Below, piece by piece: positions 1-64,000 of a stretch of 64,000 bases of DNA; position 1 is the first letter of the stretch, and every line of letters begins with the position of its first letter. The notes beneath the pieces were generated by a model. It was given only the letters and a program-made list of their open reading frames with translations, had not been told where the DNA came from and searched no databases. The position numbers and the translations under genes were made by a program. The stretch is from positions 62,001-126,000 of the forward strand of contig NZ_FODZ01000004.1 in the NCBI RefSeq assembly GCF_900110505.1. The letters are read 5' to 3'. This DNA comes from Luteibacter sp. UNC138MFCol5.1 (GTDB lineage: Bacteria; Pseudomonadota; Gammaproteobacteria; Xanthomonadales; Rhodanobacteraceae).

Positions 1-935
1 CCGCGGCGCTAGCGCTCTCGGCGCGCGGCGCACGGGTGAGCATCCACGAGCGATCCCGCTCGATCGGACGGAACGCCTGTTCGTGGATGGCCGGCGGGAT
101 GCTCGCACCGTTCTGCGAGAGGGACGGCGCCGAGCACGCCGTCTGTGAGCGCGGCCAGCTCGCGCTGACCTGGTGGCCCGCGAGGGTTCCTGGCGTCACG
201 CAGGCGGGCACCCTGGTGCTCGCGCTTCCTCGCGATGGCGCGGAGCTCGAGCGCATGGCGATGCGGACCCACGATCACGCATGGGTCGACGGCGAGGGCA
301 TCGCCGCGCTCGAGCCGGATCTCGCGGGCCGCTTCCGTCGAGGGCTGTGGTTCGCCAACGAGGCGCACCTCGATCCGCGCAAGGCGCTTCTCGCGGCGGC
401 CGCCGCGATCGAGCGTGACGGTGGGCACATCGAATACGACTGCGACGTTCGGCCGGGCGACTTCGACGGAGTGCCTGTCGTCGACTGCCGCGGCCTCGCG
501 GCATGCGACGATCTGCCTGACCTGCGAGGCGTGCGTGGCGAGATGGTGATCCTGCGAAGCCGCGACGTACGCCTGTCGCGTCCCGTGCGGCTGTTGCATC
601 CACGGACGCCCGTATACATCGTCCCACGCGACGATGGTCTGCTCATGGTCGGCGCCACCACGGTCGAGAGTCCGGACGGGCATCCGGTCACCGTGCGCTC
701 CGCGGTGGAGCTGCTCAACGCCGCCTACGCGCTGCATCCCGCGTTGGCCGACGCTGAAATCGTCGAGCTCGGCTCGGGCGTTCGCCCCGCGTTTCCCGAC
801 AACCTTCCGCGACTGGTCGAGAGGGGCAGGGTGATCGCGTTCAACGGACTCTACCGGCACGGTTTCCTGCTTTCGCCGTGGTATGCGGAAAGGCTGGGCG
901 ACCGGTTGTCGGCACGCTACGCGGAGGCCGCATGA
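1..935 (+). CDS. thiO: Glycine oxidase ThiO, 5' end outside window
   Basis: FAD-dependent glycine oxidase that makes the dehydroglycine (iminoacetate) used to build the thiamine thiazole ring. The reading frame is open from base 3 with no start, so the N-terminal Rossmann dinucleotide-binding loop lies upstream. What is visible begins just after it (AALALSARGARVSI, the end of the beta-alpha-beta unit), followed by WMAGGMLAPFCE, the typical ThiO/DAO-family segment, and a C-terminal FNGLYRHGFLLSP block close to the FAD site. The stop overlaps the thiS start by ATGA, so translation is coupled. A different D-amino-acid-oxidase family member is possible in isolation, but the thiS-thiG context makes ThiO the best call. 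Confidence 0.9.
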   Translation, partial: AALALSARGARVSIHERSRSIGRNACSWMAGGMLAPFCERDGAEHAVCERGQLALTWWPARVPGVTQAGTLVLALPRDGAELERMAMRTHDHAWVDGEGIAALEPDLAGRFRRGLWFANEAHLDPRKALLAAAAAIERDGGHIEYDCDVRPGDFDGVPVVDCRGLAACDDLPDLRGVRGEMVILRSRDVRLSRPVRLLHPRTPVYIVPRDDGLLMVGATTVESPDGHPVTVRSAVELLNAAYALHPALADAEIVELGSGVRPAFPDNLPRLVERGRVIAFNGLYRHGFLLSPWYAERLGDRLSARYAEAA

Positions 936-1126
936 CCATCTTCGTCAATGGCGAGGCGCAGGCGCATGCGGCGAACCTCGCCGCGTTGCTGGAGCGGATG
1001 GCGCTGTCGGGCGCCGCCGTGGCCACCGCCGTCAACGGTTGCTTCGTTCCTCGTAGCCAGCGCGAGCGGACGCGCCTCGACGACGGCGACCACGTCGAAG
1101 TGCTCGCCCCGATGCAGGGAGGATGA
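932..1126 (+). CDS. thiS: Sulfur carrier protein ThiS
   Basis: Small ubiquitin-like protein (64 aa) whose C-terminal glycine is converted to a thiocarboxylate that donates sulfur to the thiazole ring made by ThiG. It begins MTIFVNGE and ends in the diagnostic Gly-Gly. A longer in-frame ORF starts at 878, but the ATG at 932 overlapping the thiO stop gives the family length and the beta-grasp start. Its own stop overlaps the thiG start, so thiO-thiS-thiG are translationally coupled. Confidence 0.95.
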
Positions 1127-1908
1127 CGATGGACGACCTCGACCTTTACGGGCGCAGGTTGTCCTCGCGACTCCTGCTCGGCACGGCCCAGTACCCGTCG
1201 CCGGCTTGTCTGGAGCATGCGGTCCGTGCCGCGCGAAGCGAGATCGTCACGGTGTCGCTGCGACGCGAGTCCGGTGGGCCCAGCGGCGGCCAGCCGTTCT
1301 GGAAGCTGGTCCAGGGGCTCGGCTGTCGCATCCTGCCGAACACGGCGGGTTGCCACACGGTGAAGGACGCGGTGACGACCGCCCACATGGCGCGCGAACT
1401 GTTCGATACGCCATGGATCAAGCTGGAGGTGATCGGCGACGACGACACGTTGCGTCCCGATGTGTTCGGGTTGGTGGAGGCGGCGCGGATCCTCTGCGTG
1501 GAGGGTTTCGAAGTCTTTCCGTACACGACCGACGATCTGGGCGTCGCGGGCCGCCTGCTGGATGCCGGCTGTCGCGTGCTGATGCCCTGGGCGGCGCCGA
1601 TCGGTAGCGGCCGGGGCCTAACGGATCCGTATGCGCTGCGTACGCTGCGCGCGCATTTTCCTGACGTGCCGCTCATCGTGGACGCCGGGATCGGTCTTCC
1701 ATCCCAGGCCGCGGCGGCCATGGAGATGGGCTACGACGCCGTGTTGCTCAATACCGCCGTCGCACGTGCCGGCGACCCGGTGCGAATGGCCGCCGCGTTC
1801 GCCGCGGCCGTCGGCGCGGGGCGCTCGGCGTGGCTTGCCGGTCCCATGGGCGAACGCGACATGGCCTCGCCATCGACGCCGGTCATGGGACTCGCGCAGT
1901 GGACGTGA
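1123..1908 (+). CDS. thiG: Thiazole synthase ThiG
   Basis: TIM-barrel enzyme of 261 aa that condenses deoxyxylulose phosphate, dehydroglycine and ThiS-thiocarboxylate into the thiazole phosphate of thiamine. The expected Schiff-base lysine is in [11 protein letters not shown] (about Lys100), and the phosphate-binding region carries VDAGIG and the AVLLNTAVA block. The first ATG overlaps thiS; a second ATG two codons later (1129) is equally possible. thiE does not follow, so the operon ends here. The next gene, poxB, encodes a thiamine-diphosphate enzyme, but the 299-nt gap argues against co-transcription. Confidence 0.95.
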
Positions 1909-2207
1909 GCGTGTCGGGAAGGCGATGGTGACCCAGGCGGCATTTCCGGCGACGGGTGTTCCCCCTTAGACCCACCGCACCGGCTGTCCTCCCGATGGCC
2001 ACGCTCGTGCGGTTGTCGCATCTTGCGCACGAGGGACGCGTTGTCCAAATGCGCACCCCATGCGGGGGATAGGCCCAAGATATTCGTGCCGGGCAGACTT
2101 CAATCTGTGTCGTCGACGACGAGTGTCCATGCCGCTCCGGCGCGCTGCATGACGTGCCCGTGGCATGCCTGTCGGTTGGCGCAACCCACCCATCACAAGG
2201 TAAGACC
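1909..2207. other. Intergenic region between thiG and poxB
   Basis: About 300 nt without a convincing gene; short ORFs on both strands look like GC-driven noise. A weak CCCC-ATGC-GGGG hairpin sits near 2053-2064. The poxB promoter should lie in the second half, but I could not pick a confident -35/-10 pair, and I see no riboswitch-like fold. Confidence 0.5.
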
Positions 2208-3929
2208 ATGACGAGAAAGGCTGCGGACTATATGGCGGAAGCGCTGGCGTCGGCCGGCGTCGAGAGAATCTACGGCGTGGTCGGCGATTCCCTGAACGGA
2301 TTCACCGATTCCCTGCGGCGCATGGGTTCCATCGAATGGATCCACATGCGCCACGAGGAAAGCGCGGCCTTCGCGGCCGGCGCCGAGGCGCACCTGACTG
2401 GGAAACTCGCCGTCTGCGCCGGCAGCTGTGGACCCGGCAATCTCCACCTCATCAACGGCCTGTTCGACGCCCACCGGAACCGCGTCCCCGTCCTGGCGAT
2501 CGCCGCGCACATCCCGAGCACCGAAATCGGCATCGATTACTTCCAGGCGACGCACCCGGAGCAGCTGTTCAAGGAATGCAGCCACTACGTCGAGCTGGTC
2601 AACCAGGCCGACCAGCTGCCGCAGGTCCTCCTGCGCGCCATGCGCACCGCCGTCGCGAAGAAGGGTGTCGCGGTCGTGGTGCTCTCGGGCGACATCGCGC
2701 TTCGCCCCTTGTCGGCACCCGTGCCCCGCTGGCTGGTGCCGTCGTCGCCCGTGCTCGTTCCCGCCGAGAGCGACCTGCGCCGGGTCGCCGACATCCTCAA
2801 CGAGGGGACGAACGTCACGCTGTTCTGCGGCGCGGGGACGGCAGGCGCCCACGCCGAGATGGTCGAGCTCGCCGGCAAACTCAAGGCACCGGTCGTCCAT
2901 TCACTGCGTGGCAAGGAGCATGTCGAATTCGACAACCCGCACGACGTGGGCATGACCGGCCTGCTCGGATTCGCGTCGGGCTACAAGGCGATCAAGGCAT
3001 GCGACACGCTGCTGCTGCTCGGCACCGACTTCCCGTATCGGCAGTTCTATCCGGAACACGCGCGCATCGTGCAGATCGACGTGCGCCCCGAAGCGCTCGG
3101 CAATCGCTGCGGCCTCGAACTCGGCGTTCTGGGATCGGTAGGCGAGACCCTGAAGGCGTTGCTGCCGCTCATCCATGACAAGTCCGACAGCCGCCATCTC
3201 GACGCGGCCACCAAGGACTATAAGCAGGCGCGGGCGGACCTTGACGCGCTCGCCGAGAGCCGGCCGGGTGGCAGCATCATGCATCCGCAGTACGTGACGC
3301 GCGTCGTCAGCGAGCTGGCAAAGGAGGATGCGATCTTCTCCTGCGATGTCGGAACGCCGGTCGCCTGGGCGGCTCGCTACCTCAAGATGAACGGCAAACG
3401 GCGACTGCTCGGTTCGTTCAATCACGGCTCGATGGCGAACGCGATGCTCCAGGCCATCGGCGCGCAGGCGACCTATCCCGACCGCCAGGTCATCTCGCTG
3501 TCGGGCGATGGTGGCTTCACCATGATGATGGGCGAGTTCGTGACCCTCATCCAGCACGGCTTCCCCGTCAAGGTCATCGTGCTCAACAACGGCACGCTCG
3601 GTTTCGTCGAGATGGAAATGAAGGCGGGCGGGTTCGTCGACGTCGGCGTGGACCTGAAGAACCCGAACTTCGCGGCGATGGCGTCCGCGATGGGTATCAA
3701 GGGCGTCCGCGTGGAGAAGCCCGACGACCTCCAGGCGGCGTTGACCGAGGTGCTTCAGCACGACGGACCGGCGCTGCTGGACGTGGTCTCGGCGCGGCAG
3801 GAACTGGTGCTGCCTCCGGCGAAGACGTTCGAGGAGTCCTACAACTTCGGCATGTTCCTGCTCCGGGCTGTCATGGACGGCCGCGGCAAGGAACTCATCG
3901 ATCTCGCCCGGGTGAACCTGGTGCGTTGA
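2208..3929 (+). CDS. poxB: Ubiquinone-dependent pyruvate dehydrogenase (pyruvate oxidase)
   Basis: Thiamine-diphosphate, FAD and quinone-linked enzyme that decarboxylates pyruvate to acetate and CO2 at the membrane. The 573-aa length matches E. coli PoxB (572). The N-terminal domain has the catalytic glutamate in MRHEESAAF (Glu50). The C-terminal ThDP domain has the GDGGFTMMM motif followed about 30 residues later by VIVLNN, the GDG...NN cofactor signature. An upstream in-frame ATG exists at 2154, but the chosen ATG at 2208 follows an AAGGTAAG Shine-Dalgarno-like stretch and starts the conserved MTRKAADYMAEAL. The last residues probably form the membrane-binding tail. Confidence 0.92.
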   Translation: MTRKAADYMAEALASAGVERIYGVVGDSLNGFTDSLRRMGSIEWIHMRHEESAAFAAGAEAHLTGKLAVCAGSCGPGNLHLINGLFDAHRNRVPVLAIAAHIPSTEIGIDYFQATHPEQLFKECSHYVELVNQADQLPQVLLRAMRTAVAKKGVAVVVLSGDIALRPLSAPVPRWLVPSSPVLVPAESDLRRVADILNEGTNVTLFCGAGTAGAHAEMVELAGKLKAPVVHSLRGKEHVEFDNPHDVGMTGLLGFASGYKAIKACDTLLLLGTDFPYRQFYPEHARIVQIDVRPEALGNRCGLELGVLGSVGETLKALLPLIHDKSDSRHLDAATKDYKQARADLDALAESRPGGSIMHPQYVTRVVSELAKEDAIFSCDVGTPVAWAARYLKMNGKRRLLGSFNHGSMANAMLQAIGAQATYPDRQVISLSGDGGFTMMMGEFVTLIQHGFPVKVIVLNNGTLGFVEMEMKAGGFVDVGVDLKNPNFAAMASAMGIKGVRVEKPDDLQAALTEVLQHDGPALLDVVSARQELVLPPAKTFEESYNFGMFLLRAVMDGRGKELIDLARVNLVR

Positions 3930-4086
3930 CGGAACCTGCCGTCACGGCCGGGGGACTGCGTCGCGCGAAAGGGGGGACTGATGGTCGCTCGCGTCAGGAA
4001 AGACATCACGATTCCCTGTCGATGTCGATCCGGCGAGCGAGTCGGTCAGGCCCGAGGGGCTGGTAGCGATTGAGGCGATCCGAAGG

Positions 4087-4362
4087 TCATGAATAGAGGA
4101 TATGTCCGAAACCGGCGATCTCGTGCTCCGATTCACGCAGCAGTTTTCGCATGGCGGAGGCGAGCTCGTCTTCCTTCACGCCGTCGCTGGCGATTTCCTC
4201 GATATGCCGGGCATGCCGGGCGACGCGCACGAAGCGTGTCGGTTCGGCGGTCCGCTGGATGCGTCGCGCCAGACGTCGCACGTCGGAGACGTTTCCCTCG
4301 GCGACGGCGTCGGACATGAGGAGGAGGTCGATGACGATGGAGGAAGCGGGACTCAGCGACAC
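4087..4362 (-). CDS. Small hypothetical protein, mostly helical
   Basis: A 91-aa protein starting at a GTG preceded by CGGAG at 7-nt spacing. It begins MSLSPASSIVIDLLLMSDAV and continues as charged, amphipathic helical sequence (DVRRLARRIQRT, ELASAMRKLLRESEHEI). I do not recognise the family. It is preferred over the 146-aa ORF on the other strand because its composition is protein-like and it has a ribosome-binding site. Two palindromes sit directly upstream (4372-4388 and 4392-4407), suggesting dedicated regulation. A short signalling or stress adaptor is possible, but no function can be assigned. Confidence 0.6.
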   Translation of the reverse strand: MSLSPASSIVIDLLLMSDAVAEGNVSDVRRLARRIQRTAEPTRFVRVARHARHIEEIASDGVKEDELASAMRKLLRESEHEIAGFGHILYS

Positions 4363-4371
4363 GGCAACACT

Positions 4372-4388
4372 CCGATATGCAATATCGG
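4372..4388. promoter_or_regulatory. 7-3-7 perfect inverted repeat (operator-like)
   Basis: CCGATAT-GCA-ATATCGG, a perfect palindrome 10 nt upstream of the GTG of the small minus-strand gene and covering its ribosome-binding site. Its position would let a bound protein, or the hairpin in the mRNA, block expression. It is one of two palindromes in the same 116-nt gap. Confidence 0.45.
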
Positions 4389-4391
4389 CAG

Positions 4392-4407
4392 CGTGACGTG
4401 CGTCACG
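4392..4407. promoter_or_regulatory. CRP/Clp-like binding site
   Basis: CGTGACG-TG-CGTCACG contains the exact GTGA-N6-TCAC core recognised by CRP-family regulators; Clp is the Xanthomonadales member. It lies about 30-45 nt upstream of the GTG start of the gene at 4087-4362. The family assignment of the regulator is inferred from the symmetry alone. Confidence 0.5.
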
Positions 4408-4478
4408 TTTTCAGGAGCCGGTCAGTCCATGAAAGGGGTCTTCATTTCTGTGAAACGTTCAGCTTCGTCCGCGTCGAG

Positions 4479-5273
4479 TCAGGGGGGCTGTAGCGGGAGG
4501 TGCGGCCGCGACGCGGTGGCTGGCGGGAATGTCAGGACGTAGTCGAATCCCACCGCCGTCCCGTCGTTCAGTGTGAAAGGAGACGATGCACCGGTGAAGC
4601 CGGTCACTGGCCGGGCCTCACATGTCCCTACGCACATCCACGCCTGGCCGAGTCCCGATGAGTCGAGCAGGATGCTCTTGATGCCGGGTCCGGTATACGC
4701 ACCCGCGGGCTTGAAGGTGAACGACGGAATGATCGCCTGTCTCCGCTGCGCATGCATCGATCCGCCGATCGCGATGATGCGACCCTTCGCGGAAAGCGCC
4801 TTGAGATGTTCGCCGACGAGTCGGTTGCTTGTCTCGTCGTCGTCACCGATCGCGACGAGCTGGTAGTCGATGACCAACTTGCCTTGCTTCTCGAGAACCT
4901 GAAGTTCGTCGACGAGCTTCGCATAGGCTTCCGAGGTCCGGCCGTCCATTCCCGACCAGACGCGGCCATGCGTGTCGGCGGCGACAGGCGGCAGCTCGAA
5001 CGACACGTAGAGCGGCGATATATGTCTTCCGACCGCCGACCGGACGAGGCAGCCAACGAACGCCGGACTCTCGTTCGTACCGTGCGTCTCGCCGAAGTAG
5101 ACGTTCCCGAGATCGAGGACCTCGTTCATGACCGCTTTGGTTGGACATATGCCCGAGACCGCCCGGCCAGTCGTCGCGTCGCTCCCGGAAACGCTCGTTC
5201 CGCATAGCCCCGCCGATACCGCGATGAGAAACGCCAGCCCGCCGATCCGCTTGCCGCGAGTCACGCCAGTCAC
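4479..5273 (-). CDS. Exported protein with GETHGTNE motif
   Basis: 264-aa exported protein of unknown function. The start chosen is a GTG with an AGGAGG four bases upstream, giving MTGVTRGKRI plus a hydrophobic stretch GGLAFLIAVSAGL that reads as a signal peptide. The ORF stays open upstream to 5339, but that extension buries the signal. The mature part carries YFGETHGTNESPAFV. The GE-x-HGT pattern recalls the histidine/glutamate motif of Tiki/ChaN/erythromycin-esterase-like proteins and recurs in many uncharacterised secreted proteobacterial proteins. A later IIAIGGSMHA may be a second metal- or substrate-binding histidine. Function is open; a hydrolase or metal-dependent role is a guess. 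Confidence 0.75.
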   Translation of the reverse strand: MTGVTRGKRIGGLAFLIAVSAGLCGTSVSGSDATTGRAVSGICPTKAVMNEVLDLGNVYFGETHGTNESPAFVGCLVRSAVGRHISPLYVSFELPPVAADTHGRVWSGMDGRTSEAYAKLVDELQVLEKQGKLVIDYQLVAIGDDDETSNRLVGEHLKALSAKGRIIAIGGSMHAQRRQAIIPSFTFKPAGAYTGPGIKSILLDSSGLGQAWMCVGTCEARPVTGFTGASSPFTLNDGTAVGFDYVLTFPPATASRPHLPLQPP

Positions 5274-5399
5274 GAAACCTCCTGTTCGGTGAAACATCCG
5301 GCGTAGCGCCCAAACGACGACGCAGGCGGCCGTCTTCATCCATGATGACGCAGGGCGGCACCGCTTGAACAGGTGGCAGTCACCAGGCCGCGAAGAGCT

Positions 5400-5666
5400 T
5401 TACACCTTCAACAGGTTGCACAGTCGCAGCAGGGCCCGGCCTATACCGCGGCTGGGAAGCCGGGCCTCGGGTGGCAGGAGGACGATGACGAGCAGGGCGG
5501 CGTGGGCCACGTCGTCGAGGCAGAGGTCCTGGGCTTGCTTGCGCACCAGGTGCGCGCGGAACCGGGCTTCGTCCATGTCGCCGTCGAGGATGGCGTTGCC
5601 CACGGCGGATGCCTCCAGGGCGAGGTGGGCGCGGGTCAGGACGATTTCGGTGTCGACGGTAGCCAT
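5400..5666 (-). CDS. Small hypothetical protein
   Basis: 88-aa protein starting MATVDTEIVLTRAHLALEA. The first two thirds are helical and acidic; the last part is hydrophobic (HAALLVIVLLPPEARL), then basic (RGIGRALLRLCNLLKV). I do not recognise the family. It lies just downstream of dkgB on the same strand with a 66-nt gap, so co-transcription is possible. The larger plus-strand ORF across this region is an antisense shadow of dkgB. No strong ribosome-binding site was found. Confidence 0.5.
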   Translation of the reverse strand: MATVDTEIVLTRAHLALEASAVGNAILDGDMDEARFRAHLVRKQAQDLCLDDVAHAALLVIVLLPPEARLPSRGIGRALLRLCNLLKV

Positions 5667-5732
5667 GGGTCGAGATTAGGCCCATGGCTTGGCCGAGGAC
5701 ATCCGACGGGCGGCGTATGCCGGCCGGGTGGA

Positions 5733-6536
5733 TCAATCCCAGACGGGCGCCAGGCCGGCCGGGCTGACTTCGCGGCCGTTCCGCTCGAGGCGCGCGATAC
5801 GAGCCATGTCGTCGTCGTCGAGGCGCAGGTCGCGGGCCAGCAGGTTGCTGGCGAGGTTCTCGCGCTTCGTGGACGAGGGGATGACCGCGTAGCCGAGCCG
5901 CAGCGCCCAGGCGAGCGCGACCTGCGCCACCGTGGCGCGATGTTTCTCCGCGATCTGAGCGAGCACCGGATCCGCGAGGACCTTTCCGTAGGCGAGGGTC
6001 ATGTACGACGTGACGCGAATGCCTTGCTCCGCGAGGAACGCGGTCAGTGGCGCGTTCTGCAGGTACGGGCTGAGTTCGATCTGGTTGGTGGCGATCGCGT
6101 CGGCGCCCACCGCGGCGATGGCCTGGCGCGTGAGGTCGATGTTGAAGTTCGAGATGCCGATCTGGCGCGTCAGGCCGAGCGATTTCGCCTCCGCCAGCGC
6201 CTCCATGTACTCCGGCAACTCGACGCCGTTGCCCGGCGCGGGCCAGTGGATCAGCGTGAGATCCGCATGGCCTATGCGCAGTTTCTCGAGACTTTCGCGC
6301 AGGCTCGGAACGAGCTTCCGGCGGCTGTAGTTGTCGGTCCAGATCTTGGTCGTGACGAAGAGGTCGTCACGGCGGACGCCGCTTTCGGCGATCGCCTTGC
6401 CGACATCGGCCTCGTTGCCGTAGATCTGCGCGGTATCCACGGCGCGATAGCCGAGTTCGAGCGCGGTGGAGACGGAATCGACGGCGGCCTGGCCGGTGAG
6501 GCGGAAGGTGCCGACGCCAAAGGCGGGAAGGGTCAT
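5733..6536 (-). CDS. dkgB: 2,5-didehydrogluconate reductase B-like aldo/keto reductase
   Basis: NADPH-dependent aldo/keto reductase acting on 2,5-diketo-D-gluconate, methylglyoxal and other small carbonyls. With the ATG at 6536 (GAGGAAT upstream) the protein is 267 aa, the same length as E. coli DkgB, and it opens [13 protein letters not shown]. The catalytic tetrad is visible: Asp in [11 protein letters not shown] with Tyr in the same block, Lys in TTKIW and His in LIHWP. The cofactor tail [15 protein letters not shown] and the end [10 protein letters not shown] also match. The ORF is open to 6767, but that extension is low-complexity arginine-rich sequence. The gene runs alongside the TetR regulator upstream, 110 nt apart. 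Confidence 0.92.
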
Positions 6537-6646
6537 GGGTATTCCTCGTTGCGAACCGGGGAACACTTTGCGCGCATCATCCTTGCGGAATAAGCAGGCA
6601 ATGAAGGAAATACTTTTCCTCCGCGGTGGAAAATGCCGGCATGAGC

Positions 6647-7219
6647 TCACATAGTCTCGGCAGCGGCGAGCAGGCGAACGGCGGCGGTGACGCGCTTTCT
6701 CAGTTGCGCCTGGTGCCTTGCGGCCTCGGTACCGGTGGACATGCTGAACGCGTTCGCGGCCGTCCATGCCGTGGCGACGGTCATGATGACCGTGAGCAGG
6801 AACTCGGGAGGGAACGCGCCGCCGATGGCGCCGGCTTTTCGCGCGTCCGATAGCGCGCGGATCTTCGCCGCATGCGACGCGCCACGTTCAGATGGCGCCT
6901 CGGTGCTTTGCTCCAGGCTGTGCCAGGCCAGCAGGCGCATCAGTTTCGGGTTAGCCATCGAGAAATCGAAGACTCGGCCGGCATAGCCCGCCACGTCGTC
7001 CGGCGTGAAGGCCAGGTGCTCGTACGCAGGTACGAGGTAATGGCCGAGCACCGCGGTGAAGAGCGATTCCTTGTTTCCGAAGTAGATGTAGATCAGGTTC
7101 TTGTTACATCCGGCCTCGGCGGCGACGCGGTCGACACGCGCACCGGCGATGCCGTACGCCGAGAACTCGGTCATGGCGGCATCGAGGATCCGCTCTTTCG
7201 TCGCTTCGGCATTTCGCAC
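6647..7219 (-). CDS. TetR/AcrR-family transcriptional regulator
   Basis: 190-aa repressor. The N-terminal helix-turn-helix is clear: [46 protein letters not shown]. The C-terminal half resembles a TetR_C domain for ligand binding. It is divergent from an SDR gene at 7334, and the 114-nt gap holds two near-identical palindromes, the usual arrangement for a TetR repressor controlling itself and a neighbouring oxidoreductase. The ligand is unknown, and dkgB downstream may also be under its control. Confidence 0.92.
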
Positions 7220-7261
7220 AGGTTCGCTCCCGTTGCTGGCGTTCCGGATGCTAGCACTTGA

Positions 7262-7273
7262 CTAACCGGTTAG
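7262..7273. promoter_or_regulatory. Operator palindrome 1 for the TetR regulator
   Basis: CTAACCGGTTAG, a perfect 12-bp palindrome between the divergent tetR-like gene and the SDR gene. It recurs with one base changed at 7291-7302, centre to centre 29 bp, close to three helical turns, so two dimers could bind on the same face. Confidence 0.75.
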
Positions 7274-7290
7274 ATATGACCACATTACAT

Positions 7291-7302
7291 CTAACCAGTT
7301 AG
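7291..7302. promoter_or_regulatory. Operator palindrome 2 for the TetR regulator
   Basis: CTAACCAGTTAG, followed at once by another TTAG half-site. It is the second copy of the 7262-7273 palindrome and lies 32 nt before the SDR start codon, where occupancy would block transcription. Confidence 0.75.
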
Positions 7303-7333
7303 TTAGCAAATGCTCGACATCCAGGAAATTCCA

Positions 7334-8179
7334 ATGACGCAACGTACGTGGTTCATCACCGGCATCAGCAGCGGCTTCGGGCGCGAGATGGCCATTCAGC
7401 TTCTCTCGCGCGGCGATCGCGTGTTCGGCACGGTCCGGCAATCCGGAGCCGCGGACGATCTGAGCGAAGCCCATGGCGACGTGCTCCGTATCGCCACGCT
7501 CGATGTCACCGATGTCGCGGCCATCCACCGTGTCGTGGCGGAGGCGTTCGCGTCGTTCGGCCGCATCGATGTGATCGTCAACAACGCCGGGTACGGTCTC
7601 TTCGGCGCGGTCGAGGGTCTCGATGGCGAACAGATCCGTCACCAGATCGATACCAATCTCGTCGGTCCCATCGAGGTGACACGCGCGGCGCTGCCATTCC
7701 TTCGCCGCCAGGGCGGTGGCCGGATCCTGGCGCTCTCCACCTACGGCGGCCAGGCGACCCATCCGGGCGCGTCGCTCTACCACGCGAGCAAATGGGGTCT
7801 CGAAGGGTTTTTCGACGCGCTCCACGCCGAGGTGGCATCGTTCGGGATCGGCGTGACGATCGTGGAGCCGGGTGGCGCGCGCACCGCGTTTCGTACGACG
7901 GCGGGTGCACGCATGGGCGGAGAACCCGAGGCGTACAAGGACACGCCCGTCGGCATGATCCGCAGCATCCTCCAGGACCCGACGCGCATGCCGAACGGCG
8001 ATCCGTCGAAGATGGTGGCGCGGATGATCGATAGCTTGGACCGGACACCTGCGCCGAAGCGGCTGGTCCTCGGCAGCGACGCGTATGCGATGATCGCGAA
8101 GGCGTTGCGCGAGCGGCTCGCCGACGTGGAGGCGCAGGAAAAAGAAGCGAGCGCTACGGACTTCCCGGCCGCCCGCTGA
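7334..8179 (+). CDS. Short-chain dehydrogenase/reductase
   Basis: Classical SDR oxidoreductase of 281 aa, probably NADP(H)-linked. Visible motifs are the glycine-rich TGISSGFG, NNAGYGLFGAVE, and the catalytic YHASKWGLEGFFDAL with a preceding serine in LALSTYGG. The ATG at 7334 follows AGGAAATTCC; an upstream ATG at 7310 lacks a site and lies against the second operator. The gene is divergent from the TetR regulator and likely repressed by it. The C-terminal extension (about 40 residues beyond the core) is typical of the larger classical SDRs annotated only as oxidoreductases, so the substrate is unknown. Confidence 0.88.
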   Translation: MTQRTWFITGISSGFGREMAIQLLSRGDRVFGTVRQSGAADDLSEAHGDVLRIATLDVTDVAAIHRVVAEAFASFGRIDVIVNNAGYGLFGAVEGLDGEQIRHQIDTNLVGPIEVTRAALPFLRRQGGGRILALSTYGGQATHPGASLYHASKWGLEGFFDALHAEVASFGIGVTIVEPGGARTAFRTTAGARMGGEPEAYKDTPVGMIRSILQDPTRMPNGDPSKMVARMIDSLDRTPAPKRLVLGSDAYAMIAKALRERLADVEAQEKEASATDFPAAR

Positions 8180-8185
8180 TCGAGG

Positions 8186-8215
8186 CCGGAGGGCCGCGTC
8201 GTCGCGGCCCTCCGG
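8186..8215. terminator. Perfect 13-bp hairpin between convergent genes
   Basis: CCGGAGGGCCGCG, loop TCGT, then the exact reverse complement. It lies between the SDR stop and the stop of the convergent royal-jelly-like gene, where a bidirectional terminator is expected. There is no U-tract on either side, so intrinsic termination is likely but not certain. Confidence 0.65.
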
Positions 8216-8224
8216 ACCTGTGGA

Positions 8225-9352
8225 CTACTTCAGCAATACCGGCCCCGCGCCGATCTTCACGCGGAGCAATTCGTAGGGCTGCTTGCGCTCGTCATTCCCC
8301 TCGTGGAACCCGGCCTGGCGATACAGCTGGTTGGCGGTGAAATACAGGTAGCCGTCCGTGCCGACCGAGAGCGTGTCCGGCCAGAGAATGCGCGGATCGG
8401 TGACCAGCGTGTCCCACTTGCCGCCAGCGTAGCGGCGGATGGCGTTGTGCTCGTAGTCGCCGCCATAGATGCGGCCCGCGTCGTCTTCGGCCAGACCGTC
8501 GGAAGCCCCCTTCATGCCGAGGTCCACGATCGATCTGGCGAGTTCGGCATCCGGGATCGTCTCGTCGCGCAGCAACGCCGTCGGCACGCTGAAGAGATGG
8601 CGGCTGGATAGGGCGCAGTAGTAGAGCGTGCTGCCGTCGGCGGAGATGGCGATACCGTCGCTGGCGACGAGCCACGGAGTCGGCTTGCCGCCCGCGGGAC
8701 GGCTCATGAGCGGCTTGCCTTCGATGACCGGCACGAAGCCCTTGTCAGGGCTCGTACTCGGGTGACCACTCAGACGGCGGATGGCGTGGCCGGAATCGAG
8801 GTCCACGACGATGAGGCCACCGGGTCCCTTGATCGAGCTATCGGTGATGTAGGCGACGCCAGCCTTGCCGACGCGCAGATCGAAACGCACGTCGTTGACG
8901 TACGTGGTGGGCAGCACGACGTCCTGGTCGAGGACGATCGTCTTGACGACTTTGTCGGTCGCGAGGTCGACCGCGACCAGCTTCGCGCCACCCGGGATCG
9001 GCGCGGTGAACCCAGGGGCACCGGTGTCGAGGATCCACAGCCGGTTGGCGGCATCCGCGACCACGCTCTGCACGCTGATAAGCGTGGCGGTGGCATGGGC
9101 CGGATCGGCATCGTTGAGCGCCTGCGACGGGTAGGCGGCGACTTTCCCGTCCTTGAGTTCGCCGACGGTGAACGCCGGCTTGTCCCCCCACTGCGGAAAG
9201 TTGACGAAGATGCGGCCGCCCGGCGAGACGGTGACACCGGTCGGCATCGGGCCACGGAAGGTGGCGACGCGCTCGACGACCGGGGCCGGCGCATCGGCCG
9301 CCATCGCGCCGAACGGGGCGACCATCAGGGTGGCGAGCAGGAGGGTTTTCAT
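8225..9352 (-). CDS. Exported major royal jelly protein/yellow-family protein
   Basis: 375-aa exported protein. MKTLLLATLMVAPFGAMA is a clear signal peptide, so the ATG at 9352 was chosen over the ORF limit at 9433. The mature part is a six-bladed-propeller-like sequence of the MRJP/yellow family: GVTVSPGGRIFVNFPQWGD, VADAANRLWILDTGAP, VNDVRFDLRVGKAGVAYITDSS, DGIAISADGSTLYYCALSSRHLFSVP, and GYLYFTANQLYRQAGFHEGND near the end. Bacterial members are poorly characterised; a small-molecule-binding or lactonase-like role is usually suggested. It follows the two minus-strand genes 9473-10803 with a 120-nt gap and may be co-transcribed. Confidence 0.85.
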   Translation of the reverse strand: MKTLLLATLMVAPFGAMAADAPAPVVERVATFRGPMPTGVTVSPGGRIFVNFPQWGDKPAFTVGELKDGKVAAYPSQALNDADPAHATATLISVQSVVADAANRLWILDTGAPGFTAPIPGGAKLVAVDLATDKVVKTIVLDQDVVLPTTYVNDVRFDLRVGKAGVAYITDSSIKGPGGLIVVDLDSGHAIRRLSGHPSTSPDKGFVPVIEGKPLMSRPAGGKPTPWLVASDGIAISADGSTLYYCALSSRHLFSVPTALLRDETIPDAELARSIVDLGMKGASDGLAEDDAGRIYGGDYEHNAIRRYAGGKWDTLVTDPRILWPDTLSVGTDGYLYFTANQLYRQAGFHEGNDERKQPYELLRVKIGAGPVLLK

Positions 9353-9472
9353 CGCATGTGTCTCATCAGGCGGCAGGTGCACGTAGCGTGCGACCTGGCC
9401 GCGCTGGGAGAAACGCGGAGCGGGGCGAAACACTTTCGCGATTTCGGGGAAGATGGCCTCCGCTGGGCTGGA

Positions 9473-9805
9473 TCAGCCCAGCGGTCCGAACTCGCCCCAT
9501 ATCTGGATGGGCGTGTCCCAGGTCACCTCTACGCGATCGATCAGCGGCCGGCTCGCCTCGAGGTACGCCTTGCGATACGGCCGCGTGCCCTGCGTCATGG
9601 CGAACTCCTCGCGCGTACCGCGCCAGAGTTCGTATAGCGTGAGTTCGAGCGGCCGTTCGGGCGAACGATGCAGGATCGCCGTGATGAAGTCGTCCTCGCG
9701 GGCACACAGGTTGAGGATGTCGCGTATGTGTCCGAGTAGCTCGTCGGTCCTGCCTTCCTTGATCACGTAGTGAAGATGCAGCGACGTGCTGGGAGCGTGG
9801 ATCAT
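9473..9805 (-). CDS. ABM/dimeric alpha-beta barrel protein, putative quinol monooxygenase
   Basis: 110-aa protein fitting the antibiotic-biosynthesis-monooxygenase (ABM) fold: a beta strand (LHLHYVIKEGR), a helix (DELLGHIRDILNLC), ITAILHRSPERPLELTLYELWRGTREEFAMTQGTRPYRKAYLEASRPLI. Such proteins act as cofactor-free quinol monooxygenases or binding dimers. The start overlaps the stop of the upstream VOC-SnoaL gene by ATGA, so the two are translationally coupled and probably work on the same compound. Confidence 0.7.
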   Translation of the reverse strand: MIHAPSTSLHLHYVIKEGRTDELLGHIRDILNLCAREDDFITAILHRSPERPLELTLYELWRGTREEFAMTQGTRPYRKAYLEASRPLIDRVEVTWDTPIQIWGEFGPLG

Positions 9806-10803
9806 GGGGTGCTCCTCGCCTTACCCTGCGGACCGGGGCCGAGGAAGACGATGGTGGACGCGATCTTCCCGTCCACCAGTGTCAGGATGTCTTCGCCGCT
9901 GATCTTCGCTGGCTGCGCGGCCGGCCCGAAGGTCCATTTCACGCGCACGCTGCCGTTCTGGATCGTGGCGGGGCCGACGACACGAAAACGGAAGCCCCGA
10001 TTGGCGGCCTGCAGTTTGCCTACGAGGTCGTTCAGCCCGCGCTTGCCTTCGATCAGGCCTTCGGGGTCGTTGAACACGGTGTCGTCGGCGTAATAGCGGT
10101 CGATCGTCTTCGCCCGGCTGTCGGCATTCGTGTCGTTGAGCATCGCGACGTAGTGCGTCACGACCTCATCGACGACGGTGCGATCGAGCGACACCGGACC
10201 CGCCTTGACCGGGGCCCTCCACAGCTGCACGCCTGCGGTGGCTTCGCCCGCCTGGCCCTGCGGATAGCTCACAAGCTCCATCTTCGAACCCCACGGCGTG
10301 AGGAAGTACACCCAGGTATTGCCGGCCGCCGGCCCCTGCGTCATGCGGATGGGATCGGTCAGCACCTTGATGCCCTTCGCGCGCAAGGAGGCGACGGCCT
10401 TGTCGATGTCGTCGGTATACAGGGCGATGTGCGACGCGCCGATATCGTCGTAGAACGGCTGCTCACGCGAGGCGTGCGGCGAGTCGTACTGGAAGAGTTC
10501 GATGTTCGCGCCGTCGCCGGCGCGCAGCATGCGGATGCTCTTGACCTTCGCATCGTCGTGCATGTGGAAGGTGCGACGGAATCCCGCATCGACCGGAATG
10601 TCGCGCATCTCGGTCACGGGGACGAAGCCGAACGTGTCCGCGAAGAAGCGGCTCGCCGCTTCCACGTCGGGCACGTTGATGCCCACGTGATCGACGCCGC
10701 GCACGTCGACGGCGGGCGCGGGCGATGCGGTAGCGAAGCCGGACACGGGAGCGAGCGAAAGGAACGCGGTCGCGATTGCGACCGACAGGAGACGGTGGGT
10801 CAT
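9802..10803 (-). CDS. Exported VOC (glyoxalase-like) and SnoaL-like fusion protein
   Basis: 333-aa exported protein. Residues 1-27 (MTHRLLSVAIATAFLSLAPVSGFATA) are a signal peptide. Residues about 37-180 form a vicinal-oxygen-chelate unit (GVDHVGINVPDVEAASRFFADTFGF ... SHIALYTDDIDKAVASLRAKGIK ... WVYFLTPWGSKMELVSYP), with His/Glu positions that could hold a metal. Residues about 205-325 look like a SnoaL/NTF2 fold (VVDEVVTHYVAMLNDTNADSRAKTIDRYYADDTVFNDP). A secreted fusion of these folds is uncommon. It is coupled to the ABM gene and followed by the royal-jelly-like gene, suggesting a periplasmic small-molecule (phenolic or lactone) conversion; this is inference. Confidence 0.8.
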   Translation of the reverse strand: MTHRLLSVAIATAFLSLAPVSGFATASPAPAVDVRGVDHVGINVPDVEAASRFFADTFGFVPVTEMRDIPVDAGFRRTFHMHDDAKVKSIRMLRAGDGANIELFQYDSPHASREQPFYDDIGASHIALYTDDIDKAVASLRAKGIKVLTDPIRMTQGPAAGNTWVYFLTPWGSKMELVSYPQGQAGEATAGVQLWRAPVKAGPVSLDRTVVDEVVTHYVAMLNDTNADSRAKTIDRYYADDTVFNDPEGLIEGKRGLNDLVGKLQAANRGFRFRVVGPATIQNGSVRVKWTFGPAAQPAKISGEDILTLVDGKIASTIVFLGPGPQGKARSTP

Positions 10804-10941
10804 TGCAGGGCTCTTGAGGATGGGGCCCGGCGAGATGGCCGGTCGTGCCCCGATGGATCCATTGTTGCCAGATCCGTTCGCTGCTCAATGAACGTTCCTG
10901 CGGTTTGGGTCTGATCCTGCGGCGGCGAGGGTCTTACCCTG

Positions 10942-11202
10942 TTAGCGGGCCGGGAATGCCCGGCCACGGCGCAGGCGGATGGGGCCACGGCCTAAATCGT
11001 CCGGCTCGAGCTGCCGCTCGCCCCGGGTGATGACGATGCGCCCGTCACGCGCCAGGTCCGAAGCCTCGTCGCGGACCCGGGGCATGAGCGCGCGCCACGC
11101 CGTTTCGTCGTCGGCGAGGGCGCGTGCCACGTCCGACGGGCAGATGGAGGCCTCGGGAGTGCGTGCGTCGAGAAGGCGCACGATGGTCGCGGCGATGTCC
11201 AT
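10942..11202 (-). CDS. DUF3253 domain protein
   Basis: 86-aa protein. The ATG at 11202 starts MDIAATIVRLLDAR; the ORF is open to 11253, but the first 17 residues are not conserved-looking. The core TPEASICPSDVARAL, LMPRVRDEASDLARDGRIVITRGE and GPIRLRRG is the DUF3253 pattern, a short winged-helix-like domain common in proteobacteria and often near stress or redox genes. Function is unknown; DNA binding is possible from the fold. Confidence 0.8.
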   Translation of the reverse strand: MDIAATIVRLLDARTPEASICPSDVARALADDETAWRALMPRVRDEASDLARDGRIVITRGERQLEPDDLGRGPIRLRRGRAFPAR

Positions 11203-11268
11203 GCGCGGGAGGCTAGATGGCCTACCGTGAGGAACGCGTCGAACCGCGACCATCGGGTGCGTGCGCGG

Positions 11269-12030
11269 TCAGCCCACCGGGATCGGGTTGTCGACGAGCA
11301 TCTGGTTGAACTCGGCGATCAGCTTGTATTCGCCCGTGCCAGGGTTGTCGCGAAGCGCCCGGATGCCGTCGACGATGATCTCCTGCTCGCCGGCGCCCAG
11401 CTGGCGGATGGTGTCCTCGATGTATGCGTCGAGGGGCATCGCGCGCGGGTCGCCGCTCTTGTGGATGAGGTCGGTGTCGACCCACGGCGGGGCGATCTCG
11501 ATGACTTCGACCGAGGTGTCGCGCAGCGCGAAGCGTTGGGTCTGGGTGTACGAGTGCAGCGCCGCCTTGCCGGCCGAATAGACCGCGTTACCGGCGAGCG
11601 GCATGAACGACACCACCGACGTGTTGTGGATGATCGTCGCCGACGGCTGGGCCTTCAGGTGTTCGATCAAGGCGGACGTCATGCGGATCGGGCCGAGGAG
11701 ATTCGTCGTCAGGATGTTGAGCGTGACGGCATCGTCGATGACCGAAGCCGGATCGTCGAACGGCATGAGGCCCGCGTTGTTGATCAGCACGTTGAGCGTG
11801 GGATGGTTCGTCTTCAGCCACGACGCGACGGAGGCGATGCTGTCCGGCGAGGTGATGTCGAGCTCGATGCCCTGCATGCCGGGGTTGGCCGCGGTGACTT
11901 CGTCGAGGAGGTGCTTGCGGCGGCCGCTGATGATGACCTGGTTACCGAGGCGATGAAGCGCTTCGGCGAGGCCGCGGCCGATGCCGGACGTCGCGCCGGT
12001 GATGAAAACGGTGTTTCCTGACAGCTTCAT
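11269..12030 (-). CDS. Short-chain dehydrogenase, DltE-like
   Basis: 253-aa SDR starting MKLSGNTVFITGATSGIGRGLAEALHRLG. Motifs: TGATSGIG cofactor loop, NNAGLMPF, and catalytic YSAGKAALHSYTQTQRFAL preceded by NTSVVSF. The long C-terminal tail (WVDTDLIHKSGDPRAMPLDAYIEDTI ... EYKLIAEFNQMLVDNP) matches the group often annotated DltE although not tied to D-alanylation. The start at 12030 was chosen because the open frame upstream is arginine/alanine-rich noise. Substrate unknown. It is divergent from the gene at 12225. Confidence 0.87.
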   Translation of the reverse strand: MKLSGNTVFITGATSGIGRGLAEALHRLGNQVIISGRRKHLLDEVTAANPGMQGIELDITSPDSIASVASWLKTNHPTLNVLINNAGLMPFDDPASVIDDAVTLNILTTNLLGPIRMTSALIEHLKAQPSATIIHNTSVVSFMPLAGNAVYSAGKAALHSYTQTQRFALRDTSVEVIEIAPPWVDTDLIHKSGDPRAMPLDAYIEDTIRQLGAGEQEIIVDGIRALRDNPGTGEYKLIAEFNQMLVDNPIPVG

Positions 12031-12224
12031 GGTGTGCTCCGGATGCGGGTAGAAGTGCGCGACGAATGCCGTCGCCGCCTCGCCCCGTTGTAAGGGCGGC
12101 GCGTCCGCGGCCAAGGACGAAAAAGCCTCGTTTCCGGACATGCGGCTGGTCGGCGCATGGCGGTGCAAGCGCCGCCGTGTTCCACCGACTAACGTGGCCG
12201 CGGTTCCCCTCACCGAGATACGCG

Positions 12225-12944
12225 ATGAAGACGCTCGTCCAGGACATCCTCGCCGCCCATGGCGGACTCGATACGTGGCGCCGGTTTCGCCAGGCGAGCG
12301 CGACGCTCGATCAGGGCGGGGCGCTCTGGGGGCTGAAGGGCAAGGCGGGCGTGCTCGATCGCACGACGGTGACCGTGGCCACCGACGCGCAGTGGGCGGC
12401 CCATGCGCCGTTCGGCGAGGTCGCGGCGCGTAGCGACTTCACGACGCGGCGTATCGCCTTGCTCGACGCCGACGAGCGCGTGCTCGACTCGCTCGACGAC
12501 CCGCGCCGGTCGTTCGCGGGACATACGCTCGAAACGCCGTGGAGCGACCTGCAACTGGCGTTCTTCGCGGGCTGCGCCATGTGGACGTACCTCAACACGC
12601 CGTTCCTGCTGGCGTGGGAGGGGGTCGAGTGGGAAGACGCCGGCGCGTGGGACGAGAACGGCGAGACGTGGCGGAAGCTCATCGTCCGCTACCCGGCGTC
12701 GCTGGAGGTCTTCAGCGAGGTCCAGGCGATCTATGTCGGCCCGGACCTGCTGGTGCGCCGACTCGATTACGACGTCGAGATCGCGGGCCATACGCCCGGT
12801 GCGCATTACGTTTCCGATTACACCACGGTGTCGGGCATCCGCATCCCGACGAAGCGCCGCATCTATCCGCGTCAGCCGGACGGCCAGCGCGTCGCCGACC
12901 TGCTCGTGGTGTCGATCGACCTTTCGGACATCAGGCTGAGCTGA
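12225..12944 (+). CDS. Conserved hypothetical protein
   Basis: 239-aa soluble protein starting MKTLVQDILAAHGGLDTWRRFRQASATLDQGGALWGLKGK. It has no signal peptide or membrane span. The layout (short helical start, then antiparallel beta strands such as TTVTVATDAQW, SLEVFSEVQAIYVGPDLLVRRLDYDVEIAG, and an SDYTTVSGIRIPTKRRIYP stretch) recalls the LolA/outer-membrane-lipoprotein-sorting-like half-barrel, but I cannot assign it. The start was chosen over 12066 because the extra 53 residues are low-complexity. Confidence 0.75.
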   Translation: MKTLVQDILAAHGGLDTWRRFRQASATLDQGGALWGLKGKAGVLDRTTVTVATDAQWAAHAPFGEVAARSDFTTRRIALLDADERVLDSLDDPRRSFAGHTLETPWSDLQLAFFAGCAMWTYLNTPFLLAWEGVEWEDAGAWDENGETWRKLIVRYPASLEVFSEVQAIYVGPDLLVRRLDYDVEIAGHTPGAHYVSDYTTVSGIRIPTKRRIYPRQPDGQRVADLLVVSIDLSDIRLS

Positions 12945-12965
12945 GAGCCCGGCTGCGTCCCGCGA

Positions 12966-13715
12966 TCAGGCGGCGAAGCCGCCATCGATCATCAGGCTCG
13001 CGCCGGTGATGTTGCCCGCTTCCGGGCCCGCGAGGTAGGCGACGAAGCTGGCGACCTCATCGGCATGGCCATAGCGGCCGGTGGCGAGCATCGGGATCAG
13101 CCCTGCGGCCATCGGGCCCTTGGCGGGATTCATGTCGGTGTCGATCGGACCGGGCTGCACCACGTTGACCGTGATGCCCCTCGGGCCGAGGTCGCGCGCG
13201 GTGCCCTGCGCCAGGCCCTGCAACGCCGACTTGCTCATGGCGTACACCGCGCCACCGGCGAACGGCATGCGCTCGGCGTTGGTGCTGCCGATGTGGATGA
13301 TGCGACCGCCGTTGGCCATCACACGTGCCGCGGCACGGCTGGCGATGACGGCGGCGCGCACGTTCACGGCGATCGTGCGATCGATGTCCTCCGTCGTGAA
13401 TTCGTCGATCGGGGCGATCGCGAGGACGCCCGCGTTGTTGACCAGGATGTCGAACGAACCGAAGGTTTCCTTCGTCGTCGCCACCGCGCGTTCGATGGCG
13501 TCGTCGTTCGCGCTGTCCGCCTGGATGGCGATGGCGCGCCCGCCGGCACGGGTGATGTCGTCGACGACGGCATTGGCCGCGTCGGCGCCCTGCACGTAGG
13601 TCAGTGCGACCGAGGCACCGCCGGCGGCGAGGCGACGGGCGATGGCGGCGCCGATGCCGCGCGAACCGCCGAGGACGAGGGCGCTCTTGCCCTGGATCGA
13701 ATTGAGGTCGTTCAT
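12966..13715 (-). CDS. Short-chain dehydrogenase, FabG-like
   Basis: 249-aa SDR: GSRGIGAAIARRLAAGGASVAL near the start, NNAGVLAIAPIDEF, catalytic YAMSKSALQGLAQGTARDLGPRGITVNVVQPGPIDTDMNP, and the end NITGASLMIDGGFAA. It belongs to the FabG-like group that includes 3-oxoacyl and polyketide ketoreductases and many xenobiotic reductases. The ATG at 13715 gives MNDLNSIQGKSALVLGG. It is divergent from a LysR regulator at 13829, which probably controls it. Confidence 0.88.
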   Translation of the reverse strand: MNDLNSIQGKSALVLGGSRGIGAAIARRLAAGGASVALTYVQGADAANAVVDDITRAGGRAIAIQADSANDDAIERAVATTKETFGSFDILVNNAGVLAIAPIDEFTTEDIDRTIAVNVRAAVIASRAAARVMANGGRIIHIGSTNAERMPFAGGAVYAMSKSALQGLAQGTARDLGPRGITVNVVQPGPIDTDMNPAKGPMAAGLIPMLATGRYGHADEVASFVAYLAGPEAGNITGASLMIDGGFAA

Positions 13716-13828
13716 GGCTTTGCTCCTGTGGGTGAGTGGATGGCGGTGCAAAGTTAGTCCTCGGTCGCGCCAACCGGTAGTCGCGTTTCGGTCGTTTCAT
13801 TCGATCCGATCGGTTTACTATCGGTGCC

Positions 13829-14767
13829 ATGGACACCCTCAACGGCATCGCCAGTTTCGTCCGCAGCGCCGAATCGGGCAGCTTCGCCGCGGCGGCCCGC
13901 GCGCTCGGACTGACGCCCGCCGCCGTGGGCAAGAACGTGGCGCGGCTGGAAGCCGAACTGGGCGTCCGCCTGTTCCAGCGCACCACCCGCCGCCTGGCGC
14001 TGACCGAAGCCGGCGAGGCGTTCCTCGGGGAAGTGCAGGGCAGTCTCGACCAGCTGCGCGGCGCCATGGCGAACGCGCGGGGCATGACGACGGGACCGGC
14101 CGGCGTGCTCCGCGTGGCGCTGCCGAACGCCTTCGGGCGCGAATACATCGTCCCGATGCTCGACGGGTTCCTTCGCGCCCATCCGGCGGTGACGGCCGAC
14201 TGGCGCTTCGACAACCGCCCGGTCGACCTGATCGCCGAGGGCTTCGACGTCGCGATCGGCGGCGGCTTCGATCTTCGGCCGGGCGTGGTCGCCAGGGCGA
14301 TCGTGCCGGCGCATCGCATCCTCGTCGCCTCGGCTGGTTTCATTCGAGAGGGAAAGGCCATCGCGGTCCCCGACGATCTGACCGGCCGCGAGGGCATCCT
14401 CATCCGCTCGCCGCAGACGGGCCGCATCCGCGACTGGGTGCTTTCGAACCGTTACGGGGCGGAGGCCCCGGTATCGCTCGATCGCCGCATCGTCTTCGAC
14501 GATCCGGATGCCGCCTGCCACGCGGCGGCGCTTGGCATGGGCATCGCGCTCGTGCCGGTTCAGTCGGCGCGCTCATGGATCGAGCGCGGCGCGCTTTCGC
14601 GCGTGCTTCCCGACTGGCGGGTGGATGGTGGTCACGTCTCGATTTACTACCCTGCGCAGAAGCTGCTCCCGGCGAAGACGCGACTCTTCATCGACCACGT
14701 CGTCGAATGCGTGCGCGAGAAGGACCTCGCCGCGCGGTTCTCCGCGTGGCATCCGGACGTCGTCTGA
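13829..14767 (+). CDS. LysR-family transcriptional regulator
   Basis: 312-aa regulator with an N-terminal winged helix (MDTLNGIASFVRSAESGSFAAAARALGLTPAAVGKNVARLEAELGVRLFQRTTRRLALTEAG) and a periplasmic-binding-like effector domain. It belongs to the CrgA-like LysR subgroup whose first line reads FVRSAESGSF. It is divergent from the FabG-like SDR; the 113-nt gap carries ATCGG repeats (CCGAT at 13806-13810, ATCGG at 13820-13824) close to the start codon that could be the binding site. Confidence 0.92.
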   Translation: MDTLNGIASFVRSAESGSFAAAARALGLTPAAVGKNVARLEAELGVRLFQRTTRRLALTEAGEAFLGEVQGSLDQLRGAMANARGMTTGPAGVLRVALPNAFGREYIVPMLDGFLRAHPAVTADWRFDNRPVDLIAEGFDVAIGGGFDLRPGVVARAIVPAHRILVASAGFIREGKAIAVPDDLTGREGILIRSPQTGRIRDWVLSNRYGAEAPVSLDRRIVFDDPDAACHAAALGMGIALVPVQSARSWIERGALSRVLPDWRVDGGHVSIYYPAQKLLPAKTRLFIDHVVECVREKDLAARFSAWHPDVV

Positions 14768-14888
14768 TGGTGCGAGACAAGTACTTTCAATCCCGCGACG
14801 CACCATCGCTGCCATAAAGGATCGCCGGATCGATGGGTTCCCGATGGCGAGTGTCGCCTCGACGTCGATCCCATAGAGGATCGTCGTC

Positions 14889-17153
<2,265 letters not shown>

Positions 17154-17165
17154 CGCGCGGCGCGG

Positions 17166-18731
17166 TCAGGGCGCCGGTTCGCCCTGGCCGCCGGATGCCC
17201 ATGCCGCGCCCAGCGTCGCGGCCTTCTCGCGAATGGCGGCGATCTGCGGATCGGAGAGCCGATCCAGCGAACGCCATTGCAGCGCCGCGCGCGGGTGGTG
17301 CCGGAAGCGTTCGCGATGGCGGTGGAGGAAATCCCAGTAGAGCGTCGTGAACGGACACGCCTCGTCGCCGGTGGCCTTCGAAGGATCGTAGCGACAGCCA
17401 TCGCAGTAATTGCTCATGCGCTGGATGTAGCGACCCGAGGCGGCATACGGCTTGGAGACCATCCGGCCGCCGTCGGCGAACTGACTCATGCCCAGCGTGT
17501 TGGGTGCCTCCACCCATTCCACGGCGTCCACGTAGATGGCGAGGTACCACTCGTGCACGAGGCGCGGCTCGACGCCGAGAAGCATCGCGAAGTTGCCGGT
17601 GACCATCAGGCGCTGGATGTGGTGCGCGTAGCCCGTGCGCAGCGTCTGCCCGATCGCTTCCTTCAGGCAGGCCATGTCGGTATCGCCGGTCCAGTAGAAG
17701 TCGGGCAGGGGGGCGTCGGCCTTCAGCGCATTGGATGCGAGCAACTTTTTCGGGGCGAGCCAGTAGACGCCGCGTACGAATTCGCGCCAGCCGATGACCT
17801 GGCGCACGAATCCTTCCACCGAGGCGAGGCTCGCCTCGCCGCGCGCGAAGCGCTCCAGCGCGGCGTCGACCACTTCCCGGGGCGAGAGGAGGCGGAGATT
17901 CATCGACGATGAAAGACGTGCGTGGTAAAGCCAGGGCTCGCCGGTCCACATGGCATCCTGCCATTGGCCGAACGCGGCCAGGCGACGATCGAGGAAGTCG
18001 GCGAGCGCGAGCCGCGCGTCGTCCCGGGTGACCGGCCAGTCGAACGCGTCCAGGCTTCCGGGGTGGTCCGGAAAGCATCCCGCGACGTCGTCCAGCGCCT
18101 CCCGCGTCGTCGCATCGGGCGCGAAGGCCTGCGGAGGCGGCAACCATCCCGGGCCCTGCTTGCCGAAGCTCTTGCGGTTCTCGGCGTCGAAGTTCCAGCG
18201 GCCGCCGACCGGCTTGCCCGCGTCCATCAGAACGCCGAGGCGCTGGCGCATCCAGCGGTAGAAGTGTTCCATGCGCAGCTGCGACTTGCCCTTCGCCCAG
18301 GTCGCGAAGTCGTCCGTCGACACCAGGAAGTGCCGGTCGGGGCGCTCGACGTAGTCGACGCCGCAGTCGCCCGCGGCCGCGCGGATGCCTTCGCGAAGGC
18401 GTTCCTCGCCCGGTTTGACGAGGACGACGCGGCGCGGACGGAGCGTCCTCAGCGATTCGGCAAGATGCGCGACGAGGTCATCGGGGCCGGCGTCGGTGAT
18501 ACGGGTATAGGACAGCGGGATGCCGTCGTCGCGAAGCGACGCCGCGAAGTGCCGCATGGCGGAGAGAAACAACGCCGTGCGCGCCTTGTGCGACCACACG
18601 TGCTCCGACTCGCCGCGCCGTTCCGCCATCCAGACGCGGTCGGTCGTGGCGTCGAAATCGTCGAACGCCTGCGAATCCCGGTTGAGCTGGTCGCCCAGGA
18701 TGACGACGAGGTGCCGGAGGCCCGAGGGCAT
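17166..18731 (-). CDS. phrB: FeS-containing (6-4) photolyase / bacterial cryptochrome
   Basis: 521-aa flavoprotein of the FeS-BCP/CryPro (PhrB) group, which repairs (6-4) DNA photoproducts and binds FAD, a lumazine antenna and a [4Fe-4S] cluster. It starts MPSGLRHLVVILGDQLNRDS. Four cysteines fit the cluster ligands: one in TDMACLKEAIGQ and three in SNYCDGCRYDPSKATGDEACPF. Other family blocks are HHIQRLMVTGNFAMLLGV and WVEAPNTLGMSQFADGG. It is the last gene of the ten-gene minus-strand operon, 7 nt after the ChrR-like gene, so its expression should follow the ECF sigma system. Confidence 0.92.
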   Translation of the reverse strand: MPSGLRHLVVILGDQLNRDSQAFDDFDATTDRVWMAERRGESEHVWSHKARTALFLSAMRHFAASLRDDGIPLSYTRITDAGPDDLVAHLAESLRTLRPRRVVLVKPGEERLREGIRAAAGDCGVDYVERPDRHFLVSTDDFATWAKGKSQLRMEHFYRWMRQRLGVLMDAGKPVGGRWNFDAENRKSFGKQGPGWLPPPQAFAPDATTREALDDVAGCFPDHPGSLDAFDWPVTRDDARLALADFLDRRLAAFGQWQDAMWTGEPWLYHARLSSSMNLRLLSPREVVDAALERFARGEASLASVEGFVRQVIGWREFVRGVYWLAPKKLLASNALKADAPLPDFYWTGDTDMACLKEAIGQTLRTGYAHHIQRLMVTGNFAMLLGVEPRLVHEWYLAIYVDAVEWVEAPNTLGMSQFADGGRMVSKPYAASGRYIQRMSNYCDGCRYDPSKATGDEACPFTTLYWDFLHRHRERFRHHPRAALQWRSLDRLSDPQIAAIREKAATLGAAWASGGQGEPAP

Positions 18732-18738
18732 GCGGAAC

Positions 18739-19395
18739 CTAGAGCCGCACGAAAGGCTGCAGCGCGCGTGCCATCCAGCCCGAGAAGCGCAACGGCGCAT
18801 CCGTCGCGGCGACGCAGATGCACGGCACGCCCGGCGCGGTCACCGGCTGGTGTTCGGTGTCCTCGTCGAGGTCGGCCACGTCGCCCGGCGCGAAGTGGCC
18901 GAGCGTATCGTCGTACGCCCCACGCAGGATCATCGTCAGTTCGCTGCCGCCATGCGTGTGCATGGGCAGGCTGCGCCCCGGTTTGACGCGCAGCAGCATC
19001 AGGTGCCCGTCGTCGGCGCCGTGGCTGCGGATGTGATGGATGCCCGGGCCGATCCACTTCCAGCGGAGGGCCTTGTAGGACGAGCCGAAATAAGGCCAGA
19101 GCGGTTCCGGCAGTTCGTCCGGATCGTGGCGCCACAACTCCGGCGGAGGCGTCGGCGTATCGGGTTCGGTGTGTTCGAGCTTCGCCAGCAGGCGCTCCGC
19201 GGCGCCCTCGGACAGTGCGAGCCCCTCCTGTTGCCCGAGCAGACCGCCGCCGATCGTGTCGGTGGCGCGCAGGCGATCGCGGCACAGATGGCAGACGCTC
19301 AGGTGCGCCGAGACCACGGCCGCGAAGGCGACCGATAGGCCGCCGGACGAATAGCCCATCAGCGTGACGATGTCGGGATGGTGGTGCGGGTTCAT
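18739..19395 (-). CDS. chrR: ChrR-family anti-sigma factor (cupin)
   Basis: 218-aa anti-sigma factor of the ChrR family. The N-terminal zinc-binding anti-sigma part has the HLSVCHLCRDR cysteine pair and upstream histidines (MNPHHHPDIV). The C-terminal half is a cupin (WKWIGPGIHHIRS ... MHTHGGSELTMILRGAYDDTLGHFAPGDVADL ... HQPVT). In Rhodobacter, ChrR releases its sigma factor when singlet oxygen or organic hydroperoxides appear. Its ATG overlaps the sigma-factor stop (ATGA), the standard arrangement of the pair. The ORF runs upstream, but the start is fixed by this overlap. Confidence 0.92.
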   Translation of the reverse strand: MNPHHHPDIVTLMGYSSGGLSVAFAAVVSAHLSVCHLCRDRLRATDTIGGGLLGQQEGLALSEGAAERLLAKLEHTEPDTPTPPPELWRHDPDELPEPLWPYFGSSYKALRWKWIGPGIHHIRSHGADDGHLMLLRVKPGRSLPMHTHGGSELTMILRGAYDDTLGHFAPGDVADLDEDTEHQPVTAPGVPCICVAATDAPLRFSGWMARALQPFVRL

Positions 19396-19970
19396 GGTCG
19401 GTTTCTCATGGCCGCCTGCAGCCGGGCGAAGGCGCGGCGCAGGTTCGATTTCACGGAGCCCAGGGGCTGGTGGAGCTCGCGTGCGATTTCGCTGTGGCTC
19501 TTGGCCTCGAAATAGGACATGCGGATCATGCGGGCCTGCTGGGGGGGCAGCCCGTCGATGGCGCGGTCCAGTCCGACACCGTCGGCATAGGCCTCCGTGC
19601 TGGTCGTGCCGTCCTCGCCAGGCAACTCGTCCAGCCGATCGAGGCCGTCCTGTATCGGCAGCCAGTGCGGTTCGCCGCGCACGCTGTCGATGTAAAGGTT
19701 GCGCGCGATCCGGAACATCCACGTCGACAGGTTGGCGCGCGAGGCGTCGAACATGGCGGCCCGCCGCCAGATCCGCAGCATCGTCTCCTGCACCAGCTCC
19801 TCGGCCTGCGGCGCCGGCACCGCGAGACCCACCAGGTAGCGCTGAAGCCGCGGGCCGTAATACGCGAAGATGCGCATGAACGCGTCCACGTCGCGGCGCG
19901 ACGCGACCGCGGTGACCTGGGCCGACCAGTAGACCGGATCGTCGGTATGCGGGGAAGCCGTCTGGGTCAT
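19392..19970 (-). CDS. ECF RNA polymerase sigma factor (ECF11/RpoE-like)
   Basis: 192-aa extracytoplasmic-function sigma factor. Region 2 reads RRDVDAFMRIFAYYGPRLQRYLVGLAVPAPQAEELVQETMLRIWRRAAMFDASRANLSTWMFRIARNLYIDSVR; region 4 has QQARMIRMSYFEAKSHSEIARELHQPLGSVKSNLRRAFARLQ. The partner is the ChrR gene that follows with ATGA overlap, so it is assigned to the singlet-oxygen-responsive class. Two other starts (20021, 20015) are possible; 19970 is preferred because a promoter-like motif lies over 20014-20043. Its regulon probably includes this operon and the photolyase. Confidence 0.9.
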   Translation of the reverse strand: MTQTASPHTDDPVYWSAQVTAVASRRDVDAFMRIFAYYGPRLQRYLVGLAVPAPQAEELVQETMLRIWRRAAMFDASRANLSTWMFRIARNLYIDSVRGEPHWLPIQDGLDRLDELPGEDGTTSTEAYADGVGLDRAIDGLPPQQARMIRMSYFEAKSHSEIARELHQPLGSVKSNLRRAFARLQAAMRNRP

Positions 19971-20013
19971 GCGCCGGGCAGCCTGGATCGGGGTGACGGG
20001 AACTAATGGATGC

Positions 20014-20043
20014 ATGCGCATGATAGCGGTTCGGCGACGATCA
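20014..20043 (-). promoter_or_regulatory. Candidate ECF sigma promoter of the sigma-chrR-photolyase unit
   Basis: TGATCG (20043-20038), 18 nt, then GCGCAT (20019-20014), 44 nt upstream of the chosen sigma start and inside the 3' end of the lipocalin gene. ChrR-controlled ECF sigma factors recognise promoters with a TGATC core at -35; the -10 match is less certain. It would allow autoregulation inside the operon. Confidence 0.35.
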
Positions 20044-20592
20044 TCGCGCCTTCGGTTCCGGCCACTGCTGCGGCACCTTGCGCAGCTTGCCCACGTCGTA
20101 ACCCATGGCCGCCACCTTCGCCACCAGCTGGGCGTACTCGGCATCGCCCATGGTGGGTGTCCGCGCCATGATCCACACGTAATCGCGCTTGTCCCGCGCG
20201 ACCACGACGGAGCGGTAGTCCGGGTCCACCCAAGCTATGACGTACTGGGCGCGTATGGGCCAGATGAACTGCATGCCCCAGACGGCGTTCTTCGTCGACG
20301 CATCGGCATAACCGGTCGCATGGATCGTCTTCAGGTCGTTCTGGACGTTTTCCTTGCGGTAGCGGAACGTCGTCTCGATCTTCCCGCCGGGGCCCAGACG
20401 ATAGGATTCCACCGCGTTGACGGCATCTTTCTCGGGACGCGAGGGGATCGAGGCGATGACGTACCAGTCGCCCATGTAGCGCGAGACGTCGACCTCGGCC
20501 GCCCGCGGCACGGGTGGCGCGCCCGAGGCGCAGGCGGTGAGGGGCCAGGCGACGAACAGCAGCTTGCCCAGGCGGGATGTGATCGATGCCAT
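20041..20592 (-). CDS. blc: Outer-membrane lipocalin Blc-like lipoprotein
   Basis: 183-aa lipoprotein. Signal sequence LLFVAWPLTAC gives a lipobox with Cys21. The lipocalin signature GDWYVIASIP near the start, TGYADASTKNAVWGMQFIWPIRAQYVIAWVDPDYRSVVV and the end DYVWIMARTPTM fit Blc, which binds lysophospholipid or lipid by-products in the outer membrane. It starts 11 nt after the Cfa-like gene, so it sits in the operon of lipid-modifying enzymes and may carry or protect the products or damaged lipids. Confidence 0.93.
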   Translation of the reverse strand: MASITSRLGKLLFVAWPLTACASGAPPVPRAAEVDVSRYMGDWYVIASIPSRPEKDAVNAVESYRLGPGGKIETTFRYRKENVQNDLKTIHATGYADASTKNAVWGMQFIWPIRAQYVIAWVDPDYRSVVVARDKRDYVWIMARTPTMGDAEYAQLVAKVAAMGYDVGKLRKVPQQWPEPKAR

Positions 20593-20603
20593 GGTGCTTC
20601 TCC

Positions 20604-21689
20604 TCAGGACTGACGGATGAACCGGTAGTGGGCCACGAGCCATTCCTGGCCACCGGCGTAGCCGAACAGTTCCGCGCACGACATCCAGAAGATGCGCCAG
20701 CGCTGAAACCATAGCCGGGCGAGGGCTCGCGTCGGATAGACGCGGGAAAACACGTCCATGATCGCGTCGCGGTGACGATCCTGGTTGGCGAGCCAGGCGT
20801 TGGCGGTGCGCTCGTAGTGCGTGCCATCCACGAGCCATTGGCCGTCGATCCGGAGGTCGTGCTGGAACCACAGCAGGGTGTCGATGGCCGGCATCATCCC
20901 GCCCGTGAAGAAGTGCCGGCCCATCCAGTTGTCGTCGCCTTCCGTATCGAACAGGTAGGCGGCGTGCCGGTGCGCGAAGATGTGGACGAACAGCGCGCCG
21001 CCCGGCCGGAGCCAGCGCGCAATGCGCTTGAACAGCGCCTGATGGTTGCGCACGTGCTCGAACATCTCGACCGACACGCAGCGGTCGAACTGGTCGTCTT
21101 CCAGATCCAGCGCGTTGATGTCGCAGGTGATGACGCGAATGTTCGCCAGGCCCTGGCGCAGTGCCTCCGCCTCGATGTGCATGCGCTGCGAGTGGGAATT
21201 GGACACGGCGGTGATGCGCGCGCGCGGATAACGCGCGGCCATCCAGAGCGTGAGCGAACCCCAGCCGCAACCCAGCTCGAGGATCGACTGTCCGTCCGCG
21301 AGGCCCGCGCGCTCCGCATAGAGCTGCAGCATCGCGTCCTCGGCCTCATCCAGCGACGTGGTCGCTTCGGGGAAGTAGCAGGACGAATACTTGAGCCGAG
21401 CGCCGAGGCATTGCTGGAAGAAGGCGGTGGGCACCTCGTAGTGCTGCGCGTTGGCTTCTTCCGTGTGGATCGCCAGGGGCGCCTGTGCGAGGGCATCCAT
21501 CAGGGCGGCATGGCGCCGCTTTCGCTCCTGCGGATCACCCTGTTCGCATTCGCGCAGTCGCTGCTCGCACAGACGGCGTATGCCGAGTCGGATCAGGGAG
21601 TCGGGCAGCAGCCCGCGTTCGGCGAGGCCGAGCAGGCCGGGGCCGGCGCGGTCGGCGGCCAGTTCGCGGGATACGGCGGCGGCGTTCAT
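20604..21689 (-). CDS. Second Cfa-type SAM-dependent methyltransferase
   Basis: 361-aa class I SAM methyltransferase of the cyclopropane-fatty-acid synthase superfamily. It has HYEVPTAFFQQCLGARLKYSSCYFPEATTSLDEAEDAML, the SAM motif ILELGCGWGSLTLWMA, and CVSVEMFEHVRNHQALFKRIARWLRPGG. It differs clearly from the other Cfa in the operon (22471-23757). Its ATG overlaps the DUF1295 stop. It may methylate or cyclopropanate unsaturated acyl chains on phospholipids, or, like UfaM in Rhodobacter, methylate rather than cyclise. The exact product cannot be told from sequence. Confidence 0.85.
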   Translation of the reverse strand: MNAAAVSRELAADRAGPGLLGLAERGLLPDSLIRLGIRRLCEQRLRECEQGDPQERKRRHAALMDALAQAPLAIHTEEANAQHYEVPTAFFQQCLGARLKYSSCYFPEATTSLDEAEDAMLQLYAERAGLADGQSILELGCGWGSLTLWMAARYPRARITAVSNSHSQRMHIEAEALRQGLANIRVITCDINALDLEDDQFDRCVSVEMFEHVRNHQALFKRIARWLRPGGALFVHIFAHRHAAYLFDTEGDDNWMGRHFFTGGMMPAIDTLLWFQHDLRIDGQWLVDGTHYERTANAWLANQDRHRDAIMDVFSRVYPTRALARLWFQRWRIFWMSCAELFGYAGGQEWLVAHYRFIRQS

Positions 21690-22474
21690 CGGGACGCTCC
21701 TTTGGCGTGGGAGGGGAACCAGGGGATCAGCATCGGCGTGGTGCGCTGGTACTCGCGGTAGTCGTCGCCGCGCGACCGCACGGCCTGCGCCTCGGTAAAG
21801 GGAATGCCGCTGATCCAGCGCAGGAACGCGTACATGACGACGGGGCCGCTCCAGGCGAGCCATCCCATCGGCGAACCGACCGCGAGCGCGACGTAAGTGA
21901 ACCAGTGCACCCACTCGAAGAAGTAATTCGGATGGCGCGAGTAGCGCCACAGTCCGCCGCGGAACGTCTTGCCGCGATGCGCCGACTGTGCGCGATGCCG
22001 CGCTAGCTGACGATCGGCTATCGCCTCGCCGGCGATGCTCACGATCCAGACGACGGTCGCGAGCACGATCCAGCCGATGGACACCCGCGGGTTCGCGGCG
22101 ACGGCCAGGAACGGGAGCGCGAAGAGCACGACCAGTAACGCCTGTGCCTGGAAGAACAGGAACCATTTCGTCTGGTTGCCGTTCCAGTGTTCGCGAAGGT
22201 AGCGGTAGCGGCCGTCCTCGCCTTCGTGACGCACGCGTTTCCAGAGGTGCAACGCGAGTCGCGCGGACCACGCCGCGCCGAAGGCCGCGAGCAGGACGCG
22301 GTTGACTGCCGCGCCGTCGCCCATCAGCGCCAGGAGGATGGCGGCGATGCCCAGTCCGCTCGCCCACAGCACGTCGACGATGCCGGCGTTCCCGTGACGT
22401 CGCTGCCATACCCAGCCCGCGGTCATGATCGCGAACATCAGCACGGCAAGCAGGAGCAGGCTTCCGGCACTCAT
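21686..22474 (-). CDS. DUF1295 integral membrane protein (steroid 5-alpha-reductase-like)
   Basis: 262-aa multispan membrane protein with about six to seven hydrophobic segments. The C-terminal half carries FRGGLWRYSRHPNYFFEWVHW, the signature of DUF1295 and steroid 5-alpha-reductase-like/ICMT-related enzymes, which reduce or methylate hydrophobic substrates in the membrane. Both ends overlap neighbours by ATGA, so it is tightly coupled to the two Cfa-like genes. It probably acts on the same acyl chains, for instance in saturating a double bond, but no reaction is established. Confidence 0.88.
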   Translation of the reverse strand: MSAGSLLLLAVLMFAIMTAGWVWQRRHGNAGIVDVLWASGLGIAAILLALMGDGAAVNRVLLAAFGAAWSARLALHLWKRVRHEGEDGRYRYLREHWNGNQTKWFLFFQAQALLVVLFALPFLAVAANPRVSIGWIVLATVVWIVSIAGEAIADRQLARHRAQSAHRGKTFRGGLWRYSRHPNYFFEWVHWFTYVALAVGSPMGWLAWSGPVVMYAFLRWISGIPFTEAQAVRSRGDDYREYQRTTPMLIPWFPSHAKGASR

Positions 22475-23757
22475 GGCGACACCGTGTCGGCGCCCCAACG
22501 GGCGGCGGCCGGGCGGGCTTCCGGTCGCGCGAGCAACAGGTGAGAGACGCCGATGGAACGTTCGAGGAACCCGCCTTCGCAATAGGCGAGATAGAACTCC
22601 CACAGGCGCACGAAGCGCTCGTCGAAGCCCTGCCGCTTCACCTCGTCCAGCCGGGCGAGGAAGCGCACGCGCCATTCGCGCAGCGTGCGCGCGTAGGAGA
22701 GGCCGAAATCCTCCAGCTGCACGAGCGCGAGGTCGCTCGACCGCGTCTTCGCGGCGAGCATCGCGCTGATCGAGGGAATGAAGCTGCCCGGGAAGACATG
22801 CCGCTTGATGAAGTCGACCGACGCGACCGCCTGGGCGTAACGGTGGTCCTCGATCGTGATGGCCTGGACGAGGGCCATCCCGTCGGGAGAGAGGAGGCTT
22901 CCGATCTTCGCGAAGTACGTCTCCATGTAGCGGGCGCCGATCGCCTCGATCATCTCGATCGAGACGACGCGGTCGTACGTCCCCTCGAGGTCGCGGTAGT
23001 CGTCCTGGCGTACCGTCACACGCTCGCCCAGTCCGGCGGCCTGGACGCGTTCGCAGGCGAGCTTGTACTGCTCCGCGGAGATCGTCGTCGTGGTGACGTG
23101 GCAGCCGTAATGCGTCGCGGCGTGCACCGCGAAGCCACCCCAGCCGGTGCCGATCTCGACGACGCGCAGACCGGGGCGCAGGCCGAGCCTGCGGCAGATC
23201 ACGTCCAGTTTGCGCGTCGAGGCGGTCTCCAGCGTATCGCCGTCGTCGGTCCACAGAGCGGACGAATACATGAGGTCGTCGGAGAGGAACAGACGGAAGA
23301 ACGCGTTGCCCAGGTCGTAATGCGCCGCGATGTTGCGCCGGCTGCCGGAACGCGTGTTCTCGCGCAGCGCGTGCCACGCGCGAAGGGCCGTCGCACCGAG
23401 GCGGGCCATGCCCGTCTCCATCCCGTCGAGGAGGTCGCGGTTGCGCACCAGCAGGCGGACGAGTCCGACCAGATCGTTGCATTGCCAGTAGCCGTCGATG
23501 AACGCCTCCGCGGCGCCCACGCTGCCATGCGTGGCGAGCTGGCGGTAGAAGCGCATGTCGTGCACGACGATCTCCACGGCCAGGGTGCCCGCGTGCTCGA
23601 GGCCGAGCACCTCCACGCCCAGCGGATCGCGCACGGTGAGCGGGCCGTCGCGCAGCGTGGCCAGCGTGTCCAGCAGGCGGCGTCGCAGGAAGCGGTCCAT
23701 CGCGGAGACGACATCGGGCGATGCGTCCAGCGCTGAATCCTTGACGAGCTCGTTCAC
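22471..23757 (-). CDS. cfa: Cyclopropane-fatty-acyl-phospholipid synthase
   Basis: 428-aa enzyme that transfers a methylene group from S-adenosylmethionine to the cis double bond of phospholipid acyl chains. The start is a GTG overlapping the DUF1365 stop (GTGA), giving [14 protein letters not shown]. The N-terminal helical domain has [14 protein letters not shown]. The SAM domain has [45 protein letters not shown] and [21 protein letters not shown]. Length exceeds the 382 aa of E. coli Cfa by the N-terminal region. Cyclopropanation or related modification protects membranes against oxidants and acid. Confidence 0.92.
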
Positions 23758-24524
23758 GTGAGGTCTCCGGAAAGGGGGTGGTCGTGCACGGGCACGCGCT
23801 TGAGCCACAGGCGAAGTGCCTGCCAGTGGATGGCGCCCATGACCTGCGCCGTCATCAGCGGGTAGCGCCACAGCACGCGGGCGAGCGAGCCGCCGTCGAG
23901 CGGTCGACGTTCCAGCGCCAGAGTGGCCGTGAATTCGCGCGCATCGCCCTGGCTTACCTGCATGTGCACGCGAAGGTCGTCGCTGGGTGCGGTGAAGCGC
24001 CAGTCGTAGCGGCGGGCCATGGCCATGAAGGGTGAGACGTGGAAACGCTTGTCGAACCGCCAGCCCATCGCGCGTCCGTTCACGGACGCGTCGTCGACGG
24101 GCAGTACATACGCATGGCGTTCGCCCCACGGCGTGTTCGTGATCTCTGCGACGATCGTCTCGAGCGTCACGCCATCGTCCGCGTAGCAGTAATAGAAGCT
24201 GACGGGATTGAAGACGTAGCCGCCGTAACGCAGGTGCGTCAGCAGCCGGATGGGCCCGGTCGGACGGCGGCCGGTGTGCGCGAGGACGCGGTCGCGCACG
24301 GCGTCGGCGAGCGGCACTTCGGCCGGCCCGAGGTAGTCCGCGCGGCGCCATTGGGCGAGATTGGGCCGGTTCACCGACCAGAACCATCGCGAGCGGAAGA
24401 CCTCGTCGATCTCGTCGAGGTCGAGGTACAACTGCGCCATGCGGTAGGTGAACGCATGCGCACGGGGGCTGAAGCGACGATGCGTCACGCGGCCTTCGTA
24501 CACGGCGCTCGCCAGGCCGCTCAT
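23754..24524 (-). CDS. DUF1365 protein of lipid-modification cluster
   Basis: 256-aa protein: [51 protein letters not shown] and [15 protein letters not shown] are DUF1365 hallmarks. The family is nearly always found beside an FAD amine-oxidase-like protein and Cfa, but its activity is unknown. Start and stop overlap neighbours by four bases. The many conserved histidines and tyrosines suggest catalysis or metal binding rather than a purely structural role. Confidence 0.9.
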
Positions 24525-25792
24525 GCGGGGACCCTCTCGACATCGTGCGCGGTGCGACGGCCCGACAGCGCCGACACGACCTCCACCGCGCTGCGCATGC
24601 CGTCCTCGTGGAAGCCCCAGCCCCAGTACGCACCGGCGAACCACGTGCGCCGCTGGCCCTGGATCTCCGCCTTCCGCGCCTGTGCGCGCACCGACGCGTG
24701 CGTGTAGACCGGGTGGGCATAGCTCATGCGGCGAAGCACGTGCGCCGGGTCGATGGCGGCCGTCTGGTTGAGGCTGACGATCAGGGGGCGCGGCGAGTCG
24801 ATGCCCTGCAACTGGTTCATGTGATAGCTGACCGTGCACTGGTTGTCCGGCGTCGCGGGAATGACGGCGTTCCAGGCCGCCCAGGCCTTGCGCTGGCGCG
24901 GGAGCACGCTCGCGTCCGTGTGCAGCACGGTGTCGTTGCGCTGATACGGGATGGCACCGAGGATCTCGTGTTCGCGGTCGGAGGCGTCGCCGAGCAGCCG
25001 AAGCGCCTGGTCGCTGTGGCACGCGAGCACGACGTGGTCGAACGATTGGGTATCGGCGAAGCTCTGCACCTCGACGTGTCCCTCGTGGCGGGCCACGCGG
25101 AAGACCGCGCATTCCAGGCGCACATCCACGTTCCAGCGCCGGGCCATCGCCGCGACGTAGGTGTTCGAACCGCCTTCGACGACCTGCCACTGGGGACGAC
25201 CGGCGATCTGCAGCATCTGGTGATTGGCCATGAAGCGCACCAGGTAGCGCACCGGGAACTCCATGATCGTCGCCGCGGGCGACGACCAGAGCGCGGAAGC
25301 CATCGGGATCAGGTGCTCGTCGCGGAAGGCCGCGCCGTAGCGATGTTCGTCGAGGTAATCCGCCAGGCTCGGACCGGGAGCGGGGCCGTCGAGCACGGAC
25401 GGCGCCTCGCGGTAGAAACGCGTGAGGTCGCGGACCATGCCGAGGAAGCGCGGCGACAGCAGGTTCCGTCGCTGGCAGAACAGCGTGTCCAGCGTCGTGG
25501 CGTTGTACTCGAGCCCGGTGCCGGCGTTGCGCACCGAGAAGCTCATCGTCGTGGGCCGCGAGGTCACGCCGAGCTCGTCGAAAAGCGCATGGAGCAACGG
25601 GTAATGCACGGGATTGTGCACGATGAATCCCGTGTCCACCCGGTAGCCGCGGCCGTCGAGTTCGATGGCGTGCGTGTGCGTATGCCCCCCGAGGTAGTCG
25701 TTCGCCTCGTAGAGGGTGACCTCGTGCTCCTTGCTCAGGCGCCAGGCGCTGGCGAGGCCCGAGATGCCCGAGCCGATGATGGCGATCCGCAT
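24521..25792 (-). CDS. FAD-dependent amine-oxidase-like oxidoreductase
   Basis: 423-aa flavoprotein. The N-terminal Rossmann fold is [38 protein letters not shown], and the C-terminal FAD block is [24 protein letters not shown]. Members of this group accompany DUF1365 and Cfa genes in proteobacteria. The furan-fatty-acid pathway of Rhodobacter uses a dehydrogenase (UfaD) acting on methylated acyl chains, and this protein is a candidate for such a step, but the sequence alone does not show it. It follows the desaturase with a 1-nt gap. Confidence 0.9.
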
Positions 25793-25793
25793 G

Positions 25794-26753
25794 TCAATGC
25801 CTCGCCTTGTCGTGGACCCACGCCGGGACCTGCTTCAGGTCCCAGACGAGGCCGAGGGCCTGCATCAGTTTCAGGCCGTACCAGGTGATGTCCACCTCCC
25901 ACCAGCGGAAACCCTGCCGCGCGGAGCCTGGAAAGTAGTGGTGATTGTTGTGCCAGCCCTCTCCGAAGGTGAGCAGCGCGAGCCAGACGTTGTTGCGGCT
26001 GTCGTCGCGGGTGTCGAAGCGCCGCGAACCGAACCGGTGCGCGAGCGAGTTGATGGTGACCGTCGCGTGGAAGAGCACGATGGTGGAGACGAAGAATCCC
26101 CACACGAGCATCTGCGGGCCGGACGTTCCGAGGGAGGGGGCGTGGGTCTTCAGGACGCTGCCCAGCGCGAACAGGGCCGCGGCGAGCGCCACGGGAACGG
26201 CCAGGTCGTAGCGATCCAGCCAGCGCAGTTCGGGGTACTCGCGGAAATCCGGCAGGCGCTTCAGGTCCGTCGCGAACGCGGCAGGCGTCAGGAACCAGCC
26301 CGCATGGGCCCAGAGAAACCCATGGACGGAGGGCGAATGCGGATCGAGCGGCGTGTCGGCGTGCCGGTGGTGATGGCGGTGGTGCGCGGCCCACCAGAGC
26401 GGACCGCGCTGGACGCATGCCGCACCGATGAGCGCGAAAACGAATTGCGTCGCGCGCGAGGTGCGGAAGGCGCGATGGGAAAAATAACGGTGGTAGAAGC
26501 CGGTCAGCGCGAACATGCGCACGGCGTAGAGGGCGACGGCGACGGCCACGGCTATGGGCGACACGCCGACGACGAAGACGGCCAGACAGGCCAGGTGCAT
26601 GCCGATGAAGGGCAGGGCGCGCACCCAGTCGATGCGTCGCGCGTCCACGCCCGCTACCGGGGCCGCCCCGCCATCGAACCATTGGCGGAGGCTCAGCCAG
26701 GGGCTGCGACCCGCGCCGGGCAGTGCTTCGTCGTGCGTGTCGCTGACTTTCAT
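25794..26753 (-). CDS. Acyl-CoA/acyl-lipid desaturase (delta-9 type)
   Basis: 319-aa integral membrane diiron desaturase that puts the cis double bond into fatty acyl chains. The three histidine boxes are visible: HRYFSHRAF, WWAAHHRHHHRHAD and EGWHNNHHYFP, between four hydrophobic spans. The start MKVSDTHDEA at 26753 follows AGGGA; a TTG nine codons upstream is possible. It is the first gene of the ten-gene operon; it would provide the olefin that the Cfa-like enzymes modify. The terminal repeats at 26813 onward lie directly upstream of its promoter region. Confidence 0.92.
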   Translation of the reverse strand: MKVSDTHDEALPGAGRSPWLSLRQWFDGGAAPVAGVDARRIDWVRALPFIGMHLACLAVFVVGVSPIAVAVAVALYAVRMFALTGFYHRYFSHRAFRTSRATQFVFALIGAACVQRGPLWWAAHHRHHHRHADTPLDPHSPSVHGFLWAHAGWFLTPAAFATDLKRLPDFREYPELRWLDRYDLAVPVALAAALFALGSVLKTHAPSLGTSGPQMLVWGFFVSTIVLFHATVTINSLAHRFGSRRFDTRDDSRNNVWLALLTFGEGWHNNHHYFPGSARQGFRWWEVDITWYGLKLMQALGLVWDLKQVPAWVHDKARH

Positions 26754-26812
26754 CGGTGGGTCCCTGACCGTTCTCAAGGACCTCTACGCAAATGGCGGCC
26801 GATCGGATGCAC

Positions 26813-26906
26813 GTTGGAGCGGACCTGGCCGCGAGGGCTTCCCGCGAGGAGCCGCAGGACCTGTGACGCCCGGCTCAAAAGGCATCGCGGCCAGGTCCGC
26901 TCCAAC
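26813..26906. repeat. REP-like palindromic repeat, copy 1
   Basis: 94-bp element with perfect 22-bp inverted arms (26813-26834 and 26885-26906; core GGAGCGGACCTGGCCGCGA). The spacer contains GAGGAGCCGCAGG and CCCGGCTCAAAAG, both repeated in copy 2. It lies upstream of the desaturase and downstream of the mannanase gene, a typical intergenic home for such elements. Confidence 0.9.
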
Positions 26907-26934
26907 AAGGGCAGTGGAACGGCCCCGGCTTCTT

Positions 26935-27028
26935 GTGGGAGCGGACCCGGCCGCGACAGCTTTTCGCGAGGAGCCGCAGGGCCTGTGGCGCCCGGCTCAA
27001 AAGCAACCCCGGCCAGGTCCGCTCCAAC
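26935..27028. repeat. REP-like palindromic repeat, copy 2
   Basis: Second 94-bp copy, 122 bp after copy 1. Left arm begins GTGGGAGCGGACCCGGCCGC and the right arm ends CCAGGTCCGCTCCAAC, with a few mismatches. The conserved spacer shows the whole unit, not just the arms, has been duplicated. Confidence 0.88.
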
Positions 27029-27037
27029 AACGGCAGC

Positions 27038-27057
27038 GGGAGCGGACCCGGCCGCGA
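27038..27057. repeat. REP-like half copy 3
   Basis: A lone left arm (GGGAGCGGACCCGGCCGCGA) abutting the 3' end of the mannanase gene, 13 nt before its stop codon. It shares 19-20 bases with the arms of copies 1 and 2 and looks like a truncated third unit. Confidence 0.75.
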
Positions 27058-27070
27058 TGGCTTTTTCGCC

Positions 27071-28984
27071 TTATTCCACGATATTCGCGGTCACGTGATA
27101 AACGCGGCCGCCCCACCCATCGTTCGGGAACGAATCCGAGACCTTCAGGTACACCGGCTTCGTGCCATCGGCACCGGCGCGAAGGAACGGCGTCAGGTCG
27201 ATCGTCTGCACGCCCTTGTTCGAGCCGTCCGTGATCGGGCGGGTCTCGTGCAGCACCGTCGTCCAGGTCTCGTTATCGGAGCTGGCCTGCACGAGGTATT
27301 CGGCATCGATGGTCAGCGTCACCTGGGCGGCGGTCGTGTCGGCCGGGAACGGGAAGCGATAGGTGAAGTGCGCATTGCCGTCGGCGAAACGGTTTTGCAC
27401 GCCGTTGCTCTGCGAGCGGTCGGGATCGAACAGCCACGGGTTCTCGTTGACTGTACCGGTGTCGAAGTCGATCGTGTGCGCGACGAGCACATCGGCCTCC
27501 GTGCTGAAGCGCAGCAGTCCCGCGACGAGCTTCGCCGTCACCGTGTGATGCCCGTCGGTGGCCTGGCTCGGCACGGTGACCTGCAGGGGCAGCGTGCCGC
27601 TCACCGGGTTCGCATTGCCGCGCGGCTTGAGCGTCAGCAGCTTCGCGCGCGGCGTGGCGCTCCACCCGGCGGGCGCGTCGACCGACACGAGCGTCAGCAG
27701 CGGCAGGTAGCCGGTGGCCGAGGCGCGCAGTTCGAGGGGGATGGCGGTCGCACCCGAGGCGGCGGGAATCACCACCGGCTGGGCCGGCGAGAGCGTGGCG
27801 GCGAGCGACTCGATCGGGGTGAAGGCGGGCACGTCGCCGATCAGCGCGCTGAGCGCACTGGCCTGCGTACGCCAGTCGAACACGTTCGGATGATCGTCGT
27901 TGGTGATACCCGACCAGCGCGTGCCGAGGCGACCGGCCGCATCGCGATCGTTGGCCCAGATGCCCTCGGCCTGCCGATCGAGGAACGCCGCGTAGCCGCC
28001 GTCATGCGTCGTGTCGACCAGATCGGTCCAGTAACGCATGAAGATGCCCTTGAACTGCTTCGCGTTGTCGTCGCAACGCTGGTCCGAAGCGTCGCAGCTT
28101 TCCGTCAGCACGCCGTCGGTGGCGAGGCCCTTCGGCCCGATCGCGGCGTCCGCGAGGCGGCGCACGGTGGTCAGGACCGACGGATCGCGGGTAGCGCGCC
28201 ACAGCTCCAGGCCCGCACCGATCGCGAGGCCCTGGTTGTAGCTCCACACGGTCTGGCCGTTGTTGGTGCACGCCTGGGTGATGCCGTCGTTGACGAGGCC
28301 ATCGGCGTTGATCATGCCGCTGCCCTGGAACCAGGCCCACGCAGTGCGCGACCGGCCCAGCCAGAGCGTGTCGCCGGGAATCCGGTTGTGCAGCTCGGCG
28401 GTGAGGCGGATCCACAGGCCATTGGTGACGGCGTTCTTGTACGTGCGCTCGCCATCCCACCACACGCCGCCACCGCAGGTGCCGGTGTCCCAGTAGCCGT
28501 TGACGTAGTTCGCGATGGTCACCGCCATGTCGAGGTACTTGGGATCGCGGGTCAGGTCGTAGGCCTGGATCCAGGTGAGTCCCCACCATTCGGAATCGTC
28601 GATCGCGCGACTGGTGAAATTGCCCAGCAGCGGATCGCCGGAGAGGACGCCCGCGGGAAACACGCCCTTGTCCTTCTCGAAGGTGTTGTCGAGCTGGCCG
28701 AGGTAGCGGCGGTCGCCGGTACGCTGCATGTAGTCGCCGATGGTCTGCAGGGCGACGGCGGAATTCCACCAGCTGGATGGGAACCACGCCTTCTCGGGGT
28801 CGTAGGAACTCATCAGCACGTCCGCGGCCACGCGTGCCCGCGCCATGGCGACGGGGCCTTCGGTCAATCTGTCGAGGCCGCGCTCCTGCTCGGCGGCCAT
28901 GGAAGGAAAGGCGACGGTGAGTACCGTCAGGCTGGCGACGGCCAGCACCGTCTGGACACGCGAGCGTAATGCGCGGAACTTCAT
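27071..28984 (-). CDS. Secreted GH76 alpha-1,6-mannanase-like glycoside hydrolase
   Basis: 637-aa exported enzyme. MKFRALRSRVQTVLAVASLTVLTVAFPSMA is a signal peptide. Residues about 40-410 form an alpha/alpha-barrel of family GH76, with the catalytic aspartate pair in SRAIDDSEWWGLTW (Asp129, Asp130) and the CGGGVWWDGERTYKNAVTNGLW block. GH76 enzymes cut alpha-1,6-mannan of fungal cell walls. Residues about 430-637 add beta-sandwich modules (a NEW3-like LRASATGYLPLLTLVSVDAPAGW and a discoidin/CBM-like tail) likely for carbohydrate binding. It is divergent from a sugar kinase and a sugar porter. Confidence 0.88.
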   Translation of the reverse strand: MKFRALRSRVQTVLAVASLTVLTVAFPSMAAEQERGLDRLTEGPVAMARARVAADVLMSSYDPEKAWFPSSWWNSAVALQTIGDYMQRTGDRRYLGQLDNTFEKDKGVFPAGVLSGDPLLGNFTSRAIDDSEWWGLTWIQAYDLTRDPKYLDMAVTIANYVNGYWDTGTCGGGVWWDGERTYKNAVTNGLWIRLTAELHNRIPGDTLWLGRSRTAWAWFQGSGMINADGLVNDGITQACTNNGQTVWSYNQGLAIGAGLELWRATRDPSVLTTVRRLADAAIGPKGLATDGVLTESCDASDQRCDDNAKQFKGIFMRYWTDLVDTTHDGGYAAFLDRQAEGIWANDRDAAGRLGTRWSGITNDDHPNVFDWRTQASALSALIGDVPAFTPIESLAATLSPAQPVVIPAASGATAIPLELRASATGYLPLLTLVSVDAPAGWSATPRAKLLTLKPRGNANPVSGTLPLQVTVPSQATDGHHTVTAKLVAGLLRFSTEADVLVAHTIDFDTGTVNENPWLFDPDRSQSNGVQNRFADGNAHFTYRFPFPADTTAAQVTLTIDAEYLVQASSDNETWTTVLHETRPITDGSNKGVQTIDLTPFLRAGADGTKPVYLKVSDSFPNDGWGGRVYHVTANIVE

Positions 28985-29030
28985 GATCTGGAGCGCTCCC
29001 TCTGAATACCCACAACGGGATGGAGTCGTC

Positions 29031-29055
29031 ACCGGACCGTGGGCGAAGGTCCGGT
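29031..29055. promoter_or_regulatory. 8-9-8 inverted repeat upstream of GH76 gene
   Basis: ACCGGACC - 9 nt - GGTCCGGT, a perfect inverted repeat 47 nt upstream of the GH76 start in the 257-nt divergent gap before the kinase gene. It could be the operator of a regulator of the mannan/sugar module; no regulator gene is adjacent. Confidence 0.4.
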
Positions 29056-29241
29056 TGCCCTGTCATCGCATTGCGCCGTCTGGACGGCCGGAAGAGGCAA
29101 CGGCTCGCGCGAGTCCACGGAGTGTTGCAGAGGATTTCTTGCGAAAGTGAGAACCCGGTCAAAGCAAGCGATGCCTGCGGGTGTTCTCGTGACGGATCGC
29201 TTTCATCGTACGCTGACAAATCCAGGGCTACCTTCACACGA

Positions 29242-29874
29242 ATGATCGACGCTTCCACACGCGCGCGGCTCGACGCATTGCTCGGGCACGGCGGCCGCAT
29301 CATCCTTGGCATCGCTGGCTTACCGGGATCGGGCAAGTCCACGCTCGCATCGCAAGTTCTCGCGACCTATCCGGGCATCGCGGTGAACGTGCCCATGGAC
29401 GGTTTCCATCTGGCCAACGCGGAATTGCGGCGCCTGGGGCGCGCATCGCGCAAGGGCGCTCCCGATACCTTCGACGCCAGCGGTTACGTGGCCCTGCTGC
29501 GGCGGCTGCGCGAGCCCATCGAGGGCGAAACCGTCTACGCGCCCGCCTTCCATCGCGAGATCGAGGAGCCCATCGCCGGCGAGATCGCCGTGTCATCGGA
29601 CGTGAGGCTGGTCGTCACCGAAGGAAACTACCTGCTGATGGAAGAGGGCGCATGGGCCGACGTGCGTCCGCTGCTTGACGAAACGTGGTTCGTGGACGTC
29701 GACGACGCCCGACGCCACGCGCAGTTGCTGGAGCGCCACATGCGCTTCGGTCGGTCGCGACAGGCCGCCCTGGACTGGATCGAGACCACCGACGAACCGA
29801 ACGCCCGGCGCATCGCCGCCACGGCGCATCGCGCGGATTTCCGCGCACGAACCCTTCCCCTGGAGTCTGCATGA
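29242..29874 (+). CDS. P-loop sugar/nucleoside kinase (FrcK-like)
   Basis: 210-aa P-loop kinase. The Walker A motif is GLPGSGKST, with MDGFHLANAELRRLGRASRKGAPDTFD and VVTEGNYLLMEEGAWADVRPLLDETWFVD as the substrate region, the pattern of the uridine/pantothenate-kinase-like group that includes FrcK, linked to fructose transport in rhizobia. Its stop overlaps the start of the sugar porter gene (ATGA), so it probably phosphorylates the incoming sugar. The substrate is inferred from context, not shown. Confidence 0.85.
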   Translation: MIDASTRARLDALLGHGGRIILGIAGLPGSGKSTLASQVLATYPGIAVNVPMDGFHLANAELRRLGRASRKGAPDTFDASGYVALLRRLREPIEGETVYAPAFHREIEEPIAGEIAVSSDVRLVVTEGNYLLMEEGAWADVRPLLDETWFVDVDDARRHAQLLERHMRFGRSRQAALDWIETTDEPNARRIAATAHRADFRARTLPLESA

Positions 29875-31298
29875 ACGCGGTAACGTCTTCTGCGTCGGTG
29901 GCGAGCGACGCCACCCCACGCAACGGTGTGGTCATCGGCATTGCGGTGATCGCGGCGCTCGGTGGCCTGTTGTTCGGCTACGACACGGGCGTCATCGGTG
30001 TCGCTCTGCTCGGTCTCGGCCGGCAGTTCGCGTTGGACGACACCACGAAACAGCTCGTCACGGGCGCCATCATCTTCGGCGCGCTGTTCGGCTGCCTGCT
30101 CACGGGGCCGCTGTCGGACCGGCTCGGACGCCGGCGCATGGTGATCTTCGTCGGCGTGCTCTTCGCGCTGGGCTCCATCGCCTCGGCGCTCGCGCCGTCG
30201 GTGGGCTGGCTGATCGCGGCGCGCTTCCTGCTCGGCCTCTCGGCGGGCAGTTCGACGCAGATCATTCCCGTGTACATCGCCGAGGTCGCGCCGCCGAAGC
30301 ACCGCGGCAAGATGGTGGTGCTGTTCCAGTTCATGGTGGTGTTCGGCATCACCGTGGCGTACTTCACGGGCTTCGCGCTCGGCGAGCACTGGCGCTGGAT
30401 GTTCGGCCTGGGGCTGATTCCCGCGTTGATCCTGCTCGCCGGCATGGCATTCCTGCCGGAGAGCCCGCGCTGGCTCATGGCCGAACATCGCAAGGACGAG
30501 GCGATGAAGGTGCTCGAGCGCGTTCGCGGCAGCACTGCGGCGGCGCGTGCCGAGATCGCCGAGATCGAGACGGTGTCGCAGACCGAGCCGACCGGCCGGT
30601 GGAAGGATCTGGCGAAGCCGTGGATCCGTCCCGCCGTCATCGTTGGCGCCGGCATCTCCATGTTCTCGCAGATCACGGGCAACAACGCGTTGATCTACTA
30701 CGCCCCGACGATCCTGACCAAGGCCGGCTTCTCCGAACAGGCCGCGGTGCTGGGCACGGGCGCCAGCACGGTGCTGGTCGTCATCATGACGGTCATCGGC
30801 AGCTTCCTCGTCGACCGGATCGGCCGGCGCAAGTACCTGCTGTGGCTGATTCCCGGTTCGATCGTGGCGTTGCTGCTGATGGGTTACCTGTTCCAGGGCG
30901 CGGGTCCGCAGACCGACTTCAGCCGCTGGCTCACCGTCGGCTGTCTCGCGGCCTACATGATGCTCAACTGCGGCGGCTTCGGCGTGTGCATCTGGCTGAT
31001 CAACGCCGAGGTGTATCCCTTGTTCGTTCGCGGCAAGGGCGCGAGCCTCGGCTCCTTCAGCCACTGGATCTTCGACCTGATCGTAACGCTCACCACGCTC
31101 TCGCTGGTCACCTGGCTGGGCGCTACCCACACGTTCTGGCTGTACGCGGCCATCTCGGTCGTGGCCCTGGTCTTCATCTACTACCTGCTGCCCGAAACCA
31201 TGGGCAAGAGCCTCGAGGAGATCGAACACGAACTGCGCGAGGATCGCTTCTACCCGTACCAGCAGAAGCGCCTGGCCCGGGCGGCGCGGCAGTCGTGA
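29871..31298 (+). CDS. MFS sugar porter
   Basis: 475-aa major-facilitator sugar:proton symporter with about twelve membrane spans. Signature motifs are LLFGYDTGVIGVALL, DRLGRRRM, PESPRWLMAEHRKDEAM and the second-half DRIGRRKYL, and NAEVYPLFVRGKGASLGSFSHW near the end, the D-xylose/galactose/arabinose porter type. It is coupled to the kinase gene upstream by ATGA. The divergent GH76 enzyme suggests use of sugars released from mannan, but the substrate could equally be another hexose or pentose. Confidence 0.92.
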   Translation: MNAVTSSASVASDATPRNGVVIGIAVIAALGGLLFGYDTGVIGVALLGLGRQFALDDTTKQLVTGAIIFGALFGCLLTGPLSDRLGRRRMVIFVGVLFALGSIASALAPSVGWLIAARFLLGLSAGSSTQIIPVYIAEVAPPKHRGKMVVLFQFMVVFGITVAYFTGFALGEHWRWMFGLGLIPALILLAGMAFLPESPRWLMAEHRKDEAMKVLERVRGSTAAARAEIAEIETVSQTEPTGRWKDLAKPWIRPAVIVGAGISMFSQITGNNALIYYAPTILTKAGFSEQAAVLGTGASTVLVVIMTVIGSFLVDRIGRRKYLLWLIPGSIVALLLMGYLFQGAGPQTDFSRWLTVGCLAAYMMLNCGGFGVCIWLINAEVYPLFVRGKGASLGSFSHWIFDLIVTLTTLSLVTWLGATHTFWLYAAISVVALVFIYYLLPETMGKSLEEIEHELREDRFYPYQQKRLARAARQS

Positions 31299-31312
31299 TC
31301 GCTTCGCCGTAG

Positions 31313-31392
31313 GCACCGGCGAACGCCGGTGCGACGATGAGGCACGGATCCTCCTCATCGTCCCCGCATCGTCACCCCGGCGTACGCCGGGG
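31313..31392. repeat. Three consecutive palindromes (repeat/terminator region)
   Basis: Three different perfect inverted repeats lie in a row downstream of the sugar porter: 31313-31332 (GCACCGGCG-AA-CGCCGGTGC), 31333-31362 (GACGATGAGG-10 nt-CCTCATCGTC), and 31375-31392 (CCCCGGCGTACGCCGGGG). The last lies in GTCACCCCGGCGTACGCCGG, a repeat common in Xanthomonadales genomes. Together they probably terminate the porter transcript and mark a hot spot of short repeats. Confidence 0.8.
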
Positions 31393-31463
31393 TCCACGGC
31401 CCCGGTCCGTGATCGGGCGGCGGCGCGTGCGATACGGGCTCTGGCGCATCCGTATCAGGACAT

Positions 31464-31934
31464 CTAAGGAAGCGCGCGGTGCCCATAACTGAGCACACGC
31501 GTCGCCTGCCAGCCCGCGGGAAGCTTGTGCCAGACGATCACGAACTTCGCGATCCCCGAGCACGTGGAGGCGCCCACATCGCAGAACATGTGCTCGCCTT
31601 CCTCGATCGCGCCGAAATCCTTGATCGGATAGACATGGACGCTGCCTTCGACCAGCTTCCGGTAGAAGTGGCCGCACACGTTCTTCCGTGTCTTCTCCAG
31701 ATACTCGTCCCTCGTCCAGCTCACGCCCCCGTTGTCGTGATAGAACTCGATCTTCGGATCCAGAAGCGCCGCGTGCTTCTCCAGTTGCCCCGGCTGGTCG
31801 CACCGGTTGAAGCTGCCGAAGAACGACGTGTCGAGCCCGACGACCGTGGTCGTGAGCACGCCCGCCGCGTCGGCGTGAGCGCCCGGAAGCCAGATCAGAG
31901 CCGCCACCGCGGCCGCAAGCCATTTCGTCCCCAT
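31464..31934 (-). CDS. Exported SnoaL/NTF2-like protein
   Basis: 156-aa exported protein. MGTKWLAAAVAALIWLPGAHADA is a signal peptide. The mature part (LDTSFFGSFNRCDQPGQLEKHAALLDPKIEFYHDNGGVSWTRDEYLEKTRKNVCGHFYRKL) fits a cone-shaped NTF2/SnoaL fold used as a binding or isomerase scaffold. Four cysteines (two early, FCDV and TCSG later) may form disulfides in the periplasm. No neighbour indicates a substrate. Confidence 0.75.
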   Translation of the reverse strand: MGTKWLAAAVAALIWLPGAHADAAGVLTTTVVGLDTSFFGSFNRCDQPGQLEKHAALLDPKIEFYHDNGGVSWTRDEYLEKTRKNVCGHFYRKLVEGSVHVYPIKDFGAIEEGEHMFCDVGASTCSGIAKFVIVWHKLPAGWQATRVLSYGHRALP

Positions 31935-32017
31935 GACGCACCCATCCCCCTGTCGATGTCTCTTGCCGAGTATGGACGGGCGCAGACGACGATAGCCAGT
32001 TCGCCGAGGCCGCGCGG

Positions 32018-32596
32018 CTAGAGCAGCTTCGGGATCAGGGCCCTGGTGCGAGCGCGGTAGTCGAGGTACGTGCTCCCGAAGCGATCACCGAGCCACCGTT
32101 CCTCCAGCCGTAGCTTTCGCCAGAAGGATGCGAAGACGATCGCCACGGCCAGCAATCCACGCCAGTCGCCCACCATGATGGCGTTGCCGAGGAAAAGGAG
32201 CAGGAAGCCCGTATAGATGGGGTGCCTGATCAGGGCGTACGGGCCGGCGGTGACCAACTCGTGCTCGCGCTTGAGGTCCACCGTCGCGCTCCAGTTCCAT
32301 CCAAGCAGAATCCGCGAGACGATCGCGAGCGTGGCACCGGCCACGCAGCACGCGAGGCCGACGGAATACACCAGCGGGGTGTGAGGGACGAATTGCTCCC
32401 GTAGCGGTGAACCTTCGAACCACTCGCTGGGGCCAAGGAGCAGGCCGCCGACGATCAGCGGCAGCCAGTAGACGGCGACGCGCCGCGCAAGCGGTTCCGT
32501 TTGTATCGCGGGCCTGGCGGTGCGCGCGGCCCAGAGCCAGTAGGCGAGAACCGAAAACCAGCTCATGCGGAGCCCGTGTTCGAAAAGAGGAGGCAT
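32018..32596 (-). CDS. Isoprenylcysteine carboxyl methyltransferase-like membrane protein
   Basis: 192-aa membrane protein with about four spans. The C-terminal part has ELVTAGPYALIRHPIYTGFLLLFLGNA and LRLEERWLGDRFGSTYLDYRARTRALIP, the PEMT/ICMT catalytic pattern (RHPxYxG and an EER). Bacterial members methylate lipids or small hydrophobic molecules with SAM. The ATG at 32596 follows AAGGA; the ORF is open farther up, but that part is not protein-like. No clear operon partner. Confidence 0.85.
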   Translation of the reverse strand: MPPLFEHGLRMSWFSVLAYWLWAARTARPAIQTEPLARRVAVYWLPLIVGGLLLGPSEWFEGSPLREQFVPHTPLVYSVGLACCVAGATLAIVSRILLGWNWSATVDLKREHELVTAGPYALIRHPIYTGFLLLFLGNAIMVGDWRGLLAVAIVFASFWRKLRLEERWLGDRFGSTYLDYRARTRALIPKLL

Positions 32597-32879
32597 GCGT
32601 CGTCCTTGTTCTGGCTGGGGATGATGAGGTGTCTCACGCCAAGCTTGGCGTGCCGGCGGCGTGCAGGCATCCTTGCCGGGACGGTCCACCCCCTGCGAGG
32701 GACGAACCGCGGGTACACGGGGCCGGAGCGCCGCCTCGTCACATGGTCGGGATGGCGAATGTCGAGGGATGCGATGCCGGACGGGCTCCATTCCAGTGGC
32801 CCGCGGCATCCGGAAAGGCCGTATCACACCCATGTAACACCCTGTGTGTCATAGCGGGTCTCCATCAGAGACCAAGCAC

Positions 32880-33068
32880 ATGACCGACGCCGTATTTGTC
32901 GCGCGACCCGACGACCTGACCCGGGTCAACACCTGCCTGCGGTCCGACATGCGCTACTGGACCCGGGTCCTCGGCGTCAGCGACAAGGTGTTGCTGAAGG
33001 CCGTCATGTCCGTGGGGGTCGATTCCTGGGCCGTGCGCGCGGAGATCCGCAGGCTGCGTCGCAAGTGA
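32880..33068 (+). CDS. DUF3606 domain small protein
   Basis: 62-aa protein: RPDDLTRVNTCLRSDMRYWTRVLGVSDKVLLKAVMSVGVDSWAVRAEIRRL. The spacing of RVN, RYWT and the LGVSxxxLxxAVxxVG run matches DUF3606, a short basic helical protein often linked to stress genes. It overlaps the next gene by GTGA, so the two are translationally coupled. It is not in longer-ORF lists as such because the frame opens at 32844. Confidence 0.75.
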   Translation: MTDAVFVARPDDLTRVNTCLRSDMRYWTRVLGVSDKVLLKAVMSVGVDSWAVRAEIRRLRRK

Positions 33069-33298
33069 ACGACGACAACAAGCAGCGCCGTATCTTCATT
33101 TTCTTTCCCGGCATGAACGAACGTTTCTGGCGTGTCCTGGTGCCAGGCGGCGTCGTGCGGACGTTCGGGACGGAAGGCACCGCCGTCGAGTACGCGCTCG
33201 AGCGGGCGACGCAGTCCCGCGAGAACGATCGTCGTCTCGTCGAGGTGCTGAAGGAAACCGCGTCGGGCGGATGGATGCCGATCACCGTGCCTTACTAG
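33065..33298 (+). CDS. Small hypothetical protein, DUF2188-like
   Basis: 77-aa protein starting at a GTG that overlaps the DUF3606 stop: MNDDNKQRRIFIFFPGMNERFWRVLVPGGVVRTFGTEGTAVEYALERATQ. The FWRVLVPGG...TEGTAVEYA pattern resembles DUF2188-type stress-adaptor proteins, but similarity is loose. A stress or desiccation role with its partner is a guess from the family neighbourhood. Confidence 0.6.
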   Translation: MNDDNKQRRIFIFFPGMNERFWRVLVPGGVVRTFGTEGTAVEYALERATQSRENDRRLVEVLKETASGGWMPITVPY

Positions 33299-33434
33299 GG
33301 ACGCCGTGGCGGCGATTCCATGCTCGCCAGTCAAAGGCATTGTTCTCGACGATGCAATAGTCTTGGCGACTCATGCCTCCAAGTGAAGCAATAGCTGGCC
33401 CATGTCGGGCTGGCGTCACTTTGAGGATTCGAGC

Positions 33435-34181
33435 ATGGGCAAGCTTCAGGACAAGGTCGCCATCGTCACCGGCGCATCGAAGGGTATCGGCGCCGGCATC
33501 GCGCGCCGGCTCGCGGGCGATGGTGCCAGCGTCGTCGTCAACTACGCCTCCAGCAAGGCGGGCGCGGACAAGGTGGTCGCGGACATCGAGGCGGCAGGCG
33601 GCAAGGCCGTCGCGGTCGGCGCCGACGTGAGCAACAAGGCCGAGGTCGATGCGCTGATCAAGACGGCCATCGATACGTATGGCCGTCTGGACATCGTCGT
33701 GAACAATTCCGGCGTGTACCAGTTCGCCAAGATCGAAGAGACGACCGAAGAGCTCTATCGCAAGATCTTCGACATCAACGTGCTCGGCCTGCTGCTCGTG
33801 GCCGGCGCGGCGGCTCCGCACCTGGGCAAGGGCGGAAGCATCATCAACATCGGTTCGGCCGTCACCCGCGTCGTTCCGGCGGAAAGCGCGATCTATTCGG
33901 GCACGAAGGGCGCCGTTGACGCGATCACCGGCGTGCTGTCGCGCGAGCTTGGCCCGCGCGGCATCCGCGTGAACTCGGTGAACCCGGGCATGATCGAGAC
34001 GGAAGGTACGCACACCGCCGGCTTCATCGGCTCGGAACTGCAGACGGCCATGGAGAGCCAGACGCCGCTGGGCCGCATCGGCAAGGCGGAAGACATCGCT
34101 CCGATCGTCGCCTTCCTGGCGTCGGACGACGCGGGCTGGGTCACCGGTGAACTGATCCTCTCGACGGGCGGCCTGCGCTAA
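33435..34181 (+). CDS. Short-chain dehydrogenase, FabG-like (glucose/3-oxoacyl type)
   Basis: 248-aa SDR: MGKLQDKVAIVTGASKGIGAGIARRLAGDGASVVV, NNSGVYQFAKIEE, catalytic YSGTKGAVDAITGVLSRELGPRGIRVNSVNPGMIETEG, and the end GWVTGELILSTGGLR. The ATG at 33435 follows GAGG; an ATG at 33402 would add eleven poorly conserved residues. It is followed on the opposite strand by a tautomerase and a LysR gene. Substrate unknown. Confidence 0.88.
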   Translation: MGKLQDKVAIVTGASKGIGAGIARRLAGDGASVVVNYASSKAGADKVVADIEAAGGKAVAVGADVSNKAEVDALIKTAIDTYGRLDIVVNNSGVYQFAKIEETTEELYRKIFDINVLGLLLVAGAAAPHLGKGGSIINIGSAVTRVVPAESAIYSGTKGAVDAITGVLSRELGPRGIRVNSVNPGMIETEGTHTAGFIGSELQTAMESQTPLGRIGKAEDIAPIVAFLASDDAGWVTGELILSTGGLR

Positions 34182-34234
34182 ACCGTCCGCGCGGATGGCG
34201 TGCCGCGAGGCGCGCCATCCGCGCAGCGCGCGCG

Positions 34235-34429
34235 TCAACCGCCGCGCAGCTGTCTTATGCTTTTCCCACCCACGGCCCAGTTCGCGGCCTCGCTCTCCTG
34301 CAGCACGATGGTCACCGCCTGGTCGGCCACGCCAAGATGGCGCACGACCGCGTCGTGCAGGTCGGCGATCAGCGCCTCCTTCTGGGCGTCGCTGCGGCCT
34401 TCGAGCATCTGTACGGTGACGATGGGCAT
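34235..34429 (-). CDS. 4-oxalocrotonate tautomerase family protein
   Basis: 64-aa enzyme that becomes MPIVTVQMLEGRSDAQKEALI after start; the N-terminal proline (Pro1 after Met removal) is the catalytic base of the 4-OT family, which normally is 60-70 aa. It sits 13 nt after the LysR gene on the same strand, so it is probably co-transcribed with it and may tautomerise an intermediate in the same pathway. Confidence 0.9.
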   Translation of the reverse strand: MPIVTVQMLEGRSDAQKEALIADLHDAVVRHLGVADQAVTIVLQESEAANWAVGGKSIRQLRGG

Positions 34430-34442
34430 ATCGGTCTCGCTG

Positions 34443-35357
34443 TCAGGTGATGGGTGAGGCGCCGGCCCGCGCCGGGAGTGCCTGGGCGACCCATTCGACG
34501 AAGGCGCGAAGCCGGGGATTATGCCGCCGCGTCGGCAGGTAGACGAGATAGACGGGCAGGGGCGGCGGCTGCCAGGTCGGCATGACATCGACCAGACGCC
34601 CGTCGTCGAGCGCATCCGCGACCTGGAAGCGAAGGGTCTGCACGAGGCCGAGCCCCGCGAGCGCGGCCGCCGAATGCGCATTGCTTTCGTTGACCTCGAG
34701 CGCGCGCGCGATGTCGACCGTGTGCAGCGCGCCTGACGGATCGCTGAGCCGCAATGGCTGCGAGCGCCCGGTGCGCGCGGAGAAATACCCGACCATCGCG
34801 TGGTCTTTCAGGTCGCTCAACGTCTCGGGTATACCTTGCCGGGCGAGGTAGCCGGGCGTGGCGGTGAGCGCCCACGGCAGTTCGGCGATCTGCCGCGCGA
34901 CGACCGCCGGATCGTCCCCCGTGCTCCGGATCGCGCAGTCCACGCCTTCGCTCAGGAGATCGACGGTCCGATCGCTCACGCCGATCTGCAGTTCGATGCC
35001 GGGGAACCGTTCGCGGAATTCGCCCAGTGCCGGAATCAGCAATCGCGCGGCCACCGATCCACCCGTCTCGACCCGCAAGGGGCCGATCGGGCTGTTGCCG
35101 CCTCCCGCGAGGTCGGACTCGAAGTCGTCGAGGTCCGCCAGCATCCGCCGCGTGTGTTCGTAATAAGCGGCGCCCTCGGCGGTGACGGAGATCCGGCGCG
35201 TGGTGCGCTCCAGCAGGCGCACGCCGAGTTCCGACTCGAGCGTCTGGATCATCTTGGTGACCGTCGACTTGGGCAGCCGCAGCGCATCGGCGGCCTTACC
35301 GAAACCGCCGGTGTCGACGAGGCGGGTGAACACGCGCATGGCCAGGAGACGATCCAC
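34443..35357 (-). CDS. LysR-family transcriptional regulator
   Basis: 304-aa LysR protein: MDRLLAMRVFTRLVDTGGFGKAADALRLPKSTVTKMIQTLESELGVRLLERTTRRISVTAEG is the winged helix, followed by a CrgA/PecT-type effector domain. It is divergent from the SDR at 35473. The A+T-rich gap (35358-35472) holds TTATT-N10-AATAA (35361-35380), a T-N11-A-like inverted repeat that is a plausible LysR site. It reads into the tautomerase gene. Confidence 0.92.
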   Translation of the reverse strand: MDRLLAMRVFTRLVDTGGFGKAADALRLPKSTVTKMIQTLESELGVRLLERTTRRISVTAEGAAYYEHTRRMLADLDDFESDLAGGGNSPIGPLRVETGGSVAARLLIPALGEFRERFPGIELQIGVSDRTVDLLSEGVDCAIRSTGDDPAVVARQIAELPWALTATPGYLARQGIPETLSDLKDHAMVGYFSARTGRSQPLRLSDPSGALHTVDIARALEVNESNAHSAAALAGLGLVQTLRFQVADALDDGRLVDVMPTWQPPPLPVYLVYLPTRRHNPRLRAFVEWVAQALPARAGASPIT

Positions 35358-35360
35358 GGA

Positions 35361-35380
35361 TTATTCCTGCAAAGAAATAA
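35361..35380. promoter_or_regulatory. Candidate LysR binding repeat
   Basis: TTATTCCTGCAAAGAAATAA, an imperfect palindrome in the A+T-rich gap between the divergent LysR and SDR genes. It has the T-N11-A geometry expected for LysR regulators. The assignment is weak without footprint data. Confidence 0.35.
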
Positions 35381-35472
35381 AGTAATCGCAATATGCCAGT
35401 TTATTGGCCGAGGCTAAATAGCGAAACTGTCGCCATCAGCCGCGACGCGGCTTCACTCACCGGAGTTTCGCC

Positions 35473-36249
35473 ATGTATACGCTCGCCAACAGCAACGTCC
35501 ATACGACCCGCCATGCCGGCAAGATCGTCCTCGTCACGGGCGGCAGTTCCGGCCTCGGCGAGGCCACCGCCGAGCGGTTCATCCGCGAAGGCGCCACCGT
35601 CTACATCACCGGCCGTCGCGAAGGCGAGCTGGCCCAGGTGGCGGCGCGCATCGGCGCCACGGCGATCCAGGGCGACATCGCGGTCGCCGCCGACCTCGAC
35701 CGCATCTTCGACACGATCCGCGAGCGCAGCGGCCGGCTGGACATCCTCTTCGCGAACGCCGGCGGTGGCGAGTTCACGGCACTCGACCAGGTCACCGAGC
35801 CGCAGTTCGACAAGTACTTCGGCATCAACGTGAAGGGCACGCTGTTCACCGTGCAGAAGGCGCTGCAGCTGATGGGCCCCGGCTCGGCGATCGTGCTCAA
35901 CGGCTCGATGGTGTCGGTGAAAGGCCCCGCGACGTTCGGCGTCTACGCGGCCACGAAGGCGGCCGTCCGCTCGCTGGCGCGCAGTTTCGCCAGCGACCTC
36001 AAGGGCCGCGACATCCGCATCAACGTCGTGGCGCCGGGCGTCGTCGTCACCCCGGGTTACAAGACCGAGCTCGGCATGAACGACGAGCAGATCGCGGGCT
36101 ACGTCGCCGCCATGGAGGCCATCACGCCGCTCGGCCGCACCGGCACGCCGGACGAGGTCGCCAAGGCCGTCTCGTTCCTGGCCTCCGATGAAGCCAGCTT
36201 CATCACCGGCATCGAGCTCTTCGTCGACGGTGGCCAGGCGCAGGTCTGA
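35473..36249 (+). CDS. Short-chain dehydrogenase (FabG-like)
   Basis: 258-aa SDR: GKIVLVTGGSSGLGEATAERFIREGATVYITGRR, ANAGGGEFTALD, catalytic VYAATKAAVRSLARSFASDLKGRDIRINVVAPGVVVTPGY, and the end GIELFVDGGQAQV. The ATG at 35473 yields MYTLANSNVHTTRHAGK, a short N-terminal extension. Controlled probably by the divergent LysR. The second canonical NNAG motif is replaced by ANAGGGE, common in this group. Confidence 0.88.
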   Translation: MYTLANSNVHTTRHAGKIVLVTGGSSGLGEATAERFIREGATVYITGRREGELAQVAARIGATAIQGDIAVAADLDRIFDTIRERSGRLDILFANAGGGEFTALDQVTEPQFDKYFGINVKGTLFTVQKALQLMGPGSAIVLNGSMVSVKGPATFGVYAATKAAVRSLARSFASDLKGRDIRINVVAPGVVVTPGYKTELGMNDEQIAGYVAAMEAITPLGRTGTPDEVAKAVSFLASDEASFITGIELFVDGGQAQV

Positions 36250-36271
36250 AGACGGGACGGCGCAAGGTCCG

Positions 36272-38239
36272 TCACCAGATACGGACCCGTTCGGAGGGCG
36301 GCAGGTAAAGCCTGTCGCCCGGTTCGACGTCGAACGCGCGGTACCAGGCATCGACGTTGCGTACCTCGAACGTCCGCTGATGGCCCGGGGCGTGCTCGTT
36401 CGTGAGTAGGACATGCCGCAGACCATCTGCGGTGTACTTTCCATGGTTGTTCTGCGCGAAGGACAGGAAGAACCGCTGGTCGCCGGTGAAACCGTCGACG
36501 ACCGGCGGTTCCTTGCCATCGAGCGTCGCGCGATACGCGTCGTAGGCGATGTTGAGGCCGCCGAGGTCAGCGGTGTTCTCGCCCAGCGTGCGCTTGCCGT
36601 CGACGTGCATGCCCGGCGCGGCTTCGTACGCGTCGTACTGTTTCACCAGGGCGTCCTCGCGCGCCAGGAATCGCTCGCGGACGGCGGCCGGCCACCAGGG
36701 CGCGCGAAGGCCGTCCTCGTCGAACGTGCTGCCGGCCCTGTCGAACTGATGCGTGAGCTCATGGCCCACCGTCTCGCCAAGACGCCCGTAATTCTGCGCG
36801 GGGTCGGCATCGGGATCGAACGTGGGTGCCTGCAGGAAGCCGGCTGGCAGGAACAGGGCGAGGCGGGTGTCGTCGGAGCACGCGTTGACCGTCGACGGAT
36901 ACAGACAGCGCCATTCGTGGCGATCGACCGGCACGTCCAGCTGCGCCACGTTCCAGTCGTGCTGCCATGCCTCGCCTCGGACGACGTTGCCGAACAGATC
37001 GTCGTCCTCGAACCGCAGCCCTTTGTATGCGTGCCAGGTATCCGGGTAGCCAACCTCGATGATGACGTTGTCGAGTTTGCCGAGTGCGCGCTTCCTGGTC
37101 GCGTCGTCCATCCACGCGACGTTGGCCAGCCGCCTGGCGAACGCATCGCGTAGGTGTCGCGTCAACGCCTTCACCTCGGCACGCGCGGCGGGCGAGAAGT
37201 ACCGGGCGGCGTAGATCGACTCGACATCGTCCGGGATGAACCGGCGAATCAGGTCGGCTCCGCGCTCCTTGCGCGGTTTCGGCGCGGTCACGCCCTTCAG
37301 CACACCCTGATCGAAGGCGAACGCCAGATCGGCGACGTCATGCGAGAGGTACGGAGCATAGGCGTCGAGGAAGCGTACGATGAGGTAGGCGCGCAGCGTC
37401 TCCACGGACGCCTTTCGGAATGCCGCGGCTCGCACCGCGAGCACCTCGGGTTCGTCGATGAGCATGGCGCGGCCTTCCGGCCAACCGAACGCGCGCGTCA
37501 CCGCGTGCCAGGGAACGCCGGGCATGCGCCGCTCCATGTCGCGCAGACTGACCTTGTCGTAGACCGGTGCGCCGCCCTCGGGCGGTTTCGGCGTGGCGAG
37601 CTGCCGTTCGAACGCCAGCACCTCGGCCGCCAGACGCGGTGCATCCGGTACGCCGGCGCGCGCGAGCAACCGCCTCGCATAGGACTGGTAGGCCTGCGCC
37701 ACCTTCGCCGCATCGGCGGTGCCGGGCTGGTAGTAGGCACGGTCGCCCATGCCGAGGCCGTCACTTGTCCAGTGCAGCGCGCGGTGGCCGGGACGGCGGT
37801 CGTCGTCGTCGACGGTGCCGGCCAGGAATGTCGAGACGCCGAGGTTCCCGTAGCGGCCCATCGCTTCGGCGACCGCCTCCTTGCTGCGCAGGCCCGTCAG
37901 CTCCCGCAACATGGGTCCGGCCGGCCCGAGGCCGAGCGCATCCAGGCGGGCCTCGTCCATGAAGCTGCGGTACAGCGCTCCCGCGCGCGAGGCCGGATCG
38001 GCCGCCAGTTCGTCGACGATCGAACCGAGCCGCTCGATGGAGGTCCTTCGCGCGTTGACGGTTCCAAATACGAACGGGGCGCCGGCCGGTATGACGGTGT
38101 CCCTGTCCCATTGGCCGTTGGCGTAGAGATAGAAGTCGTCGCCGGGCCGGACCGAGCGATCCATGCCGCGGATGTCGAAAGAAGCGGCGGAGGCCGTGGC
38201 GCTAGCGATGGCCAGGACGGCGAAAACGGATCTGAGCAT
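36272..38239 (-). CDS. Exported M13-family (neprilysin-like) zinc metallopeptidase
   Basis: 655-aa exported endopeptidase. MLRSVFAVLAIASATASA is a signal peptide. The large helical part ends in the active site: zinc motif HELTHQFD (about 493-500) with the third ligand in GENTADLGG (about Glu554). M13 enzymes cut short peptides in the periplasm. The substrate-binding NAxY motif usual for the family is altered here (NACSDDTRLALF), and the C-terminal CxxW is replaced by RVRIW. The start at 38239 was chosen over the longer ORF. No operon partner. Confidence 0.9.
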   Translation of the reverse strand: MLRSVFAVLAIASATASAASFDIRGMDRSVRPGDDFYLYANGQWDRDTVIPAGAPFVFGTVNARRTSIERLGSIVDELAADPASRAGALYRSFMDEARLDALGLGPAGPMLRELTGLRSKEAVAEAMGRYGNLGVSTFLAGTVDDDDRRPGHRALHWTSDGLGMGDRAYYQPGTADAAKVAQAYQSYARRLLARAGVPDAPRLAAEVLAFERQLATPKPPEGGAPVYDKVSLRDMERRMPGVPWHAVTRAFGWPEGRAMLIDEPEVLAVRAAAFRKASVETLRAYLIVRFLDAYAPYLSHDVADLAFAFDQGVLKGVTAPKPRKERGADLIRRFIPDDVESIYAARYFSPAARAEVKALTRHLRDAFARRLANVAWMDDATRKRALGKLDNVIIEVGYPDTWHAYKGLRFEDDDLFGNVVRGEAWQHDWNVAQLDVPVDRHEWRCLYPSTVNACSDDTRLALFLPAGFLQAPTFDPDADPAQNYGRLGETVGHELTHQFDRAGSTFDEDGLRAPWWPAAVRERFLAREDALVKQYDAYEAAPGMHVDGKRTLGENTADLGGLNIAYDAYRATLDGKEPPVVDGFTGDQRFFLSFAQNNHGKYTADGLRHVLLTNEHAPGHQRTFEVRNVDAWYRAFDVEPGDRLYLPPSERVRIW

Positions 38240-38553
38240 GAGTGCGAAGACGCGCAGGGAAGAGAATACGTATTGTTGGTGGGCGTCGTCCCGCCGCAAG
38301 GAACGTTCCTGCTGTTTGTTGTCCTCGTTGGCGGTACCTCCACCGCGACCGGGCCTCTCCATGGCGTCGCACCGGCGCTCACCGGTGCCTACGGCGAGGT
38401 GGTCGGTAGTCGCGCGTGGTGCCAATGGCGAAATTCGTTAAAGATTCCCGGTCGATCGCCGATAGCTCCGGCTACAGCCGTGCCTGAGGGATTCGAAAGG
38501 TTTCTCGGAGCGCCGTGACCGTGTTGGACCGGATACTTCAGGGGAACTTACGC
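38240..38553. other. Intergenic gap between divergent M13 gene and lipoprotein gene
   Basis: 314 nt, probably holding the two divergent promoters. It has an AGGGGAAC run at 38540-38547 as the lipoprotein's ribosome-binding site. I see no clear palindrome and no additional gene; the long plus-strand frame here is the antisense shadow of the M13 gene. Confidence 0.5.
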
Positions 38554-39243
38554 ATGCTCTTTTTCTATCGCACCGCGATGGTCTGCTCAGCGCTCATGCT
38601 TTCGGCATGTGTCGCTCCGAAATACAATTACGCGCCAAAAGCAACGCGCCTGAGTGAGCCTGCCGTAGGACAGATCGTTACCGCGTCGGTGGGCGATGAA
38701 ATGCTGAAGCAAGGCGTGCTCTTCGAGCGTGAGGCCCTTCTTCTTCAGAAGGATGTCAACATCGGGCTGTTCAGCCCATATACGCTTCACCACGGCTACT
38801 TCGTAAAGCAGGGTGAGAACAAGAACTCGGACTTCTATGTGCCGAGCCCTACAGCCGATGGCGGCCGAATCGAGAAGGCTGCTCTTGCTGACCCATTTCA
38901 GGCCGTGCAGGCATACAAAGGCGACAACCGAATTTGCGTCGTGACAGTCTTCAATGCATCCGTCTGCAAGAAGAGCGATGACTTTCGCCGGGTCGTGAAG
39001 GCTATCGCTACCGATGAGTCATTCCAGCAGACATTGATCTACAGTGGAAAAATAGGTCAGAAGGTTAATGTCGGTTATCGCGAGTTTTCGGGAAACGTGG
39101 CGCGACCAGCTTTCAGTAATGACGTCGAGTACGATTTATCGGAATCCGCGACCATAGGCTACAAGGGTGCGCGACTCGAAATTCTGGAGGCGACTAACGA
39201 TCACATCAAGTATCGGGTGATCTCGAACTTCAACGCGAACTAG
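38554..39243 (+). CDS. Lipoprotein of unknown function, lower GC
   Basis: 229-aa lipoprotein: MLFFYRTAMVCSALMLSACVAP gives a signal with lipobox LSAC (Cys19). The rest, rich in charged and polar residues (FEREALLLQKDVNIGLFSPYTLHHGYFVKQ, DDFRRVVKAIATDESFQQTL), matches no family I know. The base composition is visibly lower in GC than its neighbours, with many AAG, GAT and TTC codons, a sign of recent acquisition. An AGGGG precedes the start at nine bases. Confidence 0.8.
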   Translation: MLFFYRTAMVCSALMLSACVAPKYNYAPKATRLSEPAVGQIVTASVGDEMLKQGVLFEREALLLQKDVNIGLFSPYTLHHGYFVKQGENKNSDFYVPSPTADGGRIEKAALADPFQAVQAYKGDNRICVVTVFNASVCKKSDDFRRVVKAIATDESFQQTLIYSGKIGQKVNVGYREFSGNVARPAFSNDVEYDLSESATIGYKGARLEILEATNDHIKYRVISNFNAN

Positions 39244-39479
39244 CCTCGGAATCCTCATCCGATCGGCGCCTGGTTCTTCGTGATGTGACGGCCGGTGGAT
39301 CGTTCTGCCGCCGCGGTTCGTATATGTATGTTGCCCTATCGGTCCGTGCGGCTTCCGGCTTGGAAAGAGTTTGCATTCTCTAGCCTGCGGGACTGGTAGT
39401 GAAGGCGAATTGCGGTCGAGAGTGGCGAATCGATGCGTTTCGTTGCGTTCTCAGAATCATCACCGGCCGGAGCGTCGTC

Positions 39480-40043
39480 TCAGCGCGTTGCCGATACTAC
39501 GGGCTTACCGTCCCGGAGCTCGAAGCGGAACGCGTAATCGAGGCTGAAAGGAGACGTGCTCCGGGTGGTGCTGAAGTTGCCCCTGGCATCCTCGTGATCC
39601 TGCACGACCGTCATCGGGGTGTAGGTCCAGTGCATCGCCGCCTCGCGCGTCGCCGCGAAGAAGGCGACGTGCTGTGGGTCTCCGAGGTCGTCGAGGTCGC
39701 GTACCTCGGTGACCTTGCCCTCACCGTCGACGATGACCTTGGCTCGGATCGTCACGGGCGGCAGGTTCGCCGCGATCCACCCCGCTGGGTACGCCGGGGG
39801 ATCGTTGGCGACCGGCTGCGCACCCGATGCGTGCTGCTGGGTTGTCATGTGATATCGGGCGTCGCTCGCGGCGGGAAGCGCTTCGTAGCTGGAAGCGGCA
39901 AAGCGCGCTGGTGGCTGTGCGGCCGGCATCGACGCCCGCGGCCGTGCGCACCCTCCGAGCAAGGTGAGCGAAACGACCAGAGATTGACCGAGTACAAAGG
40001 TCATGTAGTGAACGCGGGGACGGTAAATGGACACGCTCGACAT
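39480..40043 (-). CDS. Lipoprotein with TonB C-terminal-like domain
   Basis: 187-aa predicted lipoprotein. The first 32 residues give a basic N-region (MSSVSIYRPRVHYMTFVLGQ) and a lipobox near LLGGC (Cys32). A second ATG at 40004 would lose the positive charges. The C-terminal region (PPVTIRAKVIVDGEGKVTEVRDLDD ... REAAMHWTYTPMTV) looks like a TonB_C fold, as in energy-transducing or periplasmic binding proteins. Role unknown; it stands alone. Confidence 0.65.
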   Translation of the reverse strand: MSSVSIYRPRVHYMTFVLGQSLVVSLTLLGGCARPRASMPAAQPPARFAASSYEALPAASDARYHMTTQQHASGAQPVANDPPAYPAGWIAANLPPVTIRAKVIVDGEGKVTEVRDLDDLGDPQHVAFFAATREAAMHWTYTPMTVVQDHEDARGNFSTTRSTSPFSLDYAFRFELRDGKPVVSATR

Positions 40044-40184
40044 ACCTCGTTACGACCTCGCTTGTGACTACCGATAAGGCAGACTGACCACGGCGATGAT
40101 GTTCGTACTCTGGTCGACATGCAATCGGGTCGGCCCTAAGCAGTCGTGGCCGCCAGGCAGCACGACACTGACCGATCTGTCGCG

Positions 40185-41048
40185 TCAGGCCTGCGATGAC
40201 GCGCGCAGGAGCATGGCCGGCGCCCAGCTGTAATCGTGCACGTGCTCGACGTCGATGCGCACGAAACCGCAGTCGCGCAGTTCGTCCATCCATGCGGCGA
40301 TGGGCTGCTCCCAGTTGGAGGGTCGGGCGGCGCGGATCTGGCCCAGCAGCATCGGTGCGAGGAATCCGCCGGCGACGAGTTCCGCGTCCGCGCCGTACTC
40401 GCTCGCCGCGCGCTCGTAGCGGCGGGCCAAGGAGGCGCTCATCTCGTCGCTGGCCCAGGCCAGATCGGGTACGTCGAACTCGACGATCGCGAGTTCGCCC
40501 ACGTGCGGGCGGAGACGCCGAAGCGCCTCGCGCCGCGCCTCCGGAGCGACCGATTGCAGTGCGAAGGTGGACTGGGCGAGATCCCAGCGATCGTTCCCGG
40601 TCAGGCTCGCGGCGAACGCCTCGAGCGTCGCCGCGATCGCGCGAACGTCCGGCCGCCGGGCGGTCAGCGACGCCAGAAGACCGGGATGCGGTTCGACGAC
40701 GGTGACATCGGCCGGCGGTTGCGATGCGTTCGCCAGCGCGGGAAGCAGGGCCATGCCGTCGCCCGTGCCGATGTCCAGCAGCGTGGCGGGTCGCCGTTCG
40801 TCGTACACGGCCGCCAGCGTCTCGCCGACCGACGCGTAGAGCGGCACGTTGCCCCCAGCCCGGATGAAGGTCTGGAAGGCGGCCGCCTCGTCGTACGCGC
40901 CATTCGTGGCACCGTCGTTCAGCGCGTGGAGCAATGCGCGCGCCATGATCGATCCGTCACCGGACACGCGCCGCAAGGCGTGGGTCGCGTCGTCGTCGCG
41001 TCCGGCGACGATGGCGGCGAGGGCGGCGGAAAGATCGTTCAACGACAT
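40185..41048 (-). CDS. SAM-dependent class I methyltransferase
   Basis: 287-aa methyltransferase: after an N-terminal helical cap, the SAM motif is ATLLDIGTGDGMALLPAL, followed by VTVVEPHPGLLASL and a helix LSTFALQSVAPEAR region (DLAQSTFALQSV). Post-motif sequence LGQIRAARPSNWEQPI near the end is not distinctive. Substrate unknown; a small-molecule methyltransferase is more likely than a nucleic-acid one given the cap. It is divergent from the DUF3140 gene. Confidence 0.82.
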   Translation of the reverse strand: MSLNDLSAALAAIVAGRDDDATHALRRVSGDGSIMARALLHALNDGATNGAYDEAAAFQTFIRAGGNVPLYASVGETLAAVYDERRPATLLDIGTGDGMALLPALANASQPPADVTVVEPHPGLLASLTARRPDVRAIAATLEAFAASLTGNDRWDLAQSTFALQSVAPEARREALRRLRPHVGELAIVEFDVPDLAWASDEMSASLARRYERAASEYGADAELVAGGFLAPMLLGQIRAARPSNWEQPIAAWMDELRDCGFVRIDVEHVHDYSWAPAMLLRASSQA

Positions 41049-41132
41049 CGCATAGGTTTCCTTGGCTGTCCGCAGACATTATGTCGACCCCGGCGATGTT
41101 TGAGTACGCGGACCTGAGCACGGGATATCGCC

Positions 41133-41471
41133 ATGAGCATCGACGACGAACGCGCGAGCATCATCAAGGACTTCCACGCATCGGTGAACATGACCGCGAA
41201 GCGCCTCGAGACGTGGCTCGCGACGGACGAATCGAAAGCGGTGGGCGCGAAAGAGGGTGGACGCGAGTCGGTCGGCCATGCGTCGGGACGGCGTATCGTG
41301 CGACTGCTCGGCAAAGCGCAGCGCGATCTCACCGAAGGCGACCTCAGGCACATGCGCAAGGTGAATGGTTACGTGGCACGTCACCTCGCGCAGCGACCGG
41401 CCGGGAACGTGAAGGACACGCCGTGGCGTTATTCGTTGATGAACTGGGGTCACGATCCGCTGCGGCGATAG
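41133..41471 (+). CDS. DUF3140 domain protein
   Basis: 112-aa protein, whole length DUF3140: VNMTAKRLETWLATDESKAVG, GGRESVGHASGRRIVRLL, DLRHMRKVNGYVARHLAQRP and the closing DTPWRYSLMNWGHDP. The family is widespread in proteobacteria and actinobacteria and is often annotated as a stress or DNA-binding protein, but its function is unproven. Upstream GGGATATCGCC carries no strong ribosome-binding site. Confidence 0.88.
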   Translation: MSIDDERASIIKDFHASVNMTAKRLETWLATDESKAVGAKEGGRESVGHASGRRIVRLLGKAQRDLTEGDLRHMRKVNGYVARHLAQRPAGNVKDTPWRYSLMNWGHDPLRR

Positions 41472-41546
41472 CGCCGGTCGCCGGAGACTTCGCGTCGCGC
41501 ACACAAAACGGTACGCTCCGCATCCCTGATGCATCCTGACCGAATC

Positions 41547-41999
41547 ATGTCGACCATCCGCCTTTCGCGATCCGGCGACGCCGGGCTCCTGTTGTCCCTC
41601 TGGCTGCGCTCGGTACGGGCGACGCACGACTTTCTATCGGAAGCCGATATCGAGGCGCTCATTCCCGCGGTGCGCGATGGCGCGCTCGCGCAGCTGGAGG
41701 TATGGGTGCTGACCGGCGAGGATGACGAGCCCATCGGCTTCATGGGCCTCGATGGCGCGAAGCTCGAGGCGCTGTTCGTCGATCCGTCGCACGCCGGCAT
41801 GGGCGTGGGATCGACGCTGCTCGCGCATGCGCGCATGCTGAAGGGGGCGTTGACCGTCGACGTCAACGAACAGAATCCGGCGGCCCTCGCGTTCTATCGC
41901 GCGCGCGGCTTCGTGGTGGTCTCCCGCTCGGAGACGGACGGCGAGGGCCGACCGTTCCCGCTGTTGCATCTGGCGGAGCCGACATCGAACCCGGCGTAG
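41547..41999 (+). CDS. yjaB: GNAT-family N-acetyltransferase, YjaB-like
   Basis: 150-aa acetyltransferase: MSTIRLSRSGDAGLLLSLWLRSVRATHDFLSEADIEAL, GFMGLDGAKLEALFVDPSHAGMGVGSTLLAHAR, VDVNEQNPAALAFYRARGFVV and the closing PLLHLAEP. These match E. coli YjaB (147 aa), an acetyl-CoA-binding GNAT. The glycine-rich acetyl-CoA loop is MGVGSTLL. The ATG at 41547 was taken over 41529 because the first six residues are not family-like. Substrate unknown. Confidence 0.85.
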   Translation: MSTIRLSRSGDAGLLLSLWLRSVRATHDFLSEADIEALIPAVRDGALAQLEVWVLTGEDDEPIGFMGLDGAKLEALFVDPSHAGMGVGSTLLAHARMLKGALTVDVNEQNPAALAFYRARGFVVVSRSETDGEGRPFPLLHLAEPTSNPA

Positions 42000-42024
42000 C
42001 TTCGTCGGTGTGGCGCGCGCCGCG

Positions 42025-42921
42025 TCAGGCGCGGCTGCGACGCCAGGCCGACGGCGAGCACCCGGCGAATCGCCTGAACGTGCGCGCGAAATGGGCGTTG
42101 TCCGCGAAGCCGCAGGATTCCGCGATGTCCTCGAGCGTATCGGTGGTCGTCACCATCAACTCCTGCGCGCGCTTGATGCGCATGTCGAGCTGCCACTGGT
42201 ACGGGGCGAGGCCGGTCGAGAGCCTGAAGGCGCGGCTGAAATGCGCGAGCGACAATCCGGCCACGCCGGCCAGTTCCTCGAGGTCGACGCGCAGCGGTAG
42301 CCGGTCGTGCAGGTAGTTCGTGACCCTTCGCACCTGCCAGGGCGCCAGCCCGCCTTTCGGTGTCTCGACCGGCCGACCGGGCCGCATCAGGCACGCGACG
42401 AGGCTGGCGATGAGGCTGTCGCCGTAGAGCTGCACGGAGGGGTCGTCGTTCTCGACGACATCGCCGAGCAGCCGGAGGATCGAGGCGATGCGCGGGTCCA
42501 CCATGCGCACCCGTGGCGCCAGCAACGCCGATCGCTGGAAGATGCCCTCGAAGCGTCGTTCGAGCACGTCGAGATCGAACGCCACCGTCGCGTCCTTCAT
42601 GTAGACGATGTCGTCGCTGTGGCCGTAGAGGTCCATGCCCGCCGGGACCAGCGTCATGTGCCCGGGCTGGTATTCCACCTCGCAGCGCCTGTCGGCCTTG
42701 ATCCGCGGTTCGGCCCGGCCCGTGCCGACTTCCTCGAGCAGGGCGGAAAGGCGCGTCTCGTTCTCGTAGCAAAGGTGGTGACACACCCGGCCCCGGCTAC
42801 GTTGTTCGTGGATGTCGACGCGCGCACCCGCCCAGTGATGGTGGCGCCCCGTGATCGAGAGGACGTTCTCCGGCAACGGCTGGAGCCGCTCGGTACGTGA
42901 GAAGGGTGTCGCGGTCGTCAT
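42025..42921 (-). CDS. AraC-family transcriptional regulator
   Basis: 298-aa regulator with an N-terminal effector domain (VCHHLCYENETRLSALLEEV, a cupin-like region) and a C-terminal double helix-turn-helix: LPLRVDLEELAGVAGLSLAHFSRAFRLSTGLAPYQWQLDMRIKRAQELMVTTTDTLEDIAESCGFADNAHFARTFRRFAG. It starts MTTATPFSRTERL. Its target is not evident; it is on the same strand as the GlxA-like gene upstream, 110 nt after it. The effector is unknown. Confidence 0.9.
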   Translation of the reverse strand: MTTATPFSRTERLQPLPENVLSITGRHHHWAGARVDIHEQRSRGRVCHHLCYENETRLSALLEEVGTGRAEPRIKADRRCEVEYQPGHMTLVPAGMDLYGHSDDIVYMKDATVAFDLDVLERRFEGIFQRSALLAPRVRMVDPRIASILRLLGDVVENDDPSVQLYGDSLIASLVACLMRPGRPVETPKGGLAPWQVRRVTNYLHDRLPLRVDLEELAGVAGLSLAHFSRAFRLSTGLAPYQWQLDMRIKRAQELMVTTTDTLEDIAESCGFADNAHFARTFRRFAGCSPSAWRRSRA

Positions 42922-43031
42922 GGGTACGGTGCGGGGGTTCGGCGATGGCAGGGTAGGCGATGCGTTCGCGCATGCAAAGCCACTTTCGTGCGAATCGCCC
43001 GCACGTCGGGGGCAAACCGTCGCGATCGCGG

Positions 43032-43979
43032 TCAGGCCGCCGCGCGCGCTTCGCGACGCAGCGCCTGGGGACTGATGCCGTACCCACGCACGAAGGCGTC
43101 GCGCAGGTGCTTGCGATCGCGGAAGCCGGTCTCGCGCGCGATGGTGTCGAGGGCATGCCGGCCGCGCTCGACCATCGTACGCGCGGCCTCGAGGCGCAGG
43201 CGCTCGATCGCTTTCGCGGGCGACGTGCCCGTTTCCGCCTGGAAGACGCGGCTGAACTGCCGCGCGCTCAGGTGCACGGCAGCGGCCAGTTCGTCCACCG
43301 ACAGCGGCCGCGAGAGATTGCTTCGCGCGAAGTCGAGCGCCGCCTGCACGCGATCGGAACGTGGCGCCATGCGCAGCAGCTCGGAATGCTGGGACTGGCC
43401 ACCCCCGCGCCGATGGTGCATCACGAGGACGCGCGCGACCTGGTTCGCCACCTCCCGGCCCAGATCGTCCTCGACCATGGCGAGCGAGAGGTCCATGGCC
43501 GCGGTCAGCCCTGCCGAGGTCCAGATGGCGCCATCGGCGATGAAGATGCGATCGGCCTCGACCCGGGCGTCGGGGTGGCGCGCGCGCAGGGCATCGGCGA
43601 ACGCCCAGTGCGTGGTGGCGCGGCGGCCGGCGAGGAGCCCGGCGGCGCCGAGCGCGAAAGCGCCGGTGCACAGTCCCGCGACGCGGCGGCTGCTCGTCGA
43701 TGCCGCGCGGAGGAAGGCGAGTTCGTCGTCGGCGACGACCTGAAGCGTCGGATCGACGACGCCGCAGATCATCCACGTGTCCGCGTCCGTGCCATCGGTG
43801 ACGGCATCCGTGCTCACGCGGCCACCCAGCGACGACGTCACGCTACCGCCGGCCAGCGAGTGGTTCGTGACACGGTAGACCGGCTCCCGCGCGACGACGT
43901 TGGCCATCTCGAACACCGTCTGGGTGCCGAAGGCCATCACCTGGAAACCTTCGGTGAGCAGATAGCCGATCCGATGCAT
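43032..43979 (-). CDS. GlxA-like transcriptional regulator (DJ-1/PfpI + AraC HTH)
   Basis: 315-aa regulator with a DJ-1/PfpI domain (residues about 3-170; catalytic-like GLCTGAFALGAAGLLAG with a cysteine nucleophile) and a C-terminal AraC helix-turn-helix (VQAALDFARSNLSRPLSVDELAAAVHLSARQFSRVFQAETGTSPAKAIERLRLEAARTMVERG). It is divergent from the zinc-type alcohol dehydrogenase, with a palindrome between them that it may bind. GlxA-type regulators respond to small aldehydes or osmolytes. Confidence 0.92.
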   Translation of the reverse strand: MHRIGYLLTEGFQVMAFGTQTVFEMANVVAREPVYRVTNHSLAGGSVTSSLGGRVSTDAVTDGTDADTWMICGVVDPTLQVVADDELAFLRAASTSSRRVAGLCTGAFALGAAGLLAGRRATTHWAFADALRARHPDARVEADRIFIADGAIWTSAGLTAAMDLSLAMVEDDLGREVANQVARVLVMHHRRGGGQSQHSELLRMAPRSDRVQAALDFARSNLSRPLSVDELAAAVHLSARQFSRVFQAETGTSPAKAIERLRLEAARTMVERGRHALDTIARETGFRDRKHLRDAFVRGYGISPQALRREARAAA

Positions 43980-44043
43980 CGCGTGGTCCTGTGCCGTGTC
44001 CTGATTCGTGGTCGTTATTGTCGTTTATCCGCACCATAGCGAC

Positions 44044-44056
44044 TTGCATAATGCAA
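44044..44056. promoter_or_regulatory. Operator-like palindrome TTGCATAATGCAA
   Basis: TTGCAT-A-ATGCAA, a perfect 6-bp inverted repeat with a central base, in the gap between the GlxA-like regulator and the alcohol dehydrogenase, about 26 nt before the latter's start. A regulator bound here could control both divergent genes. Confidence 0.5.
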
Positions 44057-44081
44057 CCTTCTGTTCACGAAAGGTAGCGCC

Positions 44082-45089
44082 ATGAAAGCCATCGTCTACG
44101 ACCGCGCCGGGCTTCCGGCCAGCGATCCCGCCGCTCTGTACGACATCGACGTGCCCCTTCCCGAGCCGGGCGAGCGCGATCTGCGGGTGAGGATCGAGGC
44201 CATCGCGGTCAATCCCGTGGACACCAAGCTGCGCGCGGCCGTGCAGCCGCCGGCGCCGCGCATCCTCGGCTGGGATGGCGTGGGCGTGGTCGAGAAGGCC
44301 GGCGCGGGCGTCGACGGCTTCCGCGAAGGCGACCGGGTGTGGTTCTCCGGCGACATCACGCGTCCCGGCTCGTACGCCGAGTACACCCTCGTCGACGAAC
44401 GGATCGCGGGACACGCGCCGCGCTCGATTTCCTCCGCCGACGCGGCCGCGCTGCCGCTGACGGCGATCACGGCGTGGGAGCTGTTGTTCGACCGTCTGCG
44501 CATTCCGGAGGGCGGCGGTGAAGGGCAGAGCCTGCTGGTGATCGGCGCCGCGGGAGGCGTGGGATCGATCCTCGTGCAGCTCGCGCGGAAGCTGACCGGC
44601 GTGTCGATCATCGGCACGGCGTCCCGTCCCGCGACGCAGGCGTGGGTGCGGGAGCTTGGCGCGCATCACGTGATCGACCACACGAAGCCGCTCGGTCCGC
44701 AACTGGTCGAGGCGGGTCATCCGCAGGTGGATCACGTGATCGGCCTGACGCATACGGGCGACTACTACGCGCAGATCGTCGAGGTCCTGAAGCCGCAGGG
44801 CCAGCTGGCGCTGATCGACGACCCGGCCACGCTCGATGCGATGCCGCTGAAGCGAAAGTCGATCTCGTTGCACTGGGAGTTCATGTTCACCCGCTCCATG
44901 TACCGCACGCCGGACATGGGCAAGCAGCGCGAGCTGCTGGATCGCGTGGCGACACTGATCGATCAGGGTGTCGTGCGCACCACCGTCGGTGAGCACCTCG
45001 GTCGCATCGACGCCGCGAATCTGCGTCGGGCGCATGCGTTGCTGGAAAGCCATCGCGTGCAGGGGAAGCTGGTCCTCGAGGGGTTCTGA
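44082..45089 (+). CDS. Zinc-type alcohol dehydrogenase-like protein (TIGR02817 group)
   Basis: 335-aa medium-chain dehydrogenase/reductase: MKAIVYDRAGLPASDPAALYDIDVPLPEPGERDLRVRIEAIAVNPVDTK, GWDGVGVVEKAG, and the cofactor loop LLVIGAAGGVGSILVQLARKLTG. It lacks the catalytic-zinc ligands of true ADHs, so it probably acts as an NADPH quinone oxidoreductase/enoyl-reductase. Divergent from the GlxA-like regulator, which likely controls it. Ribosome-binding AAGG upstream. Confidence 0.88.
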   Translation: MKAIVYDRAGLPASDPAALYDIDVPLPEPGERDLRVRIEAIAVNPVDTKLRAAVQPPAPRILGWDGVGVVEKAGAGVDGFREGDRVWFSGDITRPGSYAEYTLVDERIAGHAPRSISSADAAALPLTAITAWELLFDRLRIPEGGGEGQSLLVIGAAGGVGSILVQLARKLTGVSIIGTASRPATQAWVRELGAHHVIDHTKPLGPQLVEAGHPQVDHVIGLTHTGDYYAQIVEVLKPQGQLALIDDPATLDAMPLKRKSISLHWEFMFTRSMYRTPDMGKQRELLDRVATLIDQGVVRTTVGEHLGRIDAANLRRAHALLESHRVQGKLVLEGF

Positions 45090-45117
45090 GGCGGGTCGGG
45101 CGTCCCTCGCCGCGCCG

Positions 45118-46170
45118 CTAGCGGAAGCCGAGCAGGCTCGCCAGCGTGCCGGCGAGGACGCCGAATGCCACGACCGTCAGGGCGATGGTGACGAGGAGCT
45201 TCATCGGCAGCGAACGCACCAGCATCGCGAGCGACGGAAGGCTCACGGGCGGCAGGGTCATGAGCAGGGCGGCCGCGGGCGCGGCGCCCACGCCCAGCGC
45301 GAGCATGGCCTGCACGATCGGCACTTCGCCGGCCGTCGGGATGACGAAGAGCATGCCGGCCAGCGCGAGACCCAGCACCCAGAACCACTGATCGCCCACG
45401 TCGGGTCCGACGTGCGGAAACATCCACGCGCGTGCCGCGCCGAGCAGCAGCACGATGACGAGGTACTCGGGGATCAGGCGCACGGTCATGCGCAGGAAGA
45501 TCTGCCCCCAGCGGACGAGGACGTCGCCGAACGTGCGCGTTTCCGGTTCCGCCGGAGGCGTCGCGACGATGGGTTCCCCCGGACCGGCGAGGCGATTGGC
45601 AAGCCAGCCCAGGCCGAAGACCAGCGGAATGCTCAGCGCCAGGCGGAGGCCGGTCCAGTGCCAGCCGAGCACGAAGCCGGTGAACACGAGCGTGGCGGGA
45701 TTGAGCATGGTGTTGGAGAGCCAGAAGGCGACCGACGCTCCCGGCGCGGCGTTCTGTTTGCGCAGGCCGACCACGACCGGCGCGGCACAGCAGGTACACA
45801 TCATCCCGGGAATGCCCATCAGCCCGCCCATCAGCGTGCTGCCGAGGCCGCGTCCGCCGAGCGCGCGATGCACGGCGCTCGCGGGGATCAGCGCCTGCAA
45901 CGCCGAGCCGAGCAGCAGACCGAGCAGCATCGCCTTCCAGATCGCCTTGCCATAGGCCATCGCGTAACCGAGCGCCGCGTCCCACGACGCCGCCGGCGCG
46001 CTCGCCGCGTCGCCCATCAGGATCGACTTGCCGATGGAATGATTCGCGGCCGCCTCGAACGCGCGCCCGTAATACGGATACCACTTCACGTAGAAGAGGC
46101 CCGCCACGGCAAGCAGGAGGAAGACGGACCAGCGCATGGTGCGCGCGGAGCGCATGGTGGCGACGGACAT
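45118..46170 (-). CDS. DUF318/YraQ-family permease
   Basis: 350-aa integral membrane protein with about eight to ten spans. The signature [23 protein letters not shown] (cysteine pair with APVVVG) and [15 protein letters not shown] mark DUF318 permeases, and the second half repeats [15 protein letters not shown]. Such proteins are thought to export organics or metals; the substrate is unproven. Start [14 protein letters not shown] is set by AGGGG four bases upstream. It is divergent from selD, so a shared promoter region may be selenium-related or coincidental. Confidence 0.85.
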
Positions 46171-46250
46171 GGGGACCCCTGGATTTGGCTCTGCGTTATG
46201 CTGCCGCACAAACATACCGGCGCGCTATCACGCACTTGTTGGAATCTGTC

Positions 46251-47291
46251 ATGACTTTTCCACGTTTGACCGAACTTGCCCACGGCGGCGGCTGTGGCTG
46301 CAAGCTGGCACCGTCCGTGCTGCGCGACCTGCTCGCCGACAAGCCTTCCGCGATGCCCTTCGCTCAGTTGCTGGTCGGCACCGAATCCAGCGACGATGCC
46401 GCCGTCTGGCAGGTCGACGACCGAACCTGCGTCATTGCCACCACCGACTTCTTCATGCCCGTGGTCGACGATCCGTTCGACTTCGGGCGCATCGCGGCCA
46501 CGAACGCCTTGTCGGACGTGTACGCCATGGGCGGCAAGCCGATCATGGCCCTCGCCATCCTCGGCATGCCGCTGGGCAAGATAGACACGGAAACGGTGCG
46601 CGCCATTCTCGCGGGTGGCGAAGCGGTCTGCGCCGAGGCCGGTATTCCGATCGCGGGCGGGCATTCCATCGATTCCGCCGAGCCGATCTACGGCCTCGCG
46701 GCCATCGGGCTGTGCGCACCCGGCGAAGTGCGCCGGAACACCGGTGCGCGGCGCGGCGACGCGCTGATCCTGACCAAGGGCATCGGCGTGGGCGTGTACT
46801 CGGCGGCCTTCAAGAAGGAAGCGCTGCCGAAGGACGCGTACGACGAGATGATCGCCTCCACGACGTTGCTCAACCGCATCGGGCACGAGCTCGCGAAGGA
46901 TGACGACGTGCATGGCATCACGGATGTCACCGGCTTTGGCCTGCTCGGCCACGCGCTGGAAATGGCCCGAGGGAGCGGCGTCCGTATCGCTATCGACCCT
47001 AAGGCCGTGCCGTGGCTCGCGCAGGCGGAGGCGCTGGCGCAGGCCGGTTTCATCACCGGCGCGTCGAATCGCAACTGGGCCAGCTATGGCGACGGCATCG
47101 CGCTCGCGGACGATCTGCCGCCGTGGCGTCGTGACCTGCTGACCGATCCGCAGACGTCGGGTGGACTGCTGGTCGCGTGCGACGCCGCGCATGCCGAGGC
47201 GATCCTCCGTCGCATCGTCGATGCCGGCTATCCGCGGGCGAGCATCGTCGGCTCGGTCGTCGAAGGCGAGCCCGGTGTCGATGTCGTCTAG
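46251..47291 (+). CDS. selD: Selenophosphate synthetase
   Basis: 346-aa selenide, water dikinase that makes selenophosphate from selenide and ATP, the selenium donor for tRNA-Sec. The catalytic region is [11 protein letters not shown]: the active-site residue is Cys (Cys15 or Cys17) not Sec, with the ATP-binding lysine next to it. Other family blocks are [38 protein letters not shown] and [11 protein letters not shown]. The ATG at 46251 was chosen from context; earlier starts add a weak extension. Its TAG stop overlaps the convergent LysR stop. It lies about 2 kb from the rest of the sel island. Confidence 0.95.
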
Positions 47292-48187
47292 ACGTCTCCG
47301 GCCTTCTCCTTGACCAGATCGATGAAAGCGCGAAGGCCGGCCGTCATGTGGCGGTGCGCGGGGTAGTACACGCACAGGCCATCGAAGCGTGGCGACCAGT
47401 CTTCGAGCACCGCGACCAGCCGGCCCGTGGCCAGGTGTGGGGCGACCGACCATTCGTTGGTCCAGATCAGGCCCATGCCGTCGAGCGCGGCGGCGATCAT
47501 GAGGTGGTGGTTGTCGAACCCGAGGGGTCCGTCGATGTCCACGGTGCGCTCCTCGCCATGGCGCGCGAAATCCCAGCGGTACCAGGCGCCACTCGGCAGA
47601 CGGCTCCGGATACAGACGTGCGACAGCAGGTCTTCCGGAGCCCTCGGCCTTGACCGGCCCTCGAAGTAACTGGGGGAGCCCACGACAACGAAGCGCAGCG
47701 AACCGCTGCAGGGAACGGCCACCATGTCCTGCGGCACGGCATCGATCGTGCGGATGCCCGCGTCGAAACCCTCGGCCACGATGTCGACGAAACGGCCCTC
47801 GGTCACGACATCGAGCCGCATCGCCGGGTGACGACGGACGTACTCGAGCAGGATCGGTCGCAGCACCATTGCCGCCGCGCCCTCCGAGGTGTTGATCCTC
47901 AACGTTCCCGCCGGGCTGTCGCGGAAATCGTTGGCTTCGTCCATCGCCGCGGCGATTTCCTCCAGGGCAGGGCGTATCCGTGCGACGAACGCCTCGCCCG
48001 CCTCGGACAGGGAGACGCTGCGGGTGGTGCGATGGAAGAGCAGTACCCCCATGCGGCGCTCGAGCGTGGCGATCGCGTGGCTGAGCGCGGACGCCGACAT
48101 GCCCAGCGCCAGCGCGGCGCGGCGGAAGCTGCGATGCGTCGCCACGGCGAGTACCGCGTGGAGTTCTGGCAGGCCCGTCTTCTGCAT
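47288..48187 (-). CDS. LysR-family transcriptional regulator
   Basis: 299-aa Lys[65 protein letters not shown] plus a CrgA-type effector domain. It is divergent from the SDR at 48284, and its TAG stop overlaps the selD TAG stop (47288-47291, CTAG), so the two genes run into each other. The intergenic gap holds AGTGAC (48238-48243) and GTCACT (48263-48268), a possible site. It is an unrelated module inserted between selD and selC. Confidence 0.92.
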
Positions 48188-48283
48188 TGTGCGGAATCCT
48201 TCATCGAGGCGTCCCGGATAAACCCGATTGTGAGCACAGTGACGTGCATCCAGCTTGTAGATGTCACTCAACGGAGACCGCTC

Positions 48284-49108
48284 ATGAACCCCACTGTCCT
48301 CATCACCGGCGCCTCGACCGGTTTCGGCCGTGCCACTGCGACCCTGTTCGCCGCCCGCGGGTGGAACGTGGTCGCGACCATGCGCGACCCTGGCGCTGGC
48401 GCCGCTCTGGCCACGCTGCCCAACGTGCTCGTGGTGCGCCTCGACGTGCAGGATCGCGCGAGCATCGACGCCGCCGTCGCCACGGGGATCGAACGATTCG
48501 GCGCGATCGACGCGGTCGTGAACAATGCCGGTTTCGGCCTGTTCGGGATATTCGAGGCGGCCAGCCGCGAGAAGATCCAGGAGCAGTTCGACGTGAATGT
48601 CTTCGGCGTGATGGACGTCACGCGGGCCGTGCTGCCGCATTTCCGGGCGCGGCGACGGGGCACCTTCGTCAACGTCAGTTCCGGCGCGGGGGTGTTCGGG
48701 CTGCCGATGATCTCGCTATACAACGCGAGCAAATTCGCTCTCGAGGGCTTCTCGGAATCGCTGTCGTACGAACTGGCCTCGCAGGGCATCGTAGTGAAGA
48801 TCGTGGAGCCGGGTGGCGTGCTGGACACCGGATTCAGCGCGCGCTCGACGGACGAGTTCGGTCAGGCGACGATTCCCGAGGGATACGAGACCTTCGTGGC
48901 GAACGCGGCGAAGATCTTCGAAGGCCTGCGCGCGAACCGCCTCGCGACGTCCGACGACGTGGCAGGCGTGATCTACGAAGCGGTCACCGACGGCACGAAT
49001 CGCCTCCGCTACGTGGCGACCGAAGACATCAAGCCGCTCGTCAAGGCTCGCCGGGAAACCTCGGAAGACGAGTACATGGCCTTCATGCGGCGGCAGTTCG
49101 GCGGCTGA
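48284..49108 (+). CDS. Short-chain dehydrogenase
   Basis: 274-aa SDR: TVLITGASTGFGRATATLFAARGWNVVATMRD, NNAGFGLFGIFEAAS, catalytic YNASKFALEGFSESLSYELASQGIVVKIVEPGGVLDTGFS. Its start follows GGAGACCGCTC. The TGA stop is only 2 nt before the encoded CCA end of selC on the opposite strand, so its transcript must run through selC in antisense unless it stops within a few bases. Substrate unknown; the divergent LysR is the likely regulator. Confidence 0.88.
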   Translation: MNPTVLITGASTGFGRATATLFAARGWNVVATMRDPGAGAALATLPNVLVVRLDVQDRASIDAAVATGIERFGAIDAVVNNAGFGLFGIFEAASREKIQEQFDVNVFGVMDVTRAVLPHFRARRRGTFVNVSSGAGVFGLPMISLYNASKFALEGFSESLSYELASQGIVVKIVEPGGVLDTGFSARSTDEFGQATIPEGYETFVANAAKIFEGLRANRLATSDDVAGVIYEAVTDGTNRLRYVATEDIKPLVKARRETSEDEYMAFMRRQFGG

Positions 49109-49110
49109 AA

Positions 49111-49206
49111 TGGCGGAAGAGCATGGGAGTCGAACCCACCCGAAACAGTCTGGCTGCCTCACCCGGATTTGAAGTCCGGACGCCCCACCGGGGACGTTGC
49201 TCTTCC
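49111..49206 (-). tRNA. selC: Selenocysteine tRNA (tRNA-Sec, UCA anticodon)
   Basis: 96-nt tRNA-Sec on the minus strand. Acceptor stem GGAAGAGC/GCTCTTCC has eight base pairs, with the anticodon TCA in CTTCAAA (49170-49172), a long variable arm of seven pairs (GAGGCAG/CTGTTTC), and GTTCGAC in the T loop. The discriminator G and CCA are encoded. The length and eight-pair acceptor match bacterial tRNA-Sec. It starts only 8 nt after the selB stop, so it is the last gene of the fdo-sel transcript. Confidence 0.95.
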
Positions 49207-49214
49207 AGTGACGA

Positions 49215-51149
49215 TTACGGCGAGGGACCGCCGTAGAGGTCGACGTAACGCGGCTGGATCCGGCGCAACGTACCTTGATTGAGCATAACACCCTGCCGGT
49301 CGAGGAACTCCAGGATCTGGATCGCGACCTTGCGGCCGCAGTCGAGGCGGTCGCGGAATTGCGCGGCGGTGAAGCGGCCATCCGCGGCGTGCGCCGCGAT
49401 GTCGACGGCGATCTGCACCATCTCGTGCATCGTGGCGCGCAGGAAGAAGTGATCGTGCGCCACTTCGTCGACATGGCCCAGCCGGCCGGCGAACTTCAGC
49501 ATCCGGCGGATGTGGTCTTCCGGCGTGCCGAGTTCGCCCGCGATGTCGCGCACCCGGGGCGGCTTGAACCGCGCCTCGCCGCCGAGCAGTGGTGCCACCT
49601 TGTTCCAAAGCGCCTCGCGCTCGGGGCTGATCTGCAGCGAGTGGGAGGCCAGGCGTACGAAGGCACCGTCGCGAACGACGGTGCCGGCGACGTCGGGGTG
49701 TTGCAGCGCCAGCGCGAACGCGCCGGCCGTCAGGCGCGGCAGCACGGCGAGGCGGAGTTTCTCGCGCGCCATGCCCTGGACGTCCGGTTGGGCCGCGTGG
49801 AACGTTTCGAGGTGTTCGTTCACCGCCGCCACGAAGCGCCGCCACGCGGGCATGGCGATGGCGGCGCGCTCGTCGCCGCTGTCGAAGCGCACGAGATCCA
49901 TGTCCGCGACGAGGGCGGCGAGCGTCGACGGCGTGAGCGCGCGATCGCGGGCGAACACGTCGAGGTCTCGCGCGTACGGTGCGATGTCGAGCAGGGCTGC
50001 GAGGCTCTCTCGTGGATCGGCGATCGCCATCGCCTCGCGCTCGGCGATGCGCTCGGGCTTGCGCCGCTGGCGTTCGGGGGCCCGCAGGTCGATGAACGTC
50101 CCGCCGCCGATGGTGCGTCGCGCGGACACGTCGCGGAGCACGTAGCGGTCGCCGACGGCGGCCGCGATCGGGCGGTCCAGCACGAGCTGCACGTCGGCCG
50201 TCTGCCCGGGCCGGACCTGTTCGCCCTGAAGCGGCACGAGGCGGACGCCGACCTCCGTGGCACCGTGATGCAGGCGCGCCGGAAACCACGCCACGACCGC
50301 CTTCGGCTCCCCGGGCAGCAGGTGCAGCCGGGCGTCGATGCGGTCGGTCGGCGCATGCAGCGACGGATCGACGACCATGTCGCCGCGCTGGATCGCATCC
50401 TTCGCGACGCCGTCGCCGGCGAGGTTCAACGCGCAGCGATCGCCGGCGCGCCCCGTCGTCACCTGGCGATTCTGCGCGTGGATGGATCGCACGCGAGCGG
50501 CGAGGCCGGAGGGACTGATCGTGACCTGATCCTTCACCTGCACGCTGCCCGACAACACGGTGCCCGTGACGACGAGGCCGATGCCGGGCAGGGTGAACAC
50601 GCGGTCGACGGCGAGGCGGAAGCGGGCATCGTCGCTGCGCTCGCCCAGTGCGCGCGCTTCCGCGGCGAGGCGCGCGCGCAGGTCGTCGACGCCAGCCCCC
50701 GTGCTCGCCGAGACCGGCAGGATGTCGGCGCCTTCCAGGACGGTGCCTGCGATCGCTTCGCGAATCTGGGCCTCCACGGTGGCGAGCCGTTCGGGTGTGG
50801 CGAGGTCGGCCTTGTTCAGGGCGATCAGGGCGCGACGCGTGCCGAGCAGGTCGAGGATCGCCAGGTGTTCGAGCGTCTGCGGCATCACGCCGTCATCGGC
50901 GGCGACGACGAGCAGGGCGATGTCGATGCCGCTGGCACCGGCCACCATGGTATGCACGAAGCGTTCGTGGCCCGGCACGTCGATGAAGCCGAGCGTCCGG
51001 CCGTCGTCCAGCGGCAGGTAGGCGAAGCCGAGGTCGATGGTGATGCCGCGCGCTTTCTCTTCCTTCAGCCGATCGGTATCCACGCCGGTCAGCGCGCGCA
51101 CCAGCGACGTCTTGCCGTGGTCGATGTGTCCCGCGGTACCGACGATCAC
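49215..51149 (-). CDS. selB: Selenocysteine-specific elongation factor SelB
   Basis: 644-aa GTPase that brings Sec-tRNA-Sec to a UGA marked by a SECIS hairpin. GTP-binding motifs: [13 protein letters not shown] (G1), [12 protein letters not shown] (G3), ALNKADLA (G4). It continues through EF-Tu-like domains and ends in winged-helix repeats ([14 protein letters not shown]) that bind the SECIS. The start is a GTG overlapping the selA stop (GTGA), giving [14 protein letters not shown]. Its stop is 8 nt before selC. Confidence 0.96.
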
Positions 51150-52567
51150 GGCGCCTCGGCGCTCCGTTCCGCCAGCGTGGCCAGGAACGCGGGCTCGTCC
51201 GAGTCGGCGAGACAACGCAGGTCGAAGTGCAGCGCACCGTCCGCGACCCGTCCGATGACGGGTCGCGCGCCGGTGCGCAGGCGGGCCGCCAGCGCTTCGA
51301 GCGCGGACTGGCTGCCGTGCGCGCGGATCGTCAGCGCGGCGCTCGGCAGCGTGTCGAGGGGTAACGCGCCCGAGCCGACCTGGCTTTGACAGTCGCCGAT
51401 GTCGGCATGGAACGCCTCGCCGAATCGCGCGGCGACCGCGGGCAGCAGTCGCGTCGCCTGCGCACGGATCTCGCCGACCGTGCGCGCGAGATAGCGCAGC
51501 GTCGGAAGGTGTTCCCCGAGACGATCCGGGTCGCGATAGAGCCGTAGCGTCGCCTCGATGGCGGCGAGGCGCATCTTGTCGACGCGCAGCGCACGCTTGA
51601 GCGGATTGCGGTTGATCTGCTCGATCAGGGCGCGGTCGCCGACGATGAAACCGGCCTGCGGCCCGCCGAGCAGCTTGTCGCCGGAGAAGGTGACCAGCCG
51701 TGCGCCTTCCTGCACGGCTTCGCGCACCGTCGGCTCGCGGGCGAGGCCCTGCATGGAGAGGTCGACCAGGCTGCCGGACCCGAGGTCGTTCAGCAGCGGC
51801 ACGCCGGCCTCGTCGGCGATGCCGGCCAGCTCGCGTGCGCCGACTTCCGACGTGAAGCCCTGGATGCGGTAATTGGACGTGTGAACCTTCAGGATCAGGC
51901 CGCTGCGCTCGTTCAGCGCGTCGCGGTAATCCGCCGGGTGGGTGCGGTTCGTCGTGCCGACCTCGACCATGTCCGCGCCGGCGCGCGCCATGATGTCGGG
52001 CATGCGGAACGCGCCGCCGATCTCGATCAGCTCCCCGCGCGAGACGATCGCCTCGCGACGCAGGGCGAAGGTATTGAGGCAGAGCAGTACCGCCGCCGCG
52101 TTGTTGTTCACCACCGTGGCATCGTCGGCGCCGGTCAGTTCACGCAGCAATGCGCGCACGTGGTCGTCGCGTTCGCCCCGCGCGCCCGTGCCGAGGTCGT
52201 ATTCCAGCGGCACCGGGTGGCGCATGGCGTCGACGGCCGCCTCGATCGCGGACTCCGGGAGCAGGGCGCGGCCGAGGTTGGTGTGCAGGATCGTGCCGGT
52301 GAGGTTGATGACCGGGCGGAGGGTGGGCGGCGTGTCGAGCCGCCTTGCCGCCGCGTGGACGATGTCGTGCGCCGAGGGTGGCCAATCGCCGGCGAGCGCG
52401 CTCCCGTCCTGGCGCTGGAGGGCCTTGCGTGCGTCGGCGAGCGCGTCGCGGATGGCGTTCGTGGTGGCCTGGCGCCCGTGCCGCCCGGCGAGCGCCGCCG
52501 CCCCGGGCGAGGCGAGGACGGTGGCGACGGCGGGTAGCTGGCGAAAAACGTTCTCTGGGTCGGCCAT
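51146..52567 (-). CDS. selA: L-seryl-tRNA(Sec) selenium transferase SelA
   Basis: 473-aa PLP enzyme converting seryl-tRNA-Sec to selenocysteyl-tRNA-Sec using selenophosphate. The PLP lysine is in [14 protein letters not shown] (about Lys298; E. coli Lys295). Other blocks: [17 protein letters not shown] and [14 protein letters not shown], and the typical N-terminal [11 protein letters not shown]. Its stop overlaps the selB GTG. It follows fdhE with only 12 nt between, in the fdo-sel operon. Confidence 0.96.
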
Positions 52568-52579
52568 GGCGCGTGGAGT

Positions 52580-53527
52580 CTACTCGAGGGCGTCGTCGTC
52601 CCCCGCCAGGAGCAGCGGGTTCGGTGCGTGCCTCGAGTATCCCGCTTCGGCGACCAGCAGGTCGAGGCCGAGCGAGGCGAGGTCGTCCGCGTACGGGTCG
52701 ACCTGCATGTCGCGCAACTGGTAGAGCAGCTTGCTGTAGGTATGGCAGTCGCCGCAGGTTTCCACCTTGATGACTTCCGGATCGCCCTCGATGCCCTTCA
52801 CGGATAGCTTTTGGGTGCCCTTGCAGTTCAGGCACACGGCACGGACGTGGTTCCACGACGTGGAGCACATCGAGCAGTACAGGAAGCGGCTGCCGGGCGT
52901 CGTGCCGCTGGCGGTGATGAGGCCCGACACGGAGGGCGAGCCGCAGCAGGGGCAGAGCGGGCGCTCCTCGAGCAGGCGCAGCGCATCGGCGTCGAGCCGT
53001 GCGGCCGACACCGTGAAATACACCTGCAGGGCCGCGGCGACATAGACCGCCGCCGCCGCGTCCGCCGTGGCGACGCGACCGCGAAGGAACTGGTCGGCGA
53101 GCGTCTCGATCGCGTCGGTGCTCATGCCGCGGAGCTGCGCGATCGCGTCGCGGGCCGGCGGCGGCAAGGACGCCGCGTCGATGCCGTCGAGCAGGCGGGT
53201 CAGTCCGTCGCGCCATGCGGCGTCGCGTCGATGGCCGTCCGCGGCGAGCGGCGGCAGACGGGCGTCGACGGCACGCGCGACGTCGTCGCCGGCGAGCGTG
53301 GCACCCGGCACGATCGCCGTGGCGACGTCGTGTTGCGCCCGCGAAAGCGCGGCCATGAACCGCAGCCACGGCTCCAGCGGGTGGCCTTCGGCCATCCCGT
53401 CCAGACGCTTCGCCGTGGTGGCGAAGCGGGTAGCGGGATCGGGGAGAACGATCGGATCGGGTGCCTTGACGCCTGCGTGGGACGGGCCACTCCATTTGGC
53501 GTTCGGCGGTGCTTCGGCTTGCTTCAC
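52580..53527 (-). CDS. fdhE: Formate dehydrogenase accessory protein FdhE
   Basis: 315-aa protein needed for maturation or activity of membrane formate dehydrogenases. It carries four CxxC pairs that bind iron: CPCCGSPSVSG, YCSMCSTSW, CLNCKGTQ and CGDCHTYSK. The start is a GTG overlapping the fdoI stop (GTGA), with AGGAAG five bases upstream. It stands between the enzyme genes and selA, as in E. coli fdo and Pseudomonas fdn operons. Confidence 0.94.
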   Translation of the reverse strand: MKQAEAPPNAKWSGPSHAGVKAPDPIVLPDPATRFATTAKRLDGMAEGHPLEPWLRFMAALSRAQHDVATAIVPGATLAGDDVARAVDARLPPLAADGHRRDAAWRDGLTRLLDGIDAASLPPPARDAIAQLRGMSTDAIETLADQFLRGRVATADAAAAVYVAAALQVYFTVSAARLDADALRLLEERPLCPCCGSPSVSGLITASGTTPGSRFLYCSMCSTSWNHVRAVCLNCKGTQKLSVKGIEGDPEVIKVETCGDCHTYSKLLYQLRDMQVDPYADDLASLGLDLLVAEAGYSRHAPNPLLLAGDDDALE

Positions 53528-54183
53528 GGATTCTTCCTGGGCTCGGTCTTCACGCGTTGGCCGGACGCCAGCTGATAGAACCACTTGCGGTGATGGTGCC
53601 ATGCCCAGCCGGGCGTGACGTAACCCTGCGTCATGCTGCGCACCGAGTCGCGGATCCAGATCGCGGCGTACACATGCACGATCCACACGAAGATCGCACC
53701 CAGCGCCGCCAGGCTGTGGATCAGAACGGCCGCGCGCTGCACGGGGATCGACGTCGCCTTGCCGAAGTAGACCTCCCAGATCAGGAGGCCGCTGACGAAC
53801 AGCGTGGGGATCAGCAGCGTCATCGCCCAGAACACGAGCTTCTGGCCGCTGTTGTTGCGGCCGATCGGCGGCACGTTCTCGTCGTCGTTGGTCACCACGT
53901 GCACGATGGACTTCGACCAGGCGGCGTCGTCGCGGTTGAACAGGTTGGACCGCCAGAACTGCACGAACATGCCGATCCAGCTGATCACGAGGCAGCAACC
54001 GAACCACGGATGCACGGCACGTGCCCACTGTCCGCCGCCGAACAGACCCGAAAGGAAGAACAGGATCGGGTCGAAGAACGACAGCCCCGACAACACCAGA
54101 AGCACGAACAGGATGGCGTTGATCCAGTGGTTCACGCGGTTGACGGTGGTGTAGCGCGTGAGGGCTCGCTTCGGACGGGTCAT
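53524..54183 (-). CDS. fdoI: Formate dehydrogenase gamma subunit (cytochrome b556)
   Basis: 219-aa membrane subunit that takes electrons from the beta subunit to quinone through heme b. Four spans are visible ([81 protein letters not shown]) with candidate heme histidines in them. Start and stop overlap neighbours by four bases. FdoI and FdnI cannot be distinguished here. Confidence 0.94.
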
Positions 54184-55100
54184 GGCGTCTTCTCCTCTTC
54201 CTCGATCTCGCGCAGGGCCCGATCGGCTTCGGCCTCGTCCTCGTCCCGGACTTCGTTGGGACCGATGGTGACCCAGTGGAAGAACGAGCCGATGACGGCG
54301 GCCGCGATACCGATGACCGCGAGCGGCTTCAGGATGCCCTTCCAGACGCGGACCGTCGGGCTGATGCGCGGTTCGTCGGGCAGGCCGGAGTACAGCGAGG
54401 GCTTGTCGGCGTGGTGCAGCACGTACATGACGTGCGTGCCGCCGACTTCCGCGGGGTCGTACAGGCCGGCCTTCTCGAAGCCCCGGGATTTGAGGTCTTC
54501 GATGCGCTCGCCCGCCTGGCGGTGCATGTCGGTCTTGGAACCGAACATGATCGCGCCCGTGGGGCAGGCCTTCACGCAGGCCGGCTCGAGCCCCACCGTG
54601 ACGCGGTCGGAGCACAGCGTGCACTTGTACGACTTGTGGTCGGTCTTGCTGATGCGCGGGACGTCGAAGGGGCAGCCCTTCACGCAGTAGCCGCAGCCGA
54701 TGCACTTGTCGCTGATGAAGTCGACGATGCCGTTGGCGTACTGCACGATGGCGCCGGGCGCCGGGCACGCCTTCAGGCAGCCCGGATCCTCGCAGTGCAT
54801 GCAGCCGTCCTTGCGGATCAGCCACTCGAGGTTGCCCTGTTCGTTCTCGTACTCGGCGAACTTCATCAGGGTCCAGACGCTCGGACCCAGGTCGTTCGGG
54901 TTCTCGTACGAGCCTTCGAAGTGCCCGATCTCCGGGCGCAGGTCGTTCCATTCCATGCACGCGGACTGGCACGCCTTGCAACCGATGCAGCGGCTGACGT
55001 CGATCAGCTTGGCCACCTGGTCTTCATGGTTGCGCGCCATCGGCGGCGTCAGGGTCGTCGCCGAGCGGCGGACATAGTCTTGCGATTGCAGATCTGACAT
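54180..55100 (-). CDS. fdoH: Formate dehydrogenase beta (iron-sulfur) subunit
   Basis: 306-aa subunit with four [4Fe-4S] clusters: [35 protein letters not shown] and [20 protein letters not shown]. It transfers electrons from the selenoenzyme to the gamma subunit. A C-terminal hydrophobic helix ([20 protein letters not shown]) anchors it in the membrane with the active site in the periplasm. It starts 10 nt after the fdoG stop. Confidence 0.96.
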
Positions 55101-55110
55101 GTCGGAGGCC

Positions 55111-58100
55111 TCAGGCGGTGACCGGTGCGGTCGTCGATTCGACGTTGACGAGGAACGCCTTGAATTCCGGCGTCTGCGTATTGGCGTCGCCGACCGACGG
55201 GGTCAGCGTGTTCGCGCCATAGCCTTTCCTCGCCTGGCCGGTGAAGCCCCAGTGCAGCGGCACGCCGATGACGTGGGTGGCCTTGCCGTCCACGGTCAGC
55301 GGCTTGATGCGCTTGGTCACGTACGCCTTGCAGATCACCTCGCCACGCTTGGACGACACCTTGACCCAGCCGCCCTGCGCGATGCCTTTCTCCTTCGCCA
55401 GGACCTCGCCGATCTCCACGAATTCCTCCGGCTGGAGGATCGCGTTGATCAGCGCGTGCTTGGTCCAGAAGTGGAAGTGCTCGGTGAGGCGGTAGGTGGT
55501 GGCCACGTACGGGAAGTGCTCGGGCGTGCCGAAGTTGGCCTTGTCGTCCGCGAACACGCGGGCGACCGGGTTGTGGCTCACCTTCGGGTGCAGCACGTTC
55601 TCGACGGGCGATTCCATCGGTTCGTAGTGCTCGGGGAAGGGGCCTTCCACCATGAGATCGCGCGCGAATAGGCGACCCATGCCCTCGGCGTTCATGATGA
55701 AGGGACCGACGCCGTCCGACGGCTTGATCGTGGGGCCGTAGTCGGGAACGTCGACGCCCGTCCACTTCGTCCCGTTCCACTCGATCACGGGCTTCTTCGG
55801 GTTCCAGGCCTTGCCGTTCGGATCGGCGCTCGCGCGGTTGTAGAGGATGCGCCGGTTGGCCGGCCACGCCCATGCCCAGTTCGGCGCGATGCCTTGTTCG
55901 CGCGGATCCGTGGCGTCGCGGCGGGCCATCTGGTTGCCCTTCTCGGTGAACGAGCCGGAGAAGATCCAGCAGCCCGACGCGGTGGTGCCGTCGTCGCGCA
56001 GCTGGCCGAAGCCGTCCAGCAGGGTGCCGGCCTTGGTCACCGCGCCGGTGGTGGCATCGGTGAGGTCGGCGAGCGCCCGGCCGTTCATCTCCTTCGCCAG
56101 CTCTTCCGGATCCGGTTGGCGCGGGTCCGTGTACTTCCAGGTCAGGTTGAGCAGCGCGTCGGGGAAGGCGCCGCCTTCCTTGCGGTACAGCTCGCGCAGG
56201 CGCTGGAACAGGCCGGTCATGATCCAGATGTCGGACTTGGCGATGCCCGGGGCCTCGGCGGCTTTCCAGTGCCACTGCAGCCAGCGGGCCGAGTTCACCA
56301 GCGAGCCGTTCTCCTCGGCGAAACAGGTGGTGGGCAGCTGGAACACCTCGGTCTGGATCTCCGACGGCTTCGCAGGATTCTGCGGGCCGAAGTCCTGCCA
56401 GAAACGGGAGGTTTCCGTATCCAGCGGATCCATGGTGACGAGGAACTTCAGCTTGCTCAGGCCACGACGGATCTTGCCGCGATCGGGGAACGCCTGCAGC
56501 GGATTGAAGCCCTGGCAGATGTAGCCGCTCATCTCGCCGTTGTTCATCATCTCGAACGCCTTGATGATGTCGTACAGCGGGATGTCGAGCTTGGGCAGCC
56601 AGTCGTAGGCCCAGTTGTTCTCCGCGGTGGCCGCGTCGCCGAACAGCGCCTTCTGCGAGCTGACGATGAACTTGCGGTAATTGGACCAGTAGCTCGTCTG
56701 CCCGTTGCGCAGGGGCTTGAACTGCTTGGTCTTCATGTAGTCGTCGAACGTGGGCTCACGGTCGTACGGCATGCTGAGGTAACCGGGCATCTGGTTCGAC
56801 AGCAGGCCCACGTCGGTGAGGCCCTGGATGTTCGAGTGACCGCGCAGCGCGTTCATACCGCCGCCGGCCACGCCGATGTTGCCCAGCAGCAGCTGGACCA
56901 TCGCCATGGCGCGGATGTTCTGCGCACCCACCGTGTGCTGCGTCCAGCCGAGCGCGAACAGGCTGGTCATGGCCTTGTCGGGCGCGGAGGTCGCGGCGAT
57001 CAGTTCGCAGATGTGCAGGAACTTGTCCTGCGGCGTGCCGGTGATACGCGAAACCATCTCCGGCGTGTACCGCGAGACGTGCTGCTTCAGCAGGTTGATG
57101 ACGCAGCGCGGGTTCTGCCAGGTGTCGTCCGACTTCGCGAAGCCGTTCTCGTCCAGCTCGTAATCCCACGACGAGCGGTCGTAGCCGTGCTTGGCCTCGT
57201 CGTAGCCGCTGAACAGGCCGTCCTGGAAGCCGAAGCCCTCCTGCACGATCAGGCTGGCGTTCGTGTACGAGCGCACGTACTCGTGCTGGATGGCGTCCTT
57301 CTCGAGCAGGTAGCGCATCAGGCCGCTGAGGAACGCGATGTCCGTGCCCGGCCGGATGGGGGCGTAATAATCCGCGACCGACGCCGTGCGCGTGAACCGT
57401 GGGTCGACCACGATCAGCTTCGCGCCGTTCTCGATCTTCGCTTCGATCACCCATTTGAAGCCGCACGGGTGCGCTTCGGCGGCGTTGCCGCCCATCACGA
57501 TCACCACATTGGCGTTCTTGATGTCCTGCCAGGTGTTCGTCATCGCACCGCGACCGAATGATGGGGCCAGACTGGCCACCGTCGGTCCGTGTCAGACGCG
57601 CGCCTGGTTGTCGAACACCACCATGCCGAGCGAGCGGGCCACCTTCCACGTGAGGTAGGCGGTTTCACTGGACGACGCGGATGCCGCGAGCATGCCCGTG
57701 CTGGTCCACCGGTTGACGGTGGTGCCGGCGTCGTTGGTCGTCTTGAAGTGCTTGTCGCGGTCGTCCTTCATGAGGCGCGCGATGCGGTCGAGCGCGAAGT
57801 CCCAGGAGACTTCCTTGAAGTCCGTGCCGCCGGGCTCGCGATAGCGCGGAGCCTTCAGGCGCGTCGGCGCATGGACGATGTCGAGCAGCGCCGAACCCTT
57901 GGGGCAGAGCGTGCCCCGGTTCACCGGATGATCCGGATCGCCTTCGATATGGATGATGTTCGACACCGCATTCTTGGCACGGTCGCCCATGCTGTAGATG
58001 AGGATGCCGCAGGCCACCGAGCAGTACGTGCAGGTATTGCGCGTCTCGGTGGCATGGGTGAGCTTGAAGGGCCGGACGGCGGCGGCCTGCGCCACCCCCG

Positions 58101-58185
58101 CCGCCCCGAAGCCGAGGAGGCCGAGGCTCGAGGCGGTGATGCCTAGGCCGGTGAACTTGATGAACTCGCGGCGGGTCATTGCCAT
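55111..58185 (-). CDS. fdoG: Selenocysteine-containing formate dehydrogenase alpha subunit
   Basis: Catalytic subunit of a respiratory formate dehydrogenase (1024 aa including Sec198; E. coli FdoG is 1016), which oxidises formate in the periplasm with a Mo-bis-MGD and one [4Fe-4S] cluster. [20 protein letters not shown] is a Tat signal peptide. The cluster motif is [14 protein letters not shown] with a later GTLCPKGSA cysteine. The frame is interrupted by TGA at 57592-57594 in [17 protein letters not shown], exactly where FdoG/FdnG carry Sec. SECIS and selABCD make this a selenoprotein, not a broken gene. The start follows GGGAG; an ATG two codons in is an alternative. Confidence 0.95.
57563..57580 (-). 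promoter_or_regulatory. SECIS element of fdoG
   Basis: Hairpin GGTGGCCAGTCTGGCCCC beginning 11 nt after the Sec codon: GG, bulged T, GGCCA, loop GTC, TGGCC, CC. The layout matches the E. coli fdnG/fdhF SECIS, where SelB binds the bulged U and the apical GU. The structure is by inspection of pairing only. Confidence 0.85.
57592..57594 (-). other. Selenocysteine codon (in-frame TGA) of fdoG
   Basis: TGA codon 198 of fdoG, flanked by ...NQARV and HGPTV..., the conserved Sec site of FdoG/FdnG. On a naive reading it splits the gene into two ORFs (57592-58185 and 55111-57579). Confidence 0.97.
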
Positions 58186-58376
58186 CGCGTGAGCTCCCTG
58201 GAATCTGGCTGGACGTACCGCCCGTGTGACCGGACGGCGGCTGGCTTGACGTTTCTGATCGAGCACCCCGCATTCACGAGGTGTTCGCGCAAACGCTAGC
58301 ACGAGTCCCGGGGAGCGTCGATGACGATCCTGCTCTTTCGGAGTGCGACTTTTGGGTGAGGCCGAAGAGCCGGCGT

Positions 58377-58445
58377 TGTTGGAGCGCACCTGGGCGCGAT
58401 GGGAGCTCGCCGCGAACCCTGATCGCGCCCAGGTGCGCTCCAACA
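58377..58445. repeat. Perfect 24-bp inverted repeat (REP-like)
   Basis: Arms 58377-58400 and 58422-58445 are exact reverse complements (core GGAGCGCACCTGGGCGCGA) around a 21-nt spacer. The core differs from the 26813 family at two positions, G to C and C to G. Confidence 0.92.
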
Positions 58446-58556
58446 GGCGCGATGGGAGCTCACCGCGACCCTGATCGCGCCCAGGTGTGCTCCTACGGGC
58501 GCGATGGGGGCTAGTCGAGGCCCCGATCGCGCCCAGGTGCGCTGCTACGGGCGTTT
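58396..58556. repeat. Three tandem ~52-bp units
   Basis: The segment beginning GCGATGGGAGCTC... recurs at 58396, 58449 and 58501 (spacings 53 and 52). Each unit ends in GATCGCGCCCAGGTG(C/T)GCT. The first unit forms the left part of the perfect palindrome; units two and three have partial right arms (GGTGTGCTCCTAC, GGTGCGCTGCTAC). Probably expanded from a REP-like element. Confidence 0.85.
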
Positions 58557-58572
58557 CGTTGGTCGCGGCGGC

Positions 58573-59886
58573 TCAGCGGACCGGGCGGAACGCCTCGCGC
58601 AGTTCTTCGGCGAAGATCTGCGGTTGCTCCCATGCCGCGAAGTGGCCGCCCTTCGGGACCTGGTGGTAGTAGTAGAGGCTGGGGTAGGCAGCCTGGCTCC
58701 AGCTCTTCGGCGCGCGGTAGATCTCGTGCGGGAAGACGGTGATGGCGACCGGCACCTTGATGTCCCTCGTGTGCTGGGTGGCCGAGCTGAAGTTGTTGTT
58801 GTTGTTTTCCCAGTAGAAGCGGGACGACGACGCGCCGCTGTTCGTCAGCCAGTAGAGGGTGATGTCGTTGAGCATCTCGTCGCGGCTGAGGACGCGCTCG
58901 GGCACGCCGTCGCTGTCGCTCCACTGGGCGAACTTCTCGTACATGAAGGACGCGAGGCCGGACGGGGAATCGGCCAGCGAGTAACCGATCGTCTGCGGAC
59001 GGGTCACCATCATCGCGCCGTAGGCGGCGTTGCGGCCGAAGAAGGTGCTGAGTGCCTCGTACGCCTCGCGTTCGTCCTTCGTCAGGTTGGCGGGGGCCGG
59101 GTCGCCGGCGTTGATCGGCTTGGACAGCTCGCCCGGCACCGTGGCCGGCATGTTGAGGTGGATCGCGAGGAGGCCCTTGGGCGCCTGACGGGCGAGGGCG
59201 TCGGAGATCACCGAGCCATGGTCGCCGCCCTGTGACACGTACTTCGTGTAGCCGAGCCGCTTCATGAGCGTGTCCCAGGCGCGGGCCGTGCGGTCCGGGC
59301 CCCAGCCGAGCTCGCGCGGCTTGCCCGAGAACCCGTAGCCGGGGATGGAGGGGATGATCACGTCGAACGAATCCTCGACCTTGCCGCCGTAGGCGACCGG
59401 ATCGGTCAGCGGGCCGATGGTCTTGAGAAACTCGAAGGTGGAACCGGGCCAGCCATGCGTGAGGATGACGGGCAGGGCGTTCGGGTTCTTCGAGCGCACG
59501 TGGATGAACTGGATATCGACGCCGTCGATGGTCGTGACGAACTCCGGGAGGGCGTTGAGCTGCTTCTCCGCCTTGCGCCAGTCGTAATCGGTACCCCAGT
59601 ACTTCACCAGCGCCTGGACCTGGGCGAGCTGGATGCCCTGCGACTGGTCTGCCACTGTTTCGCGGTCGGGCCAGCGGGTCTCGCGGATCCGGCGGCGCAG
59701 GTCGTCGAGCTGTTCCTGCGGCACATGGACATGGAAAGGGCGGATGCTTTCGTCGGCCTTGGTGGCGGGCGCGGGGGCGGCCATCGCCGCGTCGAAGGCG
59801 CCGGCGGGCATGGCGTGAAGCGTGGGCGCCAGCGTGGCGAGGCCGATGGCGAGGGTCAGCGCGCGGCGTGCGAGTGCGAATGACAT
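58573..59886 (-). CDS. Exported epoxide hydrolase-like alpha/beta hydrolase
   Basis: 437-aa hydrolase. MSFALARRALTLAIGLATLAPTLHA is a signal peptide. Then comes the N-terminal epoxide-hydrolase domain (RPFHVHVPQEQLDDLRRRIRETRWPDRETV) and the alpha/beta hydrolase core. The oxyanion HGWPGS is present. The likely nucleophile is Asp in SQGGDHGSVISD and the histidine is in KGGHFAAWEQP, as in microsomal-type epoxide hydrolases. A juvenile-hormone-hydrolase-like or lipid epoxide substrate is possible. It is upstream of fdoG on the same strand, separated by repeats. Confidence 0.9.
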   Translation of the reverse strand: MSFALARRALTLAIGLATLAPTLHAMPAGAFDAAMAAPAPATKADESIRPFHVHVPQEQLDDLRRRIRETRWPDRETVADQSQGIQLAQVQALVKYWGTDYDWRKAEKQLNALPEFVTTIDGVDIQFIHVRSKNPNALPVILTHGWPGSTFEFLKTIGPLTDPVAYGGKVEDSFDVIIPSIPGYGFSGKPRELGWGPDRTARAWDTLMKRLGYTKYVSQGGDHGSVISDALARQAPKGLLAIHLNMPATVPGELSKPINAGDPAPANLTKDEREAYEALSTFFGRNAAYGAMMVTRPQTIGYSLADSPSGLASFMYEKFAQWSDSDGVPERVLSRDEMLNDITLYWLTNSGASSSRFYWENNNNNFSSATQHTRDIKVPVAITVFPHEIYRAPKSWSQAAYPSLYYYHQVPKGGHFAAWEQPQIFAEELREAFRPVR

Positions 59887-60228
59887 CAGTGTTCTCCCTG
59901 GATGTGTGTCGATGAATGGATGCGCTCGGCGGTCAGCCGTGGCACGCCGTCAGACTAGGGAGGGGATGCACCTGCCTCGTGTCCCGGGCGGGCGCTTTTT
60001 GCATCCGAACGTATCGCAGGGCGGTGGCTTACAAAGCGTTACAAACGCGGTGGGAGCGGACCTGGCCGCGACGGCTTTTCGCCTCGGTGCCGAGCCTCGC
60101 GCGCCAGCGCGATGGGTTGTCGCGACGAGCTGTCGCGGTCGGGTCCGCTCCCACGGGTGACCGGGTTGCTACGGTGCTTTCACGGTGTGGGTCCGATGCT
60201 CGGGTGCGAGACCAAACGAGGAGCCTGC
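59887..60228. other. Intergenic region with direct repeat and REP-like element
   Basis: 342 nt between the divergent epoxide hydrolase and phosphatase genes. It contains a short TTACAAA direct repeat (near 60029-60045) and the REP-like element at 60050-60154, but no gene or obvious promoter consensus. Confidence 0.6.
60050..60154. repeat. REP-like palindrome with GGAGCGGACCTGG arms
   Basis: Arms 60050-60072 (GTGGGAGCGGACCTGGCCGC...) and 60132-60154 are reverse complements except for two bases. The core is identical to the 26813 copies, showing the family is spread over 33 kb in the window. The interior differs and includes a GAGCTGTCGCGG stretch. Confidence 0.88.
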
Positions 60229-60987
60229 ATGGCCGGATCGTCCCGAAAGCCCAGCGGCAAGCTGTACATCGTCCGGCACGGCCAAAGTGCCGGGAACGTC
60301 GCGCGCGACGTCGCCGAGGCGAACGGCGACGAGTTGATCGACCTGAACCATCGCGACGCGGACACGCCGCTGTCCGACCTTGGCTGGGCCCAGGCGCGCG
60401 CGCTCGGCGACTGGCTGGCGGGCCTGCCGGAGGACGCACGACCCGACGCGATCCTGGCCTCGCCGTTCGTCCGCGCCCATCAGACGGCCGAAGTACTGGC
60501 CGAGGCGCTCGGCTTCGATCCGAAGAGGATCGAGGTCGACGAGCGGCTGCGCGAGAAGGAATTCGGCGTGCTCGACCGCTACACGCGGCACGGCATCCAG
60601 TCGAAGTTTCCCGACCTCGCCGCCCAGCGCGGCATGGTCGGCAAGTTCTACTTCCGGCCGCCGGGCGGCGAGAGCTGGTGCGACGTGATCCTGCGGCTGC
60701 GCAGCGTGGTCGACGGCATCCGCCTCACCAAGCCGGATTGCCGCGTCGTGGTCGTCGGCCATCAGGTGATCGTCAACTGCTTCCGCTACCTCCTCGAAGG
60801 CATGCGCGAGGAGGACATCCTCGCCGTGGATCGGGAAGGCGACTTTCCCAACTGCGGTTATGCGGAGTACGACATCGATGCCGGTCCGCCCGTGCAGTTC
60901 GCGCTGCGGCACGGCCGCTTCGTGGCCCCGACCCTCGAATCGATCGAGGTGACGAGCGAGAGCGACGTGCCGACGGGGCCACGCTGA
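60229..60987 (+). CDS. Histidine phosphatase / phosphoglycerate mutase-like protein
   Basis: 252-aa histidine-phosphatase-superfamily protein: KLYIVRHGQSAGNVARD has the catalytic histidine and RHG signature, DTPLSDLGWAQARALGDWL, SPFVRAHQTAEVLAEALGF, and the second histidine in VVVGHQVIVNCFRYLL. Length and motifs fit broad-specificity phosphatases of the 2,3-bisphosphoglycerate mutase-like family rather than the essential Gpm. The ATG at 60229 follows GAGGAG. It overlaps the next gene by one base. Confidence 0.88.
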   Translation: MAGSSRKPSGKLYIVRHGQSAGNVARDVAEANGDELIDLNHRDADTPLSDLGWAQARALGDWLAGLPEDARPDAILASPFVRAHQTAEVLAEALGFDPKRIEVDERLREKEFGVLDRYTRHGIQSKFPDLAAQRGMVGKFYFRPPGGESWCDVILRLRSVVDGIRLTKPDCRVVVVGHQVIVNCFRYLLEGMREEDILAVDREGDFPNCGYAEYDIDAGPPVQFALRHGRFVAPTLESIEVTSESDVPTGPR

Positions 60988-61835
60988 TGGACGCGACGCG
61001 CGTGACCCGCGCACTGCTGACGTCGTGGCCGCTTCCTTCCGCCGACGACGCGCATAGCAAGGAGGACCGCGGCCGCGTGCTCGTGGTCGGCGGCTCGCGT
61101 CAGGTGCCGGGCGCGGTCACGCTCGCGGGCGAAGCGGCGCTGCGTGCCGGTGCCGGCAAGCTCATGGTCGTCACGGGCGGCGAAGCGGCCGCTCATCTGG
61201 GCGTCGCGCTGCCCGAGGCGGCGGTCGTCGGCGTCCCGCTGGACGAGGCCGGCGAGCTGCGTGCGCTCGACGCCGCGCAGGTCGACCTGGTGCGGCAGGC
61301 GGGCGTCGTGCTGGTCGGGCCGGGGATGGCGACCCGCGCGTCGCCGGTGTCGGCACAGGTGGCGCGAGCCGGCGTTCCCGTCGTCGCGGACGCCGGCAGT
61401 CTTCACGCCGATGCGCTCGAGCCGGCGGCGGGCCGCCTGGTCATCACGCCACACATCCCCGAGATGGCGGACCTGATGGGCCTGCGGCCGAAGGAGGTCG
61501 CGGGTGACTGCGTCGGCGTCGCGACCGCGGCCGCGGCGCGGTTCCGCGCGATCGTCGTGCTGAAGGGCCCCACGACGTGGATCGCCGACCCCGAGGGCAT
61601 GCTATGGAAGCACGTCGTCGACGCGCCCGGTCTCGGCACCTCGGGATCGGGCGACGTGCTCGCTGGCGTGATCGCGGGCTTCGTCGCCCGCGGCGCGACG
61701 CTGCCGCAGGCGGCGGTGTGGGGTGTCGCCGTTCACGCGCGTGCCGGGCTGATGGCGGGTCGGCAGATCGGACGGATCGGTTTCCTCGCGCGCGAGTTGC
61801 TGCCCAGGATTCCGCGGGTGCTCGCGCAGTGGTAG
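60987..61835 (+). CDS. nnrD: ADP-dependent NAD(P)H-hydrate dehydratase
   Basis: 282-aa enzyme repairing hydrated NADH/NADPH using ADP. The ribokinase-like fold ends GLGTSGSGDVLAGVIAGFVARG, with RVLVVGGSRQVPGAVTLAGEAALRAGAGKL near the start. It lacks the epimerase (NnrE) half of the fused E. coli enzyme. Its start overlaps the histidine-phosphatase stop, so the two are co-translated, perhaps both scavenging damaged or surplus phosphometabolites. Confidence 0.9.
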   Translation: MDATRVTRALLTSWPLPSADDAHSKEDRGRVLVVGGSRQVPGAVTLAGEAALRAGAGKLMVVTGGEAAAHLGVALPEAAVVGVPLDEAGELRALDAAQVDLVRQAGVVLVGPGMATRASPVSAQVARAGVPVVADAGSLHADALEPAAGRLVITPHIPEMADLMGLRPKEVAGDCVGVATAAAARFRAIVVLKGPTTWIADPEGMLWKHVVDAPGLGTSGSGDVLAGVIAGFVARGATLPQAAVWGVAVHARAGLMAGRQIGRIGFLARELLPRIPRVLAQW

Positions 61836-61841
61836 GCACGC

Positions 61842-62483
61842 CTACCGCGGGTTGTCCGCGACCAGGGTGGACTCCGAACGGGCGTTGCGGTGCATGAAGA
61901 AGAGGGCGCGCACGTCGACGTCCACCGACATCGCCGTGGCGACCATCGCATCGGTGCCCGTGGCCGGGCCGAAGGCGTAGCCGATGTCGATCTTCTTCAC
62001 GCGGGCGAGGAGATTGCCGGCGCCGTCATGCATGCGCAGGTCGACATGGCTGACGTACGGCCGGCCCGAGGCATCGGTGCTGACCTCGGCGGTGCCGTCG
62101 AACAGGCCGTCGTCGCCTTCGCCGTCCATCTGCACACTCACGCTGCCGGCGCGCGTGAAGGCCTTCGGCACGTGCCGCGTGGTGAACGTATAGACGGTGC
62201 GCCCCGCGTCGCGGCTCGCGACCTGCGCGTTCGCGCCGATGACGTCCTTCAGCTCGGCATACGAGGCGAGCGCTTTCTTCGGTTCCTTGCGCGGGTCCAC
62301 GATCACGGTCTCGACCTCCGGTGCGTCACCGCCCGTGACCGTGGTGGTCGTGCGCAGCATGCCGCGGACGTCCCCGGGGGCCAACGCGTCGCGCGCGAGC
62401 GCCTGCTGGAGCAGCGCGTCCGCCGACGCCGTGCCGGCCATGGCGAGCAGCGCGATGCCCACCCATAGTTCCTTCAGTGCCAT
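61842..62483 (-). CDS. Exported hypothetical protein
   Basis: 213-aa exported protein: MALKELWVGIALLAMAGTASA is a signal peptide. The mature part begins DALLQQALARDALAPGDVRGMLRTTTTVTGG and contains LARVKKIDIGYAFGPATGTDAMVATAMSVDVDVRALFFMHRNARSE, with alternating strands suggesting a beta-rich fold of uncertain family. Convergent with nnrD; no functional clue from neighbours. Confidence 0.75.
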   Translation of the reverse strand: MALKELWVGIALLAMAGTASADALLQQALARDALAPGDVRGMLRTTTTVTGGDAPEVETVIVDPRKEPKKALASYAELKDVIGANAQVASRDAGRTVYTFTTRHVPKAFTRAGSVSVQMDGEGDDGLFDGTAEVSTDASGRPYVSHVDLRMHDGAGNLLARVKKIDIGYAFGPATGTDAMVATAMSVDVDVRALFFMHRNARSESTLVADNPR

Positions 62484-62675
62484 GGTCTACTCCCGAATCG
62501 ATGCCGTGCACGGTAAGGCGCGCAAGGGTAGGGGCCATGAGCCATTGGTCACAGGGAGGTCGCAGGTCATGGCGATTCGACCCATGGCTACTTGTGGCTG
62601 ACGGGGGCGAGGTAGCAATCTTGCCGGACGTGTCCGGGATGAGGCCTGGTGGGCAGCGGCAATCGAAGGGCGACG

Positions 62676-64000
62676 ATGCGCGAGTGGTTCAGGGGGATGG
62701 GCAGGGCGGGGCTGATCGCCGTGGCGGCGCTGCTGCTGTGCGCGGCGGCCAGCGCGCCGGACACGCTGGGCAGCTACCAGCACACCGCCTTCCTCAAGAA
62801 GGATGGCGCGCCCGGTGACGTCGCCGGGCTGGTGCAAGGCCGCGACGGCTTCCTCTGGATCATCGGCACGAAGGGGCTGACCCGTTTCGACGGGGTGTCG
62901 TTCACCGCGTTCGAGCCGCCGGCTGGCGAGCGGTTCGAACAGGCCCAGCTCGACCGGGTCGTCGCCGCCCAGGGAGGCGGCGTCTGGGTCACGAACATTC
63001 GAACCGGTCCGTCCCTGGTGAGGCATGGCCACATCGAAACGTTCGGGCCGGCGCAGGGCTTCCCGGGGCGCGGTGGACGTTTCTTCACGGCGCCGGACGG
63101 CACGGTCTGGATCGCGACGCCCGACGGGTACCGCTCGTTCGACGAGGCGCGCCACACGTGGGTACGCCGTCTGCCTGCCTACGACGACCTCGACATGATG
63201 GATGCCGCGTTCGATGCCGACGGCAACCTGTGGATCGCGCGCGCGGCCCTCGCGCCCGCCGTCGTCCCCGAGGGGCGCGATACGCCCGTCGACGTGGCTC
63301 ATGTATCCACCGACATCCGGAAAATCCGGATCGGCCGGTCGGGGCGCATGTACCTCATGGGCACGGACTCGGTGCATTTTTTCCGGCGCGAGGGCCTGTC
63401 GCTGACGGAAACCGCGTTGCCGTTCGACTTCCACGCCTTTGGCCTTTGTGAGGACCGCGAGGGGAACGTGTGGCTGACGTCGCCGACGAACGGCGTGGTC
63501 TTCATATCGCGCGCCGCCATGCAGGCGGCGGAAGAGCGCCACGCGGTGCCGCTGTACGAGACGATGCGCAAGGCGGAAGGGTTGAGCGGCGGCGTGGCGT
63601 GGCCCATCGCGGAGGACACCGACGGCAACGTCTGGATCGGCAGCGAAGGTGGGATCGACCGCTTCACCCGCTCGGTGTTCACGCAGGTCCGCCTTCCCGA
63701 AGGGATCCACGAGGTGTCGGCGGCGGTACTCAAGAATGGGGAAGTGTGGGTCGCAAGCGAGACGCGGCCCGCGATCCATGCCGTGCCGCCGGCGTCCTGG
63801 CAGGAAGCCGGGATCGGCAAGCACGGTTTCGCGGCGTTCCTCGACCGCCATGCCGATGCCGCGCTGATCGCGAATACCACCGGGTTGTGGCGCGCCGATC
63901 AGCGGGGTGCCACGCCGGTGGCGATGTTCGCCAAGCGTGCGAGCGTGGGTCGTCCCGCGTGCGTGGTCAGCGACGCGAAAGGGCGGATCTATCTCTGCCC
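62676..64000 (+). CDS. Two-component/beta-propeller sensor protein, 3' end outside window
   Basis: At least 441 residues, open to the window end. MREWFRGMGRAGLIAVAALLLCAAASA is a signal peptide. Repeated blocks such as GRDGFLWIIGTKGLTRFDG, APDGTVWIATPDGYRSFD, DADGNLWIARAAL, DREGNVWLTSPTNGVVFIS and DTDGNVWIGSEGGIDRFTRS are Reg_prop/two-component-regulator propeller repeats (D-x-x-G-x-hWhG/A), forming a periplasmic sensor. The family normally continues with a histidine kinase, GGDEF or LuxR output domain. The start follows GAAGGG. Function cannot be set without the C-terminus. Confidence 0.88.
   Translation, partial: MREWFRGMGRAGLIAVAALLLCAAASAPDTLGSYQHTAFLKKDGAPGDVAGLVQGRDGFLWIIGTKGLTRFDGVSFTAFEPPAGERFEQAQLDRVVAAQGGGVWVTNIRTGPSLVRHGHIETFGPAQGFPGRGGRFFTAPDGTVWIATPDGYRSFDEARHTWVRRLPAYDDLDMMDAAFDADGNLWIARAALAPAVVPEGRDTPVDVAHVSTDIRKIRIGRSGRMYLMGTDSVHFFRREGLSLTETALPFDFHAFGLCEDREGNVWLTSPTNGVVFISRAAMQAAEERHAVPLYETMRKAEGLSGGVAWPIAEDTDGNVWIGSEGGIDRFTRSVFTQVRLPEGIHEVSAAVLKNGEVWVASETRPAIHAVPPASWQEAGIGKHGFAAFLDRHADAALIANTTGLWRADQRGATPVAMFAKRASVGRPACVVSDAKGRIYLC

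Follow-up and report, generated by a model that had tools for sequence, protein, structure and literature searches.

In a 64,000 nt stretch of DNA from Luteibacter sp. UNC138MFCol5.1 (hereafter the window) we identified a locus that, on the evidence of its sequence, is very probably (probability ∼0.93) a selenocysteine (Sec)-decoding module with a membrane-bound Sec formate dehydrogenase N/O (FDH-N/O); the module was probably acquired horizontally. The genes, the UGA codon, the SECIS element and the tRNA of this module are all present, and its one recognised client is FDH-N/O; the core can be regarded as a genetic-code trait with a single client (one SECIS and one UGA were found), gained and lost as a unit in the family. 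This core is not new, as fdoGHI–selABCD clusters of Rhizobiales, Dyella and Luteibacter are already described in the relevant passages of Mukai 2021 (PMC8124441), from which the window shows no substantial difference, the genes, the genera and the suggested alphaproteobacterial source all being the same. What the present analysis adds to those passages is a permease gene, a LysR–SDR insertion, and an exact co-occurrence of Sec and FDH over 233 genomes.

Gene content and Sec decoding

The features of the locus, with the score of the matching model, are as follows.

45118..46170, minus strand: YraQ-like permease (PF03773 ArsP_1, 68.9 bits against a cut-off of 32.3; start set by alignment with relatives)
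46251..47291, plus strand: selD, selenophosphate synthetase, Cys form (GCGCK) (TIGR00476, 422 bits)
47288..48187, minus strand: LysR-type regulator, inserted together with the SDR gene (PF03466, 131 bits)
48280..49108, plus strand: short-chain dehydrogenase (SDR), approximate start (PF00106, 164 bits)
49111..49206, minus strand: selC, tRNA-Sec, anticodon UCA (tca) (ARAGORN; RF01852, 80.9 bits, E-value 4.3e-15)
49215..51149, minus strand: selB, Sec elongation factor; GTG start picked by eye, overlapping the selA stop (TIGR00475, 412.7 bits; winged-helix PF09107, PF09106, PF21214)
51146..52567, minus strand: selA, selenocysteine synthase (TIGR00474, 568.8 bits)
52580..53527, minus strand: fdhE, FDH accessory protein, start picked by eye (TIGR01562, 237.2 bits; PF04216)
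53524..54183, minus strand: fdnI/fdoI, cytochrome b gamma subunit (TIGR01583, 162.6 bits)
54180..55100, minus strand: fdnH/fdoH, iron-sulfur beta subunit (TIGR01582, 456.9 bits)
55111..58185, minus strand: fdnG/fdoG, FDH-N alpha subunit, predicted selenoprotein with Sec at residue 198 (TIGR01553, single TGA)
57539..57597, minus strand: SECIS_3 spanning the UGA at 57592–57594 (RF01989, 82.6 bits, E-value 4.5e-18, model positions 1–59 of 59)

An earlier note on this DNA had listed selD, selA, selB, selC and fdoGHI–fdhE, and all of these were recovered where it had placed them by NCBIfam, Rfam and ARAGORN searches, with SelD, SelA, SelB, FdhE and the three FDH subunits each exceeding the cut-off of its NCBIfam equivalog in the window. 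Its boundaries of 46251–58185 do contain these genes, but the conserved module runs on to 45118, and the permease had been missed. ARAGORN found a single tRNA gene in the window, that for tRNA-Sec, and only two Rfam matches reached the gathering score in the 64 kb, tRNA-Sec (RF01852) and SECIS_3 (RF01989). The selB stop codon lies 8 nt ahead of selC in the window; it likewise precedes selC in 16 of 25 loci of this group of clusters and falls at tRNA nucleotide 46 in 9/25.

The alpha subunit had been proposed to be read through a TGA, and at the sequence level this is borne out. The fdnG pieces share one frame and are joined by a single TGA at 57592–57594, inside the SECIS_3 element and in the context ARV-U-HGPT, such that the gene can be read across the TGA without any frameshift, giving 1024 codons counted from 58185. 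The protein presumably begins with a leader of the twin-arginine type. The piece after the TGA scores 1225 bits against TIGR01553 and the piece before it 228 bits, the latter being below the whole-protein cut-off of 814, as is to be expected from only a fifth of the protein. The sequence ARVUHGPT fits the UHxP active-site motif of formate dehydrogenases, as tabled in the part of PMC13188914 that deals with this motif. A search of the whole genome returned one SECIS_3 match, that of fdnG, and no match to selU, whilst fdhD, which the earlier note had correctly reported as missing from the window, was found on another contig (C5, 243 bits). Thus, the signs by which bacterial Sec decoding is recognised (a UCA tRNA-Sec, SelA, SelB and SelD equivalogs, and an in-frame UGA within a SECIS) were found together with those of an FDH-N/O (alpha, beta and gamma equivalogs in one operon, with FdhE and FdhD in the genome).

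Under the standard code fdnG yields two ORFs, as it would if the TGA were a nonsense codon in a decayed gene beside relic sel genes. This is extremely improbable, as the SECIS_3 element is intact right at the TGA, every sel gene is intact and over its cut-off, and the TGA context recurs in 23/25 loci of the Rhodanobacteraceae type, with L009 and L024 each ending at a contig edge inside fdnG. Moreover, wherever a genome of the family has an FDH-N alpha match (54/54), that match contains one TGA, a tally of counts rather than positions. A pseudogene or frameshift at the TGA was therefore ruled out by the intact SECIS_3 and the recurrence of the TGA across the family. The expectation that automated annotation would call the gene a pseudogene found no counterpart in the one RefSeq record examined, where the Escherichia coli homologue is a CDS without a pseudogene flag. 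FdnGHI/FdoGHI of E. coli resemble the window in having an FDH-N alpha with SECIS_3 (our search control) and fdhE beside the subunit genes, and the DNA is ∼69 % identical; in contrast, the E. coli record has fdhD adjoining the alpha gene and lacks any annotated sel gene in the 7.4 kb displayed.

Established knowledge of these families suggests how the module would work. SelD would make selenophosphate, SelA would convert Ser-tRNA(Sec), the product of selC, to Sec-tRNA(Sec), and SelB would bring this to the SECIS-associated UGA in the fdnG mRNA. Maturation of FdnGHI would be aided by FdhE and by FdhD, encoded elsewhere in the genome, and the enzyme would oxidise formate on the outer side of the inner membrane, with quinone as electron acceptor.

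Distribution and origin of the module

In order to count the trait in the family we used a tRNA-Sec threshold of 65 bits, as 193 of the 233 genomes pass the Rfam cut-off, mostly via matches of ≤ 54.3 bits that were taken for other tRNAs, and no score falls between 54.3 and 68.0 bits. The 54 genomes with a tRNA-Sec of at least 68 bits are the same 54 that have an FDH-N alpha over its cut-off, and an FDH-N alpha over the cut-off but lacking a TGA was found in none of the 233. In three genomes (G021, G210 and G059) the alpha match is in two pieces, which overlap on one contig in G021, so some copies may be broken. Sec use had been described as uncommon in Xanthomonadales, which holds only in part; rarity is not supported by its frequency in the family (54/233), in the genus (13/23) or in the genus designated g6 (20/20), these counts covering the family rather than the whole order.

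The content of the block is common to the seven named Luteibacter loci compared, six of which also carry the permease, and across the loci compared module content is constant while most of the flanking DNA differs. Among the named loci, a LysR gene stands at selD only in the window and in L002, which gave little reason to regard it as a selenium regulator such as the LysR_Se regulators of Lin 2015. Likewise, the SDR gene, which is outside the conserved module, has an 82 % identical copy in L002, whereas the six other Luteibacter loci yielded none above 45 %, a comparison that lists matches of > 45 % identity and so omits a 39–40 % dehydrogenase match.

With regard to origin, the SelA proteins of Luteibacter and Dyella group together in a single clade (SH-aLRT 99), which sits in a set of 84 rows whose other members are mainly alphaproteobacterial (support 98); the branch between this clade and the nearest alphaproteobacterial groups has a value of 94 and is not starred in what is a quick tree. 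The tree took 30 genomes with loci out of 52 SelA genomes, and the window SelA served as query in collecting SelA rows (the best 80 of 437), so the sampling favours near relatives. The nesting of SelA among Alphaproteobacteria indicates that the Sec-FDH module was probably gained horizontally and supports the transfer from that class suggested for the Luteibacter and Dyella clusters in the corresponding passages of Mukai 2021 (PMC8124441). In one genome of the same family (G019) SelA is of different origin. The description of the module in the earlier note as a self-contained, transferable trait holds in part: content is kept across differing flanks and SelA is alphaproteobacterial in affinity, but fdhD is unlinked and inspection of flanking genes, some of the ORFs by eye only, brought no integrase or transposase to notice. 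Additionally, palindromes near fdnG belong to a repeat found genome-wide, and G+C content shows no marked break (0.60–0.72 in 2 kb steps over 30–64 kb of the window).

A YraQ-like permease associated with SelD

The permease and selD are divergently oriented in the window, as they are in 11 of 12 other permease loci (102–372 bp between match ends). The permease is part of the module, and we somewhat favour the view that it transports a selenium species. Of the 54 Sec genomes of the family 37 have a close copy, as against none of the 179 others; in all 37 carriers it is on the selC contig, no more than 15.4 kb from selC. Its absence from 17/54 Sec genomes indicates that it is not indispensable, and its place shifts: it is beside selD in Luteibacter but flanked by fdhE and selA in the majority of Dyella loci.

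A sample of 398 genomes of the phylum yielded 16 carriers, all with a true SelD, and none among the 297 genomes without one; with our own genome removed this is 15/100 versus 0/297. The term true SelD does not cover all 129 genomes above the cut-off; it omits 28 in which the best match is 193–315 bits and mostly lies in frames of at least 700 aa; counting these as SelD gives 16/129 versus 0/269 (Fisher 8e-9, kinship ignored). Among SelD genomes there is a weak leaning towards SelA (12/52 versus 4/49; Fisher 0.056, kinship ignored). In an Enterobacteriaceae-like family, where the copies are unlinked, 9 of 23 SelD genomes carry the permease as against 0/27 (Fisher 3e-4, kinship ignored), although at genome sizes of at least 3 Mb the SelD-less side shrinks to 0/8 (Fisher 0.07). 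All nine intact copies in this sample, three genomes of which are also in the phylum sample, occur with SelD; G649, 49 % complete and with both permease and SelD broken, was omitted. The association rests on samples of Pseudomonadota, with few cases beyond that phylum.

Three SelA-less carriers, probably pseudomonads, have selD, a selU-type gene (SelU confirmed in two) and, downstream of these, the permease, with no match to the FDH subunits of the window within the 17 kb taken, and one Ligilactobacillus plasmid has it in a D-proline reductase/selA/selB/selD/yedE locus that also includes yedF. Selenium, and not formate, is the common denominator. These contexts make it improbable that the protein transports formate, molybdate or something else linked to FDH and tracks Sec only because FDH-N of the family is always the Sec form, even though the permease is also near FDH genes in the Sec loci and no genome of the family offers a Cys-type FDH-N above the cut-off by which the two readings could be separated. 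The permease could also be a passenger in a block that is transferred whole, its co-occurrence then reflecting inherited linkage. It is gained and lost along with the block in the family, which means that the 37/0 split does not count as independent, and no sel or FDH-N neighbour was seen in the stretch taken for 11 of the 15 other phylum carriers or for Paenibacillus L166. We nevertheless consider this unlikely, given retention of the gene despite its changed place, the confinement of the unlinked Enterobacteriaceae-like copies to SelD genomes (with the size limit given above), and the separate selU and D-proline reductase contexts.

More weight, albeit still the lesser share, is given to export of excess or toxic selenium, or of another soft metalloid, in place of import. 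PF03773 is named for ArsP, a family the window permease has in common with the organoarsenical exporter ArsP, SaoE and SO_0444, and ArsP and SaoE are named exporters; the permease also has three clustered cysteines and matches the efflux models. However, these matches, 34.9 bits for SaoE (cut-off 325) and 48.6 bits for SO_0444 (cut-off 300), are far under the cut-offs, and membership of the SaoE or SO_0444 Cu/Zn efflux families was rejected on that basis. The restriction to SelD genomes in our samples and the separation by tree and motif from 14 generic ArsP_1 proteins speak against export, whilst being compatible with it. The permease carries a motif of ten residues. The form MMC[TS]CC is found in 55/55 rows of the YraQ-like subfamily and 0/14 generic ArsP_1 rows, the two being split in the tree with support of 100/99; the CxCC of the window permease corresponds to CSC[SG] in the generic rows compared. 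A Sec-containing SO_0444 protein with UxC is listed in the relevant part of PMC13188914.

YraQ/UPF0718 permeases of Enterobacteriaceae are 46–52 % identical to that of the window, have the same MMC[TS]CC motif and fall on the same side of the split, whereas in an Enterobacter plasmid record the YraQ-type permease is away from sel genes. We lean slightly towards the view that this subfamily is a dedicated selenium transporter for any SelD-dependent use of selenium, both in Firmicutes and in Proteobacteria, Enterobacteriaceae among them, with the three cysteines at a helix break binding soft selenium species; such a transporter would serve Sec-FDH, tRNA selenouridine and D-proline reductase alike. 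The subfamily is little studied, and the literature passages covered assign no selenium role to YraQ/UPF0718. YedE and YedF are earlier candidates for selenium transport (Lin 2015; PMC5322559, in the passages concerned), similar in concept, a membrane protein restricted to genomes that have SelD, but from different families; the words 'permease' and COG0701 are absent from the main text of that paper. As the permease occurs only with SelD in our samples, in three selenium contexts, and has an E. coli homologue, yraQ (b3151 in the pertinent part of PMC2731931), the question of selenium transport is directly testable.

An AlphaFold2 model of the permease has a mean pLDDT of 77.7 and a pTM of 0.77, with pLDDT < 50 at residues 28–30, 32–37 and 44–55. 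A Foldseek search with this model against the PDB gave nothing at E ≤ 0.001 (best E-value 0.77), and in a sequence search of the PDB two copper-ATPase chains matched weakly, with E-values of 0.03 and 0.08.

Sec machinery and formate dehydrogenase genes in the window

The earlier note had claimed a complete selenocysteine (Sec) system, and this was borne out by the search of the window, where tRNA-Sec, a SECIS_3 element and SelD, SelB and SelA were all found. The features with which the analysis is concerned are as follows.

44082-45089, zinc-type dehydrogenase adjoining the permease
45118-46170, minus strand, YraQ-like permease (PF03773, ArsP_1)
46251-47291, plus strand, selD
47288-49108, LysR regulator and short-chain dehydrogenase, between selD and selC
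49111-49206, minus strand, selC (tRNA-Sec, anticodon UCA)
55111-58185, minus strand, fdnG (FDH-N alpha)
57539-57597, minus strand, SECIS_3 element
57592-57594, in-frame TGA of fdnG
58377-58571, palindromic, REP-like 52-nt repeats upstream of fdnG

The tRNA-Sec gene was the sole tRNA gene found in the 64-kb window, and together with SECIS_3 it accounted for both Rfam matches at gathering score. NCBIfam cut-offs were passed by SelD, SelB, SelA, FdhE and the gamma, beta and alpha subunits of FDH-N; for alpha, the piece after the TGA passed alone, whilst the piece before it scored 228 vs 814. The TGA lies in the context ARV-U-HGPT, inside a single frame of 1024 codons. As the earlier note had it, fdhD is outside the window; a genome search located it on a different contig. 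Since the whole genome yielded one SECIS_3 match and no match to selU, the Sec machinery seems to serve FdnG only, at least as judged by a genome search for SECIS_3-type elements and selU. The Sec-FDH cluster is a true observation, of a kind already described. The 52-nt repeat pattern (≤ 2 mismatches) occurs at 38 places in the genome vs none for a reversed control.

Frequency and origin of Sec use in the family

Calling tRNA-Sec at ≥ 65 bits, we found it in 54 of 233 Rhodanobacteraceae genomes: 13/23 in the window's own genus and, among the other genera (numbered g), 20/20 in g6, 4/6 in g10, 5/16 in g5, 4/16 in g24, 3/10 in g4, 2/8 in g25, 1/16 in g8, 1/1 in g13 and 1/45 in g22. FDH-N alpha exceeded its cut-off in 54/233 genomes, with one TGA per match, and the two sets of 54 were identical; in three genomes (G021, G210 and G059) the match was split into two pieces. 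Named relatives among the best 80 of 437 SelA loci belonged to Luteibacter, Dyella, Rhodanobacter and Frateuria, the nearest being Luteibacter sp. UNCMF331Sha3.1 (L002). The TGA context was identical in 23 of the 25 named loci of the Luteibacter/Dyella group, and the other two (L009 and L024) end inside fdnG. A Dyella-like Sec-FDH locus with permease was also seen on a MAG contig labelled Candidatus Eremiobacteraeota (L020), reflecting either mis-binning or transfer.

Of the SelA/SelB phylogeny for which the earlier note had called, the SelA part was built as a quick tree of 111 proteins: that of the window, those of the best 80 of 437 loci, and those from 30 of 52 genomes with SelA in a phylum sample. 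Luteibacter and Dyella SelA formed one clade (SH-aLRT 99) nested in an 84-row, otherwise mainly alphaproteobacterial set (98), joined to the nearest alphaproteobacterial groups by a fork with a support of 94, and apart from the remaining gamma- and betaproteobacterial rows. The SelA of another family member (G019, locus L119) grouped with those other rows (94 and 90), a placement that indicates a second acquisition; The family has thus probably acquired Sec on two or more occasions, G019 being the one of the permease-less Sec genomes from the family survey whose SelA was placed in the tree. The selB stop falls before selC in 16/25 Luteibacter/Dyella-group loci and at tRNA nucleotide 46 in 9/25, whilst at the 55 other loci from the same best 80 of 437 the tRNA-Sec gene was nested in selB (33), after it (14), partly overlapped (4) or not found nearby (4).

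Across seven Luteibacter loci compared, the content of the block from permease to fdnG was kept, with two exceptions: L025 has no permease and L013 carries ∼4 kb between fdhE and selA. The available part of Mukai 2021 (PMC8124441) describes how selB meets selC in Luteibacter and Dyella, and suggests an alphaproteobacterial source by transfer; with respect to that part, our junction counts repeat those published, and the SelA tree and block conservation agree with the proposal. Outside the block, in the 21-kb stretches compared, a gene with > 45 % identity to one in the window flanks was found in L002 only (the epoxide hydrolase). As 39–40 % matches to the zinc-type dehydrogenase also adjoin the permease in L002, L012 and L014, the flank beyond the permease may be partly common to these loci. 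Among the loci compared, the LysR regulator and short-chain dehydrogenase were seen inserted between selD and selC in the window and L002 only.

A permease associated with selD

With the Sec-FDH core already described, the added element of interest is the permease, which adjoins selD divergently, matches PF03773 at 68.9 bits, and falls far short of the score required by each named efflux family that it matches. A close copy was present in 37/54 Sec genomes vs 0/179 other family genomes, four of the latter having matches of 26–27 % only. In each of the 37 genomes the copy shares a contig with selC, at a distance of 1.1 to 15.4 kb, and the association is in part mere linkage. Position varies, between fdhE and selA in most Dyella loci and beside selD in Luteibacter. 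The permease also occurs at 12 of the 55 other loci (nearly all alphaproteobacterial), 11 times divergent from selD with 102–372 bp between match ends. Genera g4, g5, g24 and g25 include Sec genomes without it.

Permease, SelA and SelD matches were then compared over the same 398 phylum genomes, with subfamily membership set at ≥ 285 bits (next match 57). All 16 carriers fell within the set of 101 genomes that have true SelD (28 of 129 genomes over the cut-off being omitted, with best matches of 193–315 bits) and none among the 297 without (Fisher 1e-10, uncorrected for kinship). SelA was present in 12/16; the others were G542 and three probable pseudomonads (G516, G540 and G467), in which selD and a selU-type gene precede the permease on its upstream side. 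For G540 and G467, SelU was confirmed as MnmH (571 and 569 bits; 117 and 187 bp to the permease), and in G516 a 4 kb ORF intervenes (1371 aa; L156, 3858-7973). Judging from these selD-selU contexts without SelA, it is selD, and not Sec or FDH as such, to which the permease is linked.

Within a 51-genome sample of an Enterobacteriaceae-like family, an intact permease was found in 9/23 SelD genomes vs 0/27 others (Fisher 3e-4; G649 left out); restricted to genomes of ≥ 3 Mb this became 9/23 vs 0/8, by itself not significant (Fisher 0.07). In the low-quality genome G649, the permease is in two frames and SelD has 8 stops, through either shared decay or sequencing errors. A 37 %-identical member is plasmid-borne in Ligilactobacillus salivarius (L170, record 289451-311308, one examined of five such records), with the D-proline reductase genes prdA and prdB and with selA, selB, selD, yedE and yedF. 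Counting against a selenium link, however, are a 48 % member in Paenibacillus and an Enterobacter plasmid record, both without a selenium gene neighbour, as well as 11 of the 15 other phylum carriers, which had no sel or FDH-N gene within the 16–19 kb taken.

Prior literature and permease motif

Literature matches listed for YraQ, UPF0718, COG0701, PF03773 and DUF318, mostly open-access papers and in the parts available, contained no tie between this permease and selenium; a review and a separate study state, in the portions accessible, that there is no known transporter specific for selenium. The permease is proposed as a testable candidate for the open problem of selenium transport, for which genomic context offers good support. 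Comparison of an AlphaFold2 model with PDB folds gave no match; in this model, of moderate quality (mean pLDDT 77.7), the motif MMC[TS]CC is predicted at a helix break. The motif was present in all 55 subfamily rows, with CSC[SG] at that place in 14 generic ArsP_1 rows, and the two sets separated at 100/99 in a tree in which the Sec-locus copies did not form a single clade inside the subfamily.
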